Origin: Pseudobythopirellula maris
Lineage (GTDB): Bacteria; Planctomycetota; Planctomycetia; Pirellulales; Lacipirellulaceae
DNA: 64,000 nucleotides
Assembly (NCBI RefSeq): GCF_007859945.1
Contig: NZ_SJPQ01000002.1
Location: 62,001-126,000 of the forward strand
Direction of reading: 5' to 3'
Each line of letters starts with the position of its first letter. Position 1 is the stretch's first letter. The position numbers and the translations under genes are program-made. This document shows, one piece after another, positions 1 through 64,000 of the stretch. The notes under the pieces were generated by a model. The model had not been told where the DNA came from. It was given only the letters and a program-made list of their open reading frames with translations, and made no database searches.

Positions 1-95
1 GGCTGTTGGCTATTAGCCGCCTGCCATTGGCTGGTTACTTAACTCGACTCTCCCTTTGTCGCCAACAAGCTGACGGCCAACGGCCTCTTACTCAA

Positions 96-166
96 AGCGG
101 GTGAAGGGAATCGAACCCTCGTCTTCAGCTTGGAAGGCTGTGGCTCTACCATTGAGCTACACCCGC
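96..166 (-). tRNA. tRNA-Gly (anticodon TCC)
   Basis: The reverse complement folds as a 71-nt tRNA. Its 7-bp acceptor GCGGGTG pairs with CACCCGC, the T-loop is TTCGATT, and the anticodon loop CTTCCAA gives TCC. No CCA is encoded. It is the last of three co-directional tRNAs (Thr-Tyr-Gly). Confidence 0.97.
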
Positions 167-257
167 AACTCGAATCCGAAATCGGGAATCCGGAACGCGG
201 AATCGCCTCGACACTGACCCTCTAAATCCCGCTAACCGACTCCCGCAATCGCTCTAG

Positions 258-339
258 TGGTGGGTGCAGGATTCGAACCTGCGAAGGCATAGCCATCTGA
301 TTTACAGTCAGACCCGTTTGACCGCTTCGGTAACCCACC
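258..339 (-). tRNA. tRNA-Tyr (anticodon GTA)
   Basis: This is an 82-nt class II tRNA with a long variable arm. The acceptor GGTGGGT pairs with ACCCACC, the anticodon loop CTGTAAA gives GTA, and the T-loop is TTCGAAT. It lies 91 nt upstream of the Gly tRNA and 175 nt downstream of the Thr tRNA on the same strand, so the three are probably co-transcribed. Confidence 0.97.
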
Positions 340-514
340 GTTGCCGGCAAGCCAGTTTAGGTAGACCACCGCGTGGCGCCGTCGCTCTGGCGGGCCCTCG
401 CAAGGACCAAACAGGCCACCGCTAAGTAGACCCGCTGCGCCTGGCGGCGTCACCCCGTAAGGCCCGCTCCCACTTGGCTCGTCGCTCTTGACTCGAATCA
501 GCCTTCTTAAAATC

Positions 515-587
515 AGCTAGCGGAGGGACTTGAACCCACAACCTGCTGATTACAAATCAGCTGCTCTGCCAATTGAGCTACGCTAGC
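515..587 (-). tRNA. tRNA-Thr (anticodon TGT)
   Basis: This is a 73-nt tRNA with acceptor GCTAGCG/CGCTAGC, anticodon loop TTTGTAA (TGT) and T-loop TTCAAGT. One T-T mismatch is visible in the second pair of the T stem. It is the first gene of the Thr-Tyr-Gly cluster. In E. coli and many other bacteria this order precedes tuf, which here would lie beyond the left edge. Confidence 0.96.
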
Positions 588-998
588 CCAACTCCCGCAA
601 ACTCTTGCGAATCGCCTAACATAGCGGGCCCCCCAAGGGCTCGCAAGGGCGGGCGGGCACGGTTCTCGGCCTTTTTCGGCGGCGAACGCTAGCGTTTGGC
701 GTTTTTCTAGCCTTCGGACTCGCCACCCCGCCGGATAATGACGCCAGCTCTCCGTGATTAGTTCGGCGCGGCGTCGGCACTCCGTGGGGAACTCTAGGAA
801 TCGCCACGCAGCGTACGTGAGATCACGAATAATCGGCGGCCAACGACCGATTTTGTCCTTTATCTCACCCACCAGCGGCGACGTTGCGGGTCTGAGCTAT
901 TCCCGCACGCTCGAAATTGGTATTCCTGCCGCCCCCCACCTAACAAGGCCCTCCCCGCAGGCGCCCCGCCCCCCCATCCCCCCAGGAGTTTGAGCGCC
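588..998. other. intergenic region between tRNA cluster and first protein gene
   Basis: This 411-bp stretch separates the divergent tRNA cluster and the first CDS. I see no convincing gene in it; short frames lack codon bias and ribosome sites. It must hold the tRNA promoter (minus strand) and the promoter of the 999 gene, but neither is clear enough to place. The palindrome acgctagcgt occurs near position 690. Confidence 0.5.
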
Positions 999-1874
999 GT
1001 GACGCGACTCTCCTCCCTGCTGCTGGCCCTAGCCGCTCTGTTTTTGCTCTCCCCCTTCGCCTGGGGCCAGGAGATCATCTCCCAAACCGCGCCTGGTCAG
1101 GAAACGATCACCCTCGAACGCGGGCGAGTCGCCCCGGTCCTCGACAAGGTGGGCTGGGTGCTTGGCCTGCCCAACAAGCTGCTGCTGTGGGACCGCCGAG
1201 CCGACAACCATGAGATTTCGGCCGAAACCGAGCAACGGGTCGTCGAATACCTGGCCGAGAACGACTTGGAAGGGGTCAAAGTGCGGGTCAACCAGTACGA
1301 CCCCCTGGGAGAATGGCGGCGTCTGCGAGAGAACGACCGGATCGGCGCCGGCTGGCGCTACACCGTCGGCAGCCTCTACACGCTCGGCTACACGCTGCTG
1401 CCGGGCCGGCTCTTGGGGGGCGACTCCTACAACCCCTACACCGACACGGTGAACATTTACTCCGACATCCCCGCCATCGCGGTCGAGCAAGCCGCCTACG
1501 CCAAGGACGTGCACAGCCGCGAGCGGCCGGGGGGCTACGCCGCCCTGCAAAGCCTGCCGCTGGTCGCCCTGACGCACGAGAACCAGACTAAGCAGGATGT
1601 CTTCGAGCATTTCGACCAACACGGCGACCCCGCCGAACGGGCCGAGGCGCGGCGGGTGCTCTACCCGCAGCTCGGGGTCGAAGTAGGTGGCCAGATTGGC
1701 ACGCTGGTGCCGCAAGGCATGGCGCTGATGCAGCTGGCCGGGGCGGCGGTCGGCCATGTGGCGGGCCAAAAGGAAGCGGAGCGTGTTTCCCAAAGCGCCG
1801 TCGCGGAAGGACATACTGCCAAACCGAGCGTCCCGGTCGCCGCTCACCCCGCAGGGGCGTGGAACGGCTACTGA
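999..1874 (+). CDS. secreted protein of unknown function
   Basis: A 291-aa protein with a clear N-terminal signal peptide (hydrophobic residues about 5-20, ending near WGQ). The GTG at 999 is preferred over the TTG at 990. An AGGAG at 984-988 is 10 nt upstream of the GTG but only one base from the TTG. The body is rich in charged and aromatic residues. A segment near residues 135-200 (SYNPYTDTVNIYSD, LVALTHENQTKQD) looks conserved but I do not recognise the family. Residues about 225-255 (VGGQIG, AGAAVGHVAG) form a glycine-rich hydrophobic stretch, possibly a membrane-associated helix. The gene converges on the carbonic anhydrase gene. Function unknown. Confidence 0.8.
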   Translation: MTRLSSLLLALAALFLLSPFAWGQEIISQTAPGQETITLERGRVAPVLDKVGWVLGLPNKLLLWDRRADNHEISAETEQRVVEYLAENDLEGVKVRVNQYDPLGEWRRLRENDRIGAGWRYTVGSLYTLGYTLLPGRLLGGDSYNPYTDTVNIYSDIPAIAVEQAAYAKDVHSRERPGGYAALQSLPLVALTHENQTKQDVFEHFDQHGDPAERAEARRVLYPQLGVEVGGQIGTLVPQGMALMQLAGAAVGHVAGQKEAERVSQSAVAEGHTAKPSVPVAAHPAGAWNGY

Positions 1875-1921
1875 GCCGCCCGCCGCTTAACGCCCCCGTC
1901 GGGCGCCCCCATTCAGGCGAT

Positions 1922-2560
1922 TCATTCGATCGCGGCCACGGCCCGCTCGTAGACGTCCGCGATCTCCGCTTCGGCGAGCACGGTGATGTCCAGATCGCGA
2001 AGCAGCCCCTCTTTGAGGCCGTAGATCCAGCCGTGCACCGCGAGCTCCTGGCCGGCGGCCCAGGCGTCGCGGACGATCGTCGTCTGGCAGACGTTCATGA
2101 CCTGTTCGATGACGTTGAGCTCGCACAGCCGGTCGTGGGCCGCAGGGCCGGCCGCGTCGACCAGCTTGCGGTGCCTCTGCTTCACGTCGCGGATGTGGCA
2201 GAGCCAGTTGTCGATCAGGCCGATCCGCTGGTCGTGGAGCGCCGCCCCCACGCCGCCGCAGCCGTAGTGGCCGCAGACGATGATGTGCTCGACCTTGAGC
2301 GCGTCGACGGCGTACTGCATCACCGACAGGCAGTTGAAGTCGGTCTGCACCACTACGTTGGCGATGTTGCGGTGAACGAACATCTCGCCCGGCATCAAGC
2401 CAACGAGCTGCGTGGCGGGCACGCGGCTGTCGGAGCAGCCGATCCACAGGCAGCTGGGCGACTGCTGGTCCGCCAGCTTGTCGAAAAACTCGGGGTCCTG
2501 TGCGCGGATCCCCTCGGCCCAAGTCCGGTTGCTCTCGAAGAGGTGGCTGAGTTTGCGCAT
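1922..2560 (-). CDS. can: beta-class carbonic anhydrase
   Basis: A 212-aa cytoplasmic zinc enzyme that interconverts CO2 and bicarbonate. The ligands sit at the same numbers as in E. coli Can: Cys42 and Asp44 in IGCSDSR, and His98 and Cys101 in CGHYGCGG. Arg46 of the Asp-Arg dyad is present. The length is normal for the family. It lies 63 bp downstream of rseP on the same strand and could be the last gene of a dxr-rseP-can transcript. A likely role is bicarbonate supply for acetyl-CoA carboxylase and other carboxylations; that role is inferred. Confidence 0.95.
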   Translation of the reverse strand: MRKLSHLFESNRTWAEGIRAQDPEFFDKLADQQSPSCLWIGCSDSRVPATQLVGLMPGEMFVHRNIANVVVQTDFNCLSVMQYAVDALKVEHIIVCGHYGCGGVGAALHDQRIGLIDNWLCHIRDVKQRHRKLVDAAGPAAHDRLCELNVIEQVMNVCQTTIVRDAWAAGQELAVHGWIYGLKEGLLRDLDITVLAEAEIADVYERAVAAIE

Positions 2561-2623
2561 GGGGAGCGATTAACCTTTAGCGGTTAGCGAACCACCTGGA
2601 CCCCACGCGACCCCCCGTGCGAC

Positions 2624-4789
2624 TCAAAGCCCACGCGGGAGAATACCGAGGTCCAGGGCGAAGATGAACGCCATGAATCCCAAGAGGAACAGCATGCCGG
2701 CGCCGGTGAGGGTGGTGACCACCTTCTCGCCGGCGGGTCGGCCGCGGAGGCCCTCCCAGGCGAGGAACACCATGTGCCCGCCGTCGAGCACCGGGATCGG
2801 CAGGAAGTTGAGCACCGCCAGGTTGGCGCTGAGCATCGTGAGGAACAGCAGCAACGCGCCGGGGCCCTCGAAGGCCGAGGCCCCCGCCACCTTGGCGATC
2901 GTGATCGGACCGCCCAGGGCGGTGACCGGTACCTGCGTGCCGATCTTGCTCAGGAAGCGGTAAACGCTCGTCAGGGCGCTCCAGGTCGACTCGCCCGCCA
3001 TGCTGACCTGCTCGCCCAGGTCCTGGGCGCGGCGGATCTCCTTGAGCGGCTCGATGCCGATGCCGCGGGTCTCGACAAACGCGTCGCCCAGGGCCCGCAC
3101 GCCGAGCGTGACCGGGTGCTTTTTGCCGTCGCGAAGCACCTCAAAATCGGCCCGAAAATCGGACGACTTGTCCTGCACGCTCAAGAGCACGCTCGGCCAG
3201 GCGGGCGACTCGTCGGTGAGCGGGATCGGCTTCATGCCGGCCGGGGCCCCGTCCGCCTTGTCGGTCGAGTGGTACGCGACCGACACGATCCGGTCGCCCG
3301 GCTTCAGGTCGACCGCGGCGGCCGGGCTGTCGGCGATCACCGCCTGCACCTCGGCGATGAGCGGGCAGGCGACGCCGAGCGACGTGAGCGCCAGCGGCGC
3401 GTTGTCCGTGAACGAGCGTTCCGGCCAGGTCGGCGCGCGGGGGGCGACCGAGAGCACGATCGGCTCCTCAGCGCCGGCGCGTTCGATGGCGAGCGTGACC
3501 GTCTCGCCCGCGGCGGCCAGGGCCGCCAGGCGGTCGTCGAGCGTCACGGGATCGTAGGCCTCGGCGCCGTCTTCGCCAGCGCCGATCGCCACGCCGTTGA
3601 CCGAAAGCAGCCGGTCGCCCGCCTCGAGGCCAGCCTCGGCGGCCGGCGAACCGGCCTGCACGGCTTGCACCGGGCCGAGCGTGGCGACCACGCCGAAACG
3701 CTCCATCGGGTTCGGCCCCACGGTGACCGACACGCGTTCGCCGCCCGTGGCGGCGCTATCGCCAGCCTTCTTTTTGGCTCCGCGGAGCAGCGTGTAGGTG
3801 ACGTCTTGCGACTTGTGGCGCTCGAGCACTGAGATTAGGTCGGCGTAATTGGTGACCGGCTCGCCGTTCGCCTCGACGATCAGGTCGCCCGGCTGGAACG
3901 ACCCCTCGGGGGCCGCCGATGCCGGGCTGTGGGGCACCGTCGGGTTCTCGGCCGAGACCCGCGGCGTGACGGGCGTGCTGATGCCGACACGCGGCAGGGC
4001 ATCCGACTGGTCGGGGTGCAGCACGATCGTCTCGGTCGTCTCCGTGCCGTAGCGTTTGACAACGCACTCGACGCCGGCGTCGAGGTCGCCGAGCATGACT
4101 TGGCTGATGAACTGCTCAAAAGTGGGGTTCTCGATGCCGTCGGCCCGCACGATGCGGTCGCCGGTCCTGAGTCCGGCGCTCCAGGCCGGCCCGCCGGGCG
4201 TCGTGCTCGCCACGACGGTGGGGGCCTTCGGCACGCCGAGACCGTAGGCGAAGAACGCGAAGACGAACGCGAAGATGATGTTCATCACCACGCCGGCCGA
4301 GATGATGGCCATCCGCTGCGGCACGCTCTTGGCCATGTAGTGGCGGCGGTTGATCCAGTAGGTCTCGCCCCCCGGACCGGTGACCTCCACGGCCTCCGGG
4401 TCGTCGGCGTTGCTCTTGGAGAGCTCGAGCATCTCTTCGACGCTGGCCACGGTGTCGTCCTGGCCGTACATCTTCACGTAGCCGCCCAGCGGCAGCACGC
4501 CGATGCCGTACTCGGTCTCGCCGATCTTCTTCTTCCAGAGGGCGCGGGGGAGGCGGATCGGGCCGATCTTGATCGGCGGATCGAAGCCGACGTAAAAGCG
4601 GTCGCAGCGCACCCCGCACCACTTGGCCACGGCGAAGTGGCCCAGCTCGTGGACAAAGATCACGGCGCCCAAGCCCAAAACGACCTGCAAGATCACCAGC
4701 AGGTAGTGACCCCACGAGGAGGCGGCGAGCAGCAACGCATCAATCATCGGCGGCGACGCAACGGCGTCGGCGATCAGGCACATGCCCAA
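2624..4789 (-). CDS. rseP: RseP-type site-2 protease with four PDZ-like domains
   Basis: A membrane-embedded zinc metalloprotease (M50) of 721 aa, against about 450 for E. coli RseP. The HELGH active site is at residues 47-51 in the first transmembrane helix, and the third-ligand motif NFLPIPVLDGGH is at 661-672. Between the membrane halves I see four PDZ-like units, at about 190-258, 280-358, 367-448 and 469-595. E. coli has two, and this expansion explains the extra length. The start chosen is a TTG at 4789, with AGGAGG at 4797-4802 seven bases upstream; the ATGs at 4783 and 4747 are alternatives. With the TTG start it overlaps the end of dxr by 16 nt, so the two are translationally coupled. 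The family cleaves anti-sigma factors and other single-pass membrane proteins. Confidence 0.93.
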   Translation of the reverse strand: MGMCLIADAVASPPMIDALLLAASSWGHYLLVILQVVLGLGAVIFVHELGHFAVAKWCGVRCDRFYVGFDPPIKIGPIRLPRALWKKKIGETEYGIGVLPLGGYVKMYGQDDTVASVEEMLELSKSNADDPEAVEVTGPGGETYWINRRHYMAKSVPQRMAIISAGVVMNIIFAFVFAFFAYGLGVPKAPTVVASTTPGGPAWSAGLRTGDRIVRADGIENPTFEQFISQVMLGDLDAGVECVVKRYGTETTETIVLHPDQSDALPRVGISTPVTPRVSAENPTVPHSPASAAPEGSFQPGDLIVEANGEPVTNYADLISVLERHKSQDVTYTLLRGAKKKAGDSAATGGERVSVTVGPNPMERFGVVATLGPVQAVQAGSPAAEAGLEAGDRLLSVNGVAIGAGEDGAEAYDPVTLDDRLAALAAAGETVTLAIERAGAEEPIVLSVAPRAPTWPERSFTDNAPLALTSLGVACPLIAEVQAVIADSPAAAVDLKPGDRIVSVAYHSTDKADGAPAGMKPIPLTDESPAWPSVLLSVQDKSSDFRADFEVLRDGKKHPVTLGVRALGDAFVETRGIGIEPLKEIRRAQDLGEQVSMAGESTWSALTSVYRFLSKIGTQVPVTALGGPITIAKVAGASAFEGPGALLLFLTMLSANLAVLNFLPIPVLDGGHMVFLAWEGLRGRPAGEKVVTTLTGAGMLFLLGFMAFIFALDLGILPRGL

Positions 4790-6030
4790 GTTTGAACCTC
4801 CTGGCGGGCCCAGCGGTCGAGCTCTACGAGCCGCTCGAGCGTGGGGTCGGAATCGAAAGTGTGCGACTCGAGAATGCTGCGGCAGGCCGGCACGATCTCG
4901 GTGAAGTGCAGGTCACCCTCGAGAAAAGCTTCTACGGCGGATTCGTTGGCGGCGTTCAGCACGGCGCCGCTCGTGCCCCCCGCCTCGGCGCACTCGAAGC
5001 CTAACTTCAAGGCGGGGAAGCGGTCGAGGTCGGCCGGCTCGAACTCGAACCGGTGCGTCTGTGTCCAGTCGAGCCGCTCGGCCGGGCCGCTGCGGCGATG
5101 CGGGTATTCCAGGGCGTGCTGGATCGGCAGCCGCATGTCGGGCGGGCCGAGCTGGGCCATCACCGAGCCGTCGACGTACTCCACCATCGAGTGGACCACC
5201 GATTGGGGGTGGATCACGACCTCGATCTTGTCGGCGGGCAAATCGAACAGCCAGTGGGCCTCAATGATTTCGAGCGCCTTGTTCATCATCGTCGCCGAGT
5301 CGATCGTGATCTTCGGGCCCATGTTCCAGGTGGGATGGGCCAAGGCCTCGTCGACGGTGACCTGCGTCAGCGATTCAGCCGACCAAGTGCGAAACGGCCC
5401 GCCGCTGGCGGTGAGCACCACCCGCTCGACCTCGTCACGCCCGCCACAACGCATCGCCTGGAAGATCGCGCTGTGCTCGCTGTCGACTGGTAGCAAACGG
5501 GCGACGCCGCCGCCGAGCAGCTCGTCGTGGCCCTTGCAGGCCGCCGCACCGAGCGCCTGGCGGACCAACGGCCCGGCCATGACCAGCGTCTCTTTGTTCG
5601 CCAGGGCGACGGTCTTCTTGGCCCCGATCGCCGCGAGGGTGCTCGCCAGGCCCGTGCTGCCGACGATCGCCGCCAGCACCACGTCGACTCCCGCGTCGGC
5701 CGCCACCTTTTCTAGGCCCTTAGGGCCTTTGAGCAATTCCGTGCCCGCCGGCAGCTGGCTCCAATCGTGCCGGCCGGCGGCCGCGGCGTCGGTCGCCACG
5801 ACCCAACGCGGCTTCAGGCGGATCGCCTGCTCGACGAGGCGGTCGAAATTGCGGTGCCCCGAGAGGGCGACCGCCTGCAAACGCCCATCGCTCGCCTCGA
5901 TCACGCTCAGGGCGTTGCGGCCGATGCTGCCCGTGGCGCCGAGCACCGCCACACGGCGCGGCGATTCGGTCGGCTTCGAGCCGTCCGTGGCGCCGTTCGA
6001 GGGCCCGGCGGTGCTGCTAGCGTTGGGCAT
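4774..6030 (-). CDS. dxr: 1-deoxy-D-xylulose 5-phosphate reductoisomerase
   Basis: The second enzyme of the non-mevalonate (MEP) isoprenoid pathway: NADPH-dependent conversion of DXP to MEP. The frame is open back to an ATG at 6108 (444 aa), but the first 26 residues are not family-like. The ATG at 6030 gives 418 aa, still slightly longer than E. coli Dxr, so I prefer it; neither start has a strong ribosome site. Motifs seen are the nucleotide loop GATGSIG, NKET, PVDSEHSAIF, TASGGPFR and the catalytic block HPTWNMGPKITIDSATMMNK followed by LEIIEAHWLF. It is the promoter-proximal gene ahead of rseP, a common bacterial pairing. Confidence 0.95.
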   Translation of the reverse strand: MPNASSTAGPSNGATDGSKPTESPRRVAVLGATGSIGRNALSVIEASDGRLQAVALSGHRNFDRLVEQAIRLKPRWVVATDAAAAGRHDWSQLPAGTELLKGPKGLEKVAADAGVDVVLAAIVGSTGLASTLAAIGAKKTVALANKETLVMAGPLVRQALGAAACKGHDELLGGGVARLLPVDSEHSAIFQAMRCGGRDEVERVVLTASGGPFRTWSAESLTQVTVDEALAHPTWNMGPKITIDSATMMNKALEIIEAHWLFDLPADKIEVVIHPQSVVHSMVEYVDGSVMAQLGPPDMRLPIQHALEYPHRRSGPAERLDWTQTHRFEFEPADLDRFPALKLGFECAEAGGTSGAVLNAANESAVEAFLEGDLHFTEIVPACRSILESHTFDSDPTLERLVELDRWARQEVQTWACA

Positions 6031-6674
6031 TTTTCGGTTCGCCGGCTGACCGTGGTGAGGAAGCGGGGTAGGCTTTGGCGTGGCCGCAATACGGCAGTCG
6101 CCGAACATCGCTGGTCGGACAGGCCTGTGGAAGGCAGGGGCCTTCGGATGTCACGGGCCTGGGAGCATCTCGGGCCATGCGGAATACAGGGCCGTAACGT
6201 GGGCTTTCGGCTTGCGGGTCGGGGTGACTCGACGCGGAACGTCGCTGGCGCGGCTGTGCGGCGCCGCGACGCCCGATTGCGACGGTTGTGCCACTAAAGC
6301 GAGACAAAGGTCTTGCGAGACGCGGCCAGCCTCAAGCCTCCCGCCACTGACTGACAGGGCCAGTGGAACCAGGCCATTGGCGGAACGGGGAATGACGCTA
6401 AACAATGGTAAGCATTAAGGTTGGGGCAAGCTAAGCGATTCTAGGGGGGTCCCCCGGGCCGTACAAGGCTTTGGCCTCCGCGGCTCGCAAACGCTTGGTT
6501 TCCGAAAGCTTACCTCGAACTCGACCCGCCGGCGGTGCGTTAGACAAGCTTAGGAGCAACTTCCCCCCCGCGCCGATTGCGGCGTCGTAAGCTTTTCACT
6601 CCCCGTGCGGCCCCTCCCACCTCTGCCGAACCTCCGCCAATCGAATCGACTCGTCTGCGAGCAACCCCCCTTCA
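6031..6674. promoter_or_regulatory. divergent intergenic region dxr / ftsH
   Basis: About 640 bp between divergent dxr and ftsH. No protein gene or RNA family is recognisable. AAGCTT-containing segments recur near 6507, 6545 and 6590, and the proximal 100 bp before ftsH is pyrimidine-rich. Promoters for both operons must be here but I cannot place them. Confidence 0.5.
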
Positions 6675-8759
6675 GTGAGCGACATGGAAACGAGCCCCGA
6701 AGAACAGGAAAAGAAGCCCGCCAGCGAGAAGAAGCCTCCCCAACAAGGCGGCAACTTCGTCTGGTACCTGCTCGGCCTGGGCCTCGTGCTCTTGCTCTTG
6801 GTCACGCTCCTGGGCGGGACCGCCGAGACCAAGATCACCCCGCCTGATTTCAAGAAGCTCGTCGAGGCGAGCGACCCGCAAGACCCGGAGAAGTCGGGCT
6901 CGATCGAGATCGTCGACCGCTCGACCACGCCGCCGCGCAAGCTGCGGCTCTCGAACCTCACCGACATCGTCGTCGACGAGACGAACGTCACCGGCCGGGT
7001 CGACCGCCAGGTGCTGCCCGCCGAGGGGTCGCAGGCCGCAACGCTCGAGAGCCTCACGCCGCCGTCGGAGAACGTCAGGTTCCGCGTGTCGCGCAACTTC
7101 AACGGCCCCCAGATCGAGCCCCTGCTCGAAGAGAGCCACCTGCCCTACGACAACGCCGCTGAGCGCAACCCGGCGATGGACTGGGTGCCGACGCTCGTGA
7201 TGATGATCGCCTTCGGAGCGCTCTTGTTCCTGATGCTGCGACGGATGGGGGGCGCCGGCTCGCCGATGGCCTTCGGCCGCAGCAAGGCCAAGCTCCACGC
7301 CCAAGAAGACCTCGACATCACGTTCGACGACGTGGCCGGCATCGAGGAGGCGGTCGACGAGCTCCGTGAGGTGGTCGACTTCCTGAAGAACCCGGAGCGC
7401 TACCAGCGTCTGGGCGGCCGCATACCCAAGGGGGTGCTGCTGGTGGGCCCCCCCGGCACGGGCAAGACTTTGCTGTCGAAGGCCGTGGCCGGTGAGGCCG
7501 AGGTGCCGTTCTTTAGCTTGAGCGGTTCGGACTTTGTCGAGATGTTCGTCGGCGTCGGCGCCGCTCGGGTGCGTGACATGTTCCAACAGGCCGAGCAGCG
7601 GGCCCCCTGCATCGTGTTCATCGACGAGCTCGACGCGCTGGGCAAGACCCGCGGCGGCGGCGCCATGGGCAGCCACGACGAACGCGAGCAAACGCTCAAC
7701 GCGCTGCTCGTGGAGATGGACGGCTTCGGCACGAACAGCGGCATCATCGTGATGGCCGCCACCAACCGCCCCGAGACGCTCGACCCCGCGCTGATGCGAC
7801 CGGGCCGCTTCGACCGCCACGTGCTGGTCGACCGCCCCGACGTCTCGGGCCGCGAGGAGATCCTCGAGGTCCACCTGCAGAAGATCAAGGTCGACGGCGA
7901 CGTCGACGTCAAGTCGCTCGCCGCGATCACCAGCGGCTTCGTCGGCGCCGACCTGGCCAACATGGTCAACGAGGCCGCCCTGCTGGCCGCCCGCAACGGC
8001 AAGGAACTCGTCGGCAACGAGGAGTTCTACGAGGCGGTCGAGCGCGCCAGCATCGGCCTGGAGAAGAAGAGCCGCATCATCCTCGACGACGAGAAGCAGC
8101 GGCTCGCCTACCACGAGGCGGGCCACGCGCTCGTCGCCTACTCGCTGCCCAACACCGACCCCGTGCACAAGGTCTCGATCATCCCCCGCGGCCTCAGCGC
8201 GCTGGGCTACATGCAGCAGCGGCCCGAGCACGACCGCTACATGATGACCCGCGCCCAGCTCGAGAGCCGCATCCAGGTGATGCTCGGCGGCACGCTCGCC
8301 GAGGAGCTGATCCTCGACGACGTCGGCACCGGCGCCAGCAACGACCTGGAACGCGCCACCGAAGTGGCCCGCGGCATGGTGATGGACTACGGCATGAGCC
8401 GCCTCGGCCGGGTGAACTACCGCGAGAACAACCGCAGCTTCATCCCCGGCTCCGAGGGGGGCGGCATGCAGCACCACAGCGAGCAGACGGCGCGTGAGAT
8501 CGACCTGGAGGTCAAGCGGATCATCGACGAAAACCTCGAGAAGACCCGCCGCATCCTGGCCGCCCGCCGCCCGGCGCTCGAGGCGATCACCGCCGCGCTG
8601 CTGGAGCACGAGGTGATCGACGCCGAGCACCTGACCAAGCTGATCGACGAGAGCTCGCCCAACCCGCGTTTGGCGCCCGGCACCGACGTGGAGCGTAAGC
8701 CGGCGACCCCCGCAGCGGACGCGCCGCCCAAGAGCGAGGGCGAAGCGGCGGAGAGTTGA
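6675..8759 (+). CDS. ftsH: ATP-dependent zinc metalloprotease FtsH
   Basis: A 694-aa membrane-anchored AAA+ protease for quality control of membrane and regulatory proteins. Order: short cytoplasmic tail, TM1 about 28-48, extracytoplasmic domain about 50-168, TM2 about 169-189. Then come Walker A GPPGTGKT (258-265), Walker B IVFIDELD (313-320), the second region of homology [18 protein letters not shown], and the zinc site HEAGH (480-484) with its downstream Asp ligand in [18 protein letters not shown]. The start is the GTG at 6675; the ATG at 6684 is an alternative. The C-terminus is acidic and proline/alanine-rich, as is usual. A 107-bp inverted repeat follows the stop and may end transcription. 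Confidence 0.97.
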
Positions 8760-8779
8760 GACGCTGCGGTCTTAGTCGC

Positions 8780-8886
8780 GCGTGGCGCTTTCCGACGACC
8801 GTAGGTCGTCGGCTGTAGCCCCATGCAACACAGCGCCATTCGTTCGGCAGTAGCCAACGACCTACGGTCGTCGGACAGCGCCACGC
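8780..8886. repeat. long inverted repeat downstream of ftsH
   Basis: The 35-nt arms 8780-8814 and 8852-8886 are reverse complements with two mismatches and a 37-nt loop. Each arm also contains its own palindrome (GACGACC..GGTCGTC). The position between the convergent ftsH and ketosynthase-like genes suggests a bidirectional terminator or a mobile palindromic element. No T-tract follows. Confidence 0.85.
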
Positions 8887-8904
8887 AACGCGTCCCTTCG
8901 CGCT

Positions 8905-8946
8905 GAGTCGAAAACGCCGAGTCGAAAACGCCGAGTCGATAGCGCT
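8905..8946. repeat. three tandem 14-bp repeats
   Basis: The unit GAGTCGAAAACGCC occurs exactly twice (8905-8918, 8919-8932) and once degenerate (8933-8946), between the inverted repeat and the stop of the ketosynthase-like gene. Confidence 0.9.
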
Positions 8947-8973
8947 GACTCTTTCACGCAAAGTCGATCGCGA

Positions 8974-10233
8974 TCAATCGACCGCGATCACCGCCGCCGC
9001 CGCTTGGCCGGTCACGGTGTGGTTGAGCGCCAGGATCGCGCCGCTCTCGGCGGGGCGGTGCTCGGCCGACACACTCACCGGGCACTCTGGGTCGGCGGTC
9101 GCGAAGTTGAGCGTGGCCGGCGTGACGCCCTGGTTTCTGGCGATCAGCGCCGCCGCCAGCTCCACCGCGCCGCAACCCGCCCCGGTGCGTCCGAAGAAAC
9201 TCGTCGGCGCCGTGACCGGCGCGTCGCCCACTCGGGCGCGGATCGCCTGGGCCTCGGCGGCGTCTTCGTCCAGGCGGCTGGCGCCGTGCGCTTTGACCAT
9301 GGCGAGGTCTTCGCCCTTGAGGCCAGCTCTTTCCATGGCGGCGGCGATGGCAGCCGCGATCGCCTTGCCGGGCGGCTTGCGACCGGCGGTCGTGGCCTCG
9401 TAGCGGTTGGCGACCGCCGCCACGCGTCCGAGCACCTTCGCCTGCCGCCTGGCGGCGTGGCGGGCGCTCTCGAGCACGAAGAACGCGGCGCCCTCGCCGC
9501 AGACCGAGCCGTCGCGCGTCGCGTCGAACGGCCTGCTGGCGGCGGCCGGGTCGTCTCCCTTCAGGGTGAGCCCCGCGCCGCTGCGCCACGACAGGTCGGT
9601 CAGGTCGAGCCGGCTGCCCGAGCCGCCGGCGAGCATCACGTCGGCGCCGCCGCGGCGGATCACGTCGGCCGCCTCGCCAAGGGCGAGCAGGCTCGAGACG
9701 TCGCCGTGGGCGATCGTGTTCGTGGGGCCGCGGGCGTCTTGGCGGATGCCGACGTGGCAGGCGGTCATGTTCGGCAGGTACTTCAGCAGCCAGAGCGGGT
9801 ACATCTCGCCGAGGCCCTCTTTGCCCCAGCGTTCGAAGTCGAACGCGTGGCCCGCCATGCTCGCCCGGAACGGGGCGGCCAGCTCCTCGCAATCGCAGTA
9901 AAGCATGCCGGCGCCGGCCACCACGCCCTGACGCTCAGGGTCGATCTGGCCCTCCTCGATGCCGGCCGACTCGCGCGCCAGTTCGGCCGCCGCGTAGCCG
10001 ATCTGGATCTCGCGGGCCATCACCTTGAGGCTCTTGCGCGGCTTGACGTGCTCCTTGGGGTTGAAGTCGTCGATCAAGCCGCCGAACGGGGCGATCCAGC
10101 CCGCCTCGGCCAGTTCGGGGATATTCCGCACGCCGCTGCGCCGCGACTCGAGCGACTCCCACACCGCCGCCGCGCCGACGCCGATCGGCGAGACGATTCC
10201 GAGGCCGGTGATGAGCACGTCTTGGTCGGACAT
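8974..10233 (-). CDS. beta-ketoacyl synthase-like protein, catalytic triad mostly lost
   Basis: A 419-aa protein with the thiolase/KAS fold layout of FabF: N-terminal ITGLGIVSPIG, central GADVMLAGG, and C-terminal glycine/alanine-rich end. The Cys-His-His triad is not conserved. The nucleophile region reads GPTNTIAHGD, putting Asp178 where FabF has Cys163. His316 (KAHGAS) is retained. The second His region reads SFFGRTGAG, with Arg349 in place of FabF His340. Such loss is known for chain-length factors (KS-beta), which partner an active ketosynthase, and for other non-condensing homologues. No active KS or ACP lies nearby. It is divergent from a fatty acid desaturase across 272 bp, suggesting a role in lipid or polyketide-like metabolism. 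Product uncertain. Confidence 0.85.
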   Translation of the reverse strand: MSDQDVLITGLGIVSPIGVGAAAVWESLESRRSGVRNIPELAEAGWIAPFGGLIDDFNPKEHVKPRKSLKVMAREIQIGYAAAELARESAGIEEGQIDPERQGVVAGAGMLYCDCEELAAPFRASMAGHAFDFERWGKEGLGEMYPLWLLKYLPNMTACHVGIRQDARGPTNTIAHGDVSSLLALGEAADVIRRGGADVMLAGGSGSRLDLTDLSWRSGAGLTLKGDDPAAASRPFDATRDGSVCGEGAAFFVLESARHAARRQAKVLGRVAAVANRYEATTAGRKPPGKAIAAAIAAAMERAGLKGEDLAMVKAHGASRLDEDAAEAQAIRARVGDAPVTAPTSFFGRTGAGCGAVELAAALIARNQGVTPATLNFATADPECPVSVSAEHRPAESGAILALNHTVTGQAAAAVIAVD

Positions 10234-10505
10234 AAATCGCTGGTCGAAGAGCCGCTTGGAGTGGGTTTGTGGGTAGCCGTGATGCGCGTCGCCGCGAACA
10301 ATTCATCGCATCGCGCCCGGCCGCCGAGCGGATCGAGCTTGAGCGCGCACCGCGACGGTTCTTAAACTCGGTAATCCTGGAAGACTGGTGCAGGGGCGCC
10401 GCGAGATTGCCGACTTTAACGAATATCGAGCCGTCTGACGACAAGCCCCCCGATCGCCGATCAACCCCCGCTCTGTGAGCCGGGCCGCCCCGCGGCGCCC
10501 CTACG

Positions 10506-11621
10506 ATGAACCGAATAGCCGAAGCCAAGCCGCCGAAACCCGCCGCCGGGGTCGCCCCGTCAGCGCCGCACGGCGATTTTTCGCTCGCCCAGGCCCGGTC
10601 GATCGTTGGCGAATACTTCCGCCCCAACCCGTGGGTTTATTGGACCGACTTCCTGCTGAGCTGGGCCGTGGCGATGTTCGCCTTCAAGGCGGTGCAGTTC
10701 ACATCGATCGGCTGGCCGGCGCGCATCGGGTGTTTTTTCCTCTCGTCGCTCTTGATCTACCGCTGCGGGCTGTTCATCCACGAGCTGATGCACATCCCCG
10801 AGAAGGAGTTCAAAGCGTTCCGCTTCGTCTGGAACCTGTTGGCCGGCATCCCGTTCTTGATCCCGACGTTCGTCTACCAGACGCACGTCGATCACCACCG
10901 CCGCAAGCATTACGGCACGGAGCACGACGGCGAGTACCTGCCGCTCTCGCACCGCTCGCCGTGGCACATCGTCGCCTACCTGGCGCAGAGCTTCGTGATC
11001 CCGATCCTGGCGATCGTGCGGTTCGGCGTGCTAACACCGCTCACGTGGTTCAACACGCCGCTCAGAGACTGGGTCCACCGGCACGCGTCGAGCATGATCA
11101 TCGACCCGATGTACCTCCGCCCGCTGCCGACCAAAAAGGCTCTGCGAGCGATCCGCTGGCAGGAGCTCGGCTGCTTCTTGTTCATCTGCGTGATGGGCTT
11201 CGGCTCGTGGCGCGGGCTGCACGGCGCCGGCAACCTCGGCCCCTACTTCCTGCCGCAGGCGTACCTGACGGGCGTGTTCGTCGTCACCGTGAACGCGTTG
11301 CGCACGCTCGGCGCCCACCGCTGGCTGAACGACTCGGACAAAAAGGACGAGGCGCAGATGACGTTCGTCGAGCAGATGCTCGACTCGGTGAATTACCCCA
11401 CGGCCGGCTCGCTGGCGCCGGTGTGGGCGCCGATGGGCCTGAGATTCCACGCCCTGCACCACATCTTCCCCTCGATGCCTTACCACGCGCTGGCCAAAGC
11501 GCACAAACGCCTGATGCGCGACCTGCCGAGCGACTCGCCCTACCGGCAGACGAACAGCGACAGTTTGCTCGCCGAGTTGGGGGAGCTGTGGCGGCGGGCG
11601 GCGGCTTCGCAGAAAGGGTAG
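10506..11621 (+). CDS. fatty acid desaturase family protein
   Basis: A 371-aa membrane di-iron enzyme family protein. Histidine boxes visible: FIHELMHIP (about 93-101), THVDHHRRKH (about 126-135) and ALHHIFPSMPYH (about 316-327). Hydrophobic spans lie before box 1, between boxes 2 and 3 and around residue 220-235. The order and spacing fit the FA_desaturase superfamily (desaturases, hydroxylases, beta-carotene hydroxylase relatives). The substrate cannot be told. Its divergent neighbour is a ketosynthase-like protein, which favours an acyl substrate. The gene ends 80 bp before the convergent GNAT gene, across a perfect inverted repeat. Confidence 0.88.
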   Translation: MNRIAEAKPPKPAAGVAPSAPHGDFSLAQARSIVGEYFRPNPWVYWTDFLLSWAVAMFAFKAVQFTSIGWPARIGCFFLSSLLIYRCGLFIHELMHIPEKEFKAFRFVWNLLAGIPFLIPTFVYQTHVDHHRRKHYGTEHDGEYLPLSHRSPWHIVAYLAQSFVIPILAIVRFGVLTPLTWFNTPLRDWVHRHASSMIIDPMYLRPLPTKKALRAIRWQELGCFLFICVMGFGSWRGLHGAGNLGPYFLPQAYLTGVFVVTVNALRTLGAHRWLNDSDKKDEAQMTFVEQMLDSVNYPTAGSLAPVWAPMGLRFHALHHIFPSMPYHALAKAHKRLMRDLPSDSPYRQTNSDSLLAELGELWRRAAASQKG

Positions 11622-11628
11622 AAATCCC

Positions 11629-11696
11629 AATGACCAAGCCCCAATGACCAATGGGCTTTGATTCAAGCCGTTATTGGTCATTGGGGCTTGGTCATT
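11629..11696. repeat. perfect 24-bp inverted repeat between convergent genes
   Basis: Arms 11629-11652 and 11673-11696 are exact reverse complements with a 20-nt loop. Each arm carries the direct repeat CAATGACCAA twice over. It fills nearly the whole gap between the desaturase and GNAT genes, so it could be a bidirectional transcription stop or a palindromic repeat element. Confidence 0.92.
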
Positions 11697-11701
11697 CACC
11701 C

Positions 11702-12832
11702 TCACAGCTCTTTGTCATAAATCCGCCAAGTCTTGTAGCGCCTCGCCCCGCCCTTCTCGATCGTCTTGCGGCTCAGGTCGTTGGTCTCCAGCACCCACGA
11801 AAACTCGCACGCCGTCACGCCGTGGTCCAAGGCCGGCTTGGTCATGCTGCGGGCCAGGCAGACGCCCACCCCCCAGTTCTGGTACTCCGGCAGCACGTTC
11901 GTGCTCACCAGCCGGATCCGCTTGATGCCGCGCTTGTTCATCAGCAGCCGGGCGAACCCGAACGGGAACAGCCGGCCGTCGATCTGCTTGATGCGTGTGT
12001 TGTAATCCAACAGGCCGAACATCACGCCGACCGGCTTGCCGTCGACCTCGGCGATGCGCGCCAGCTCGGGCACGATCATGTACTTCAGCTCGGCCGCCAT
12101 GTGCAGCACCTCGCTGCGCGACATCGGCACGTAGCCCCACGTGGCCGAGAGCGCTTGGTTGTAGATATCGAGGAACATCTCGACCTCTTGGCGGAACTTG
12201 CCCCGCTTCATGCCGCGCACCGACACGCCGAACCGTTCTTGGACCTGCTCGTCGATGTTCTTCATCTTCTCGTCGCGTTTGAGCCTGCCGAGCATGCCCT
12301 TCTCGCCCCAGTAGCCGTACAGGTCTTGTGCTTTCTCGAAGCCGTAGGCGTCGTGCAGCGGGCCGTAGTACTGCGGGTTGTGGGTGAGCATGAAGAACGG
12401 CGGCGTGTCGAAGCCGTCGACCAGCAGGCCCATCTCGTAGTTGATGCAGGGGTCCGTGGGGCCACGCAGCGCCGTCATGCCGCGGTCGCGGTGCCAGTCG
12501 GCGGCGGCGTCGAACAGCGCGCCGCTCACGGCTTGGTCGTCGACCGATTCGAAGAACCCGTAGAAGCCGCGCTTCTCTTTGTTCCAGTCGTTGTGCGCTT
12601 GGTTGTCGACCGCCAAGATGCGCCCGACCGCCTCGCCGCCACGGACCGCAAGAAAGGCTTGCGACTCGGCGGCGTCGTAGAACGGGTGGTGGGCAAAGCC
12701 ACACAGCCGCTTCTGCTGGTCTCTGAGGGGCGGAACCCAATTCGGGTCATGCGCGTTGAGCTTCCAGGGGAGCGTGAGGAAGCGTTTCTGGTCCGCTTTG
12801 GAGGAGACAGGAAGAATCTCGACGCCGGCCAT
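11702..12832 (-). CDS. GNAT-like acyltransferase family protein
   Basis: A 376-aa soluble protein that resembles the YghO-like group of large N-acetyltransferase-fold proteins. The N-terminal half starts with a conserved-looking segment (FLTLPWKLNAHDPNWVPPL, residues about 18-36), followed by a GNAT-like core (AFLAVRGGEAVGRILAV, residues about 58-74). The C-terminal half has a second GNAT-like region, including LPEYQNWGVG near 319-328 where acetyl-CoA would bind. The acceptor substrate is unknown. The ATG at 12832 is the natural start. It lies downstream of sixA but 174 bp away behind an inverted repeat, so it is probably separately transcribed. Confidence 0.8.
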   Translation of the reverse strand: MAGVEILPVSSKADQKRFLTLPWKLNAHDPNWVPPLRDQQKRLCGFAHHPFYDAAESQAFLAVRGGEAVGRILAVDNQAHNDWNKEKRGFYGFFESVDDQAVSGALFDAAADWHRDRGMTALRGPTDPCINYEMGLLVDGFDTPPFFMLTHNPQYYGPLHDAYGFEKAQDLYGYWGEKGMLGRLKRDEKMKNIDEQVQERFGVSVRGMKRGKFRQEVEMFLDIYNQALSATWGYVPMSRSEVLHMAAELKYMIVPELARIAEVDGKPVGVMFGLLDYNTRIKQIDGRLFPFGFARLLMNKRGIKRIRLVSTNVLPEYQNWGVGVCLARSMTKPALDHGVTACEFSWVLETNDLSRKTIEKGGARRYKTWRIYDKEL

Positions 12833-12922
12833 GGCTGTATTTCTCGCGGGGGGACAATCCTTGTGCCCCGAGAGTTTACCGTGGCGCCACGCGACAGACC
12901 AACGGCGGTTGTAGGAGCGATC

Positions 12923-13002
12923 AGCTGTCAGCGATCAGCCAAAGACCAGTTCGAGCTTGCATCCTTCTTTAGCTGACTGCTGAAAGCCGATCGCTGACAG
13001 CT
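12923..13002. repeat. inverted repeat downstream of sixA
   Basis: AGCTGTCAGCGATCAG at 12923-12938 pairs with 12987-13002 with one mismatch. It sits just after the sixA stop on the minus strand and upstream of the GNAT gene, a plausible terminator or palindromic repeat. Confidence 0.75.
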
Positions 13003-13006
13003 TTCT

Positions 13007-13504
13007 TCAAACGCCGAGCGACTTCGCCGTGCAGTGCCACAGCAGCTCGCCGGCGCCCTTCTCCACGGGGCCTGCCGCAAATTCGACCGCCGCGACCGAG
13101 CCCTTGGCGAAGCTCACCACGCCCACCGGCGAGCCGACCAGCCAGGCCACCAGCGCCTCGACATCGGGGTTGTGGCCGACCCAGCAGAGGTCGCCCGCCG
13201 ATTCGTGCTCGGCGGTCCACGCCATCAGCTGCGGCAGATCGACGCCGCAGCCGAGGGCCTCGATCTTGTCGAACTCGGGCGCTTTGGGCGTGCGTTCGGC
13301 GATGATCGTCGCGGTCTGCACGCAGCGGGTGTAGGGGCTCGTGGCTAGGCGGTCCGGCGTGAAACCACGCTGCTCGACGAGCGCGTCGACCGTGCGGAAG
13401 TAGCGCTCGATGCCGTCGGGCGTCAGCTCGCGCAGCGTGTCGTCCGAGCAGCCGGGGTCGCCGAAGTTACCGGCCCACGCGTGGCGGGCGACGTAGAGGA
13501 TCAT
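13007..13504 (-). CDS. sixA: phosphohistidine phosphatase SixA
   Basis: A 165-aa histidine phosphatase. The phosphoacceptor is His8 in the N-terminal LYVARHAWAG (RHG variant RHA). The conserved SPYTRCVQTA, with its catalytic Arg, lies near residue 57, and VGHNPDVEALV supplies the second catalytic His near 111. The length matches SixA (about 160 aa). The family removes phosphate from phosphohistidine of phosphorelay or PTS proteins. It is divergent from the ABC ATPase gene across 148 bp. Confidence 0.9.
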   Translation of the reverse strand: MILYVARHAWAGNFGDPGCSDDTLRELTPDGIERYFRTVDALVEQRGFTPDRLATSPYTRCVQTATIIAERTPKAPEFDKIEALGCGVDLPQLMAWTAEHESAGDLCWVGHNPDVEALVAWLVGSPVGVVSFAKGSVAAVEFAAGPVEKGAGELLWHCTAKSLGV

Positions 13505-13652
13505 GGCGGTGCGTTCGCTAGGTGGTTGGCGGCGGATGCGTCGCGGGGCGGCGGAGAGGTGAACCCGTGGGGGCGTCGGGCTATCTTAACGGATCCCGCC
13601 GCGCACGCCTGCATCGGTTGCGCCCCGCCCTAGAAACCGCCGAGCCGCACGA

Positions 13653-14444
<792 letters not shown>

Positions 14445-14465
14445 CGGCGAGTGAGAACCAATGAC

Positions 14466-14562
14466 TAGTGCGAATCGCACAGATGCGTAGCGTGTGTGGC
14501 GGTGCGATTCGGCGTCGCAAAGGCGAAAACGACGCTACGGCTACCAGTAGTGCGCTCTGAGC
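14466..14562. repeat. dispersed ~97-bp repeat, copy 1
   Basis: This copy closely resembles 42350-42447: long identical blocks such as GTGTGTGGCGGTG and AAGGCGAAAAC, and a similar end (CTACGGCTA.CAGT.GTG.GCTCT). In both places it follows directly after a plus-strand gene. It includes a possible stem GTAGCGT/ACGCTAC. The function is unknown; it could be a terminator-like RNA, a small RNA or a non-autonomous element. Confidence 0.8.
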
Positions 14563-14583
14563 GGTCATGAACAATCGCGTTTA

Positions 14584-14658
14584 GGCGAGCCGCAAGCGTC
14601 AGCGCCCGGAGCAGTTTGCAGCGCAGAAGACTCCGGGCGCTAACGCTTGCGGCTCGCC
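14584..14658. repeat. REP/BIME-like inverted pair, copy A
   Basis: Arms 14584-14611 and 14631-14658 (28 nt each, one mismatch) share the head GGCGAGCCGCAAGCG and tail GCCCGGAG. They lie between the convergent ABC ATPase and RNase HII-like genes. The family recurs at 25573, 28666 and 38665. Confidence 0.88.
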
Positions 14659-14678
14659 ATTTATCGTAGAAGTCATAT

Positions 14679-15611
14679 CTATCGATTCCGCCACAACACA
14701 CGGTCCTCGACACGCAGCTCACGCTGCCGAGCGGCGATGTCGGCCTTGAACCGCTTGGCGTCGACCGGGTAGCCGGCCGTGGGGCGCAGATCGGGCACGC
14801 GCTCGGCCCACCACGCGTTGAGCGCCGCCATCGAGAGCTCGCGGAGCAGCTTGGCGGTCATCGACGCGAGCGCCACCGGCATGTGCGACTCGCCCTTCGA
14901 CCGGAAGGCGAAACCGATTCGCCCCGCGCGGTAGCGGCTCTCGGGACGCGACTCGTGCAGGATCTCGATCTCCCGTTCGGGGAAATGGTGCTCCAACAGT
15001 TCGGCGTAGCGGTTGCGGCCGCCGTGCTTGTCGAGCGTCGCGGCGATCGGCTCGTCGTCGTCCGGCAGGCCGTCGATCACCGACCGCAGCAGAGCGAGCG
15101 TGGTGTGCGACAGCGCCGCCCCCTTGCCGCCGTGCCGCTCGCAAAGCTCGTTGAACTCCTCCGGAAACACCAGCCGCGCCCGAACCACCGGCGCCCCGAC
15201 CGAGCCCGCCCGGCAAGCCTCGCCCAGCCGCCGACAGCAGTCGGCGGTCTCCTCACAGGAGGAATCGATCGGCAACGAGGCGTCGTAAGCCGCGTCCCAA
15301 GGGCAGTCGCGCCGGCGCCCGTCGCCGTCGGCGCCGAGCCGGTCGAGCAACTCGGTCCAGCAGCGGGGCGTGTCGGCCAGCGCCCCCAGCACGGCCCGCT
15401 CGAGCTGCCGCAGGCCGCCGCCCGGCTTGTAGAGCCGCTTCGAGTCGGCGATCGCGATGCGGCCGTCGCCGGGTTCGCGGGCGATGGCGCCGTCGAGCGC
15501 GTCGTACAGATTGGCGTCTGGGCTCGGCGCGCGCCACGCCGTCGCCCCCACCGCCAGGGGCCCCAGGTTGGGCCCGTAACCCGCTTCGTCAACTCCGATG
15601 ATCCACGCCAT
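14679..15611 (-). CDS. ribonuclease HII-like protein
   Basis: A 310-aa protein opening with IIGVDEAGYGPNLGPLAVG; Asp8 and Glu9 match the DE pair of RNase HII. The second carboxylate is in IADSKRLY (Asp near 55) and further acidic residues in ATLDKHGGRNRY near 205. A C-terminal block with ASMTAKLLRE and YPVDAKRF resembles the RNase HII C-terminal helices. It is about 100 aa longer than E. coli RnhB; the extra is an insertion at about 75-150. The family cleaves RNA in RNA/DNA hybrids, including single ribonucleotides. Whether this long form replaces or supplements a standard RnhB is unknown. Confidence 0.82.
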   Translation of the reverse strand: MAWIIGVDEAGYGPNLGPLAVGATAWRAPSPDANLYDALDGAIAREPGDGRIAIADSKRLYKPGGGLRQLERAVLGALADTPRCWTELLDRLGADGDGRRRDCPWDAAYDASLPIDSSCEETADCCRRLGEACRAGSVGAPVVRARLVFPEEFNELCERHGGKGAALSHTTLALLRSVIDGLPDDDEPIAATLDKHGGRNRYAELLEHHFPEREIEILHESRPESRYRAGRIGFAFRSKGESHMPVALASMTAKLLRELSMAALNAWWAERVPDLRPTAGYPVDAKRFKADIAARQRELRVEDRVLWRNR

Positions 15612-15678
15612 AACGTGGATTGTAGCGGCGCAGGAGCGGCTAGCCGAGCGTCGATCGCAGCAAGCGTTCCACGCGGGC

Positions 15679-16851
15679 CTAGACCGCGGCGAGTGTTTTG
15701 TCGAGCGACGAGACGACTTGCTCGTAAACCGTCACCGTTCCGCAGTTCTTCAGAGTGTCGCGGTGGCAGTGGAGCCTCTCGATCGTCGTCTCGCTCAGCC
15801 GGCGACCCTGCCGGAGTAAGACGGCGCCGTTGTCGCCGATCACGTCGTGCGAGAGGACCATGCCCTCCTCCAGTCTGTTGAGCGCGACCTCGATCGGCCG
15901 CTGCACGGCCAGCGTGGGCCAGTTCTCGATCACGGCTTCTTCGAGGTCGATCGACATCGACGGGATCCGCTGCTTGATGTGTTGCAGCCCCTGCTGAGCG
16001 GTCACCCCCTGGCGGGCCTGGGCGTCAACGTGCGTGGCCAACCTGAGCAGAGTGGCGCCCGTGCTCACTACCTGATCTTTGCTGGCGTCGCGGTGGCCGT
16101 AGATCGCGCCCTGGGCGCTCGGCTGCATGCCAATCATGCGGGCCACGAGCTCCAAACGAGGGATGCGGGCGATGACGTTCTCGCCCGCCGACGCCGCCCT
16201 CGCGTACAGCTCGCACGACTCCACGCCGCCATGCTCCTTGCGGTGGAACCCGTCGCGGTCCTCTTCGCTCATCAGCGCAAAGCCGATCATCGAGAGCTTG
16301 GCCGCGAGCTTGTACTCCCAGCGGTCGTCGATGCCGAGGGCGGCTCGCAGATCGGCGACGACCTTCTCGACCTCCGCCGAGCGGCTGAACACGTCGGGGT
16401 GGGCGATGCTGATCATGTCGGTGAGCACTCCCACGGCGCCGCAGAACGTGCGGTGCAGCAGCTCCTTCTCGGCGGTGATCAACGCGTGCTGTTTCAGACT
16501 GGCGTCGACCGTCATGCGCAGCATGTCGCTCGTGCACGGCTTGTTGAGGAACCGAAACACCTGCCCCTCGTTCACGGCGCGAGCGACGGTCTCCTGGTCT
16601 TGATTGCCGGTCAGCATGACGTAAACCGTGTCGGGCGCAACCTCACGGGCGGCCAGCACGAACTCGACCCCGTTCATCCCCGGCATGCGCATGTCGGTGA
16701 TGATCACGGGGAAGGGGCCGACCTCGGCGATAGCGGCCAGCGCGTCGGCGCCCGACTCGGCGGTGGTGATGTCGTACTCCATTCCGAGCCGGCGCTCGAT
16801 CCCGTTGAGCAGGCTGCGCTCGTCGTCGACGAACATGATCTTTTCAGGCAT
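15679..16851 (-). CDS. response regulator with degenerate HD-GYP-like output domain
   Basis: A 390-aa protein. The receiver domain is at 1-120, with acidic pocket Asp9-Asp10, phosphoacceptor Asp53 (IITDMRMPG), the switch Thr in VMLTGNQ and Lys in FLNKPC. The C-terminal region (about 130-330) aligns loosely with RpfG-type HD domains, but the HD pair is replaced (AAKLSMIG where LHDIG is expected) and no HHE or GYP is present. It is therefore probably not an active c-di-GMP phosphodiesterase. It lies 18 bp downstream of the histidine kinase gene, so the two form a two-component operon. Confidence 0.9.
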   Translation of the reverse strand: MPEKIMFVDDERSLLNGIERRLGMEYDITTAESGADALAAIAEVGPFPVIITDMRMPGMNGVEFVLAAREVAPDTVYVMLTGNQDQETVARAVNEGQVFRFLNKPCTSDMLRMTVDASLKQHALITAEKELLHRTFCGAVGVLTDMISIAHPDVFSRSAEVEKVVADLRAALGIDDRWEYKLAAKLSMIGFALMSEEDRDGFHRKEHGGVESCELYARAASAGENVIARIPRLELVARMIGMQPSAQGAIYGHRDASKDQVVSTGATLLRLATHVDAQARQGVTAQQGLQHIKQRIPSMSIDLEEAVIENWPTLAVQRPIEVALNRLEEGMVLSHDVIGDNGAVLLRQGRRLSETTIERLHCHRDTLKNCGTVTVYEQVVSSLDKTLAAV

Positions 16852-16869
16852 TGAGGTCTCTCTTAAGAA

Positions 16870-18546
16870 TCAGATGAGGATGACTGGCGCGGGTGGTAGA
16901 TCGGATGTTTCGTCGGGGAGCGCGTCGAGCGGCGCGACCGGCTTGCTCGACAACTCGGCTGCCGGGTCTTTCTCTTCAAGCTTGTCCGCGTCCATCAGGT
17001 CGGGGTGCTCGCCGAGGGGCAACTCCACGGTGAAGCAGGTCCCGGCGCCCGGCTCGCTGCTCAGGTCGATGCGGCCCTGGTGGTGGTTCACCACCACGTT
17101 GTAAGAAATCGCGAGGCCTTGGCCGGTCCCTTTGCCCACTTCCTTGGTCGTGTAGAAGGGGTCGAAGATGCGGCGGCGCACCACCTCGTCCATGCCGCAG
17201 CCGTCGTCTTGGACGTCGATCTGCACCCAGTCGCCGGAGCGACGGGTCCGTACGACCATCTTTCCCAATTCGCCGCTGTCGCCGTTCTTGTCGACGATCG
17301 CGTCGGCCGCGTTGACCAGCAGGTTGACGAGCACCTGGTTGATCTCGTTCGTGAAGGCGGGGACCTCCGGCAAGTCGTCGGCGAGGAAAAGCTCCAATTC
17401 GGCGGCGTACTTCCAGCGGTTCTTGCACAGCAACGCCGTGGTGCGGACCGCCTCGTTGATGTCGGTCGGCGTCATCTCCTGCGTGCCGGGATGCGACATC
17501 TGCTTCATCGCTCGCACGATCTCGATCACGCGCCGGACCCCCTCGAGGCTCTCCTCGATCGCGTGCGGGATCTGCTCGCGGATGTAGTCGTAGCGGCAGC
17601 GCTCGCAGGCCGCCTTGACCGCGCTGATCCGCTGCTGCCACGAGAGCGGGTTGTCGCGGTTCTCGAGCTGGTCGTGGTAGACGTCGACCACCTCGAAGAG
17701 CCGGGCCGAGCAGTCGCTGAGGAACTCGATGTTGTCGCTCATGTACTGCATGGGCGTGTTGATCTCGTGGGCCACGCCGGCGGAGAGTTGGCCGATCGCC
17801 TCGAGCTTCTGGGCCTCGCCCAACTGGTCCTCCAACGCGTTGCTTCTCTGAACCCACTCCTCGAGTTCTTGGGTGCGATTCAAGAGCTCACGGGTGCGCT
17901 GCTCGACCTCCTCTTCCACGGTCGCCTTGGCCCGCTCGAGCTCGGCTTGTGCCTCCGCGCGATCGCGGAGCTCACGGGTGTTCGTCTTGCAGCCCCACAG
18001 CAAGAAGACGCCCTCGAAGACGACCCAGCCGATGTGCTCCAGCGCCCGCCAGGGGGCGGCGACCACCACGCCAAAGATGCTCTCCGGCCAGAAGATTGCG
18101 CGCAGCACGTGATCGGCAGCCACGATAAGCATAGCGGGCACGATCACCCGCCAGTCGCGGTAGAACGACAGGAACGCGAGCGAGCCGAAGATGTGGAAGT
18201 GAGACTCGATCCGCCCGCCGGTCAAATGGATCAGCAACGTCGAGTAGCCCACCTGGGCCGTGGCCACCACCAACCGCGTGGCGAGCGTGCCCGGGCGCAG
18301 CGAGACGCAGATGATCGGAGCGATCGTTAGCGCGCCGCCCACCAGCAACGCCGCCCACAAATGGACGTGCGGGTACGACGTGTCGCCCACCCACGTGTGC
18401 GGCGAGACGGCGAGCGTCACCCCGACGGCGAAAACCCATTGCACAACGAACAGCACCACAAAAGCGCGATCCGTCTGGCGGTGGATACTGTCGAGACGCT
18501 CGGCAAAGAGCTGTTTGGTCCGCGATTTGAGTTCGGTTCTTGACAT
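16870..18546 (-). CDS. membrane sensor histidine kinase
   Basis: A 558-aa protein. The N-terminal membrane sensor has about six helices (residues 28-185) and includes GGRIESHFHIFGSLAFL, a histidine-containing segment seen in some multi-pass sensors. A coiled coil follows at about 192-250. The catalytic core has the H-box GVAHEINTP (His260), N-box NLLVNAADAI, G1 DDGCGMDE and G2 GKGTGQGLAI. The H-box type is common in kinases with a large insertion before the N-box. The C-terminal tail after about 520 is acidic and proline-rich. Its partner is the receiver protein encoded immediately downstream. The signal is unknown. Confidence 0.93.
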   Translation of the reverse strand: MSRTELKSRTKQLFAERLDSIHRQTDRAFVVLFVVQWVFAVGVTLAVSPHTWVGDTSYPHVHLWAALLVGGALTIAPIICVSLRPGTLATRLVVATAQVGYSTLLIHLTGGRIESHFHIFGSLAFLSFYRDWRVIVPAMLIVAADHVLRAIFWPESIFGVVVAAPWRALEHIGWVVFEGVFLLWGCKTNTRELRDRAEAQAELERAKATVEEEVEQRTRELLNRTQELEEWVQRSNALEDQLGEAQKLEAIGQLSAGVAHEINTPMQYMSDNIEFLSDCSARLFEVVDVYHDQLENRDNPLSWQQRISAVKAACERCRYDYIREQIPHAIEESLEGVRRVIEIVRAMKQMSHPGTQEMTPTDINEAVRTTALLCKNRWKYAAELELFLADDLPEVPAFTNEINQVLVNLLVNAADAIVDKNGDSGELGKMVVRTRRSGDWVQIDVQDDGCGMDEVVRRRIFDPFYTTKEVGKGTGQGLAISYNVVVNHHQGRIDLSSEPGAGTCFTVELPLGEHPDLMDADKLEEKDPAAELSSKPVAPLDALPDETSDLPPAPVILI

Positions 18547-18613
18547 GGGTCGAATGGATCAGGCTGAATAAAGGCCGCCGTCGGGCGAGCCGTGGCTCAA
18601 TGTGGCCTGTGGG

Positions 18614-19261
18614 TCAGTACGGCTCGTGCGGCGAGGTCGCCAATGGGCAGCCGAAGACCGCACTCCGCGTCCGGTCGGCCTGACCGCCGCGGAGGATCGA
18701 CAGGATCGCGTCGGAGCCTAGGTTGTCGCCGTGGTGACCGCGTGAAACCGTCACGCCGCCGGCAAAGAGCAGCTGGTTCCGCTCGTCGACCAGCCGCACC
18801 GCGCCTGAGGTTCGCATCGAAAGGCCGCGGGCCATTAGCGCCCCGGGGTCGGGAACGACCCGCGTGTGAGGCAACGCCCTGGCGGATCGCAACGTGAAGC
18901 TGTCGTCCCACGCGGCGTCGCCGCCGGGCGGACGGTACGCCAGCACGGTGCAATCGAGCCGGCCCGCGCTGCGCGCCACGAGCCGCTCGAGCTCGCCAAC
19001 CGAGGCCCGCGTGCAGGGGCAGCGGGGGTGGACCGCCATGATCAGCTGGAGCCGCGCGCAGCGTCCGCCGTCGTCAAGAAACGCCAACCGCTCGGCGGGA
19101 AACACGGCGGGCAACTCGGCTCGTGGAGCGGGCGTGTTGCTGTACACGGCCAACGCCGCAAACGCCGTCGCGACCGCCACGAACCACCCGCTTAGCGCCG
19201 CCAGGAACCCAACGCCAAGACGGCCGGGCCGGTCGGCCTCATCGCTTGATATGTCCGCCAT
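18614..19261 (-). CDS. membrane-anchored thioredoxin-fold protein
   Basis: The ATG at 19261, with GAGG eight bases upstream, gives 215 aa. The frame is open further (to 19438), but that extension is proline/arginine-rich and lacks a better start. One transmembrane helix lies at about 17-38, followed by an extracytoplasmic domain. The segment MAVHPRCPCTRASVGELERL carries a CPC motif at the position of a thioredoxin-type active site and resembles RedB-like proteins. The spacing is CxC rather than CxxC. The later part (VPDPGALMARGL, SGAVRLVDERN) fits the cis-Pro region of that fold. A role in extracytoplasmic redox chemistry is inferred. It lies downstream of the large YCF48-like gene, same strand. 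Confidence 0.78.
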   Translation of the reverse strand: MADISSDEADRPGRLGVGFLAALSGWFVAVATAFAALAVYSNTPAPRAELPAVFPAERLAFLDDGGRCARLQLIMAVHPRCPCTRASVGELERLVARSAGRLDCTVLAYRPPGGDAAWDDSFTLRSARALPHTRVVPDPGALMARGLSMRTSGAVRLVDERNQLLFAGGVTVSRGHHGDNLGSDAILSILRGGQADRTRSAVFGCPLATSPHEPY

Positions 19262-19459
19262 GTGTTTCGCCTCAGGATTGCGCAGATCGCTTGTCTGCGC
19301 AAACCTAAGACGAACCATCAACCCGGCGGGCGGGGCGCGGCTAGGATGCGGCAATCCGACCACGCCGCCCAGTCCCACCCACCCCATCACACGCGTCAGA
19401 CAGCGGCGCGCCGCCTGCGCCGCGCGTAGAAACCACACCCACGGCGGACGAGCCGCGGC

Positions 19460-22400
19460 TCAATCGAAGAGCAGCAACCCGTAGGCGTCGGGCGAGCGGC
19501 TCTCGGCCGCGGCGCCGGTCCAGGCGCGGGGCGCGTGGCCCGGCGCGTGGCGTTCGGCCGACACGGCCCACGCGGCGCGGAGCAACTCCTCCTCGCCGGT
19601 CAGCTCGCCGATCGGCGTCGCCGCCTCGACGCGCCACGACGTGTCGTCGCCGCCGGCGGCCACGTACCACTGCGGGTCCCAGTGCGGCGAGCCCCACACG
19701 GCGTCGTGCGTCCGGCCGCGCTCGTCGACCGTCAGCTCGAACGCCGTGGTGTAGTCGCGGTCCGTGTCGAGCCGCAGGGTCACCCGGTCGTCGTTGTCGA
19801 GGAATTCGTCGCGCGCACGCGGCGCGCCGGCGGCCGCCGGCGCCTGCCGGCCCGGGAGGCGGGGGCATTCGATCGCGAAGTACAGGAAGTCGTTGTCACG
19901 GGCGACCCGCAGCCGGCCCGTCGCCGCGTCTTGGGGGTCGCCGAGCGCGATCGTCTCGGCCGCCGCCCAGCACGCCTCGTCAAGCACGCCGTCGAGCAGC
20001 GGCCGCTTGGCGGTCGAGCGGCACTGGGCGGTAGGCTTCGCCGGCGGGATCTCCTTCGGCTCGGCGAGCCAACGCTCGGCGTCGGCCGCCCGACGCCAGT
20101 CTTCGGCGACCGCCTGCTTGCTCATCAACAGCATCGCCCGCTCCGCCTCGCCGCCGAAGCCGCGGCTGCGCTGCGCGGCGGCCACGGCAAAACGGAGCCG
20201 CGGCGCGGCGTGCACCGCCGGGCGGGCCCGCGCCAGGTAGTCGGCCAACGCGGCGGCGCGACCGAGCCGGCCGTCGGCGGCGTCGGTTGGCGACTCGTCG
20301 ACCGCCTCGAGCCGCGCGGCGTCGGCGCCGCGGTTGGCGAGCGTTTCCCGCGGCCCCCGTGTGTCGCCCTGTTGTTGGGCCATCGTGAGCGACTGGAGGT
20401 GGGTGAACTCCGCGCTGCTGTAGTAGCTCACCAGCCAGACCAGCGCGCTCTCGGTCAGCGGCGAGTCGCCGTAGCGTCGCGCCAGCAGGTAGAAGGTGTC
20501 GGCCGCCAGGTCGTGGCTGCCGCGTTGGCGGTAGCCGTCGGCCAACTGGTAGAGCAGCTCGGCGCCCCCCTCGGCGTCGAGCCCGCCGGTGAGCGCCATC
20601 ACCTGGCCCGCCCACGCGGGGTCGGCCTGCGAGCGTTGGAGCAGACCCTCCAGGTGACGCCGTTTCTGGGCGACGCGTCGCAGGCGGTCGAGCTGGCCGT
20701 CGGCGGGCGTGGCCAAGGGTCGGCGGGCGTCGCCGCCGGGCGACACCGCGGCCCCGGCCAGCACGTCGCCGCGACGCGCGGCGTGAGGCGGTTGTCCCGC
20801 CACGAGCGTCCAGCCGAATTGCGTCTGGGCGCCGCGGTAGTCGGGGCGAATGATCCCCACCGCCGGTCGCGCCCACAGCGCGGGCGACGAGCCGAGCGCG
20901 GCGTGGAAGTCGCCCGTGCCGAGCCGCGTCGAGGCGTCGGCTTCGGCCGGGCCGATCCGCAACACGCTGCGCACCCGCCAAGGGGGCAATCCCAGGGCGG
21001 CGAGTTCGCGGCGCTGGGTGGGATCGGCGGCGGCGGCCGCCGCCTCTTGGACCGCTTCGACCAACAGGTCGACCGCCCCCGAGGAGTGGGACGACGCCTC
21101 CGGGCCGATCTCGGGGATCAGCACCGCCTCGGGACGCCACGCGCGGATCCAGGCGACCAGCGGTTCGATGAGCATCTCACGCGACTTGCCGTCGGTCGCG
21201 CGGTCGAGACGAGCGAGCAACTCCTCGGCGGGCAGCACGAGCTCGGTCGGCTCGAGCGGCAGCCGCCAGCCGGTGCTCGCCCCGGCTGCCGCGCAACGCG
21301 CCGCCGCCTCGTCGAGCCGGCTGGCCGTGTCGCCGTGGGCGAGCGGCGCGGCCGGGGCAAAGGGCGATGCGACCGTGGTGCGGTAGCCCTCGGCGGCCGC
21401 GTTGGCGGCGATCAACTCGACCGGCAACCCAGCGGCCGACGGCGCCACGACGCCGATCGCCGCGCGGCGGCCGGCGCCACGCTGCACGACCCAGGTTTGG
21501 CCGCCGTCGCGGGTCGCAAGGATCACGCCCAGCTCGCCGACGGCCCAGCCGCGCTGGTCGTCGACAAAGGTGATCGCGTTGATCGGCGTGGAGACGCCCG
21601 TCGGCAAGAGCCGCCAGCTGCGGCCGCCGTCGGGCGAGTGGAGCACCACCGAGCCGGGCGACCCGGCCGCCCACAGCCGCTCGCCCACCGCGTCCAGGGC
21701 GCGCCAGTCGAACCAGCGGGCCAACTCGGCGGGCGGGTCGCTCGCGGGCGATCGCCAGTTGCGGCCGGCGTCGCGTGTGGTGCGGACCAGGGCGCCGTCG
21801 CCCACCGCCCACGCCGTGGCCGGGCCGGTGATGCGCAAGGCCCGTGCGCCGCGGCTCTCGCCCGGGTCGTGCTGCACGGCCAGCCCCCCGCCGGCGCCGC
21901 GGCCTGTGAGGCCGCGCGGGCCGGCCACGAGCGCGGCTTCCGGAGAGAGCGCGTCGAGGGCGCGCCAGTCGCAAGTCTGCTCGGCCGAGAGCGAGGTCCA
22001 GCTCTGTCCGCCGTCTTCGGTGCGGAGCGCGCCCGAAGGGTAAACCGGTCCGCCGGCCCCCACGGCCAAGCCGCGGCGGGCGTCGAAGAACTTCACCGCA
22101 CGCAAACGCGGCAGCGTGTCGCGCGAGACGCGGCGCCAGGTCTCGCCGCCGTCATCGGTGGCGAGCACCACACCCTCGGTCCGTTCGGCGTAAGGGACCG
22201 AACGCCCCCCCACGGCCCAGCCGCGCCGCGGGCTGACAAACGAAACGCCACGGAGCGGGCAGTCGGCCGGCGTCGGCTGCCGGCGCCAGTCGGCGCCCGC
22301 GTTGCTCGTGGCCCAGACCACGCCGTGGGCGCCCACGGCCCAACCGTGCTGGTCGTCGACAAAGGCCACGTCGTGGAGCGAGGCGTCGTCGGCCAACGCC

Positions 22401-22618
22401 TCGGCGAGCGGGGTGGCTCCGTTTGCGGGCCGGTGAATCGGTGTCAGGCAGAGCGTCAGCAGAACCGCACAAGCCCCTACGCGTCTGCCCCCCCTTCGCC
22501 CTTGCTCAAGTACCGCGGCGGAGGCGGCCCGTCTGCTAGCGGCGTCCCGCGGCCGCCCCGCTTGTGCGGGGCGGGGGGGGTTGTTGGTCGGGTCGGTGTC
22601 GTGTGGGGAGATTGGCAT
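19460..22618 (-). CDS. exported YCF48/BNR-repeat protein with C-terminal CBM9-like domain
   Basis: About 1052 aa. The ATG at 22618 has GAGG five bases upstream and is preferred to the ATG at 22645. A hydrophobic segment near residues 48-65 is the likely signal. Residues about 85-385 hold at least six beta-propeller repeats of the kind DxxHGWAVGxxG...TxxAGxxW, as in YCF48/HCF136-like and BNR proteins. A long middle region (400-850) is alanine/arginine-rich and helical. The last about 170 residues contain LDGVLDEACW...IALGDP...DNDFLYFAIECPR, a family 9 carbohydrate-binding (DOMON-like) pattern. A role in binding or assembling surface or extracellular material is inferred; no catalytic motif is seen. 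Confidence 0.82.
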   Translation of the reverse strand: MPISPHDTDPTNNPPRPAQAGRPRDAASRRAASAAVLEQGRRGGRRVGACAVLLTLCLTPIHRPANGATPLAEALADDASLHDVAFVDDQHGWAVGAHGVVWATSNAGADWRRQPTPADCPLRGVSFVSPRRGWAVGGRSVPYAERTEGVVLATDDGGETWRRVSRDTLPRLRAVKFFDARRGLAVGAGGPVYPSGALRTEDGGQSWTSLSAEQTCDWRALDALSPEAALVAGPRGLTGRGAGGGLAVQHDPGESRGARALRITGPATAWAVGDGALVRTTRDAGRNWRSPASDPPAELARWFDWRALDAVGERLWAAGSPGSVVLHSPDGGRSWRLLPTGVSTPINAITFVDDQRGWAVGELGVILATRDGGQTWVVQRGAGRRAAIGVVAPSAAGLPVELIAANAAAEGYRTTVASPFAPAAPLAHGDTASRLDEAAARCAAAGASTGWRLPLEPTELVLPAEELLARLDRATDGKSREMLIEPLVAWIRAWRPEAVLIPEIGPEASSHSSGAVDLLVEAVQEAAAAAADPTQRRELAALGLPPWRVRSVLRIGPAEADASTRLGTGDFHAALGSSPALWARPAVGIIRPDYRGAQTQFGWTLVAGQPPHAARRGDVLAGAAVSPGGDARRPLATPADGQLDRLRRVAQKRRHLEGLLQRSQADPAWAGQVMALTGGLDAEGGAELLYQLADGYRQRGSHDLAADTFYLLARRYGDSPLTESALVWLVSYYSSAEFTHLQSLTMAQQQGDTRGPRETLANRGADAARLEAVDESPTDAADGRLGRAAALADYLARARPAVHAAPRLRFAVAAAQRSRGFGGEAERAMLLMSKQAVAEDWRRAADAERWLAEPKEIPPAKPTAQCRSTAKRPLLDGVLDEACWAAAETIALGDPQDAATGRLRVARDNDFLYFAIECPRLPGRQAPAAAGAPRARDEFLDNDDRVTLRLDTDRDYTTAFELTVDERGRTHDAVWGSPHWDPQWYVAAGGDDTSWRVEAATPIGELTGEEELLRAAWAVSAERHAPGHAPRAWTGAAAESRSPDAYGLLLFD

Positions 22619-22810
22619 CCGTGCCTCGTGGTGTTGCCGCCGCATCCGTCTGCAACGATTCTAACGGCGGGCCCGCTGGGACCCTAGCCGAAACGCCCCG
22701 GCGGGCGGCGGAGGGGGCTTTGCTAGCGTCCCCAGGGCCCGCTGCGAGCTACGCTTTGGCGTTCCCCCGCCCCAACGGAATCCCGCACCCGCTGTCACCG
22801 GCGTCGCGCT

Positions 22811-24382
22811 ATGACCGAAGACCTGACGCCCTCTCTCGAAACCGTGCTCGCCGAGTCGCAGGAGCTCTACAGCTTGCCCGCCGCCGCCATGGAGGTGCTG
22901 CGGCTGATCCGGCGTCCCGAGATCGACGTGATGGCGCTGAAAGAAACGCTCGAACGCGACCCGGCCCTCACCACCAAGATCCTGCGAGTCGTCAACAGCT
23001 CGATGTACGGCCTCAGCGGCCAGGTGTCGAATCTCAAGCAGGCGATCGCGCTGCTCGGGATCGGCCCGCTGAAGCTGCTGGTGCTCGGGTTCAGCCTGCC
23101 GCCGGCATTGTTCGCCGATCAAACGGCCGATTCGCTGCGGCGTTACTGGACCGAATCGCTCAACCGCGCCACCGCGGCCCGCACGATCGCCGAAGTCTAT
23201 CGGCTGCAAGGCTCCGACGACGCCTTCGTCGCGGGGTTGCTGCAGGGGATCGGCAAGCTGGCGCTCACCCAACAATTGGGCGAGGCTTACACGTCGCTGA
23301 CCGCCAAGATCCAATTGTTCCCCGCGACCGGCGGCGACCCACTCCGCGATGTGGAGCACGCGGCCTTCGGGTTCGACAATTACACCCTCACCGCCGCGAT
23401 GCTCCGCGCGTGGAAGCTGCCGGAGCAATACGCCCGCGCTATCGAGTTGCAGGCCAAGCCGCACACCATCCGCACGCTCCGCGGGGACGATGCTCGCATG
23501 CCGCAAATCCTGAGGCTGGCCGACCTGACGGGCAAGCTGGTCGGCGGGCGCCAACTGGCGGTCTTGCCCAGCCTGCTCGAGGAAGGCGCGGAGTACGTTG
23601 GCATGTCGCGTCGCGGGCTCAACCGCGTGGTCACCGAACTCCAACCCAAGGTCGATTCGCTCGCCGAGGCGATGCGCGTCGATCTCGAAGAGCACCGCGA
23701 CTACGAGCAAACGCTGCTCGACGCCCACGCCGAACTCAAGCTCGTAAGCGAGCAAGCCGCCAAGCAACTGATGAGCTTGCCGATCGAGAGCGACCAGCAC
23801 GACCGCCTGTGCCACGAGTTGCTGAGCGAGGCCAACGAGCTGACCCACTCGATGCGCCAGTTCTTGGCGATGCGTCGCTCGGAGCGATTGAACGTCGCGC
23901 GGGGCGACGGCCCCCAAACCGGTCCCCGGCGCCCGCGCTCGGCAAACGCTCGCCTGCCGGGCGAAGAGCGGCTCCGCACCGAGGCGATCCGCGTTTCCAC
24001 CGAGTGCCGCGCCAGCCGCAGCGAGCTGAGCATCGTGATGTTCAAAGCGCTCGGCGAGACCGACGACGCCGCCGAGGCGCTCCAAAGCGAGTTCGCCGCG
24101 AACAGCCCCACCGAAGAGGCGATCTGGACCTCCGGCTCACCGTTGAAGGCCGCCGTCATCCTGCCCCGCGTCGACCGGGCCACGGCGGTCCGCTTTGCCG
24201 ACGAGGCGGTCGCTTGGTTCGCCGGCTGGGCGCCGCAAGCCGAGCTCAAGGCGGGCGTGGCCACCATCACGGCCGTGCCGAACCGCTTCGAAACGCTCAA
24301 CCTCATCGAGGCCGCCGAGCGCTGCCTCTCCGCCGCCTGCCACCACGGCAACGCACCGGTGAAGAGCATCGAGGTTTATTGA
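22811..24382 (+). CDS. HDOD-domain signalling protein with degenerate GGDEF-like C-terminus
   Basis: A 523-aa cytoplasmic protein. The HDOD domain is at about 15-215 (LPAAAMEVLRLI, DPALTTKILRVVNSSMYG, QAIALLGI), the non-catalytic HD relative used in bacterial signalling. A coiled-coil linker follows at about 285-350. The final about 140 residues resemble a diguanylate cyclase fold (SELSIVMFKALGETD, AELKAGVATI, LIEAAERCLSAACHHG) but the GGDEF signature is absent, so it is likely a binding or regulatory module. It is divergent from the YCF48-like gene across 192 bp. Confidence 0.88.
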   Translation: MTEDLTPSLETVLAESQELYSLPAAAMEVLRLIRRPEIDVMALKETLERDPALTTKILRVVNSSMYGLSGQVSNLKQAIALLGIGPLKLLVLGFSLPPALFADQTADSLRRYWTESLNRATAARTIAEVYRLQGSDDAFVAGLLQGIGKLALTQQLGEAYTSLTAKIQLFPATGGDPLRDVEHAAFGFDNYTLTAAMLRAWKLPEQYARAIELQAKPHTIRTLRGDDARMPQILRLADLTGKLVGGRQLAVLPSLLEEGAEYVGMSRRGLNRVVTELQPKVDSLAEAMRVDLEEHRDYEQTLLDAHAELKLVSEQAAKQLMSLPIESDQHDRLCHELLSEANELTHSMRQFLAMRRSERLNVARGDGPQTGPRRPRSANARLPGEERLRTEAIRVSTECRASRSELSIVMFKALGETDDAAEALQSEFAANSPTEEAIWTSGSPLKAAVILPRVDRATAVRFADEAVAWFAGWAPQAELKAGVATITAVPNRFETLNLIEAAERCLSAACHHGNAPVKSIEVY

Positions 24383-24514
24383 GGAGGCCCCGCGGCGCCG
24401 AGAAGTCGATAGGGGCCAGCGGGCGAATAGGTCGGCGGGCGACTCGCGAGGCCCTTCGGCCTTGCCCCCAGCCCCCTTTCTCCTGATCCCTCTCTCTGTG
24501 CTACGATCGCCTGC

Positions 24515-25567
24515 ATGAGCGACCCCACCCAACCGCCGCCCTCCGGCCCGTTGCCCGACCCGCCCGAGCGTGAAATGCCGGGCGCCTCCCCCCTGCCCGG
24601 CGCGCCGCCACAGGACGCGGCCCGGCAGGCGTACGCCGACGCCAACGGCCCGCGCGAGCTCCGCTCGTCCGACCTCCGCACACCCGCCGTGCGACGCAAG
24701 GTACGGTTGCCGGTTCTGCTCTTCCTGGCCACGGCGTTCAGCACCTTCTGGGTCGGCTCGGCCGACTGGAAGCCGCTCGAGCACATGCAGTCGTGGGGGC
24801 AGATCCTCAGCACGTCGCTCGGCAACTGGGAGCAGGGCCTCGCCTACATGGCCGCCGTCTTGGCCATCTTGCTCACCCACGAGATGGGCCACTTCGTGCT
24901 CACGCTGCGCCACGGCATCCCGGCCAGCTACCCGCTCTGCATCCCCGTGCCGTTCAACCCAATAGGCACGATGGGCGCCGTGATCGGCATGGACGGCCTG
25001 CGCGCCAACCGCAAAGAGATCTTCGACATCGGCGTCGCCGGCCCGTTGGCCGGGCTGGTGGTGGCGATCCCCGTGCTGTGGCTCGGCGTGCGACAGCTCG
25101 ACCTGTCGGGCGCCCCGCAACCGGGCGAGGTGCAGCTCTACAACCCGGTGATCGTCCGCTGGATGATCGAGTGGCTCCACCCCGAATGGATCGCCCAGAG
25201 CCAGTGGATCGGCATCTCGCAGGTGAACCCGCTGTTCATGGCCGGCTGGGTCGGCATGCTGGTGACGGGCCTCAACATGCTGCCGATCAGCCAGCTCGAC
25301 GGCGGCCACACGATCTACGGCCTGTTCGGCCGCGACGCCCACACGATCGCCCGCTCGTTCGTCGTCGTGGCGATCGTCTACGTGGTGATCAACCTCGAGC
25401 AGGCGGCGATGTGGACCCCGATGCTGATCCTCGTGATCCTGATGGGCATCCACCATCCGCCCACGCGCGACGACGAGATCGAGCTCGACGGCGTCCGCTG
25501 GACCATCGGCATCGCCAGCCTAGCGATCCCCATCCTCTGCTTCCCGCTCCTGGGGCTCAAGCAGTAG
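24515..25567 (+). CDS. site-2 protease family (M50) membrane protein
   Basis: A 350-aa multi-pass protein with an N-terminal proline-rich cytoplasmic tail (about 1-65). The zinc site LLTHEMGHF is near residues 125-133 and the distal motif NMLPISQLDGGH near 259-270. Between them lies VPFNPIGTMGAVIGM, as in the plant EGY and bacterial long S2P groups. No PDZ domain is seen, unlike the RseP homologue at 2624. Substrates are unknown. It is a second, structurally different intramembrane protease in this window. Confidence 0.9.
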   Translation: MSDPTQPPPSGPLPDPPEREMPGASPLPGAPPQDAARQAYADANGPRELRSSDLRTPAVRRKVRLPVLLFLATAFSTFWVGSADWKPLEHMQSWGQILSTSLGNWEQGLAYMAAVLAILLTHEMGHFVLTLRHGIPASYPLCIPVPFNPIGTMGAVIGMDGLRANRKEIFDIGVAGPLAGLVVAIPVLWLGVRQLDLSGAPQPGEVQLYNPVIVRWMIEWLHPEWIAQSQWIGISQVNPLFMAGWVGMLVTGLNMLPISQLDGGHTIYGLFGRDAHTIARSFVVVAIVYVVINLEQAAMWTPMLILVILMGIHHPPTRDDEIELDGVRWTIGIASLAIPILCFPLLGLKQ

Positions 25568-25572
25568 GGCCC

Positions 25573-25693
25573 GGCGAGCCGTCGGCGTAAGCCGCCGGTC
25601 TCTTCGGTGCAAAGCTACCCGTCGCCAGCGCGAAGCAAGAAGTAACCCGTCGCCAGCGCAAACCACTCCGGCGGCTGACGCCGACGGCTCGCC
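25573..25693. repeat. REP/BIME-like inverted pair, copy B
   Basis: Arms 25573-25598 and 25668-25693 (26 nt, one mismatch) with head GGCGAGCCGTCGGCG. The loop contains the direct repeat ACCCGTCGCCAGCGC twice. It lies between the convergent S2P gene and the charged secreted protein gene. Confidence 0.88.
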
Positions 25694-25710
25694 GAATGCT
25701 TATTGGTGGG

Positions 25711-26151
25711 TTACCAGCGTACCCACACGCCCGGCGCCCGCACCGAGCCGCCGCGGCGGCCGTAGTCGACTCTCACGCCCGGCGCTACGACGCGGCCTCG
25801 GCGGTAGCGACGCGGGTAGTTGCTCCAGACCCGGCGGCCGTCGTTCAGGGGCCGGGCGTATTGCGGCTGGGGGTAGGGCTGCGAGTAGTAAGCTCCCGCG
25901 GACCAGCGCGGCCGGCGGACCCGCTCGCGATCGTCGTAACGGTCTTCGAGCTCTTCACGGCGGTCTTCTTCCCACTCACGGCGGTCCTCGCGGGCCTCTT
26001 CGCGGCGTTCCTCGAGCTCCTCGTAATACTCTTCACGGTCCTCACGCAGGTCTTCCAAGTCGTCGCGGTCGAAGCGTTGGGCGAGCGACGGCAGCGTCAG
26101 AAGCGACATCGCCACAGCGGCGACGACGGTGAGCGGGCGGGCGAGTCTCAT
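25711..26151 (-). CDS. small secreted protein with highly charged helical region
   Basis: A 146-aa protein. The signal peptide is residues 1-25 (cleavage near SLA/Q). Residues about 27-80 are almost entirely E, R, D and Y in an alternating pattern typical of a single charged alpha-helix. The C-terminal half is R/Y/P/G-rich with tryptophans. A GGAGA lies seven bases before the ATG. No family recognised. It resembles in style the next gene upstream (26361-27044), so the two may be related surface or periplasmic proteins. Confidence 0.8.
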   Translation of the reverse strand: MRLARPLTVVAAVAMSLLTLPSLAQRFDRDDLEDLREDREEYYEELEERREEAREDRREWEEDRREELEDRYDDRERVRRPRWSAGAYYSQPYPQPQYARPLNDGRRVWSNYPRRYRRGRVVAPGVRVDYGRRGGSVRAPGVWVRW

Positions 26152-26360
26152 AAGGTGTTCTCCGCGACGAAGGGGATTGGCTTGAGGGATTCCAGCCTAA
26201 AGGGCAAAACCCGTTCCGGCGAGCCTGGGGACGATGATTTCACCCGCAATAGGGCCCGCAGGCGGTCCGCCGGCTGCTCCCCAGCCAGTGTAGCTGACCG
26301 CTCGGCGACCGGCCTGGGCGCGCCGCGGCATCGATAATATTTGCGATACTCGATGAGGCC

Positions 26361-27044
26361 TCAATCGCGTCGCGGGCTGCTCCCACGCCGCGGGTCTCCG
26401 CCGCCGCGATAGCCAACGTCGTGACGCTGATTGTTCAGGTTCCAGCCGGGGATGTGGGGGTAGCCGGAGCGGTCGTAATGGACCGACACGGCGGGCTGGT
26501 CGTAGCCGCGACTCCGCTCGTAGCCACGGACCTCCTCTTCGCTCCAGCCGCGTTGGCCATCGAGCAAGTCGCCGGCGGCCCAGCGGCGGCGGCGTTCCCG
26601 CTCGTCGCCCCCCAGGTGGTATTGTGCCGGGACATAAACACTCCACCCGCCCGGCCCCCCGCGGCGGCCGTACCAGCGATCGGCGCCGCGGCGGCTGTCA
26701 TCTCGGTAGCCGTTGTCTCGGTAGTCGCCGTCCCTGCGATCGTCGTCCCAACGATCGTCGCCCCGGCGGCCGCCTTCCCCAGGCCAGTCGCGCCGATCGC
26801 GATCTCCGCCGCGGTCATCGACCGCTTCACGCTGCCCCAGGGCCCAATCGCGCCGCTGCTCTTGGCGGTCGACGCGCTCCTCTCGGCGATCGCCACGGTC
26901 GTTGGCGGATCGCGGCGCTGGGCGGTCGAAGCCTCGGTCGTCGCCGCGGTCGCGGCGTTGGGCGGCGGCTGGCAATGCGGCGGCGAGGGCCGTGGTAACG
27001 ACCAGCAGTTGAACGGTGACGCTGGGCCAAGCGATCGGTTTCAT
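26361..27044 (-). CDS. secreted Arg/Asp/Gly-rich low-complexity protein
   Basis: The ATG at 27044 has GGAGG seven bases upstream and gives 227 aa with a clean signal peptide ending AAAQ. The frame is open upstream, but this start decides the case. The mature part is dominated by RD, DR and RG repeats up to about residue 130. It then becomes more ordered (WSVYVPAQYHLG, VSVHYDRSGYPHIPGW), with aromatic residues suggesting a small beta structure. Very high predicted disorder and charge. Function unknown. Confidence 0.75.
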   Translation of the reverse strand: MKPIAWPSVTVQLLVVTTALAAALPAAAQRRDRGDDRGFDRPAPRSANDRGDRREERVDRQEQRRDWALGQREAVDDRGGDRDRRDWPGEGGRRGDDRWDDDRRDGDYRDNGYRDDSRRGADRWYGRRGGPGGWSVYVPAQYHLGGDERERRRRWAAGDLLDGQRGWSEEEVRGYERSRGYDQPAVSVHYDRSGYPHIPGWNLNNQRHDVGYRGGGDPRRGSSPRRD

Positions 27045-27258
27045 CGGAGCGCCTCCAGTGGGCTTGGGAATCAATGCCTTGCTATCAGAAGGATAGGTTT
27101 GCAATCCCCGTTCCAAGGCCCCCGCGGCGGCGGATGGTTCAGAACGCGCCGGTTGTGCCGGCCGCAAGGTCGGCTTGGCGCGAAGAGACGCGTCAGAAGA
27201 GTCGCCGGGCGCGCGCGGCGGCCCGCGCGAATGGCGGCGGGGCGACCGGGCCGCTCGT

Positions 27259-28596
27259 TCAGCCGCCGGCCTGATCCGTGCTTTGCTCGCCCCCTGGCGC
27301 CGCCCCGTCCGGCAGCGGCTTCCCGTCCTGCCCCTCCAGTTCCAGCAGCTCGTAGCTGAACGCCCCGAGCAGGGCGCCGCGCTGCGTGGGGTGGCAGACG
27401 GCGCAAGACGCCGCCGCGCGGATGGCGCCGAGCATGCGGATGTGCGTCCCCTCGTCGGTCGGCGTTTCGACGACCTCCAGGTCGCTCGACCGGTAGAGCT
27501 TGGGGAGCGCTTCGCGCTCGAACGCGTCGAGCCCGCGGGTGGGTACGCCCACGCCGAGTTCCTCCATGTTCGGCAGCTTGTCAGAGACGTAGGCGACCGG
27601 CTCGTCGTGCAGCAGCAGGCTCACGAGGTCGAGTTGGAGAAGACGCCAGGAGCCCCGAGCCTCATCCTCATAAGTTGAAGCGTTTCGCGGCACGCCGGGG
27701 GGACGGACAAACGCATGCGATGTGAAACCCACTACCCCACCCGTGGAATCGACGTAGCCGATCCGATCGGGATCGAGGAAGTTGGACCGGCTGAAACCGT
27801 GCAAATCTCGCAATGCGTCGGTGACGAATGGCGTGGATATGGCCGCCGGCAAGCGATCACCCACAGCGGCAGGCGGCTCGTCCTCCACTCCGAGCAGCGA
27901 GCCCTCAAGAAACCGGCCGACGCCAAACCCACTGGCGGCGACAAACCGGCGGTAGGAGTCTTCTTGCAACCGCTTGAGCAGCCCGCTGCGACTTCTCCAC
28001 CAATACGATTGGTCGTGCTCTTCCTCCAACGCCGTCAAGTCGCCGTCTTGCGCCTTGTTCAGTCCGACCGGAATACCCTGAGCGATCGCCGTATCCGCTT
28101 CGGTCGCGACAGCGGCACGCATCAGCTCAGCGATCGACTGGCGCGGGTAGGCCGCACGCAGCGCGTCGACACGCAACGCCCGATTGTAAGCGCCGTGGAG
28201 CATCGAGCCGTAGGTGACAAGGAACGCCAAGCCGCACGCAGCGGCGACGACCCGCTGGCGGCCCCTCCACGGCAGCGTGGCGAGCAGGGCGACGAGCGTG
28301 AGCGCCGTGTGGTTCAGCGTCGCCGTGGGGATGAACATGATGACCCCGCCGACGGCGACGATCAGAAACAAGAAGGCGCCCACAACGACAAACGCGCCGA
28401 CCGTCGATCGCTTCCACAGGGCGTAGCCCACCAACACGACCAGCGCGAGCGACGGCACAAGGTTCATCAAGTAGAACTCGCCCAGCCACGAGATTGGCGA
28501 TAGGGCTACGGCGAGAAACGCGGTGACGACGCTCAAGTCAAAGATCGTGAACCGCACGCGCGGCGGCGAGTCGGGCTCAGAGGGTTGGTTGCTCAT
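27259..28596 (-). CDS. membrane protein with single c-type haem motif
   Basis: A 445-aa protein. Four to five hydrophobic helices lie within residues 17-145, and the rest forms a large soluble domain. Near residue 405 is ASCAVCHPTQRGALLGAFSY, a CxxCH haem-binding motif followed by a segment like that of the Tll0287/DUF3365-type haem proteins. The soluble domain must face the periplasm for haem attachment. It may be a redox sensor or electron carrier; no partner lies nearby. It has a probable separate promoter, as the upstream gap carries a REP-like pair. Confidence 0.78.
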   Translation of the reverse strand: MSNQPSEPDSPPRVRFTIFDLSVVTAFLAVALSPISWLGEFYLMNLVPSLALVVLVGYALWKRSTVGAFVVVGAFLFLIVAVGGVIMFIPTATLNHTALTLVALLATLPWRGRQRVVAAACGLAFLVTYGSMLHGAYNRALRVDALRAAYPRQSIAELMRAAVATEADTAIAQGIPVGLNKAQDGDLTALEEEHDQSYWWRSRSGLLKRLQEDSYRRFVAASGFGVGRFLEGSLLGVEDEPPAAVGDRLPAAISTPFVTDALRDLHGFSRSNFLDPDRIGYVDSTGGVVGFTSHAFVRPPGVPRNASTYEDEARGSWRLLQLDLVSLLLHDEPVAYVSDKLPNMEELGVGVPTRGLDAFEREALPKLYRSSDLEVVETPTDEGTHIRMLGAIRAAASCAVCHPTQRGALLGAFSYELLELEGQDGKPLPDGAAPGGEQSTDQAGG

Positions 28597-28665
28597 CGCG
28601 GCATCGCCATAGCGAAGGAAAAGAAAGCAGAGCTCATCCCAAGGCTCCCCACATTCTACCCGCCA

Positions 28666-28793
28666 GGCGAGCCGGCGACGTAAGTCGCCGGAGTTTCCCG
28701 CAGCGTTACGCGGCGCCCAAGCGCTCGTGCATTCGGTATCAAGAGGGGTAATCTCGCCCCACCGACTCCGGCGGCTGACGCCGCCGGCTCGCT
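28666..28793. repeat. REP/BIME-like inverted pair, copy C
   Basis: Arms 28666-28694 and 28765-28793 (29 nt, about four mismatches). The left arm is itself a hairpin, CCGGCGAC-GTAA-GTCGCCGG. It lies between two minus-strand genes, just downstream of the 28831-30294 gene. Confidence 0.85.
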
Positions 28794-28830
28794 CGGCGAC
28801 TTTTTCTGACGATCATTCGCCAAACGCTTC

Positions 28831-30294
28831 TCAAACTCTCTTAGGCCGTCTCGTGGCCGCCAGCGCCACGACCGCCAGCAGCAGCGACGACGGCTCGGGA
28901 ACGCCCACCCCGCCCGGCGCCGCGTATTGGTCGCGCCACACCGTGAAGTCGGCCGCGTCGACAACGCCGTTGGCGTTGCCGTCGGCCAGCAAACCGGAGC
29001 CTTGGTCGCCGAAGGCTTGGACCCAGGCGTCGTAGTCGGCCAGGGTGACGTCGCCGTCGCCGTCGTAGTCGCCCGCCCGCAGGGCGTCGGTCTCGATGCG
29101 GAAGATCTCGCCGTCGCGGTCGACGATGTAGAGGTTGCCGTCGAGGTCTTCGCCGAAGGCGACCGGTGTGTTGACCGATCCGGCATTGGGCGTGAGGAGC
29201 GACTCGACGTTCTGCACCGTGCCGTCGGGGTCCGACGGGTCGAAGGTCCAGAGCTGGCGGGGGTAGCTGTCGCCGAAGAAGTACGTGCCGTCGACCTCGG
29301 GGTCGGGGCCGCGGTAGACGTAGCCCCCCACGGTCGAGTTGCCGCCGAACTGGCCGGCGCCGTTCGAGACATAGTCGTAGACCGGGCCGACGTAGTCCAG
29401 CGGCTCGGGGCCGCCGACGCTGGGCGTTTGGATGTCGCCCTCACGGAGCCGCCAGCCGTAGTTCTCACCGCCGTCGCTGTCGGCGGCTTGGAAGTTGATC
29501 TCTTCGCGGGCGCCCTGGCCGACGTCGCCGATCCACAGGTCGCCCGTGTCGCGGTCGAAGCTGTTGCGCCACGGGTTGCGCAGGCCGTACGCCCAGATCT
29601 CCGGCAGGGCGCCGGATGTCCCGAGGAAAGGGTTGGTGGCGGGCACGGCGTAGTTCTCGACCGTGTCGGCGGGGAAGTCGTCGCCGTCGACATCGACCCG
29701 CAGCATCTTGCCGAGCCGCTGGTTGAGGCTCTGGGCGCGGTTGTTGGGGTCGTTGCCGCTGCCGCCGTCGCCGGTCGAGATGTAGAGGTAGTCGTCGACC
29801 GGGCTGAACCCGAGCCAGCCGCCGTTGTGGTTCGAGAAGTCTTGGTCGAACTCGAGAACCGAGTTGCGTGTGCCGCTGCTCACCACCGTGTCGGTCGCCG
29901 GATTGACGACGGTAAAGCGGTCGATGCGTGTGCGGTCGAGACCGGGCCCGGGGTCGCGCGTGTAATTGACGTAGAAGTGCCCGTTGGTTTGGAAGTCGGG
30001 GTGGAACGCCAGCCCGAGCAGGCCCTGCTCGCCGCCGGCGTCGTCGACCAATCCGCGGATGTCGAGGAATGTCTGAGGGCTGAGCTGGCCGGTGGTGCGG
30101 TCGAACGTGCGGATCGTGCCGCGCTGCTCGACGACGAACAGCCGGTCGGGATCGCCCGGGGCGTGGGTGACGAAAGTCGGCGAGACAAACCCGCTGGCCA
30201 CGCGGCTGAGGCCGACGACCTCGGCGCGAGCGGCGCAGGCGAGCGCTGCGAGTCCCACGGCGGCCAGCAGCGCACATGATCGGCGCGTCTTCAT
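28831..30294 (-). CDS. glucose/sorbosone dehydrogenase-like PEP-CTERM protein
   Basis: A 487-aa exported protein: signal peptide (1-24), then a beta-propeller of the PQQ-dependent sugar dehydrogenase (GSDH) type. Motifs seen are GGEQGLLGLAFHPDF, HNGGWLGFSP, ISTGDGG and PEIWAYGLRNPWR. Two dockerin-like calcium repeats follow (GDYDGDGDVTLADYDAW and DGNANGVVDAADFTVWRD). The C-terminus is a PEP-CTERM anchor: VPEP, a hydrophobic stretch, then RRPKRV. The PEP-CTERM implies processing by an exosortase and attachment or release at the surface. The substrate is unknown; the family oxidises soluble sugars. Confidence 0.92.
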   Translation of the reverse strand: MKTRRSCALLAAVGLAALACAARAEVVGLSRVASGFVSPTFVTHAPGDPDRLFVVEQRGTIRTFDRTTGQLSPQTFLDIRGLVDDAGGEQGLLGLAFHPDFQTNGHFYVNYTRDPGPGLDRTRIDRFTVVNPATDTVVSSGTRNSVLEFDQDFSNHNGGWLGFSPVDDYLYISTGDGGSGNDPNNRAQSLNQRLGKMLRVDVDGDDFPADTVENYAVPATNPFLGTSGALPEIWAYGLRNPWRNSFDRDTGDLWIGDVGQGAREEINFQAADSDGGENYGWRLREGDIQTPSVGGPEPLDYVGPVYDYVSNGAGQFGGNSTVGGYVYRGPDPEVDGTYFFGDSYPRQLWTFDPSDPDGTVQNVESLLTPNAGSVNTPVAFGEDLDGNLYIVDRDGEIFRIETDALRAGDYDGDGDVTLADYDAWVQAFGDQGSGLLADGNANGVVDAADFTVWRDQYAAPGGVGVPEPSSLLLAVVALAATRRPKRV

Positions 30295-30435
30295 AAGGTG
30301 TCTCTGCTTCTCGGTGTTCCGGGGACGAGAATGGACAAGCCTGCCGCTCCCCGCAGGGATAGGGCTCGCCCGTGGCGGTTAGACTACCGTGGCTTCGGCC
30401 AAGGTGTCAAAGAAAACGCTTCCGCACCGCGCATG

Positions 30436-30464
30436 AAAAAGCCGCGGGCCATGCGGCCCGCGGC
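30436..30464 (-). terminator. rho-independent terminator of ilvC
   Basis: On the minus strand a 10-bp perfect GC stem (GCCGCGGGCC/GGCCCGCGGC, loop of four) is followed by TTTTT. It starts 34 bp after the ilvC stop. Confidence 0.9.
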
Positions 30465-30497
30465 TCGTGAGTGGTTGCTGGCGAATCTCGCTGGCGG

Positions 30498-31505
30498 TCA
30501 GTCGACCACTTTGTCGTCGATCCAGCTCATCATCTTGCGGAGCTTCTGGCCGACGAGCTCGACCTCGTGCGTCTTCTCGCGGCGACGGGTCGCCTTGAAG
30601 CCGGGGGCGCCCGCCTTGTTCTCGAGCACCCAGTTGCGGGCGAACGTGCCGTTCTGGATCTCGGTGAGGATGCGCTTCATCTCGGCCTTGGTCTCGGGCG
30701 TGACGACGCGCGGGCCGGAGGAGTAATCGCCGTACTCGGCGGTGTTGCTGATGCTGTAACGCATGTAATTGAGGCCGCCCTGGTAGAGCAGGTCGACGAT
30801 CAGCTTCAGCTCGTGCATGCACTCGAAGTAGGCCATCTCGGGCTGGTAGCCCGCCTCGACCAAGGTCTCGAAGCCGGCTTTCACGAGCTCGCTCACGCCG
30901 CCGCAGAGCACGGCCTGCTCACCGAACAGGTCGGTCTCGGTCTCTTCGGCAAAGCTGGTGCGGATGACGCCCGCACGGCCGCCGCCGACGCCCGAGGCGT
31001 AAGCCAGGCCGATCTGGAAGGTGGCGTCCGAGGCGTCGTCGTTCGTGGCGATCAGGCAGGGCACGCCGCCGCCGGCGACGAACTCGCTGCGGACCAAGTG
31101 GCCCGGGCCCTTGGGCGCCACCAGGAGCAGCTCGACACCCTTGGGCGGCTCGATCAGGCCGAAGTGGATGTTGAAGCCGTGCGAGCACATCAGCACGTCG
31201 CCCTTGTCGAGGCCCGGCAGCACGTCGGACTTGTAGACGTCGGCCTGGACTTCGTCCGGCAGCAGGATGTTGATGACCTGGGCCTGCTTGGCGGCCTCGG
31301 CGGCGGAGACCGGCTCGAAGCCGTGCTCCTTGGCGAGGTCGTAGTTCTTGCCGCCCGGGCGCTGACCGACAACGACGTTCACGCCGCTCTCGCGCAGGTT
31401 CTGGGCGTGGGCGTGGCCCTGCGAGCCGTAGCCGATGATCGCCACGGTCTTGCCCGCAAGGGCCTTCATGTCGGCGTCGGCGTCGTAGTAAACCTTGGCG
31501 CTCAT
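30498..31505 (-). CDS. ilvC: ketol-acid reductoisomerase
   Basis: A 335-aa class I enzyme of valine, leucine and isoleucine synthesis: NADPH-dependent isomerisation and reduction of acetolactate. The nucleotide loop is [17 protein letters not shown] (about 25-41). Metal and catalytic motifs are [33 protein letters not shown] and [14 protein letters not shown]. The length is typical of the short form. The ATG at 31505 has GGAGAG nine bases upstream; the open frame beyond it is spurious. It is preceded by ilvN 206 bp away, the gap holding a long inverted repeat, and ends in a clear terminator. Confidence 0.97.
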
Positions 31506-31593
31506 GGCGAGAGACTCTCCGCGTTGGTAACTCGTTGAATGAAACCCGACCGCCGAGTTGCGGCCGGGATTGAAAGCGTGTCTTCGTGTATCG

Positions 31594-31695
31594 GGGTGGC
31601 GGGGGCGCACCGCGTTAGCGGAACCCCCCCGAGATGTACGAGCCGCCGCCGGTTCGCTGCGGGGGCTTCCGCTTCGCGGTGCGCCCCCGTCACCC
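31594..31695. repeat. long inverted repeat between ilvN and ilvC
   Basis: Arms 31594-31628 and 31661-31695 (35 nt) pair with a few mismatches around a GC-rich core (CGGGGGCGCACCGCG). The loop is 32 nt. As it sits inside the presumed ilvN-ilvC transcript it could reduce read-through or protect an mRNA end. No leader peptide or T-tract is seen, so a classical attenuator is not supported. Confidence 0.82.
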
Positions 31696-31711
31696 GGTGA
31701 TTGTGCTCCGA

Positions 31712-32242
31712 CTATTGGGCGGCGAGGTGGTCGATCGGCGGGCTCATCCCTTTGACCATCGGCCGGGTGATCGACCGCACCATCGCGATCCGACCGGTAC
31801 GCACCAACTCCAAGATGCCGAACGGACGCATCAGGTCGATGAACGCCTCGATCTTCTTCTCCTGGCCGGAGAGTTCGATGACCATCTCGGTGGGCGAGAC
31901 GTCGACCACGCGGCCGCGGAAGATGCTCGTTAGCTCGCGGATCTCCGAGCGAGAGCCCTCGGGGGCCTCGACCTTGATCAGCATCAGGTCGCGCTCGACG
32001 TAGTCTTGGGCGCTGATGTCGTCGACCCGCACGACGGTGACGATCTTCTCGAGCTGCTTGCGTACTTGGTCGAGCACGGCCTCGTCGCCCACGATGACAA
32101 ACGTCATCCGCGACAAGTCGGGAGACTCGGTCTCGCCGACGGCGAGGCTGTCGATGTTGTAGCCGCGCGAGGCGAGCATGCCGGCGACGTGCGCGAGCAC
32201 GCCGGGCACGTTTTGAACCAGGGCCGAGAGGACGTGTCGCAT
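31712..32242 (-). CDS. ilvN: acetolactate synthase small (regulatory) subunit
   Basis: A 176-aa ACT-domain protein ([20 protein letters not shown], residues 5-24; [14 protein letters not shown], 26-39) with the C-terminal conserved domain including [12 protein letters not shown]. It binds the catalytic subunit IlvB/IlvI and mediates valine feedback. No catalytic subunit gene is in the window. It is upstream of ilvC on the same strand, a common branched-chain amino-acid arrangement. Confidence 0.96.
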
Positions 32243-32581
32243 TGGGTGGGGGCTCTCCTGAATAAAGCGAAACGGCGATTTTAGTCGGGCCCGGGGGGGC
32301 TAGCAACCGGCGGCCCGACGGCCAGCCGGCCCGGTCTCGGCGCAAAACGCCCGCCTGGGGCGGTCCGCGGTCGGGCCGGCTCTGACGATCTTCGGGTTTC
32401 TGCGGGGCTCCTGGGGACCGAATCGCCCCGCGGGCCCGCTCCCGGGCCCGCTCGGGCTGGGGGTCGGCCTACGCTTGCGTGGGCGTTTTGTTGCCGCGAC
32501 CCCGCGGCCCGCCTACGATACATTAGCTATCAGCCACCGGCGCTCGCCCGCACGGGCCCCGGACTCAGGGAGACCCCAGCC
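32243..32581. promoter_or_regulatory. divergent intergenic region ilvN / secreted protein
   Basis: 339 bp, very GC-rich near ilvN and less so near 32510-32530 (TACGATACATTAGCTAT), the best candidate for a -10 region of the plus-strand gene. No gene or recognised leader peptide rich in Leu/Ile/Val codons is seen in front of ilvN. Confidence 0.4.
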
Positions 32582-33157
32582 ATGCCTATTCGGTTCGCCT
32601 ATTTTGCTTCGCTCGCCTTCGTCGCGGCGTTTTTGTCGGCCGATCACGCCGCCGCGCAGGGCGGGGGATACGGCTCCCAATTGACCGAACAACTCCGCAC
32701 CCAGTCGATCGGCACCGGCTACACCGGGGCTTCACTCAACGCGATTAGCCTGCGGAACGCCCAGGCGCAATCCGCCGCTGTGGGGCTCCAGGGCAGCGGG
32801 GTGGTGAGCAGCTCTGTGGGGTCGGGCCCGGGGGTCAGCTCCTTGGGTCCCAGCGCCAAGCCGTTTAGCAGCATCAGCCAGACGCCCACGGTGAGCCCTT
32901 ATCTGCAGCTGTTCGACGAAGACAACAACGACATCAACGCGGTCCCGTATCTCACCCGCGTGCGGCCCCAGCTCCAGCAGCAGGAAGCCAACCAGTCGTT
33001 CCAGCGGCAGACGCAAGCGCTCAACCAGCGTGTGCAGCAGATCTCGGCTCAGCCGGCGTTCAATCCGCAGGGTTCCACGCAGCAGTCGCCCACCGGCCAC
33101 CCGACCACTTTCGGCTACTACTCGCACTTCTACCCGTCGAAGAACGGGCGGCGATAA
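32582..33157 (+). CDS. small secreted Gln/Ser-rich protein
   Basis: A 191-aa protein with signal peptide 1-25 (AAAQ cleavage site). The mature part is Q-, S- and G-rich with a short acidic segment (LFDEDNNDINAVPYLTRVRPQ, positions about 109-129) and a C-terminal GYYSHFYPSKNGRR. The region LQQQEANQSFQRQTQALNQR is a likely coiled coil. No known family; it looks like a planctomycete-specific envelope protein. AGGGAGAC lies upstream of the ATG as a ribosome site. Confidence 0.78.
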   Translation: MPIRFAYFASLAFVAAFLSADHAAAQGGGYGSQLTEQLRTQSIGTGYTGASLNAISLRNAQAQSAAVGLQGSGVVSSSVGSGPGVSSLGPSAKPFSSISQTPTVSPYLQLFDEDNNDINAVPYLTRVRPQLQQQEANQSFQRQTQALNQRVQQISAQPAFNPQGSTQQSPTGHPTTFGYYSHFYPSKNGRR

Positions 33158-33347
33158 CACCGGCTGGCTCTGCGTGCACACCGGCCCGCTGCTAGCGGCG
33201 CCGCGGCTGCCGAGGCGCCGCCTGACCGCGACTCCCCAAGTTCGGTCGCTCTTGTCCGGGTGAATCTCTGTTGCTAAAAGCCCAGCCGCAGGCGCCGCTT
33301 GAACGGCGCTACGGCATGGGGGCCTACTGCATCCGAGATCATTGGTG

Positions 33348-35462
33348 ATGGAAGCGCGACCGATGCGCCACGACCGAATCCGCACATGGGCTGCGCTCGT
33401 CGCGTTGTCGTTCGCCACCCCCTCGCTGGCAGTGGAGGCTCCCCAATGGGGGCCCGAGAGGCCGGCTGGCCCACTAAAGGCGGCAAGCAAAGTCGAACGG
33501 CTTGCGTTGCTCGACGCCGATCCGGCGTCTCGGGCCGCCCCGACACCGCCCGCACCGCTGTTGATCGATACGCGTTCGCGTCCGATCGAGGCGTCCACGG
33601 CCCCGCCAGCCCAAGACGCGCCCGGCCAAGACGGCTTGCTGGCGATCTTGATCCGCAACCCGCGCACCGCCGACGGCGCACCGCCTTTCGCGCTCACCGA
33701 CGACTACGGCAGGGTCCGTCGCTACGTCGAACCGACCCCCGGAGTCGACCTCGACGCCTCGGTGGGCCAACGGGTGCGGGTGCGTCACGACACGGGGCAG
33801 ACGTTGCTCGCCTCGCAACTCGAATTGCCGCAGGGGCTCAGGCCGCTCGCCGCCGCGCCGCCGCTAGCGGACGCCCGGCAGCAGGGCGGCCCCCAGTGGC
33901 GCGACGCCACGAACCGGCGCCGACGCTCCCCTCGCCCCGGCGCGCCGCGGGGGCTGCTTGTGGCAGCCCAGTACCAGGACTCGTTGCCCGAGGACCTGCC
34001 GCCGTTCCGCGGCTCGGGTCCCGAGCCGACGCCCGCGCTCGACCAACCGCTCGACGCCCCCGACACGTCGCCGCTCGGTGGGACCGATGAAGAAGACACC
34101 ACGCCGATCGTCCTGGAGGATGTGATCGGCGAAGCCTCGCAAGACGACGCTGAAGACGACACGCCGCTCGAGCCCGTGCCGCTCGAAAGCTTGCCCAACG
34201 GCGCCGCGGCGTCGGGGCTCCGCCACACCGAGGGACCCGACTGCCCGGCTTGCCGGGCCCATGCGGAAGCCCAGTCGAAGGGCGTGGCGGCTTCTTGCAA
34301 GGAGTGCGCCAGCCGCGAGAGCGGCGCCTGCAAGGTCACCTGCTCGCGTTGCGGCGCGTCGACCCGGCCGCTGCTGAGCGGTTGCTGCTTGGGCGACCCG
34401 TACCGGGTGAGCGACGAGTTGCTGTGCGAGTGCTCGCCGTGGGATTTTGGCTTTTGGACGCAGCTCGGCTACCACTCGAACAACACCCGCTTCTCGACGA
34501 CCGACAACGACGCGTTGGCGTTCAACGACCACCCGGACCGCATCAACCTGCACCAGCAATGGTTCTGGCTGGAGCGTGTGGCCGACGCCTCGGACGGGAT
34601 GATCGACTGGGGCTTCCGCATGGACTTGATGTACGGCGCCGACGCGGCCAGCACGCAGTCGTTCGGCAATCCGGCGGGCAAATGGGACTTCGCCAACGGC
34701 TGGGACGAAGGGGGCGGCTACGGCTGGGCCTTGCCGCAGCTCTACGGCGAGCTGGCGTGGGACGACTGGTCGTTGATCGCCGGTCACTTCTACACGCTCG
34801 TGGGCTACGAGGTGGTGACCGCGCCGGACAACTTCTTCTACAGCCACGCCTACACGATGTACAACAGCGAGCCGTTCACTCACACCGGACTGCTGGCCAC
34901 TTACAGCGGCGTGGAGGGGTTGGATATCTACGCCGGCTACACCCTCGGCTGGGACAGCGGCTTCGAGCAATCGAACGACGGCAGCAACTTTATCGGCGGC
35001 CTCAGCACGGGCATCGGGCCGGACGTGACGTTCACCTACATCACGACGATCGGCAACTTCGGCGCGCGTTCGGCGGGCGAGAGCGGCTACAGCCACAGCC
35101 TTGTGTTCGACATGGTGCTCACGCCCGAGTGGAGCTACGTGCTGCAGAGCGACCTGGTCGGCTACGACGACAACCTGAACGCCGGGTTCAACGACCAGGT
35201 GGGCCTGAACCAGTACCTCTTCTACACCGCGAGCGACTGCCTGGCGTACGGCATGCGATTCGAATGGTGGAAAACCGACGGGCTGAGCTTTTACGAAGCG
35301 ACGGTCGGCATGAATTACCGCCCCCACGCCAACCTCGTCTTCCGCCCCGAGCTGCGGTACGACTGGAGCCCCTCGACCGTTGGTGCGCAGGCCGCCGGGC
35401 TGGCCACGGCGGACGACTTCAACCAGTTGACGTTCGGCGTCGACGCGGTGCTGGTCTACTAG
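33348..35462 (+). CDS. BBP2-like outer-membrane beta-barrel protein with Cys-rich linker
   Basis: 704 aa from the ATG at 33348 (ATG 33363 and TTG 33342 are alternatives; no strong ribosome site). The signal peptide ends near SLAVEA. Residues about 30-270 are proline/alanine-rich and low complexity. A cysteine cluster at about 295-365 (CPACRAH, CKECAS, CSRCGA, CCLG, CEC) looks like a metal-binding or disulphide module. The remainder is an alternating aromatic/Gly beta-barrel (FWTQLGYHSNNTRF, LPQLYGELAWDDWSL, AGYTLGWDSG) of the putative porin-2/OmpL-like family frequent in planctomycetes. It probably forms an outer-membrane channel. Confidence 0.85.
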   Translation: MEARPMRHDRIRTWAALVALSFATPSLAVEAPQWGPERPAGPLKAASKVERLALLDADPASRAAPTPPAPLLIDTRSRPIEASTAPPAQDAPGQDGLLAILIRNPRTADGAPPFALTDDYGRVRRYVEPTPGVDLDASVGQRVRVRHDTGQTLLASQLELPQGLRPLAAAPPLADARQQGGPQWRDATNRRRRSPRPGAPRGLLVAAQYQDSLPEDLPPFRGSGPEPTPALDQPLDAPDTSPLGGTDEEDTTPIVLEDVIGEASQDDAEDDTPLEPVPLESLPNGAAASGLRHTEGPDCPACRAHAEAQSKGVAASCKECASRESGACKVTCSRCGASTRPLLSGCCLGDPYRVSDELLCECSPWDFGFWTQLGYHSNNTRFSTTDNDALAFNDHPDRINLHQQWFWLERVADASDGMIDWGFRMDLMYGADAASTQSFGNPAGKWDFANGWDEGGGYGWALPQLYGELAWDDWSLIAGHFYTLVGYEVVTAPDNFFYSHAYTMYNSEPFTHTGLLATYSGVEGLDIYAGYTLGWDSGFEQSNDGSNFIGGLSTGIGPDVTFTYITTIGNFGARSAGESGYSHSLVFDMVLTPEWSYVLQSDLVGYDDNLNAGFNDQVGLNQYLFYTASDCLAYGMRFEWWKTDGLSFYEATVGMNYRPHANLVFRPELRYDWSPSTVGAQAAGLATADDFNQLTFGVDAVLVY

Positions 35463-35759
35463 CCGCCAACGAATCGTCGGCCACGAGGCGTTGAGCGGCG
35501 TGAATAGGCGGTACTTTTTTAGGTGCGACAAGTTTGCTCCGAAAAATATCGTGCGCCTGCCAGAACGTGAGCTAGTCTTCCAATAGAGCCGTTCTGTCTC
35601 GATTCGAACCACGCCCGAACAGGCGAGAACCGAACCGCGACAAGCCGGCCGCTCCTCACGAAGACTCCTCCTCGCTCCCCCCCGCCCGATCATCCGGCTC
35701 GCCCCCCGAGCCGCGCCGGCCCACGGCCGGAAACGCCTTTTCCCTCGGTGGTTTGCGCC

Positions 35760-36254
35760 ATGTCTATGCCCCTATTGCAACGCCGCCGTGCTGCGAGGAT
35801 TCGCGACGAACGCGCCGGCACCACGATTGTCGAAACGGCGTTCGTGCTGCCGGTGTTCCTGATCTTTGTGCTGGGCATCGTCGAGTTGGGCAACGCCCTG
35901 ATGGTGCAGAACACTCTGCGGTCCGCCTGCCGCGCTGGCGCCCGCTACGGGTCGACCGAGGGTCGCTCGACCGCCGAGGTGAAGGACCGGATCGAAGAGA
36001 TCATGGCCGCGTCGGTCGACGTGGCGAACCTGTCGCTGTTTATCAAAGACGCCGACACGCTCGACACCCCGCAGCCTCAGTCGCCCAGCGGCACGCAGAT
36101 CGAGGCGCTCCCCGACATCGAGCTCGGCGACACGGACGTGAGCCGGTTGTTCGTTGTCCGCGGCACGGTTGGCTACAACGAGCTCGCGATCATCCCGATG
36201 ACCTTCATGGAGGGGGTGACGCTCAGCACCCAGATCTTCATGCGACACGAGTGA
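35760..36254 (+). CDS. TadE-like minor pilin
   Basis: 164 aa. A basic N-terminus is followed by the TadE motif RAGTTIVETAFVLPVFLIFVLGIVELGNAL (residues about 18-47), i.e. a prepilin-like segment with the family Glu and one transmembrane helix, then a soluble domain. The ATG at 35760 is followed by a second in-frame ATG at 35766; GTG 35748 is less likely. It is first of three Tad genes in tandem (gaps of 71 and 88 bp). The family contributes to tight-adherence (Flp) pili and secretion systems; no ATPase (TadA/CpaF) gene is here. Confidence 0.9.
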   Translation: MSMPLLQRRRAARIRDERAGTTIVETAFVLPVFLIFVLGIVELGNALMVQNTLRSACRAGARYGSTEGRSTAEVKDRIEEIMAASVDVANLSLFIKDADTLDTPQPQSPSGTQIEALPDIELGDTDVSRLFVVRGTVGYNELAIIPMTFMEGVTLSTQIFMRHE

Positions 36255-36325
36255 ACGCCCCTTCGCCCACCTGCCCTTTACGCACTCCCCTACTTTTTAC
36301 CCGTCCGCCCTCGCGGAGCACCGCC

Positions 36326-36814
36326 ATGCTATCCCTCGCCAAGAGATCACGCCGTCAGCCCGACGACCGCCGCGGAGCCGTCGCCGTGGAGTTCGCCGTG
36401 ATCGCCCCGGTGCTCGTGACGATCATGCTCGGCATGATCGAGCTGAATCGGGTGTTCGACGCCCAGAACCTGCTCACGTCGGCCGTCCGCGAGGGCGCCC
36501 GCATGGCCTCGATGGACCGCGAGCGGATATCGCAGCAGGGCCAAACGATGAACGACTTGGTCACGTCGACCGTCAAGACGTTCCTCGGCGCCAACGGCTT
36601 TGCGCCGGACGACGTGGACGTGTCGATCCACTTCCCCGACGACCCGGCCACCGATTTCGATCTCGACGACCCCGCGAACGAGCTGGAGCTGTTCGAGGTG
36701 AGCGTGAAGGTCGACTACTCGGACGTGAGCTTCATGCCGGTCGACTCGGGCGCCGACGCGCCGATGACCGGCGCCATCGTTTTCCGCAACGGCCGGGCCC
36801 TGTTGTCGAATTAA
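36326..36814 (+). CDS. TadE/TadF-like minor pilin
   Basis: 162 aa, start ATG at 36326 with GGAG seven bases upstream. The N-terminal RRGAVAVEFAVIAPVLVTIMLGMIELNRVF (about 15-44) is the TadE signature with a conserved Glu, followed by AVREGARMAS, as in the preceding gene. The C-terminal domain is acidic. It is a paralogue of the upstream gene with different sequence outside the helix. Confidence 0.9.
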   Translation: MLSLAKRSRRQPDDRRGAVAVEFAVIAPVLVTIMLGMIELNRVFDAQNLLTSAVREGARMASMDRERISQQGQTMNDLVTSTVKTFLGANGFAPDDVDVSIHFPDDPATDFDLDDPANELELFEVSVKVDYSDVSFMPVDSGADAPMTGAIVFRNGRALLSN

Positions 36815-36902
36815 CCCGCCGTCCGACCGATACCGACACCGCCCACCCCTCCCCCCTTCTCGCAAGACCCTCCTCTCCCTCTCGCCCGTCGAGGTACCTC
36901 CC

Positions 36903-38657
36903 ATGTCCACCATTCGCTTGTTCGCCGGGCGGCCCACGCCGCTCTTAGGGGCTCGGGCAGACAGCCGCCGCGGCGTGATCGCCGTGCTCGGCAGCCTGTT
37001 CATGTGCGCGTTGTTCGCGTTCTTGGCGCTCTCGGTCGACACCGGGCGAATGGTCCTGACCCAGACCGAGATGCAAAACGCCGTCGACGCCGCCGCCCTG
37101 GCCGCGTCGCAGGAGATCTCGCTCGGGCTGGGGGGTGAGGGGTCGTCGTTCGCCGCGGCCGAAGCGGCTGCGCGCACCGTCGCCGCCGAGGTTGCCGAGG
37201 CCAACGGCGTTTATGTGAACGCCGACCAAGACGTCTTCTTCGGGCTGCGGACCTACAACGCGAACAGCGACACCTGGTCCACGCAATGGGGCGTCACGCC
37301 GTTCAACGTGGTCCGTGTGGTCGCCCGCCGCGACAACAAGGACGACCTCGAGGCCGAAGACGGCGAGCTGCCGCTCTCGTTCGGCTGGGCCGTGGGCCAG
37401 GAGAGCGTCGGCCTGGCGGCCGAGGCGACCGCCTTCATCGAGTCGCGCGACCTGGTGCTGGTGCTCGACTTCTCCGGCTCGATGAGCGACGACGTCGAAC
37501 TGCGCAGCATGAACAAGATGGGCCAGTCGGCCATCGAGGACTCGCTCGACCTGATCTGGCAGCAGCTTCGCGACTCGGGCGCCACTTGGCCCGACCACCC
37601 GGGCCAGGAGAAGTTCACCGACGGCTTCGGCCGCGTCGACTCGGAGTACGGCACGTACTACAACAGCTCGAAGACGAGCAAGATCATGAATTACCTGAAC
37701 CTCAACGACCGCAACTCCGACGGCTCGCCGAAATACCCCTTCCCCCAGGCGGGCCGCTACAGCGACGGCACGCCACGCGACCGGCTGAGCGCCAACTCGA
37801 GCGAGGACCACTGGGAGGGCTACGTCAACTACGTGAAGAACCTCAGCGGCGCCTACAATCGGCGCTACGGCTACCGCACGCTGTGCGACTACCTGCTGCA
37901 GAACAACCAGATGAAGTGGACCAACTCGGAGGACATGTGGCGGACGTCGCACTACCCGTTCCACGCGGTGAAAGAGGGCGCCACGCTGTTCCTCGACTAC
38001 CTGCAAGAGATGGACTTCGGCGATGAGGTCGGTCTGGTGAGCTACGGCTCCTACGCCGTGTGGGAAGACAGCCACTACGACGGCGAGGTCGACATCGACA
38101 TCAGCGACGACCCGATCACGGACAACCTCGCCGCGATCAACACGATCCAGCGTCGCCACCAAGCGGGCCACTACGACGTTTACACCGGCATGGGCGACGG
38201 CGTCTTGAAGGGACGTGAGATGCTTGTCGGCGAAGCCAACGACCCGGACGACCTGGGCCACGCCCGCAACGGCGCCAGGCCGACGATGATCGTCATGACC
38301 GACGGCCAGGCCAACCGCAAGAAGAGCGGCTGGAGCCTGCCGGGGAGCTTCAAGTGGTCCGACTGGACCGACTACAACGGCGACGGGTCGGCCGACTACT
38401 CGAGCGGCGACTCCTACAAGCAATACGCCTTCTGGGAAGCGACCGAGGCCGTCAAGAAAGGGATCACGATCCACACGATGGCCGTGGGCGCCGGCGCCGA
38501 CACCGACCTGATGGAGGCGATCGCCTTCGCCGGCGGCGGGGCGTTCGTCCACGTGCCGGGCGGCACGAGTGTCCACGAGATGGAGGAGGAGTTGCTCGAC
38601 GCCTTCGGCACGATGGCCGCCAAGCTCCCCGCCGCCCAGCTGGTGAGCGGCGAGTGA
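36903..38657 (+). CDS. TadG-like protein with von Willebrand factor A domain
   Basis: 584 aa. The N-terminal TadG segment is RRGVIAVLGSLFMCALFAFLALSVDTGRM (22-50), then QNAVDAAALAASQ, typical of Tad/Flp assembly proteins. A vWA domain begins near 183 with the MIDAS motif DFSGSMS (189-195) and continues with DEVGLVSYGS and a Thr/Asp loop (MIVMTDGQAN). The vWA is interrupted by a long Tyr/Asn/Ser-rich insertion (about 205-330). It is the third gene of the Tad trio; probably an anchored adhesive or assembly component of the pilus. Confidence 0.92.
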   Translation: MSTIRLFAGRPTPLLGARADSRRGVIAVLGSLFMCALFAFLALSVDTGRMVLTQTEMQNAVDAAALAASQEISLGLGGEGSSFAAAEAAARTVAAEVAEANGVYVNADQDVFFGLRTYNANSDTWSTQWGVTPFNVVRVVARRDNKDDLEAEDGELPLSFGWAVGQESVGLAAEATAFIESRDLVLVLDFSGSMSDDVELRSMNKMGQSAIEDSLDLIWQQLRDSGATWPDHPGQEKFTDGFGRVDSEYGTYYNSSKTSKIMNYLNLNDRNSDGSPKYPFPQAGRYSDGTPRDRLSANSSEDHWEGYVNYVKNLSGAYNRRYGYRTLCDYLLQNNQMKWTNSEDMWRTSHYPFHAVKEGATLFLDYLQEMDFGDEVGLVSYGSYAVWEDSHYDGEVDIDISDDPITDNLAAINTIQRRHQAGHYDVYTGMGDGVLKGREMLVGEANDPDDLGHARNGARPTMIVMTDGQANRKKSGWSLPGSFKWSDWTDYNGDGSADYSSGDSYKQYAFWEATEAVKKGITIHTMAVGAGADTDLMEAIAFAGGGAFVHVPGGTSVHEMEEELLDAFGTMAAKLPAAQLVSGE

Positions 38658-38664
38658 TCGGCTC

Positions 38665-38751
38665 GGCGAGCCGTGAGTGTGAGCGACCGGAGTTGTGGGC
38701 ACGCCTCGTCGGCGGGCCAGACGCTTCGGGCGCTGACGCTTACGGCTCGCC
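38665..38751. repeat. REP/BIME-like inverted pair, copy D
   Basis: Left arm 38665-38693, right arm 38724-38751. The right arm differs from copy A by two bases, the left arm is more diverged. The right arm overlaps the tadA 3' end, and the tadA stop codon lies in it. Confidence 0.82.
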
Positions 38752-39216
38752 CTTTTTTTTGCGCCTTTCGCGGAAAAACTCGGTGAGCAGCCCCCCGCAC
38801 TCTTCGGCCATCACGCCGCCGGTGAACTCGCAGCGGTGGTTGAGCCGCTCGTCGTTCAACAAGCCGAAGAGGCTCTCCACCGCGCCGGCCTTGGGGTCGA
38901 CCGCCCCGTAGACCACGCGCGGCACGCGGGCCTGCACGATCGCCCCGGCGCACATGGGGCACGGCTCGAGTGTCACGCAGAGCGTGCAGCCCTCCAGGCG
39001 CCACGAGCCGAGGGCCTCGGCGGCCTGTGTGATGGCGATCATCTCGGCGTGGGCCGTCGGGTCGCGGAGCGTCTCGCGTTGGTTGTGAGCCGCGGCGATG
39101 ACTTGGCCCTCGTGCAACACGACCGCCCCGACCGGGACCTCCCCCTCGTCGGCCGCGCGGCGCGCCTCGTTGAGCGCCAGCAACATCGCCTGCCGTTCGT
39201 CGGTTTCGAAGCTCAA
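38740..39216 (-). CDS. tadA: tRNA-specific adenosine deaminase TadA
   Basis: A 158-aa zinc deaminase that converts A34 to inosine in tRNA-Arg(ACG). Zinc ligands: His56 with catalytic Glu58 in TAHAEMI, and Cys86/Cys89 in EPCPMCAGA. The length is typical. The last residues (KKKGEP-stop) are encoded by the edge of a REP-like repeat, so the C-terminus has been extended or replaced by the element. It converges on the Tad pilus operon; the shared name is coincidental. Confidence 0.96.
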
Positions 39217-39386
39217 GGGAATGCTCTTGGGTTTGTTCGGCTTGGTCGGAAGCGGGGAGTCGCGCCGGCGGCGCTATTATGAAGACTTGGCTGCCGGCCG
39301 TGCTCGCCGGTATGCCGCGCGGTCGCGGCGTGACTACGATGGGGAGGTTCGCTGCGACGCGCCGGCTTGGCGCCGGCCGTGGCGTG

Positions 39387-39854
39387 ATGACGATCCACCG
39401 CCGCGAGCCCGCCGTGAACGCCCCCACCGCCTCGACGCTACCCGCCGACCCGCCCCCAGCCAAGGGCTGGGACGTGAGGATCGGTGCGGTGCTGGCGGTC
39501 TACTGGATCGCCATGCTCGTCGGCACCCACTTGCCGGCCCAGGCGCCGAAGACCAACCAGTTGGTGAGCGACAAGCCGATCCACTTCGTGGCGTTCTTCG
39601 GGCTCACCCTGCTGCTCGTGGCCTGGCGGCGGGCGCGACGGGGAACGCTCGGCGTGGGGACAATCGCCGCCGCGGTTGTCGTGGTGCTCGTGTACGGCGC
39701 CTTCGACGAGCTCACGCAGCCGCTCTTCGGCCGGGTGTGCGACCTCGCCGACTGGCTCAGCGACACTGGCGGCGCCGGGGCGGCGGCGCTGCTGGCGTGG
39801 GCGCTCACGCGCCGCGATCGTCGCAAGTCCCCTCCCCCCTTGGGGGAGGGTTAG
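39387..39854 (+). CDS. VanZ-like family membrane protein
   Basis: 155 aa from the ATG at 39387; the frame is open to 39279 and GTG 39414 is also possible. Four hydrophobic helices with VanZ-family marks: DKPIHFVAFFGLTLLL (about 62-77) and YGAFDELTQPLFGRVCDLADWLSDTGG (about 104-130). The family is named after teicoplanin resistance in enterococci, but most members are uncharacterised and no resistance cluster is present here. The last codons run into a C-rich/G-rich hairpin repeat. Confidence 0.83.
   Translation: MTIHRREPAVNAPTASTLPADPPPAKGWDVRIGAVLAVYWIAMLVGTHLPAQAPKTNQLVSDKPIHFVAFFGLTLLLVAWRRARRGTLGVGTIAAAVVVVLVYGAFDELTQPLFGRVCDLADWLSDTGGAGAAALLAWALTRRDRRKSPPPLGEG
39829..39852. repeat. C-rich/G-rich hairpin at VanZ gene end
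   Basis: CCCCTCCCCC then TTGGGGGAGGG forms a strong hairpin across the last codons and stop of the VanZ-like gene, followed by a further G-rich copy (AGGGAGGGGGAGGGAG). It may end transcription between this gene and the convergent decarboxylase gene. Confidence 0.6.
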
Positions 39855-39874
39855 GGAGGGGGAGGGAGCAAAGC

Positions 39875-40849
39875 TCAGAAATTCGGCGTCGGCGCGCGGT
39901 ACTCGTTCACGTCGATCGTCTTGAACCAGGCGATCGTCTTCTCGAGCCCCTCGGCGAGCGCGATCTTCGGCTCCCAGTCGAGGTGCTTCTTGGCCAGGTC
40001 GATCACCGGTTGGCGCTGCGTTGGGTCGTCGGCCGGCAGCGGTTGGTGGATGATCTTCGACTTCGAGCCGGTGAGCTCGATCACTTTCTCGGCGAGCTCG
40101 AGGATCGTGAATTCGCCCGGGTTGCCGATGTTCACCGGGCCGATGAACTCGTCCGGCCCGTTCATCATGCGGATGATGCCCTCGACGAGGTCGTCGCGGT
40201 AGCAGAACGAGCGCGTTTGGTCGCCGTCGCCGAACACCGTGATGTTCTCGCCCGCGATCGCCTGGCGGATGAAGTTGCTCACCACCCGCCCGTCGTAGGG
40301 GTGCATCCGCGGGCCGTAGGTGTTGAATATCCGCACGATGCGAACGTTCACGCGGTTGTGGCGGTGGTAGTCCATAAACAGCGTCTCGGCCGCCCGCTTG
40401 CCCTCGTCGTAGCAGGCGCGGGGGCCGATCGGGTTCACGCTGCCGCGGTAGCTCTCGGGCTGGGGGTGGACCTGGGGGTCGCCGTACACCTCGCTGGTCG
40501 AGGCCTGCAGGATCTTGGCCCGGCAGCGCTTGGCCATGCCCAAGAGGTTGATCGACCCCATGACCGAGGTCTTCATCGTCTTGATCGGGTTGTACTGGTA
40601 GTGGCCCGGGGCGGCGGGGCAGGCGAGGTTGTAAACCTCGTCCACCTCAAGCCACAGCGGGTGGGTCACGTCGTGGCGGACCAGCTCAAAGTTGGCGTGA
40701 TCCAGCAGGTGAACGACGTTCGACTTCTGCGAGGTGAAGAAGTTGTCGACGCAGATCACGTCGTGCCCCTGCTCCACCAGCCGCTCGCAAAGGTGAGAGC
40801 CGAGGAAGCCGGCGCCGCCGGTGACGAGGATGCGTTTGATCGTGGACAT
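39875..40849 (-). CDS. UDP-glucuronate decarboxylase-like SDR (UDP-xylose synthase)
   Basis: 324 aa from the ATG at 40849 (the frame extends to 40951 without family similarity). It is an extended short-chain dehydrogenase with [10 protein letters not shown] (11-20) for NAD and catalytic ASTSEVYG and YDEGKRAAE (Ser/Tyr/Lys). [16 protein letters not shown] and [15 protein letters not shown] are characteristic of the UXS group. It converts UDP-glucuronate to UDP-xylose for cell-surface polysaccharide. UDP-glucose epimerase activity is a less likely alternative. Confidence 0.92.
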
Positions 40850-41182
40850 GCGTCGAGAGAGTGTGTGTTGAAAGATGTCAGCGAGAGGATAGGGGGGAAC
40901 CTTCCAGTTTGCTCCGCTGGCGCCAATCCTGCAACTGAGGGCGCCAGCCACCCTCCCGGCCCGCCGCGCCAGCCCCTCCCAACCGCAACAACCCGCACAC
41001 CAGGCGTAACCACGCTCACGGCAGGGCTACTTGGTCTGCGGTCTTCGGCGCCGCTCAAGGGGGCGCCTCGGTCGCCCCGAGGAATCCATAAGACATGCGC
41101 GTAAGGGATTCGAATCGCGTTTGTTCACGCCGGGAGAAATCCGCACGATTCTGGCGCGAGTTCTTAATAATAGGGAAAAGGC
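40850..41182. promoter_or_regulatory. divergent intergenic region UXS / BBP7
   Basis: 333 bp. Nothing gene-like is seen. The part next to the BBP7 gene is AT-richer (TTCTTAATAATAGGGAAAAGGC just before the ATG) and contains AAGG as a ribosome site. Promoters for both genes should lie here. Confidence 0.4.
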
Positions 41183-42352
41183 ATGAAGCCATATTTCTTA
41201 CTCGCTCTAGCGGCAGCTTTGGCGTCCGCCACGGCTGTCGACGCCTGTGCCGGCGGGCCGGCAACCATGCAAGGCGGCCGCGGCTGGTTCTCCACGGAAT
41301 ACATGCTGTGGGGAGTCTCGGGCTACAAAGTCCCGCCGCTGGTGACCAGCAGCCCCGCGGGGACCGCGCGGGCCGATTCGGGCTCGCTGCCCGGCGCGGA
41401 GATCCTGTACGGAAACGAAACCGTCGAGGGCGGGGCGCTCAACGGATCACGCATCCGCTATGGCTACTGGCTCGACGACTACGAGATCTATAGCTTCGAG
41501 GCGAGCCTGCTTGCGGTGGGGCAAGAGGGGACTCTCTTTCAAGCCGAATCGGACGGGTCCACCGCCAGCCTCAATCGCCCGTATTTCGACACCAATCCCC
41601 TCGTGAACGCGCCAAGCTCAATTCTTGTGGCGTTCGACGACCCCGTGCTCGGCGACTTTTTCTCGGGGTCGATGCGAATCGATAGCACGACCGAGCTCTC
41701 CTCCGGTTCGTTTTCCGTGCGCCGGTTGTGGAGTTCTTCCTCGCACCGCCGCTGCGACTTCATCCTTGGCTACCGATTCGTTCGCTTCGACGAAGGGTTG
41801 CTCATGCGCGACTCCAGTCTCGTAGACGGTGCGGCGGCAGGCGTTGTCGGGACCACCATCGCCGCCTCCGACCGCTTCGACACCTCCAACGAGTTCCACG
41901 GCGCCGAAATCGGTTTTGTGAGCTCTGAACGGTTTGGCCGCTGGTCGGGCGACGTGACGCTCAAACTAGCGCTCGGCAACAACCACCGCGAGGTCGACAT
42001 CGCCGGCGAGACCCGCAGACAGGTTCCTGGCTTCGCCTCGGTAGTCGTGCCAGGCGGCGTGCTCGCCCAGCCAACCAACATCGGCGACTACCGCAGCGAC
42101 ATCCTCACCGCGGTCCCCGAGATCGACCTCAGCGTGCGGCGGCGGGTCGGCGAATCGTGCGAGCTGAGCCTCGGCTTCACAATCCTGGCGGTCCCCCAAG
42201 TCGCCCGGCCCGGGCGGCTCATCGACACAGTGGTCAACAGTACATTGCTGGAGGGCGGGGCCCTCGTTGGCCCCGCCGCGCCTAGTTTCACCTGGAGAAA
42301 CGACCATGTGTTGTTCTACGGAATGAATCTGGGCGCCGAGTGGAACTATTAA
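41183..42352 (+). CDS. BBP7-like outer-membrane beta-barrel protein
   Basis: 389 aa, signal peptide 1-22 (AVDAC; possible lipobox-like Cys). It opens with GWFSTEYMLWGVSGYKVPPLVTSSPAG, the hallmark of the planctomycete BBP7 family. Alternating strands follow (GYRFVRFDEGL, FHGAEIGFVSSERFG, VTLKLALGNNHREVDIAGET) and it ends FYGMNLGAEWNY with a terminal aromatic residue, as outer-membrane barrels do. Function unknown; the family is thought to be a surface protein of the outer membrane. Confidence 0.9.
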   Translation: MKPYFLLALAAALASATAVDACAGGPATMQGGRGWFSTEYMLWGVSGYKVPPLVTSSPAGTARADSGSLPGAEILYGNETVEGGALNGSRIRYGYWLDDYEIYSFEASLLAVGQEGTLFQAESDGSTASLNRPYFDTNPLVNAPSSILVAFDDPVLGDFFSGSMRIDSTTELSSGSFSVRRLWSSSSHRRCDFILGYRFVRFDEGLLMRDSSLVDGAAAGVVGTTIAASDRFDTSNEFHGAEIGFVSSERFGRWSGDVTLKLALGNNHREVDIAGETRRQVPGFASVVVPGGVLAQPTNIGDYRSDILTAVPEIDLSVRRRVGESCELSLGFTILAVPQVARPGRLIDTVVNSTLLEGGALVGPAAPSFTWRNDHVLFYGMNLGAEWNY

Positions 42353-42447
42353 TGCGAAGCACGGATGCGAAACGTGTGTGGCGGTGTGATCCAATGTCGA
42401 TAAGGCGAAAACACCCTTACGGCTAGCAGTCGTGTGCTCTAAGAGCC
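42350..42447. repeat. dispersed ~97-bp repeat, copy 2
   Basis: This copy resembles 14466-14562 in order and spacing of its identical blocks. It overlaps the stop codon of the BBP7 gene. The possible internal stem of copy 1 is not preserved here. Confidence 0.8.
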
Positions 42448-43004
42448 CAACTGCCCCCCCCGAGGCTTGAGGGGGCGACGATTGCCGTCATTTGGCGTCA
42501 TTCGGCCGATCGCCATTCCCCCCGCAACGGGGGCGTGCTATACTTGCGTCACTAGCCAAGGTGCGAGACCGGCGTCTTGTGGCCGCTTCCCCCCGGGGAA
42601 TTGGACCAAACGACGCTCGGATCAATCAAAATCAACGGCAGCACACCCGAGCCCCCTCCGGCGAACCTCTCGCCATCAGCTCTGGTTTTCTAGCTCACGA
42701 CGCGACTGATGACCTTGCCCCTCAGGCCGCCGCCGAACCAGGTTTCGGCGGTCGATGCTCTTGCCAGCTAACGCACAAGAGCGGGCCTTCCGTCAGCGGC
42801 CGGGCGTTTCCCTACCCCAGGGAATCACGCCGATCGGCACGCAGGGGCGGGGTTAAAACACGCGTGAGACCCAATGGAACGGCGCCGCCGTTCCCACCCA
42901 ACCGTCGGCTCCCGGTGCGCTGAACATGCGCCCGGCGTCTGGCTCCCCGTGCATCAAGCGCCGGAGGGAGTGGGCCGATCCCCTACCCCAGAAGCGAGAA
43001 TCTT
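42448..43004 (+). promoter_or_regulatory. long leader region of DEAD-box helicase gene
   Basis: About 560 bp without a credible protein gene. A hairpin GCCCCCC..AGGGGGC at about 42455-42475 could end BBP7 transcription. TATACT at 42539-42544 is a good -10 candidate. If used, it would give a transcribed leader of about 450 nt before the helicase start. The stretch contains several C-run/G-run hairpin candidates but no riboswitch I recognise. Confidence 0.45.
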
Positions 43005-44585
43005 TTGACTCAGAACACGACCCATCCTTCGAGCCCCGACGCCGTTGAGTCCACTCCGGCAGCCGGCAAAAAAGAGAATGACTTTGCGAAGCTCGGCCTG
43101 TCGGGCGCGGTGCTCCGCGCCGTGGACGACGAGGGCTACCACACCGCCACGCCGATCCAGGCGCAGGCGATCCCGCCCGTGCTAGCGGGCGACGACATCA
43201 TGGGCTGCGCCCAGACCGGCACCGGCAAGACGGCGGCCTTCGCGCTGCCCACGCTGCACCGCCTGATGGATGGCGCCCCGCAGCCGCGCGACAACACTCG
43301 CGGCAAAGGCAAAGGCGCCAAGGGCGGCCACCACGGCCCGGCCCGCAAGATCCGCTGCCTCGTGCTCGCCCCCACCCGCGAGCTGGCCGCCCAGATCCGC
43401 GAGAGCTTCAACGTTTACGGCCGCCACACCGGCCTGCGGCACTCGGTCATCTTCGGCGGCGTCGGCCAGAACCCGCAGGTCAAAGCCCTCAGGGCCGGCG
43501 TCGACATCTTGGTCGCCACGCCGGGTCGGCTCTTGGACCTGATGAACCAAGGCCACGTGAACCTGTCCGGCGTGGAGGTGCTGATCCTCGACGAGGCGGA
43601 CCAGATGCTCGACATGGGCTTCCTGCCCGACCTGCGTCGCATCATCGCCGCCGTGCCCAAGAAGCGTCAGACGCTGATGTTCTCGGCCACGATGCCCGAC
43701 GAGATCCGCAAGCTCGCCGACCGCTGGCTCAACAAGCCGAAGACCGTCGAGGTGGCCCGCGTCTCCTCGCCCGCCAAGCGCGTCGAGCAGTCGGTCTACC
43801 ACGTCGAGAAGCGGCTCAAGCCGCAACTGCTGGCGCACTACCTGACGAGCACCCCGCGCGAACGCACGCTGGTGTTCGCCCGCACGAAGCACGGGGCCGA
43901 CAAGATCGTCAAGATGCTGTCGAAGTCGGGCCTGACGGCCGCGGCGATTCACGGCAACAAGAGCCAGAACGCCCGCACCCGGGCGCTCGACGCGTTCAAG
44001 TCCAACCGGCCGCCGGTGCTGGTCGCCACGGACATCGCGGCCCGCGGCCTCGACATCGACAGCGTTTCGCACGTCATCAACTTCGAGCTCCCCGAGACGC
44101 CCGAGGTGTACGTGCACCGCATCGGCCGCACCGGCCGCGCGGGCGCCGAGGGCTGCGCCATCAGCTTCTGCTCGGGCGACGAGCGGCCGAAGCTCAAGGC
44201 GATCGAGCGGCTCACGCGTCGTCAGATCGCGGTACTCGACGACCACCCGGAGTACAAGGCTTTGCCGAAGATCGAGACGGGCGGCGGCGACAACCGCCCG
44301 CCGCGGGCGCCGAAGAAGGGCGCTCCCGACCGCCGTCGCAGCCGCAACGGCGCCAAGGCTGGCGCTGGCAAAGCGGGCGCCGGCAAGCGTAAGCGTCCTG
44401 CGGGCGCCAAATCGTCGGGCGGCGGCCATTCAAACAGCAGTGCGGCGGGGAGCCAATCCGCGTCGAACACTTCGCGGCCCAAGAAGGCGAGCGGCTCGAC
44501 GACCGGCGCCAAGGTCACCGATACGCCCAAGCCGAACACCGAGCTGCGGCGTCAGAAGCGTCGCAGCACGGCTATCGGCCGCTGA
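43005..44585 (+). CDS. DEAD-box ATP-dependent RNA helicase (RhlE-like)
   Basis: 526 aa. Motifs: Q motif [11 protein letters not shown] (48-58), motif I AQTGTGKT (69-76), Ia PTRELAAQ, Ib TPGRLLD, II DEAD (196-199), III SAT, then the second RecA domain with [14 protein letters not shown] and [11 protein letters not shown] basic Gly/Lys insertion (about 91-114) separates motifs I and Ia. The C-terminal about 110 residues are Lys/Arg/Ser/Gly-rich and disordered, as in RNA-chaperone helicases. The best in-frame start is the TTG at 43005; no ATG or GTG is close. It likely unwinds structured RNA in ribosome assembly or mRNA decay. Confidence 0.93.
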
Positions 44586-44604
44586 GCCAAACGGGCGCCG
44601 ATAG

Positions 44605-44669
44605 CGAGCCTAGTAGTCGAGCCTAGTAGTCGAGCCCAGTGATCGAACCCTTTGATCGGACCCAGTGGG
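44605..44669. repeat. five degenerate 13-bp tandem repeats
   Basis: Units of CGAGCCTAGTAGT type at 44605, 44618, 44631, 44644 and 44657, progressively diverged, between the helicase and the convergent XylR-like gene. Confidence 0.85.
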
Positions 44670-44671
44670 TG

Positions 44672-44695
44672 GCTCAGCGCCGCGTGGCGCTGAGC
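44672..44695. repeat. palindrome over regulator stop codon
   Basis: Perfect 10-bp arms GCTCAGCGCC (44672-44681) and GGCGCTGAGC (44686-44695), loop of four. It covers the stop codon of the XylR-like gene. No T-tract on either side, so a termination role is uncertain. Confidence 0.8.
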
Positions 44696-45861
44696 ACCCG
44701 CAGGCTCGAGCGGTACTTGGCCGGCGTGATGTCGAGTTCGCGGCGGAAGACCTGGATCATGTAGCTCGCCGAGCTGTAGCCCGCCGCGGCGGCCACCTCG
44801 GGGATCGAGTAGTCGGTCTCGACGAGCAGCCGCTTGGCGTGCTTGAGCCGCTCCCGCTGGATCTCGGTCGCCACGGAGTGGCCGAGCAACTCGCGGAAGC
44901 GGGCGTCGAGCTCGCGGCGCGAGATCTGCGTGCGCTCCACGACCAGGTCGGCCGAGATGTCGCGCCCCTGCGACTGCTTGATGTAGGCGAGCGCCTCGGC
45001 CACGCTGCGGTCGTTCACGGCGAACGTGTCGGTCGAGAGCCGCGTGACCACGCGCAGGGCGTCGACCATGATGCAGCGGTTGTCGCAATTCCCCTCGCGC
45101 ATCATCTTGTCGAGCCGCGCGGCCGCCTGGAAGCCGCCCTCCACGGCGTTGAGCGCCACGCTCGAGAGCGTCGGGTTCGAGAGCTCGCAGAGCAGCTCGT
45201 CGTTGTCGACTCCCACCACGGCCACGTCCTGCGGCACGTTGAGACCCGCCTCGCGGCAGGCGTCGAGCACGTGCAGGCCGTGCTCGTCGTTGCAGGCCAT
45301 GATGCCGATCGGCTTGGGCGCGTTGACGATCCACTCCAGAAGGTGCGGCTGCTCGTGCTCCCAGCCCCCGTCGCCGGTGATGTCTTGGAACTCGTACACG
45401 TGGGCCGTGTGGCCCGCCTTGCGGATCGCCTGGCAGAACGCCTCGCGGCGGCGTTCGGACCACACCTGGCCCGGCGCGCCAACGAACCCGTACTCCGGGT
45501 AGCAACGCTTCAGCAAGTGGGCCGCCGCCAGCCAGGCCGCCTTCTCCGAGTCGACGCGCAGCTCGGCGAACCGCGAAACCAGGCTGTCTTCCAGCAGCTG
45601 CTCCTCGCTCATGTCGAGCGCAATGGTCGGCAGATTGGCGCTGAGCACCTGCTCGGTCAGCTCGGGCGTCGCGAGCCGCGCGAACAGGCCGTCGCCGTTC
45701 CAGTGCTGCATGGCGGGCAACGACTGCTCGAAGTCGCCCGGCGTGAGGTGGAAGCTCCACGGTCCGTGCAGCCGGGCGTATCGCGCAATGCCGAGCGACA
45801 CTTCACGCCCGTAGCCACGGGCGGTCTCGATCAGCAGGCCAACCTGGGGGGTTTTCTTCAT
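44674..45861 (-). CDS. XylR-like AraC-family transcriptional regulator
   Basis: 395 aa from the ATG at 45861 (a TTG at 45876 is the alternative). The N-terminal LacI-type sugar-binding domain (about 1-275) has VGLLIETARGYGREV, GDGLFARLAT and IGIMACNDEHGLHVLDACREAGLNVP. The C-terminal AraC DNA-binding domain has two helix-turn-helices (ADLVVERTQISRRELDARFRE and SIPEVAAAAGYSSASYMIQVFRRE). This is the XylR architecture, where xylose or a related sugar activates genes. Its neighbours downstream of its promoter are pectin and hemicellulose enzymes, so it probably controls that locus. It is transcribed in the same direction as the pectinesterase and pectate lyase genes. Confidence 0.93.
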   Translation of the reverse strand: MKKTPQVGLLIETARGYGREVSLGIARYARLHGPWSFHLTPGDFEQSLPAMQHWNGDGLFARLATPELTEQVLSANLPTIALDMSEEQLLEDSLVSRFAELRVDSEKAAWLAAAHLLKRCYPEYGFVGAPGQVWSERRREAFCQAIRKAGHTAHVYEFQDITGDGGWEHEQPHLLEWIVNAPKPIGIMACNDEHGLHVLDACREAGLNVPQDVAVVGVDNDELLCELSNPTLSSVALNAVEGGFQAAARLDKMMREGNCDNRCIMVDALRVVTRLSTDTFAVNDRSVAEALAYIKQSQGRDISADLVVERTQISRRELDARFRELLGHSVATEIQRERLKHAKRLLVETDYSIPEVAAAAGYSSASYMIQVFRRELDITPAKYRSSLRVLSATRR

Positions 45862-46335
45862 CGGGGCTTTCAGCAACCGGGCTGGAAAAGGCGGGTACCG
45901 GCGGGAGAGGAGGAGGTCATGCCGCCACGACGGGATCGCGGCAAAGCGGTGAGGCGGCTCGATTCGGCTTCAGCTATTTCTATCGGCCGTATCGGCCGTA
46001 TGGTTTCCTCGAATCGGAGCCAGCTATAAGGTACTCGGCGCGGTGTAAAAAGCATGCCCCAAATTAAGACAAGCGCGGCGAGCGGCTCGACTGAACGCCG
46101 CATCTCGTTACCCGCAAATGGCTTATTGTACCTGAACGGAATAGCCAATACCGCAGGTCCCGGGACAGCGGGTCGGCAATCTAAAAACCGTAGTGATATT
46201 ATTTTGCCTGCCGGCCCTGCTTGGCCATCTCATCGCTAGGCAATAAAGCGTCAACTCCGAAGCGTGCAAATCATTCACCCAACACGCCAACCGAGCGGTG
46301 TGTGAACCGGGCATGAGCCGCCATTGAGTTTGGCG
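45862..46335. promoter_or_regulatory. regulator upstream region with repeated sites
   Basis: 474 bp between the pectinesterase stop and the XylR-like start, AT-richer than its surroundings. Candidate operator elements are a 19-bp direct repeat (45959-45977 and 46009-46027, about 15 matches, 50 bp apart) and between them two head-to-tail TATCGGCCG units (45981-45998). They could bind the regulator itself or another factor. No gene is seen in the rest. Confidence 0.5.
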
Positions 46336-48042
46336 CTATTCGGCAAGCCCGTCGTTGATCCAATCGCCGAGGACGATCTCGGGCGTGATGCGCGCCGCTT
46401 CTTCGTCGCTGAGTCGACGCGCCCACGCCGCTCGTCGATCGTCCGCCGCGCCGGGGCCGCGGTTGCCGTGCTCGGCGTAGCGAACCGTTCGCTCGTTGTC
46501 GGGGCTGCGCCAGTTGTCCCAACCGACCGGTCGCACGCTCTCGGCCATTTCGCAGTCGAGGAACGTGACGCTCGCCCACGGTCGCCACGGCCGGCCGAGG
46601 TAAACGCTTTCGGGCTTAGTGCCGGTGAGCACGCAGCGATGAAACACGTAGCCCCACGCTTGACCGCGCGGCGTGCTCGCCGCGGTGATGAAGCCTTCGC
46701 CCTTGGTGTGGAGCGTGCAGCCTTCGAGCCACGCCGTCGCCCCGCCGTAGACGTAGTCGACGCGGCCCTCGATGCGGCAGTCGCTCAAGTAGTGGCGCCC
46801 GCGTTCGAGTCGCACGGTGTCTTGCCAGCCCAAGAGGTCGCAGTTGCGCACAACCGCGCGGTCGCCGTCGATGCGCAACGCGATCGCCTGGCCGTGGTCG
46901 CCCGCCACTTGGCGAACGGTGAGGTTCTCGCAACGGAAGCCATCGGCTAGTACTACGAGGCCGCAGCCGGCGTAGCTCCGCAACACGCCAGCCGGGCGGG
47001 GGTCGTGCGTTGTGAGGGCGTAGGAGACGATCGAATCCGCGCGGCTCTCGCCGACGAGCGTGAGGTTGATCTTGTGGGGCGGCACGACGACCTGCCCCGT
47101 GTAAACGCCCGGCCCCAGGCGGATGGTCGTGCGGTCGGAGTTGTCGCTGGGGGCGGCGTCGATCGCCTCCTGCGGTGTTCGGAATTCGCCCCCGCCGTCG
47201 CGGGCGACGACGATCGTGCGCTCGCCCTTGGCGATCGGATCACCGGCCGCCGGCAAGCGATCGTCGCGGCCGCCGGCCACGGGGGGCGGGTTCGACTTCT
47301 GCAACTCGGCAAGCTTGCCTGTGGAGAACAAGCGATCGAGCACCGGCACGTACGAGCGGCAGTCCATCGCCACCATCGAACCGAACATCGCCCCGCCAGC
47401 GCGGTTCAGGTGCGAGCCGTCGAGCGCGCCGCTCTCCTTGATCGGGCTGATCATCTTGCAGCCGTCGCGGCCGAGCGACTGGTAGACCTCGATCGAGCGG
47501 AAGTGCAGATCGATCACCGGCGCCCCCTTCTCCTCGCCGATCGCGCGCACCACAGCCGCGTACGGCTCGAGCGACGAGACGATGCGGTCGCTGTTGTGGG
47601 ACTCGCGGCCCCACTGGCGGCGGGCGAGCGGCGTGACGAGCACCGGCTTCACACCGACAGCGCGGGCCTCGTCGACGCAGCGTTCGAGGTTCGCACAGTA
47701 GCCCTCGTCGGGGGCGTTCTCGCGGTTCGGGTGGCCCGGTTCGTCGTTGTGTCCAAACTGGATCAGCACCCAGTCGGGCTCGAGGGCGAGCGCCTCGGCC
47801 CAGCGGCCCTCGTCGTAGAAGCTCGACGAGCTCCGCCCGCCGCGGGCGAGGTTCGTCACGCGGACGCCATCGGTCACGCAAGCGGCGAAGGCCCAGCCCC
47901 AGCCGGCGGCGTCCGCCACGGTCGAGTCGCCCACCAGCACGACGTGCGCTTGGCGCCCCTCCTGAGCGAGCGACGGCGAAGCGGCGAGTACGACCGTCCA
48001 AGCGAGCAGCACGGCGGCAATCGGCTTGGGCGTGACGGGCAT
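46336..48042 (-). CDS. fused rhamnogalacturonan acetylesterase-pectinesterase
   Basis: 568 aa from the ATG at 48042 (AGGGA six bases upstream), signal peptide ending LAQE. The N-terminal SGNH esterase (about 30-255) has GDSTVADAAGWGW (nucleophile Ser), FGHND and the distal DGSHLNRAG (Asp/His), as in rhamnogalacturonan acetylesterases. The C-terminal pectin methylesterase beta-helix (about 275-540) has QAIAL, GWQDTV, GRVDYVYGGA (GxVDFIFG variant) and YLGRPW, so all catalytic positions appear kept. The fusion would remove acetyl and methyl esters from pectin, preparing it for the adjacent lyase. Exported. Confidence 0.93.
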   Translation of the reverse strand: MPVTPKPIAAVLLAWTVVLAASPSLAQEGRQAHVVLVGDSTVADAAGWGWAFAACVTDGVRVTNLARGGRSSSSFYDEGRWAEALALEPDWVLIQFGHNDEPGHPNRENAPDEGYCANLERCVDEARAVGVKPVLVTPLARRQWGRESHNSDRIVSSLEPYAAVVRAIGEEKGAPVIDLHFRSIEVYQSLGRDGCKMISPIKESGALDGSHLNRAGGAMFGSMVAMDCRSYVPVLDRLFSTGKLAELQKSNPPPVAGGRDDRLPAAGDPIAKGERTIVVARDGGGEFRTPQEAIDAAPSDNSDRTTIRLGPGVYTGQVVVPPHKINLTLVGESRADSIVSYALTTHDPRPAGVLRSYAGCGLVVLADGFRCENLTVRQVAGDHGQAIALRIDGDRAVVRNCDLLGWQDTVRLERGRHYLSDCRIEGRVDYVYGGATAWLEGCTLHTKGEGFITAASTPRGQAWGYVFHRCVLTGTKPESVYLGRPWRPWASVTFLDCEMAESVRPVGWDNWRSPDNERTVRYAEHGNRGPGAADDRRAAWARRLSDEEAARITPEIVLGDWINDGLAE

Positions 48043-48089
48043 CGGCATTCCCTGAGAGGCAAGCGACAATCGCTAAACGTGCGCGACTC

Positions 48090-51000
48090 TCAGAGAGTGC
48101 GGCGCCGCAATGCGGCCAGCACCGCAGCGGCCAACAGCGTGGCGAGCGACGCGGGCTCCGGCACGCTGGCGGCCTCGGGGGCCGGGTAAGACGCGCCGAA
48201 GTTCGCCACCCACAAGTCGTAGTCCGCTTGGTCGACCCCGCCCAGGCCGTCGCCGGCGCTCAAGATCGCCGACTCGTCCGACTCGCCCAAGTGGTCGCGC
48301 CACACCGTGAAGTCGGCGGCGTCGACCGAGCCGTCGCCGTTGAAGTCGCCCTGCAACAAGCCGACGAATTCCGACAGGGTGACGAGGTCGTTGGCGTAGT
48401 CGTAATTAACGACGAACGAGCCGGGCCCGTCCTCTAGGGCGACCCGCGCCCCCGGCGCGGCGTTGGCGAATTGGCTGCTCAGCGAGCCGGCGCCCAAGAC
48501 CTCGAACACCTCGCTCGCCTGCGGCGTGAAACCGTCGGCCAGCGTGAGCGAGAGGTCGCCGCCGAGCGACGCGGCGCCGGTCACCGAGAGCTTGTTGAGC
48601 GTGTCGCCGCCGGCGACTTCAACCGCCAGCATGGCGCCCGAAGCCAGCGTAAAGTCGCCCTCGACCGTGAGCACCGTGGGCGGCGGCCCGGAGAGGACCG
48701 CTTCAAGCTGCTCGGCCGTGAGGTTGGTGTCGGACAGCACGAAGGCGTCGAGGACCGTGCCGATCTCGCGGCCGTAGATCGTGAAGGTCTCCTCGCCAGC
48801 GGCGAGGAAGTAATCGACGCCGGCGTTCAGCGGCGAGACGACCCCCTCGAGCGAGCCGAGGGTCGGCGAGAGGCGGTTCCAGGTCGCCTCGTCGCCGGGG
48901 TTGGCGTACGTTTGCACCTCGTCGAAGTTGGCGAGGCTGGCTGCGAGGCTGCTCGACGACTGAGAGACCCACAGGCTGTTGTTGCCGCCCGGTTGGGTCG
49001 CCGAGTCGCCCGGGATCGGCGAGACGGCGGGCTCGGCGACCTTGGCGAACAGGTACCAACCGTCCGTCTGCGGGATCTCGACCGTCGTCGTGGCGGCGCC
49101 GCTCGCGGTGGGCCCCGCGAGGCTCTCTCCGGAGACAAGCACGATGCCGCCGCCGCTCAGGTCGTCGCCGTTGTACGAGCCGCCGGCGCCCGTGCCGTGC
49201 ACGTCGTTGTCGAAGACCGCCCAGTCGCCGCCGAGGGCGAGGTCTTCGGCCTGGATGGCGATGGCGCCGGTCGAGACCATGGCTCCGACGGTCCCCTCGG
49301 GGCGCACGACCGAGCCGGCCGCCGCGTTGACGTTGCCGATGACCTTGCCGGCGCCGCCGAGCGATTTGCCGGTTCCCAGGCTGAGCCCGCCCAAGACGCC
49401 CGAGGCGTCAACCGTCGCCCCGCCCGCAACCTCGATCGCGCTCGAATGCTTGAGGCCGGCGCCCATAGCAACGAGTGTGCCTTCTTCCACCGTGGTGGGC
49501 CCGGTGTAGGAGGCGCCTCCCGACAGCGCGAGGCTGCCGGCGCCTCGTTTCGTCAGGGGGCCGTCTCCCGTGACCGGACCAGAAATGGCGCCGGAGTGGC
49601 CCGCCGTGTCGAACACGCCGCCAGCGCCGAACAGCGCCGTCGGGACCGCGATGTCCGGCGCGCCACCCGCGAGGAACACGCCCCCGTTCAGGCCGAGGGA
49701 GGCGCTGCCGCCATCCTTAGCGACCGTGCCGGTGCGGAGCGTGGCGCCGTTCTCGATCAGCAGCGTCCCTGACTGGCCAGTCGAGCCGATCAGCACCCGG
49801 CCGGCCGACAGCTCGCCGCCGCTCATGGCGGCCGCGCCATTCAGCGTAGCCGTGTCGACCACGTTGATCGTTCCGCCCGTAATGTTCAGCGATCCGGCGA
49901 CGCTCAACCGCCTTGCGAAGCCGTGACCGCTGGCGTGCGTGACAGTGCCGGTCGCCGCGGCGTCGTGCGCCAGGCTCGGGACGCCGCTGTCCCACGAGAC
50001 GATCGACGTCCACGCCCCGCCAGACGAGGCGGTTGTCACGCTCTCGGCGCCGAGCTCGTTGAGGTAATGCTCCAATTGGGTGTAGTCGCCGCTGAGGTTC
50101 TTCCAGTCGCTGGGGTTCGCCGAGCTGAGCCCGCGCGACGCCTCCCAGTTGTCGCCCACGCCGTCGTTGTCCGCGTCGGCAAAGCCGGCGCGGGGGTTCA
50201 GGTAGACCGGGTCTTCGCCGTAGCCGTCGAAGATGTGCGACTCGCGTTCGATCACGCCGCCAAAAGTGCCGTAGCTGAGCACTTCTTGTTCGAGCCGCTT
50301 GTCGACCACGTCGCGGATGATCGTCTGGCCGGCGTTGCGGGCCACGTACTCCACCGCCTCTTGGGCGGTCATCGAGGGGGTGGTGGGGAAGTTGTGGCGG
50401 CTCCTCATCAAGTTCGCGCCGGGGTAACTCGTGATGAGTGTCCCGTCGAGCACGCCATCGCGGTCCGGGTCGACCCAGTTGTCGCTGGCGTAGATGTTGA
50501 ACGTGGGGGTGCCGCTGGAGAACGGCGAGCCGCCGTTGACCGGGCCCTCGATGAAGTAATTGCCCTCGACGTTGGCGTACGACGAGCCGGCGGTGTCGCC
50601 CATGATGTAGCCGGCGTTCTCGTACCCGTACACCACGTTGTTGATGAACTCGTTCTCGCCGCGCACCTTCGGGTTGCGGGTGACGTTGTCGGCCCACAGG
50701 CTGCGGATGACGCTCACGCTGCCCCCATCGCCCGGCTGCATCAGGCCTCCGGTGCTGTGGCCCACCACGTCGAGCCCCTGGCTGACGATTGTGTTCTGGA
50801 TCGTCATGTTGTCGATCACCTGCCCGCTGTCGGGGTTGATGTCGAACGTGCCGTCAACGCCCCAGGTGATCGACATGTGGTCGAAGATCAGGTCGTGGCC
50901 GCGGACGATCGAGGCGGCGTCGTCGCGGTCGCCGGTGACGCCCATGTGGATGCCCCAGTGGCGGCTGACTAGGTTGTTGGCGCCGTGAAAGGCCGCGCGG

Positions 51001-51341
51001 TCGCCGTGCACCACGAAGCCGCCCGGCGCCGTCTGGCCCGCGATCGTCAGGTTCTCGCTGAAAGTCAGCGCGCTGGTGAGATTGACGATCCCGCCCACGT
51101 CAAACACGACGAACCGGTTCGGCTGGCTGACCGCGTCGCGGAACGACCCGGCGCCCGAGTCATTGAGGTTCGTCACGTGGTACACGCTGGCGGCGCCGAG
51201 ATTCGTGCGCGCGCCCGAGGCGAATCGGCCGAAGCCCTCGGCCTCGGGGAACGCCAAGGTTTGCGCCGCCGCCGGAACGGCGAGAATCCCGCCGAGCAGC
51301 AACGCGACGGAAAAGCAGCAGAGCAACACGGATCGCATCAT
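48090..51341 (-). CDS. PEP-CTERM pectate lyase-like protein with autotransporter-type repeats
   Basis: 1083 aa from the ATG at 51341, signal peptide ending PAAAQ. The N-terminal right-handed beta-helix (about 25-430) matches PL1-type pectate lyases: FPEAEGFGRFASGAR, FDVGGIVNL, NNLVSRHWGIHMG, LIFDHMSITWGVDGTFDI. A calcium-loop-like DADNDGVGDNWE follows. The middle (about 450-680) holds passenger-type repeats such as LTKRGAGSLALSGGASYTG. Near the end is a dockerin-like pair (GDFNGDGSVDAADFTVWRD and GVDQADYDLW), then the PEP-CTERM anchor VPEPASL plus hydrophobic stretch and RRR. It is 47 bp downstream end-to-start from the fused esterase gene, hence the same transcript. Confidence 0.93.
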   Translation of the reverse strand: MMRSVLLCCFSVALLLGGILAVPAAAQTLAFPEAEGFGRFASGARTNLGAASVYHVTNLNDSGAGSFRDAVSQPNRFVVFDVGGIVNLTSALTFSENLTIAGQTAPGGFVVHGDRAAFHGANNLVSRHWGIHMGVTGDRDDAASIVRGHDLIFDHMSITWGVDGTFDINPDSGQVIDNMTIQNTIVSQGLDVVGHSTGGLMQPGDGGSVSVIRSLWADNVTRNPKVRGENEFINNVVYGYENAGYIMGDTAGSSYANVEGNYFIEGPVNGGSPFSSGTPTFNIYASDNWVDPDRDGVLDGTLITSYPGANLMRSRHNFPTTPSMTAQEAVEYVARNAGQTIIRDVVDKRLEQEVLSYGTFGGVIERESHIFDGYGEDPVYLNPRAGFADADNDGVGDNWEASRGLSSANPSDWKNLSGDYTQLEHYLNELGAESVTTASSGGAWTSIVSWDSGVPSLAHDAAATGTVTHASGHGFARRLSVAGSLNITGGTINVVDTATLNGAAAMSGGELSAGRVLIGSTGQSGTLLIENGATLRTGTVAKDGGSASLGLNGGVFLAGGAPDIAVPTALFGAGGVFDTAGHSGAISGPVTGDGPLTKRGAGSLALSGGASYTGPTTVEEGTLVAMGAGLKHSSAIEVAGGATVDASGVLGGLSLGTGKSLGGAGKVIGNVNAAAGSVVRPEGTVGAMVSTGAIAIQAEDLALGGDWAVFDNDVHGTGAGGSYNGDDLSGGGIVLVSGESLAGPTASGAATTTVEIPQTDGWYLFAKVAEPAVSPIPGDSATQPGGNNSLWVSQSSSSLAASLANFDEVQTYANPGDEATWNRLSPTLGSLEGVVSPLNAGVDYFLAAGEETFTIYGREIGTVLDAFVLSDTNLTAEQLEAVLSGPPPTVLTVEGDFTLASGAMLAVEVAGGDTLNKLSVTGAASLGGDLSLTLADGFTPQASEVFEVLGAGSLSSQFANAAPGARVALEDGPGSFVVNYDYANDLVTLSEFVGLLQGDFNGDGSVDAADFTVWRDHLGESDESAILSAGDGLGGVDQADYDLWVANFGASYPAPEAASVPEPASLATLLAAAVLAALRRRTL

Positions 51342-51739
51342 GAGTGGCTTTCTGTTCTCGTTCGCATCGACAGACACGAACTTCTTCAACACCAACAAGA
51401 CTCAACACCAACAGGGCGGTCGATCAAGTGCGCCAACAGCGGTCGCGCTCGGACCGAGGGCGTGCAGACTAGGGGCTCGGATGGGGGTCGCCGGGTGAAC
51501 TCCCGCGATCGCGGCGCACGGCGGCCCCCAAGTGGCGAGACAGCCTTATTATCATACTCGATCGCTACACCTGGCGGTTTGCGGGTCCCGGCGCCTGACG
51601 GGCGGGCGGCTGCGGCCGGGCGACGCCGGCGGAGGGCGATGGCCCCGCGCCGATGGCGGCTTATACTGGCCAGTCGCTGCTCCTCGGAATCCAACCTCTC
51701 GAATCCACCTCTTTGGGCGCCACACCCGTGACGACACTG
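51342..51739. promoter_or_regulatory. divergent promoter region pectate lyase / GH43
   Basis: 398 bp between divergent carbohydrate-enzyme genes. An AT-rich block TTATTATCATACT near 51547-51559 is the best promoter candidate and can be read as a -10 on either strand (TATGAT on minus). A shared control site for the XylR-like regulator is expected here but I cannot define one. Confidence 0.5.
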
Positions 51740-53356
51740 ATGCGATCCCTCCCCATGCCTGCTACGCCCCGGCTGCTTCTCCGTGTAACGGTGCTGCTGT
51801 GCCTGCTGACCGGCCCCTCGCTGGCCGAGCCGTGGGTCGCCGACCCGGGAGACGGGACCTACCGCAACCCGGTGCTGTTCGCCGACTACTCCGACCCGGA
51901 CGTGGTGCGCGTGGGCGACGACTTCTACATGACGGCGTCGAGCTTCAGCTGTGTGCCGGGGCTGCCGATCCTGCACTCGCGCGACCTGGTGGAGTGGGAG
52001 CTCATCGGCCACGCCGTCGACCGGCTGCCCGAACGCTTCAACCAGCCGCAGCACGGCAACGGCATCTGGGCGCCCTCGATCCGCCACCACGATGGCTGGT
52101 TCTGGATCTTTGTGGGCGACCCCGACTGGGGCATCCTGATGACCAAGTCGAAGAGCCCCACCGGGCCGTGGTCGCCGCTGCACGTCGTGAAGGAAGGCAA
52201 AGGGCTGATCGATCCCTGCCCGCTGTGGGACGACGACGGCCGGGCCTACCTCGTGCACGCCTACGCCAACAGCCGCTCCGGGCGCAAGTCGATCATCGTC
52301 GCCCGCGAGATGGCGCCCGACGGCAGTCGCCTGATCGGCGAAGAGCACCTGGTGATCGACGGCCGCAACGACGTGCACCCGACGATCGAGGGCCCGAAGT
52401 TCTACAAGCGCGACGGCTGGTACTACATCCTGGCCCCGGCCGGCGGGGTGAAGCCGGGCTGGCAGCTCGCCGCCCGCTCCAAGGCGCCGCTTGGGCCCTA
52501 CGAAGTGCGACGCGTGCTCGAGCAAGGGACGACCGATATCAACGGCCCCCACCAAGGAGGCTGGGTCTCGCTCGAGAACGGCGAGGACTGGTTCCTCCAC
52601 TTCCAAGACCGCGGCGCCTACGGACGCATCGTCCACCTCAACCCGGTCCGCTGGGTCGACGGCTGGCCCGAGATGGGCGTCGACCTCGACGGCAACGGCG
52701 TGGGCGAACCGGTCGAAACGCACGCCGCGCCGGGCGTCGGCGCCGATTGGTCGGTGGCCGACCCGCAAACCTCCGACGACTTCGACGGCCCGCTCGGCTT
52801 GCAGTGGCAGTGGCACGGCAACCCCGCGCCCGACTGGGGCTCGGTCACCGAGCGGCCCGGTTGGCTGCGGCTGCACGGCGTCGAGCCGCCGGCGGGCGAC
52901 CTGACGGAGGTCGTCACGCAGCTGCTGCAAAAGTTCGCCGCCCCCGCCTTCTCCGCCACCACACGACTGGAGTTCTCGCCCGCCGCCGACGGCTCGTCCA
53001 CAGCGGGCCTGGTGGTGCTGGGACTCGAGCACGCCGCGATCGTTGTGCGTAAGGACGACGAGGGCCTCCGCATCGAGCAGTTCAGCAACAAAGTGGCCGG
53101 CGCCGGTGGCGAGGACCGCGTCCACGGCTCGGTCGCTCTTGATCCGTCGCCTGCGGAGCAAGCGGCGGTGTGGCTGCGTGTGAACGTCGAACCGGGCGCC
53201 CTCTGCCGGTTCAGCTACAGCACCGACGGCGAGAGCTACCACGATCTCGGCCAACCATTCCACGCCACCCCCGGCCGCTGGATCGGCGCCAAGGTCGGCC
53301 TGTTCTGCTTAGGCAAGAACGCCCAGGCGGACTTCGACTGGTTCGAAGTCGAGTGA
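51740..53356 (+). CDS. glycoside hydrolase family 43 protein
   Basis: 538 aa from the ATG at 51740 (the frame is open to 51653; ATG 51755 is also possible). Signal peptide then a five-bladed propeller. The catalytic base is in FADYSDPDVVRVGDDFYM, the pKa modulator in IDPCPLWDDDGRAYLVHA, and the catalytic acid Glu in TIEGPKFYKRDGWYYIL. A C-terminal beta-sandwich (about 350-538; DDFDGPLGLQWQW, DRVHGSVALD, FCLGKNAQADFDWF) is the domain found in GH43 xylosidases. Expected activity: beta-xylosidase or alpha-arabinofuranosidase on side chains of xylan or pectin. Confidence 0.93.
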   Translation: MRSLPMPATPRLLLRVTVLLCLLTGPSLAEPWVADPGDGTYRNPVLFADYSDPDVVRVGDDFYMTASSFSCVPGLPILHSRDLVEWELIGHAVDRLPERFNQPQHGNGIWAPSIRHHDGWFWIFVGDPDWGILMTKSKSPTGPWSPLHVVKEGKGLIDPCPLWDDDGRAYLVHAYANSRSGRKSIIVAREMAPDGSRLIGEEHLVIDGRNDVHPTIEGPKFYKRDGWYYILAPAGGVKPGWQLAARSKAPLGPYEVRRVLEQGTTDINGPHQGGWVSLENGEDWFLHFQDRGAYGRIVHLNPVRWVDGWPEMGVDLDGNGVGEPVETHAAPGVGADWSVADPQTSDDFDGPLGLQWQWHGNPAPDWGSVTERPGWLRLHGVEPPAGDLTEVVTQLLQKFAAPAFSATTRLEFSPAADGSSTAGLVVLGLEHAAIVVRKDDEGLRIEQFSNKVAGAGGEDRVHGSVALDPSPAEQAAVWLRVNVEPGALCRFSYSTDGESYHDLGQPFHATPGRWIGAKVGLFCLGKNAQADFDWFEVE

Positions 53357-53400
53357 ACTAAGACCTCTACGGCCAAGGGGCTCGCCAGCCTCATGAAAAG

Positions 53401-53474
53401 CGCGCCCGGCAGGACTCGAACCTGCAACCACTGGTTTCGAAGACCAGTGCTCTATCCAATTGAGCTACGGACGC
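53401..53474 (-). tRNA. tRNA-Arg (anticodon TCG), copy 1
   Basis: 74 nt, acceptor GCGTCCG/CGGGCGC with one G-T pair, anticodon loop CTTCGAA (TCG), T stem GCAGG/CCTGC with loop TTCGAGT. It lies just downstream of a decayed copy of the small membrane-protein gene. Confidence 0.96.
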
Positions 53475-53554
53475 GTGTGTCGTGCAGGTCGATGCTACGC
53501 CACGGCGTGGGTCGCCGGTATCCCTGTGCGCTCGGGGGACGAGGCGGGCGGTGT

Positions 53555-53706
53555 TCACTGGATCCAGTTCAGCCCCGTCAGCAGGAGCGGCGTGGGCGAC
53601 GATCATACCCATCTGCTCGTTGCGTGTCGCGGCGTAGACCAGGCTCACGCTGACGATCCAAGGCAACGCGTACCAAATACGCAGCGGCTCGGTCGCCATC
53701 AGCCGT
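53555..53706 (-). pseudogene. truncated, frameshifted copy of the small membrane-protein gene
   Basis: Nearly identical in DNA to part of 55878-56108. It keeps the coding of MATEPLRIWYALP.IVSVSLVYAATRNE and the last codons plus stop. A net deletion of 44 bp near 53586 (between short GCGG repeats) shifts the frame, and the first ~14 codons and start are missing. The similarity continues through the spacer into the adjacent tRNA-Arg, so the unit was duplicated together with the tRNA. Confidence 0.88.
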
Positions 53707-53716
53707 GCGGCGAGCG

Positions 53717-54619
53717 CTAATCTACCACGCACACGCCCTCGCGTGCGGTCAGCTCTTGGAACGCCCGAGAGAGCCGCTCGTACACCGGGCCGGCGCCGCC
53801 GGCGCCGATCGGCCGGCCATCGACCTCGACCACGGGCGCCAGCTCGCCCATCGTGCCGGTGCAGAACATCTCGTCCGCGCTGTAGACGCCGGTGAGCGAG
53901 AGGTCGCGCTCCGAGTAAGCGACGCCCGCCTCCTCGCACAGGCCGAGGACCGTGGTGCGGGTGATCCCCGCCGGGCAGGCGACCAACCGCGGCGTGAGGA
54001 CCGCGCCGCCCGCCGCCACGAACACGTGGGTGGCGTTCGTTTCCGCCACGAACCCGCGCGGGTCGAGCATCAGCGCGTCGTCGGCTCCGGCGGCGTTGGC
54101 CTGGATCTTGGCCAGGATCGAGTTCAGCAAGTTGTTGTGGTGCACGAGCGGGTCGAGCACGTCCGGCGCCGGCCGCCGCCAGGTCGACGTGACGAGCTTG
54201 AGCCCCGACTTGTCATAGACCGGCGCCTTGAACTCGGCTAGCACGATCAGCGTCGGCCCCGACTGGTTGAGCCGGGGGTCCATGCCGCTGGTGACCTTTA
54301 CGCCGCGCGTGAGGGTCAAGCGGATGTGGACCCCGTCGCGCATGCCGTTGGCCTCGAGCGTGCGACGGATCTCTTGGATGATCTCCTCGTGCGTGGGGAT
54401 CGCCGCGAAAGCCAGCGCGAGGGCCGACTTGCGCAGCCGGTCGAGGTGCTCGTCGAGCTTGAAGATCCGCCCGTCGTACAGCCGCAGCCCTTCCCAGACG
54501 GCGTCGCCCCCTTGGACCACCGAGTCGAAGGGGCTGACCCCCGCGCGGTCGCGGTGCTCGAGCCGGCCGGCGATGTTGACGATCAGGTCGCGATTGCGTT
54601 CGTCGAATTTCTGCAGCAT
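53717..54619 (-). CDS. class IV aminotransferase-like protein (BCAT/DAAT family)
   Basis: A 300-aa fold-type IV PLP protein: QGGDAVWEGLRLYDGRIFKLDEHLDRL (36-62), LTLTRGV, TSTWRRPAPD, a conserved Glu in VAETNATHVF (near 193, matching E. coli IlvE), ITRTTVLGLCEEAG and DEMFCTGT. At the position of the PLP lysine (IlvE Lys160; K in DIKSLNLL of D-amino-acid transaminase) this protein reads LVHHNNLLNSILAK, with His160. No other lysine fits well, so either the alignment slips or the enzyme is atypical. It lies next to a sulfotransferase-like gene (90 bp upstream), a pairing I recall from other genomes. Confidence 0.88.
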   Translation of the reverse strand: MLQKFDERNRDLIVNIAGRLEHRDRAGVSPFDSVVQGGDAVWEGLRLYDGRIFKLDEHLDRLRKSALALAFAAIPTHEEIIQEIRRTLEANGMRDGVHIRLTLTRGVKVTSGMDPRLNQSGPTLIVLAEFKAPVYDKSGLKLVTSTWRRPAPDVLDPLVHHNNLLNSILAKIQANAAGADDALMLDPRGFVAETNATHVFVAAGGAVLTPRLVACPAGITRTTVLGLCEEAGVAYSERDLSLTGVYSADEMFCTGTMGELAPVVEVDGRPIGAGGAGPVYERLSRAFQELTAREGVCVVD

Positions 54620-54709
54620 GGTTTCACTAGCGCCCCCTAAGGGCGCGGGCCGAGGTGCGGGGAGCTTGGCGCCGCGGCGCGAAGCCCCCTTGGTTACGAG
54701 GTACCTTGG

Positions 54710-55546
54710 TTACGAGGTAAGCGTCTCCCCCGCAGCGGGAGGGCTCTGGCGAGGGGCTCGCAGACGCAGCGGCGCCAGCCGCTCGTAGAGCGATTCGCAC
54801 TCCTGGAGCACGGGGAGCAGGCGCTCCGGCACGGCGTCGTCCTTCGGTCGGTAGCGGCCGAAGGAGGTGGTCTTGTAGACCTTGTCGTACCAGTAGGGGC
54901 CCCAAGGCCCGTCGCTGTCGCGCGGCCCGGGCTCCCAGCGGAGCATCGCCTCGTCGAACACGACGCCGAGCCGCTCGCACAACACGCCCAGCACGCCCCG
55001 CGGATCGTCCAGCACGTCGCGGCCGTCGACGACCGGCGGCGCCTGGCCGGTCCGCTCACCGAGGTGCTCCAGCAGCTTGACCTGCTGGGGCAGACCGGTG
55101 TCTTCGACCGTGGGGTGCGGCAGGAACTCGAGCAGCGAGGTTAGCATCTCGCGGGGCTCGCGGATCAGCAAGCAATTGACGAGCCGCTCGGTCCAGTCCA
55201 GCTCGATGCTCGGGAGCAGGTGGTGGGCCATGTGCTTCTGATAGTAGATCGAGAAGCCTTCGGGCGGCGGGGGAACCAGCCGCCGCGTGACGGCCCGCCA
55301 GTCGGCCGATCCCGAGCGGAGCGTCTCCTGGTGACCGGGGTGATCGCTGCGGCCGGTCGTCGCCAGGTAATGCGCGTAGAGCGGCTCGTCGCAGACGACC
55401 GTGTCGGGCCGGCTCTCCCACGACCGCATCAGCGCGGTCGAGATGTTCCGCGGCCCGGACCACATGGCGACACAAATCGCCGACCGGCGATCGGTGTCGG
55501 GCGGGGGAGCTGTCGCGAGACGGGGTTGTTCGGCCATGCCGAACAT
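54710..55546 (-). CDS. sulfotransferase-like family protein
   Basis: 278 aa from the ATG at 55546 (ATG 55537 possible). The N-terminal VAMWSGPRNISTALMRSWESRPD (about 26-48) is a PAPS/phosphate-loop-like segment with invariant Arg and Ser. YQKHMAHHLLP and LIREPREMLTSLLEF (about 135-149) match the 3'-phosphate-binding segment of sulfotransferases. The fold is a P-loop NTPase relative. It ends 90 bp before the aminotransferase start, same strand, so the two are likely one transcript. The acceptor is unknown. Confidence 0.85.
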   Translation of the reverse strand: MFGMAEQPRLATAPPPDTDRRSAICVAMWSGPRNISTALMRSWESRPDTVVCDEPLYAHYLATTGRSDHPGHQETLRSGSADWRAVTRRLVPPPPEGFSIYYQKHMAHHLLPSIELDWTERLVNCLLIREPREMLTSLLEFLPHPTVEDTGLPQQVKLLEHLGERTGQAPPVVDGRDVLDDPRGVLGVLCERLGVVFDEAMLRWEPGPRDSDGPWGPYWYDKVYKTTSFGRYRPKDDAVPERLLPVLQECESLYERLAPLRLRAPRQSPPAAGETLTS

Positions 55547-55692
55547 TATCGTCAAACCGCGGCGCCTGGCGAGCCACCCTATCCGGACCCCCGCGTGGCC
55601 AACAAGCCTTCTCACGACGCACTCGGGTCGGCGCCAGAACGCTCTGGCGTGCTCGTGAGCGCCAAGCCCACCCAACGGTTTATAGAAAGAAG

Positions 55693-55766
55693 TACGCCCG
55701 GAGGGATTCGAACCCCCAACCCCCGGTTCCGAAGACCGGTGCTCTATCCAGTTGAGCTACGGGCGC
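55693..55766 (-). tRNA. tRNA-Arg (anticodon TCG), copy 2
   Basis: 74 nt, acceptor GCGCCCG/CGGGCGT ending in a G-T pair, anticodon stem CCGGT/ACCGG with loop CTTCGGA (TCG, G37), T-loop TTCGAAT. It differs from copy 1 at many stem positions but keeps pairing. Confidence 0.95.
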
Positions 55767-55877
55767 ATGTCTCGGGCCGTCTATGCTACGGCGCCCCGTG
55801 GGGCGTCGGTATCCCTCTCCTCGTTCGGCGGGCGTGGCCGGTCGCGATGCCGAGGCGGGGCCGGCGGGCCGCAAGGC

Positions 55878-56108
55878 TCACTGGATCCAGTTCAGCCCCG
55901 TCAGCAGGGCGGCCATGCTGGCGATGAACACCACCAGCCAGCCGCCGAAGCGGGCGGCGTGGGCGACGATCGTGCCCATATTCTCGTTGCGTGTCGCCGC
56001 GTAGACGAGGCTCACGCTGACGATCAAAGGCAACGCGTACCAAATGCGCAGCGGCTCGGTCGCCATCAGCAGAGGGGCGATCAACGCGAATGAGGTGAGC
56101 GGGGCCAT
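55878..56108 (-). CDS. small two-helix membrane protein
   Basis: A 76-aa protein. The first hydrophobic span is about 18-38 (WYALPLIVSVSLVYAA), then a short loop TRNENMGTIVAHAARFGG, then a second span (WLVVFIASMAALLTGL). The ATG at 56108 gives an additional N-terminal hydrophobic stretch; ATG 56066 is an alternative. It lies 78 bp downstream of the DUF6677-like gene and 111 bp upstream of tRNA-Arg. Function unknown; a damaged duplicate is at 53555. Confidence 0.8.
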   Translation of the reverse strand: MAPLTSFALIAPLLMATEPLRIWYALPLIVSVSLVYAATRNENMGTIVAHAARFGGWLVVFIASMAALLTGLNWIQ

Positions 56109-56186
56109 GCGACTGTTTCGGTGGGGGTCGGGAGCGGTGGTTGCTGTGGGTGCGAGGGCGGCGTGCGGCGGCTGCCGGCGTGCAGG

Positions 56187-56840
56187 TTAGTTCGCCGCGC
56201 CGCCGGGGTCTTCGCCTTCGGCTTTTTTGCCGCCGGGCTTCTTACTCTTCTTCGGCTCGTGGTGGACGACCATCGGACCGCAGCAGGCGTCGTAGATGAC
56301 GATCACGTTCAGCATGCCGGCGATCACCGTGTAGACGGTTCCCAAGTCGAAGTAGTAACCGAGGTCGTAGGTCCACTTGGCCAGCTCGCCGGGGTGGAGC
56401 ACTTGGTTGCCGACGGCGTCGACCGAGCTGATCTCCACGCCGGGGCCCGCGGTGCGCGGCGGGCGGAACCAGCCGCCCATCAGCGGCGGCTCGTTCTTCA
56501 GCATGCGGTCTCGTTCGACGAGTCCGGGGATCGCCACCGCGCCGATGCCCGACTGGCAGATGAATTGCCAACGGTCGACCAACTGGGTGACCCGGCCCTT
56601 GATCCCGCCGACGTCGACGGTGAGCGGCGTGGCGTAGGCGACCTTGCCGTCGCCGACATAGAAGCCGAACACGAACGTGCCGAGGATGCAGATCGCGTAG
56701 AGCAGCCCCTTGCCGGTGCGTCCTTGGTACAGGTGGCCCAGGCCGGGCACGAGCCAAGCCAAGAAACCCGCCAGGTAGCGGTTCTTTAGTTCGAGGTCGG
56801 CGTACGGCCGCCCGTCGCCGGGCTGGGGGGAATTGGTCAT
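56187..56840 (-). CDS. DUF6677-like TM2-type membrane protein
   Basis: 217 aa. N-terminal AGFLAWLVPGLGHLYQGRTGKGLLYAICILGTFVFGFYVG (about 24-62) is a TM2-like pair of helices with the conserved PGLGHxYqGr. Two further hydrophobic spans follow near 165-190 (YTVIAGMLNVIVIYDACCG). The C-terminus is Lys/Pro/Gly-rich and cytoplasmic. The family is frequent in planctomycetes and uncharacterised. It is probably co-transcribed with the 76-aa membrane protein. Confidence 0.8.
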   Translation of the reverse strand: MTNSPQPGDGRPYADLELKNRYLAGFLAWLVPGLGHLYQGRTGKGLLYAICILGTFVFGFYVGDGKVAYATPLTVDVGGIKGRVTQLVDRWQFICQSGIGAVAIPGLVERDRMLKNEPPLMGGWFRPPRTAGPGVEISSVDAVGNQVLHPGELAKWTYDLGYYFDLGTVYTVIAGMLNVIVIYDACCGPMVVHHEPKKSKKPGGKKAEGEDPGGAAN

Positions 56841-57007
56841 CGCGTGGCCCCCGGCGAGGGGGCATCATCCTGACAAACAGGTCGAAACGAAGGAAACAAG
56901 AACCGAAACAGTCTACGCCAGCAGCGCCGAGGGGCCCAGAGCGATGCAGGGGTCCAGAGCGATGCAGGGATGTTGGACGCCCCAGGGCGGCCATGCGTTC
57001 GCAGGAT

Positions 57008-57433
57008 TCAGACGCGGGTTTCGCCGCTGAGCGTGAGCACAAGGCGCCGGGGGCCGGCGTGGTCGCGGTGTTCGCAGAGGGTGATCCCCTGCCACGTGCC
57101 GAGCAGCAGCCGCCCGCCGCCGATGGGGATCGACAGCGAGGCGCCCAGCAGCGAGGCCTTCACGTGGGCCGGCATGTCATCCGGTCCCTCACAAGTGTGC
57201 GTGTACGGAAAAGACTCGGGGGCGATCGCCGAGAATGACGATTCGAGATCGGTCCGCACGTCGGGATCGGCGTTCTCGTTGAGCGTCAGCGACGCCGAGG
57301 TGTGCTGGATGAACACGTGCAGCAGGCCGGTCTCGATCCCGCTGATTTCGGGCATCTCGTCGAGAAGATGGCGAGTGATGAGGTGAAAACCACGCGCCAT
57401 TGCGGGCAGCTGCACCTGACGTTGTTTCCACAT
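57008..57433 (-). CDS. YjbQ family protein (secondary thiamine-phosphate synthase type)
   Basis: A 141-aa soluble protein from the ATG at 57433. Signature HTSASLTLNENADPDVRTDLE (about 50-70) and LLLGTWQGITLCEHRDH (about 109-125), the UPF0047/YjbQ marks with conserved His and Glu clustered as in the trimeric enzyme. E. coli YjbQ has weak thiamine-phosphate synthase activity; the true function is not settled. The open frame beyond the start (to 57610) has no family similarity. Confidence 0.9.
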   Translation of the reverse strand: MWKQRQVQLPAMARGFHLITRHLLDEMPEISGIETGLLHVFIQHTSASLTLNENADPDVRTDLESSFSAIAPESFPYTHTCEGPDDMPAHVKASLLGASLSIPIGGGRLLLGTWQGITLCEHRDHAGPRRLVLTLSGETRV

Positions 57434-58122
57434 CATCGGGATGACCGTTTCGGATGGGCTCGTGAAAAACTGCTCTGGCACGGGGCAGTCGACATGCTGT
57501 AAGTGATTATTTGAAGGGGGGTTGCGTAAGCGACCATGGCGTGAATGGGGCTCCATCCCGCCGTCCTGATTTTGCCCAGTCGCACTCGCTTGACAAGCGT
57601 GGCGAGCCATCGAGGAGCGAAGCGCTAAAAAAAGCTTGACCCGGCGAAATCCCCAGCAATAATGCCGTGCTTCCCCTTAGTCCATTGGACCTGTCAAGGG
57701 CCCAGCGGGACTGAAGGAGGAGGCTGGAAAAGGAGAAACGGTTTTCCCCCGCCGAATGAAAACAAGCGGCTCGCCCCGGCGAGCCGAACAGGCCCCTTCG
57801 GCGAGAGACCTGAGGCGCGACGCCCGGCGAAAGCTGAGCAGCCCGACCGACCACCTTTGCCAGAAAAAGGCGACCGGCGACGGACCACCACAAGACGCCC
57901 CCCACCGCGACGAAGCACCAAGGACGAGTAAACCCACCAACGTCGCCCCAGGCCCCACCGATCCTCCCGCTCCGGCCCACCGCCGGCATGGATCTTCGGC
58001 CTTCGACCCGATCATGGATGAATCGATCGCTCAGGGAAGACCGCATACCAATCACCGCCGGCGCCCCGATCACGAGTGCAACGTGAGGCGGCCGGAGAAT
58101 TTACAGCAAGAAAGCGAGGCTC
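57434..58122 (+). other. long non-coding stretch, possible structured RNA or leader
   Basis: 689 bp with no protein gene that I trust. From about 57690 to 57960 the plus strand changes character: purine-rich, A-rich runs in a GC background (GGCTGGAAAAGGAGAAACGG, GCCGAATGAAAACAAGCGG). It has short stems such as GGCTCGCC/GGCGAGCC (57771-57788) and CCTTT/AAAGG. It does not match tmRNA, RNase P RNA or SRP RNA conserved motifs. It may be a leader of the 58123 gene or an independent RNA. Confidence 0.4.
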
Positions 58123-58356
58123 ATGATGGCCGACCCCACCCTGCAAAATGTGTTTGAAGCGATCTTGAAGTACGGCCACGACGAGGATTTCACGCCGCGC
58201 GTGGACCCCGACTTCGTGGCGACCGAGGCCCCGGCCGGATCGCCCGAGAAGCTCGAGATCCTCGCCGAGCGCGTGCGCAGCGGTTACCCGTTGTGGCACG
58301 ACGAAGACCGCTTCGATTACAGCGGCCTGACGGGCGTGGTTCGTCCGCGCGACTGA
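58123..58356 (+). CDS. small soluble protein of unknown function
   Basis: 77 aa, double ATG start at 58123/58126 with GCGAGG just upstream. Acidic, with PEKLEILAERVRSGYPLWHDEDRFDYSGL (about 41-69) that looks like a conserved helix plus aromatic motif. No signal peptide. A canonical terminator follows 27 bp after the stop, so this is a real transcription unit. Function unknown; possibly a planctomycete-restricted family. Confidence 0.82.
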   Translation: MMADPTLQNVFEAILKYGHDEDFTPRVDPDFVATEAPAGSPEKLEILAERVRSGYPLWHDEDRFDYSGLTGVVRPRD

Positions 58357-58383
58357 TCACGGCTCGAGAGACCGACTCCATCG

Positions 58384-58426
58384 AAAGCCGCCGCGGGGCC
58401 CTGCCCCGCGGCGGCTTTGTTTTTTT
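58384..58426 (+). terminator. rho-independent terminator
   Basis: A perfect 15-bp stem (58384-58398 with 58404-58418, loop of five) followed by GTTTTTTT. It serves the 77-aa protein gene. Confidence 0.96.
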
Positions 58427-58457
58427 ACGGCGCCAGGATTGATAGGCGTCGCGGGCT

Positions 58458-61415
58458 TCAACGCCCCTGGACCAACGAGGCGTTCGCTTCGTCGTCGTCT
58501 GCCTCTTGCTCTCCCAAGAGCTCTCCCAAGTTGAAGTCCGGCTCGACAAGATCCCGCGTAGCGATAAACCGGTGGATCAGCACACGGGGGCCGTTGATCT
58601 CTTCGATCATGAGCTTCATCTCGGTCTGGTTGTCGATCATCTCCTGGCCGTTGGAGTAGGTGTAGGTCTTCTCGTCGCCCTCGGGTCCGAGTTGGTACAC
58701 CTGGTTGCGCTTGCGTCGCCGCGGCGGTGCGTAGAGCTGGCAGCGGAAGTCGGCCGGGGTCTCGTCGAGGCTCCGCATCCACTGGTGCACCACCAGGCGG
58801 CCGTCTCTCTGCAGCTCGGTGCCGATGTGGATCTTGATCTGGCCGAGGCCCACGTGCAGGCGTCGCCAAGCGCTGAATTTGTAGTGGCGATCGGCGTTGA
58901 TCTCGTAGTCGACACGTACCGGCTGCTCGCCATAAGCCGCGTCGACGAGGGTTGTTGTGAAGGGGAGCCGGAACTCTCCCCCGTTGGCCGACTTGATCTC
59001 CGCGCGATCGATCGACAGCCGCCACTCCTTGCTGGCGTCTTCGACCGGCTTGCCCGGGACGGCGTGGAGCATGTCCGGGACGAACACCCGCACCGTCCCG
59101 CCGACCCCCTGGCCGAACGTGTTCTTGGTGGTGAGCGTGTTCTCGATTTCGATGCCCGAGATGCTCGGCAGCATCAGTTTCTCGAAGCGGGTCGCCATGC
59201 GCATCCTCGCGACCCCCTCGTTCAGGCCGATCACGAAGCGGGGCATGCGGTTGACCCCGATGATCTGCCTCCCCCTCTCCTCCTCGGGCAGCATCTCACG
59301 ACCCCACACGTCGATCACCCGCACGTCCTCGCCCAGGTAAAGGGACTCGCTCGATTCCTCGGCGTTCCAAATACACATCAGCATCGTGCCGTCGGATCGC
59401 TTGAACAGCCAGTTGTTGCTCTGCGAGGGGAGCGCGATCTGGCCGACGTACTCGGCCCCACCCAAGAGCCGGGCGCAGGTCCGCCAGGGCAGGAGCAGCT
59501 CGCCGGGCGTGCCGTCCTCGTTCATCACGCCCACGCGGTTCTCGCGGGGGTCGGGGTGACCCATGAACGGGTTGGGGATAAAGATGCCCTCGGCGCCGCG
59601 GATCTTGGCGGCGATGATCTGCTCGACAAACTCCCGCACCCGCAGCAGGTGCTTCTCGTAATCGTCGGTGATCGCGGGGTCCTCGGGCGCGGGCTCGATG
59701 AGCACCCAGCGAGGGACGTCCGTCTTGGGGGCGGCGTCCATCCGCGTGCGGAGCTCTTCGGCGGTGAGCGCTTCGTTCGAGGCCATCTGCTCGAAGTCCC
59801 AGGTCATGTCCTTGCCGGGCTCCTGGGCGTGCTCCCAACGCCAAGCGAAACCGAGCCGCACGTCTTGGCCGAAGCGGAACAGGTTCTGGCGGATGACGCC
59901 GATCCGCTCGTTCAGGTCGCGGAACCCGTAAAAGTTCGTGTCGTGGTCGCCGCCGATTTGCCACCAGCGGATCCGCAACGACAACTTCGTCATCACGTGC
60001 TCGAACAGCGGCATCCAGACGTCCGGGTCTTCTGGCGTCAGGAGGTCCTTGATCGGGTTGGCGTCTTCGTAGGAGTTCGGGTCGATGGAGGGCGCCGTGG
60101 GGTCGGTAAGAACGCCGACCGTGGCGATCTCGTTGGCCCCCAGCAGCTCGGCGAATCGCAGGATCTCTTCGCCCCGGGCGTCGTTGTCCACACCGAACCA
60201 GACGGGCAACTTGACGAAGCCCACGCCCATGCGAGGCAGCAGCTCTTGCAACTGGTCGAACGAGAGCGGCACGTCCGCCATGGGTAGCGACCAGCCAAAC
60301 TCGCCTCCCAGCGACCTCTGCAAGTCTTCGCGCACCACGGCGAGTGTGACCGACGGCTCGCTGAGGGTCCGGTTGGTCTCGCTGCTGACCATCTGCACGC
60401 GCAGACGGTAAAACCCGTAGTCGTGGATCGGCGGCCGCCACTCGATCGTGCCCTCGTAGCCGCGCTGGTTGTTGCCCATGCCGTCGACGATGGTCATCGC
60501 CTCGTGGGTCTCCTCGGAGATGACTTGCCCCTCGAGCCGCACCACGCCCTCCTCGCCGATCTCCTTGTTCGTGGCGTCGAGCAGCTGGAAACGGATCTGT
60601 GGGTTCTTCTCCAGGATGCCCGACAGCGTGCAGGTGACCACCACGTTGCTGGGATCGGTGTAAACGTTGTACCGGCTGCCGGTGCGGATGCTGATGCTCG
60701 GCAATCGCGCAAGCCACAGGTTGCGGATCGACACCGCCGCGTCGAGGTCTCCCTGCTGCTCGCCGCGCTCCACGTCGAAGTGCATCACCATGCGGTTGAC
60801 GCTGCGGTGCGTCGGCTGGAACTCGCCCAGCTCGACCTGGGCGTAACCATTCGTGTTCTCGGTGAAGACGGTGCTCTCCTCCACCTGGAGGACCTCGTCG
60901 TTGCTGTCTCTGAATTCGCAGCGCACACGCACGCTGCTGTGCTCGAGCCCTTCGATCTTCAGACCAAAAAAGATCCGGTAGCTGAACTTGGGCAGCACGT
61001 AGATCGGCGGCGTCGAGACGCGCACCGAGGCGCCGTCGGGACGGATCACAAGCCGCTTGGGCACGCCGGCCGCCCCGCCCGGCGTCTCGGCCGGCGTCTC
61101 GGCCGGCGTCTCGGCCGGCGTTTCGGCCGGCGTCTCAACTGGCGTCTCAACTGGCGCATCGACTGGCGCGTCGGTCGGTGGCGCCGCCAAGTCATCCTCG
61201 ATCGCAACCCTCGAGTAATGCGGCCTTTGCTCGTCGTACGTTCGTGTCCAGCGGTCGGGCCACGCGTCGTAGTTCACGTCGCTCGCTTCGTCGAACTGGC
61301 ACTGGAACACCTCAACAAACTCGCTGCCGAGGGACTCGGCGCGCGCGGCGTGCGGGTCCGCTGCGAACAGCGGCGCGAGCAGCAGCAGGAGGAAAGCGAT
61401 CGGCAAGCGGGTCAT
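58458..61415 (-). CDS. very large secreted protein, possibly glycosidase-like
   Basis: 985 aa from the ATG at 61415, signal peptide ending AARAES. A tract of ETP/AET repeats (about 80-115) is encoded by 12-bp tandem repeats. Then come beta-rich domains (about 120-380; YRIFFGLKIEGLEHSSVRVR, GTIEWRPPIHDYGFYRLRVQM). The central part (about 390-720) looks like a TIM barrel (LSFDQLQELLPRMGVGFVKLPVWFG, RIRWWQIGGDHDTNFYGF, GFAWRWEHAQEPGKDMTWDFE, ARIRGAEGIFIPNPF-like end). This is reminiscent of glycoside hydrolase clans, but I cannot identify catalytic residues with confidence. The C-terminal beta domain is followed by an acidic tail. Function unknown. Confidence 0.75.
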   Translation of the reverse strand: MTRLPIAFLLLLLAPLFAADPHAARAESLGSEFVEVFQCQFDEASDVNYDAWPDRWTRTYDEQRPHYSRVAIEDDLAAPPTDAPVDAPVETPVETPAETPAETPAETPAETPGGAAGVPKRLVIRPDGASVRVSTPPIYVLPKFSYRIFFGLKIEGLEHSSVRVRCEFRDSNDEVLQVEESTVFTENTNGYAQVELGEFQPTHRSVNRMVMHFDVERGEQQGDLDAAVSIRNLWLARLPSISIRTGSRYNVYTDPSNVVVTCTLSGILEKNPQIRFQLLDATNKEIGEEGVVRLEGQVISEETHEAMTIVDGMGNNQRGYEGTIEWRPPIHDYGFYRLRVQMVSSETNRTLSEPSVTLAVVREDLQRSLGGEFGWSLPMADVPLSFDQLQELLPRMGVGFVKLPVWFGVDNDARGEEILRFAELLGANEIATVGVLTDPTAPSIDPNSYEDANPIKDLLTPEDPDVWMPLFEHVMTKLSLRIRWWQIGGDHDTNFYGFRDLNERIGVIRQNLFRFGQDVRLGFAWRWEHAQEPGKDMTWDFEQMASNEALTAEELRTRMDAAPKTDVPRWVLIEPAPEDPAITDDYEKHLLRVREFVEQIIAAKIRGAEGIFIPNPFMGHPDPRENRVGVMNEDGTPGELLLPWRTCARLLGGAEYVGQIALPSQSNNWLFKRSDGTMLMCIWNAEESSESLYLGEDVRVIDVWGREMLPEEERGRQIIGVNRMPRFVIGLNEGVARMRMATRFEKLMLPSISGIEIENTLTTKNTFGQGVGGTVRVFVPDMLHAVPGKPVEDASKEWRLSIDRAEIKSANGGEFRLPFTTTLVDAAYGEQPVRVDYEINADRHYKFSAWRRLHVGLGQIKIHIGTELQRDGRLVVHQWMRSLDETPADFRCQLYAPPRRRKRNQVYQLGPEGDEKTYTYSNGQEMIDNQTEMKLMIEEINGPRVLIHRFIATRDLVEPDFNLGELLGEQEADDDEANASLVQGR
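61081..61176. repeat. eight 12-bp tandem repeats inside CDS
   Basis: Units GGCGTCTCGGCC (three exact, then variants) run from 61081 to 61176 and encode the Pro/Glu/Thr/Ala-rich linker of the large secreted protein. Confidence 0.92.
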
Positions 61416-61544
61416 AGAGATCGAGGGGACTGGCGGGGATCTATCAGGAGGGGCTCTGCGCAGAGGCTGCGAAACTGTACCGTGGCCCTGTCCGCCAAGC
61501 GCGTCCGCCACGGCGATACCACCCATGAATCCGAGCGCACAACC

Positions 61545-62321
61545 GTGCCAAACCTCAGGATCGGCCTGCCAACCCGCTCGCTGCGTCTGCCGCTCCGCCA
61601 GGCGCTGCTAAAAGCCGCCGAATTAGGGGCCGACGGCGTCGAAATCGACGCCCGCAACGAGCTGCGCGTCGCCGACTTCTCGCAAACCGCGGTGAGGCAG
61701 TTCCGCAAAACGCTGAGCGACCTCGGGCTAGAGCTGGCGGCCGTGGCGTTCCCCACCCGACGCGGCTACGACGACCCGAGCGAGCTCGACCGCCGCGTTC
61801 TGGCGACCCAGCAGGCGATGACGCTGGCCTACAAGCTCGGCGCCCGCACGGTGGTTGGCCGCGTGGGGCGGATCGACGAAGACGGCGAGCGCCGCGAGCG
61901 GCTCGTCGGCTCGCTCGAGCTGCTGGCGGCCCACGGCGAACGCGTTGGCGCCCGGCTGGCCGCCCAGACCGGCGCCGAGAGCGGAGCGGCGTTGCGTTCG
62001 CTTCTGGAAGAGTTGCCCGAGCAGGGCGTGGGCGTCGCCTTCCACCCGGGCGAGCTGCTGCTGGGTGGGTACGACCCGCAGGAAGCGCTGGAGGAGTTGG
62101 CCCCACACATCACGTACGTGCAGGCGGGCGACGCGGTGCACGACTTCGCCGAGCGACGCGTGGTCGAGGTCGAGCTCGGCCGTGGCAGCGTGCAGGCGCC
62201 CGAACTCCTGGGCGCGCTCGAGGAGCGCGGCTACGACGGCTGGGTCACGGTCGACCGCCGCGAGGGACAAAACCCGGCGGGCGACTTGGGCGACGCGATC
62301 GCGTATCTCCGCGCACTGTAG
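61545..62321 (+). CDS. sugar phosphate isomerase/epimerase-like TIM-barrel protein
   Basis: 258 aa. The start is the GTG at 61545; the long open frame upstream overlaps the divergent secreted-protein gene and is spurious. Xylose isomerase-like (AP endonuclease 2) fold: LRIGLPTRSLRLPLRQALLKAAELGADGVEI (3-33), LGLELAAVAFPTRRGYDD, LGARTVVGRVG, VGVAFHPGELLLGGYDP and YDGWVTVDRRE. Metal ligands in this family are Glu/Asp/His; HPGEL and YVQAGDAVHD are candidates. Substrate unknown. Confidence 0.86.
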   Translation: MPNLRIGLPTRSLRLPLRQALLKAAELGADGVEIDARNELRVADFSQTAVRQFRKTLSDLGLELAAVAFPTRRGYDDPSELDRRVLATQQAMTLAYKLGARTVVGRVGRIDEDGERRERLVGSLELLAAHGERVGARLAAQTGAESGAALRSLLEELPEQGVGVAFHPGELLLGGYDPQEALEELAPHITYVQAGDAVHDFAERRVVEVELGRGSVQAPELLGALEERGYDGWVTVDRREGQNPAGDLGDAIAYLRAL

Positions 62322-62336
62322 GCGAGCCGTGAGCCC
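62322..62336. repeat. solo REP-like head
   Basis: GGCGAGCCGTGAG immediately follows the isomerase stop codon and matches the head of the REP-like family, without a partner arm nearby. Confidence 0.55.
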
Positions 62337-62344
62337 CATCCCTT

Positions 62345-62501
62345 TAGAGCGGTATTCGAATTGGTGTGGACGAGCGGGGAAGCGATTGGCGGCGTGGCGA
62401 GGAAGCCGAAGCAGGCAATGCGGTGCATTGTCGATGCAGGCTGACGAAGCCATGACGCCGATCGCGAGCCGAGCGTCTACACCTATGAGCAAACCGCTCT
62501 A
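62345..62501. repeat. 157-bp imperfect palindrome (MITE-like)
   Basis: Ends TAGAGCGGT (62345-62353) and ACCGCTCTA (62493-62501) are exact inverted repeats, and similarity continues inward (GGTGT.GACG; GCGAT.GGCG). The centre is AATGC-GGT-GCATT. The whole could fold into one branched hairpin. No coding capacity. Confidence 0.75.
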
Positions 62502-62515
62502 GGGTTTTGGCGGAC

Positions 62516-62800
62516 TCAGTGCTTGTAGACCTTGTGCTGAGGCCGGCCGGAGAGGATTTGCTCCTTGCCCCAGCTCGTGACCGCGCGAAACGCGTCGCTG
62601 CTGATGAAGTCGCGGAACGCCTGCTCGTCGCTCCACTCGCTCGTGATCAGGTACGAGGCGTCGTCGGCCGTGTCCTTCCAGAGCGTGCTGCTGGTGTGCC
62701 CGTCGGCCGCCTCGAGAGCGCCGATCACCGCCGCAAACTTCTCCTCAAACTCTTGCTGCTTGCCCGGCAAGGTGTGGTAGTTCATACCAACCGTAATCAT
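62516..62800 (-). CDS. antibiotic biosynthesis monooxygenase (ABM) domain protein
   Basis: A 94-aa ferredoxin-like dimeric alpha-beta barrel protein. NYHTLPGKQQEFEEKFAAVIGALEAADGHTSSTLWKD, then SYLITSEWSDEQAFRDFISSDAFRAV, the typical W-x-D-x-x-A/F pattern of ABM proteins. Relatives are heme-degrading IsdG-type enzymes, quinol monooxygenases and many of unknown role. No substrate clue from neighbours. Confidence 0.88.
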   Translation of the reverse strand: MITVGMNYHTLPGKQQEFEEKFAAVIGALEAADGHTSSTLWKDTADDASYLITSEWSDEQAFRDFISSDAFRAVTSWGKEQILSGRPQHKVYKH

Positions 62801-62971
62801 CGCGATATCTTTCTGCGTATGGAGAGGGAACGCTGCTGCGTAGGAGCCGCAGCGTCAGGGCCCTGCGCAAGCAGCGCCGAGCAACGCCACCGATTGTGCT
62901 CTACCCGCAGGCGATGGCACAACCGTGCGGATCGGGCCCACACGAGGAAAGGCGACCGGCGGACCGGCGGC

Positions 62972-64000
62972 TTAAGCCTCGGAGGGCGCCATCGCCAGCG
63001 TCTTCAACGCGTCGAGCGCGCCGAGCAAATCGCTGCGGCTGATCTCGGACCAGTCGGTGAGTTTGTGGGCCACGATCGCCAGCTTGAAGCTCTCGAACGC
63101 CTCGGCCACGTCGTCCGGCAACTCGCCGAGCTTCTCGAACGGGCGGACCGGGGCGGGCCTTTCCTCCGCGGGCGCCGTCGCTGCGGTCGACTCGTCGCCC
63201 TGCGTCTCGCGGCCGGCCGAGTCGGCCGTCTCTTCGCGATCACGCGGCTCACGCTCGCCAGCCTCTTCGCCGTCGGCTCCACCGGCGGCGTTCGCTTCGC
63301 TGAAGTCGCCGTTGGCCGCGGCGAACGCCTCGCCGTCGATCTCGCCTTGGACGACGTTCGAGTCGCTCGGTTGCTCCTCGCCGGGGGCGCCCACCGCCTC
63401 CCAACGGGCGACCCGCATCTTGCTCACGCTCCAGCGGTTCTGCAGCGCCCCCTCGAGCCACATCTCGGCGTCTTGCCAATCGAGAGCCGCGAGAAAGTGG
63501 CTCCAATAGAGCCCCTCGTAGTCGCCCCACGATTGGCCGAACCGCTCGTGGACACGCCGCAGCCGGCCGACGTGCTGGCTCGTGACGTCGCCCACCAGCC
63601 GGGCCCAAGCCTCGTCGGAGCTCTCGGCCGGCGAGGCGCCCGCCTGCTGCAGCTCGCTCCGCCAATCGGCGATGATGCGGCCCTTCTCCCAGTTGGTGGT
63701 GCTGACCAGCGTGTTCCAGCGCCCCACGAACGGGCCCGAGGCCTCGACGTGGCGCTCTTCGAGCTCCCCGTCGCCGGCGGCGTCGGCCGTGGCGAGCGGG
63801 TCGATCGTCGCGGTGGGCGGCGACTGGTCCGACTCGGATTGGTCGGTTTGAGGCTCCGCCTCTTGCGCGAGCTGATCCTCTTGGGATTGCCCCTCCTGCG
63901 ACAGTTCGCCGCCCTGCTGGTCATCACTCGGCAGGTCGGCGGAGGCCCCCTCCGCGGCGTGCTGGTCAGCGGCCTGTTGGTCGTTGGCCAACTCCTGCTC
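62972..64000 (-). CDS. acidic protein of unknown function, partial at window edge
   Basis: At least 342 residues; the frame stays open to the right edge (GAG CAG GAG before a TTG at 63991), so the N-terminus is probably outside the window. The visible N-terminal about 80 residues are Gln/Asp/Glu-rich and disordered. A folded part at about 85-200 contains FVGRWNTLVSTTNWEKGRIIADWR and WLEGALQNRWSVSKMRVARWEA; a second disordered acidic linker and a helical C-terminus (KLAIVAHKLTDWSEISRSDLLGALDALKTL) follow. The pattern may suit DNA- or partner-binding, but I do not recognise it. Confidence 0.75.
   Translation of the reverse strand, partial: EQELANDQQAADQHAAEGASADLPSDDQQGGELSQEGQSQEDQLAQEAEPQTDQSESDQSPPTATIDPLATADAAGDGELEERHVEASGPFVGRWNTLVSTTNWEKGRIIADWRSELQQAGASPAESSDEAWARLVGDVTSQHVGRLRRVHERFGQSWGDYEGLYWSHFLAALDWQDAEMWLEGALQNRWSVSKMRVARWEAVGAPGEEQPSDSNVVQGEIDGEAFAAANGDFSEANAAGGADGEEAGEREPRDREETADSAGRETQGDESTAATAPAEERPAPVRPFEKLGELPDDVAEAFESFKLAIVAHKLTDWSEISRSDLLGALDALKTLAMAPSEA

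Follow-up and report, generated by a model that had tools for sequence, protein, structure and literature searches.

How did a planctomycete genome come to carry two complete tRNA-Arg(TCG) genes, each joined to most of the same small membrane-protein gene, on either side of an unrelated aminotransferase–sulfotransferase pair? The locus lies in a 64,000-nucleotide stretch of the Pseudobythopirellula maris genome (hereafter the window; G+C = 67.7%), on a 1.3 Mb contig of an assembly totaling 5.07 Mb in six contigs. Read 5' to 3' on the minus strand, the order is DUF6677, the intact membrane-protein gene (MP), tRNA-Arg(TCG) B, a sulfotransferase-domain gene (ST), a class IV aminotransferase-fold gene (AT), a damaged copy of MP (MP') and tRNA-Arg(TCG) A (Table 1); searches of Pfam and NCBIfam at the chosen thresholds assigned MP itself to no family. 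An earlier note on this DNA had read the arrangement as a segmental duplication with one decayed copy. The explanation that we consider probable is a single, lineage-specific copying of the MP-tRNA part as a direct repeat, with ST-AT located between the copies, the copied protein gene decayed and the spare tRNA kept.

Table 1. Features of the duplicated locus and its neighbors, in window coordinates.
Feature	Position	Strand	Content or evidence
Block A	53400-53713	minus	most of MP gene, spacer and complete tRNA-Arg(TCG)
Block B	55692-56080	minus	most of MP gene, spacer and complete tRNA-Arg(TCG)
GH43 gene, convergent neighbor beyond copy A	51653..53356	plus	PF04616, 2.7e-66
tRNA-Arg(TCG) copy A, extra	53400..53474	minus	ARAGORN; 72.6 bits; 21/21 pairs kept
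Spacer A, shorter than spacer B	53475..53554	minus	38 nt of spacer 82% identical to B
MP', truncated and frameshifted MP copy	53555..53713	minus	alignment with MP
AT, class IV aminotransferase-fold gene (Aminotran_4), second of pair	53717..54619	minus	PF01063, 8.1e-45
ST, sulfotransferase-domain gene (Sulfotransfer_5), first of pair	54710..55537	minus	PF19798, 1.3e-44
tRNA-Arg(TCG) copy B, native	55692..55766	minus	ARAGORN; Rfam tRNA model, 68.0 bits
Spacer B, MP stop to tRNA B	55767..55877	minus	aligned to spacer A
MP, intact small membrane-protein gene, 76 aa	55878..56108	minus	ORF and family homologues
7-bp repeat, one edge of stretch absent from MP'	55952..55958	minus	GGGCGGC
7-bp repeat, other edge of stretch absent from MP'	55907..55913	minus	GGGCGGC
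DUF6677 gene, native upstream neighbor of MP	56187..56840	minus	PF20382, 9.5e-31

Base-by-base alignment confirmed that blocks A and B match through tRNA, spacer and membrane-protein gene, as the note had claimed, and that the two copies bracket AT and ST. The match comprises a direct repeat of 127 nt at 91% identity (53587-53713 and 55954-56080, with 11/127 positions differing), the 3' end of MP, where 31/31 nt are identical (53555-53585 and 55878-55908), 38 nt of the spacers at 82% and an 88-nt stretch across the tRNA, also at 82%. Homology ends on one side at 53713, three bases from the AT stop codon, and on the other a few bases past the tRNA 3' end; the 3' flanks of tRNAs A and B, compared with each other and with those of 13 relatives, yielded local scores of 11-21 and no homology signal.

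To establish which copy is native, we examined the MP stretches of relatives (n = 19, each 6.7-11 kb) with tblastn and ARAGORN. DUF6677 was present in all 19 stretches and lay side by side with MP in 18 of them by tblastn, which missed MP in the nineteenth (L062), where HMMER found it. A tRNA-Arg(TCG) occupied the same strand, 3' of MP, in 12/19 stretches, giving a family block order of DUF6677-MP-tRNA-Arg, and ARAGORN detected no tRNA-Arg in the other seven, so the block is not universal. Copy B adjoins DUF6677, as MP does in relatives, and is therefore the native one; block A is the extra copy. Neither AT nor ST had a match in any of the 19 stretches, and GH43 had none on their tRNA side, the single GH43 match (28%, in L059) falling on the DUF6677 side. 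Across the family, MP was found in 38/43 genomes, with two copies in this one; the other 42 contain exactly one in 37 cases, no match in five—all under 90% complete—and two in none, a distribution that upholds the proposed segmental duplication. At the protein level, MP' and MP share 81% identity across 47 aa, against at most 59% to MP for the other family genomes, so a split of the two copies within this lineage is most likely, the genus being represented in this comparison by the window's own genome. The sister-genome comparison suggested in the note could thus be made between genera only; it bore out the single MP copy and the lack of AT and ST at the MP locus, but the tRNA-Arg was seen there in just 12 of the 19 stretches.

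The decay of copy A is selective, affecting the protein half only. MP' lacks codons 1-9 of MP and retains an in-frame ATG corresponding to MP codon 15. The description of this copy as having lost its start is accordingly too strong, given that this ATG remains and that one relative (L182) has no possible MP start before codon 15 either. MP' also lacks 45 bp, a stretch bounded in MP by two 7-bp GGGCGGC repeats, and has gained one base there; the net loss of 44 bp reported earlier therefore stands, with longer repeats than the GCGG first noted. The 45-bp loss is in frame, and it is the extra base that shifts the frame of MP', with loss of the second half. From the MP' ATG an open frame of 102 codons runs on through spacer and tRNA, which we take to be a product of chance. 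Among 41 comparable codons, MP' and MP show four silent and six non-silent differences. Hence "one copy decayed" applies to MP', which is broken, but not to tRNA A, which is complete, scores higher than tRNA B with the covariance model (Table 1) and lies nearer the consensus.

Both tRNAs are structurally intact: ARAGORN recognized each as a complete tRNA-Arg(TCG) with stems and Arg anticodon preserved, both are among the 49 matches of the Rfam tRNA model in the genome, and 21/21 stem pairs are kept in both, as counted on a cloverleaf written by hand. They differ at 13/75 positions: three double-sided changes account for six of these, two more are one-sided with pairing kept, and five fall at unpaired sites; when tRNA A was given 13 random changes, only 98 of 200,000 mutants kept all pairs. 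From this pattern we infer that both copies are under selection as tRNAs. Relative to the consensus of 13 relatives, tRNA A shows 4 differences and tRNA B 9; the former is 2 changes away from the tRNA of a g3 genome, and the latter 5 changes away from the tRNAs of one g4 and two g2 genomes. Although tRNAs are usually slow to change, these two diverge more than MP does (Fisher p 0.075 against 11/127, p 0.021 against 11/158), an unexpected pattern if a single simple event was followed by drift. The nearest-relative test, run against family genomes outside the genus, split the block: MP joins MP', whereas tRNA A is nearer the g3 tRNA. Its T-arm is identical to that of tRNA-Asn, and that of tRNA B is one base from the tRNA-Met T-arm. 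Gene conversion of an arm from another tRNA of the same genome was considered and set aside: both T-arm types recur among the 13 relatives, so that no conversion donor can be named. The T-arm pattern may stem from switching that happened repeatedly, from conversion or from tRNA A being of mixed origin. As for expression signals, inspection by eye placed the hexamer TATGCT directly before the tRNA in 6/13 relatives' spacers, with similar hexamers in several others, and TAGCAT before both tRNA A and tRNA B. A consensus promoter scan found no site directly before either tRNA and one site (9/12 matches) inside MP', ~130 bp before tRNA A. Judging from these motifs, transcription of tRNA A from a promoter of its own within the copied spacer is possible.

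The intervening genes have a history of their own. ST (E <= 1e-40) occurs in 12/43 family genomes, this one included. In a set of 96 loci—the window, the best 80 of 255, 13 stretches from relatives and two further, some being the same genome under two names—AT adjoins ST on one strand in 73, the window included, and the two are fused in none. The other 23 show no ST match at the threshold (in L168, no AT match), in at least four cases from AT lying at a contig end; in G036, ST and AT sit on different contigs. The 13 ST-AT stretches, which come from 12 relatives, contain no tRNA-Arg, and the window's flanking genes had no match in them at the threshold used. Their own flanking genes agree within g6 and g13, with few matches between genera; g7 showed no such agreement, one of its stretches being just 4.9 kb long. 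The occurrence of the pair at other loci, with other flanks, implies that ST-AT relocates as a unit and that its site here is non-ancestral. Of the note's suggestion that the pair was inserted or trapped between the copies, the part that holds is that it is not native to this position. A clean empty site was sought in g6, where two pair-less species keep the AT-side flank; the ST-side flank is not kept, so no precise insertion edge can be read. A clade uniting the window's pair with 11 family pairs, evaluated on a quick AT+ST tree of 33 rows chosen by hand, was not rejected (p-AU 0.745), so an origin of the pair outside the family is not required; the free search on these rows failed to return the clade, and enforcing it gave a better-scoring tree. 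A quick AT tree of 95 rows placed the window without starred support. With five measured neighbors spanning a GC3 of 0.761-0.909, ST (0.888) falls within their range and AT (0.934) above it, and GC3 gives no clear answer on the origin of the pair.

These observations bear on an alternative in which copy A and the pair were imported together, by homologous recombination, from a lineage carrying MP'-tRNA'-ST-AT. It would account for tRNA A being 2 changes from the g3 tRNA and 13 from tRNA B, for the tRNA diverging more than MP and for the patchy occurrence of the pair in the family, and the high GC3 of AT fits as well. Against it stand the identity of MP' to MP, far above that of any other family genome compared, the ordinary GC3 of ST and the family clade that includes the window. 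We regard joint import as unlikely, although it is the strongest of the competing accounts, and its donor could possibly be found within the same genus.

Less probable still, and in our view quite improbable, is that site-specific integration at the tRNA-Arg 3' end brought in a mobile element carrying ST-AT and left the second tRNA as a copy of the attachment site. According to PMC9897764, tRNA genes are common integration sites, and an island integrated in this way is expected to have a complete tRNA at one end and a partial one at the other. Its repeats would cover no more than a portion of the tRNA, and an integrase gene would be expected with it. The locus resembles such integrative elements (ICEs, prophages and genomic islands) in having non-native genes directly 3' of tRNA B and between two tRNA copies. 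It departs from them in that both tRNAs are complete, the repeat reaches upstream through the spacer into MP codons instead of spanning just the tRNA 3' part, ST and AT are the only recognized genes between the tRNAs, and the copies lie only ~2.3 kb apart, start to start. Moreover, a search confined to PF00589 integrases returned 10 matches in the genome and none near the locus, the sole one on this contig being ~760 kb away. With no such match nearby and both tRNAs complete, a tRNA-targeting island is unlikely.

That two unrelated tRNA-Arg genes merely resemble each other is as good as refuted: two other tRNA pairs are at least as similar as A and B (62/75), which only share second place when the genome's 49 tRNAs are compared pairwise, so the duplication rests on the common MP and spacer, and block A searched against its own genome matched block B at E 2.3e-54, far beyond chance when set against ten other matches, all 2e-15 or weaker and confined to the tRNA part (ARAGORN found a tRNA in seven of the eight followed up as loci, L074 being the exception). 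Direct repeats are prone to misassembly, but an assembly artefact is equally implausible here: the tRNA copies differ at 13 positions, the MP copies at 11, several indels separate the two blocks, and both lie inside the 1.3 Mb contig.

Under the lineage-specific duplication that we favor, a single event would have placed a second copy of the 3' part of the native block immediately downstream in direct orientation, this part comprising MP from roughly codon 10 onward together with its spacer and tRNA, and the two-gene ST-AT unit, located elsewhere in the relatives examined, would have come between the copies. The unneeded MP' would then have decayed through a deletion between the 7-bp repeats (probably of the slippage type), a one-base insertion and truncation, while the spare tRNA would have persisted as a second gene of sound structure, perhaps driven by a promoter of its own within the duplicated spacer; we infer both this order of events and the expression of both tRNAs. 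The final map could have been reached by tandem duplication followed by insertion of the pair, by copying of a block in which the pair was already present, the second pair then being lost, or by uptake of a small circle through homologous recombination.

In a broader context, the locus shares with small segmental duplications that lose a redundant protein gene its direct repeats, the single copy in relatives and the breakage of one protein copy by a repeat-flanked deletion and a frameshift. Unlike a plain case of this kind, the duplicated tRNA is structurally sound, with compensatory changes, and unrelated genes lie between the copies. It also resembles the additional isoacceptor tRNA genes of bacteria, with a second gene of the same anticodon and an intact cloverleaf, but here the copies differ at 13/75 positions and both are known from sequence. 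The literature that we found on tRNA-gene duplication concerns eukaryotes only. Seen in 1/43 family genomes, this is a real segmental duplication with selective decay and a matter of ordinary genome remodeling; it offers a clean, ordinary example of selective retention, in which the copied tRNA was kept and the copied protein gene lost, and it fixes the native block order in the family. As a unit that changes place, ST and AT should be investigated together, not as neighbors of this tRNA.

Finally, AT falls well within Aminotran_4 (153.8 bits against a cut-off of 28.5), and the PLP-binding lysine expected of class IV aminotransferases is not present. His160 occurs in 95/95 AT rows (91 of them different), and the genome's own class IV paralogue, 44% identical to AT, has at that position a Lys that we presume to be the Schiff-base, PLP-binding residue. 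An aminotransferase-sulfotransferase fusion exists in plants. Very tentatively, ST-AT might be a portable module whose aminotransferase-fold partner gave up Schiff-base PLP chemistry and works with the sulfotransferase, moving among planctomycetes and other phyla; the repeat described here would be the trace of one such move and could allow loss or amplification by recombination. That an aminotransferase-fold protein carries His where Lys is expected is perhaps more interesting than the duplication itself, and the same may be said of the GIY-YIG genes that, elsewhere, are framed by broken tRNA copies.

Residue 160 of the class IV aminotransferase-fold gene (AT), which follows the sulfotransferase-domain gene of the pair, is a histidine, versus lysine in the class IV paralogue of the same genome (44% identical). 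This histidine was found in all 95 aligned rows, 91 of them different, although the row set is partly biased because one of the six patterns used in the search for 80 of the AT loci included the His motif. The sets of 13 stretches from relatives and two further loci were retrieved without that motif. R46, E193 and T256 of AT belong to the 111 columns that are at least 98% identical. Among the best 80 of 255 loci, the AT of highest identity to that of the window (77%) is L077, located on a 3.9-kb contig labeled Acidobacteria; in the tree, the AT rows nearest to it are planctomycete, and the contig is possibly mis-binned.

The small membrane protein (MP) encoded upstream of the native tRNA-Arg(TCG) copy comprises 76 aa and was found in 38 of the 43 family genomes. 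No Pfam or NCBIfam model matched it at the thresholds used, and the window protein and its relatives share a conserved core close to WYAxPLIVSVSLVxAATRHE.

Small GIY-YIG genes were present beside tRNA genes in five of the 43 family genomes. An intact tRNA-Asn lies directly 5' of the GIY-YIG gene in P. maris (where this arrangement occurs twice, in tandem), G010 and G052, while in G057 and G020 the gene is directly 3' of an intact tRNA-Pro; the matches of G052 and G057 contain a stop. In four of these genomes (all except G052), the intact tRNA is accompanied by broken versions of itself, located ahead of it, past the nuclease gene or on both sides, with a C/G-rich, palindrome-like stretch in place of the anticodon arm. 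The unit resembles a very small element that would insert into a tRNA gene and restore it. Among the matches listed, the papers concerned fungal mitochondria and phages; one of them (PMC13096335) deals with a phage homing endonuclease reported to promote segmental amplification.

P. maris also carries a tandem pair of tRNA-like genes, 81% alike, that differs from its remaining tRNA-Arg and tRNA-Asn genes.

Locations of the genes described
Feature	Location	Assignment
AT	window 53717-54619 (-)	class IV aminotransferase fold
MP	window 55878-56108 (-)	
GIY-YIG locus, P. maris	L234:3396-4185 (contig C1, about 980.4-981.2 kb)	PF01541 match
GIY-YIG loci, other family genomes	L247, L248, L249, L250	PF01541
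tRNA-like pair, P. maris	L235:4952-5165 (contig C3, about 132.95-133.16 kb)	called tRNA-Arg(TCG), 73 nt, and tRNA-Asn(ATT), 72 nt
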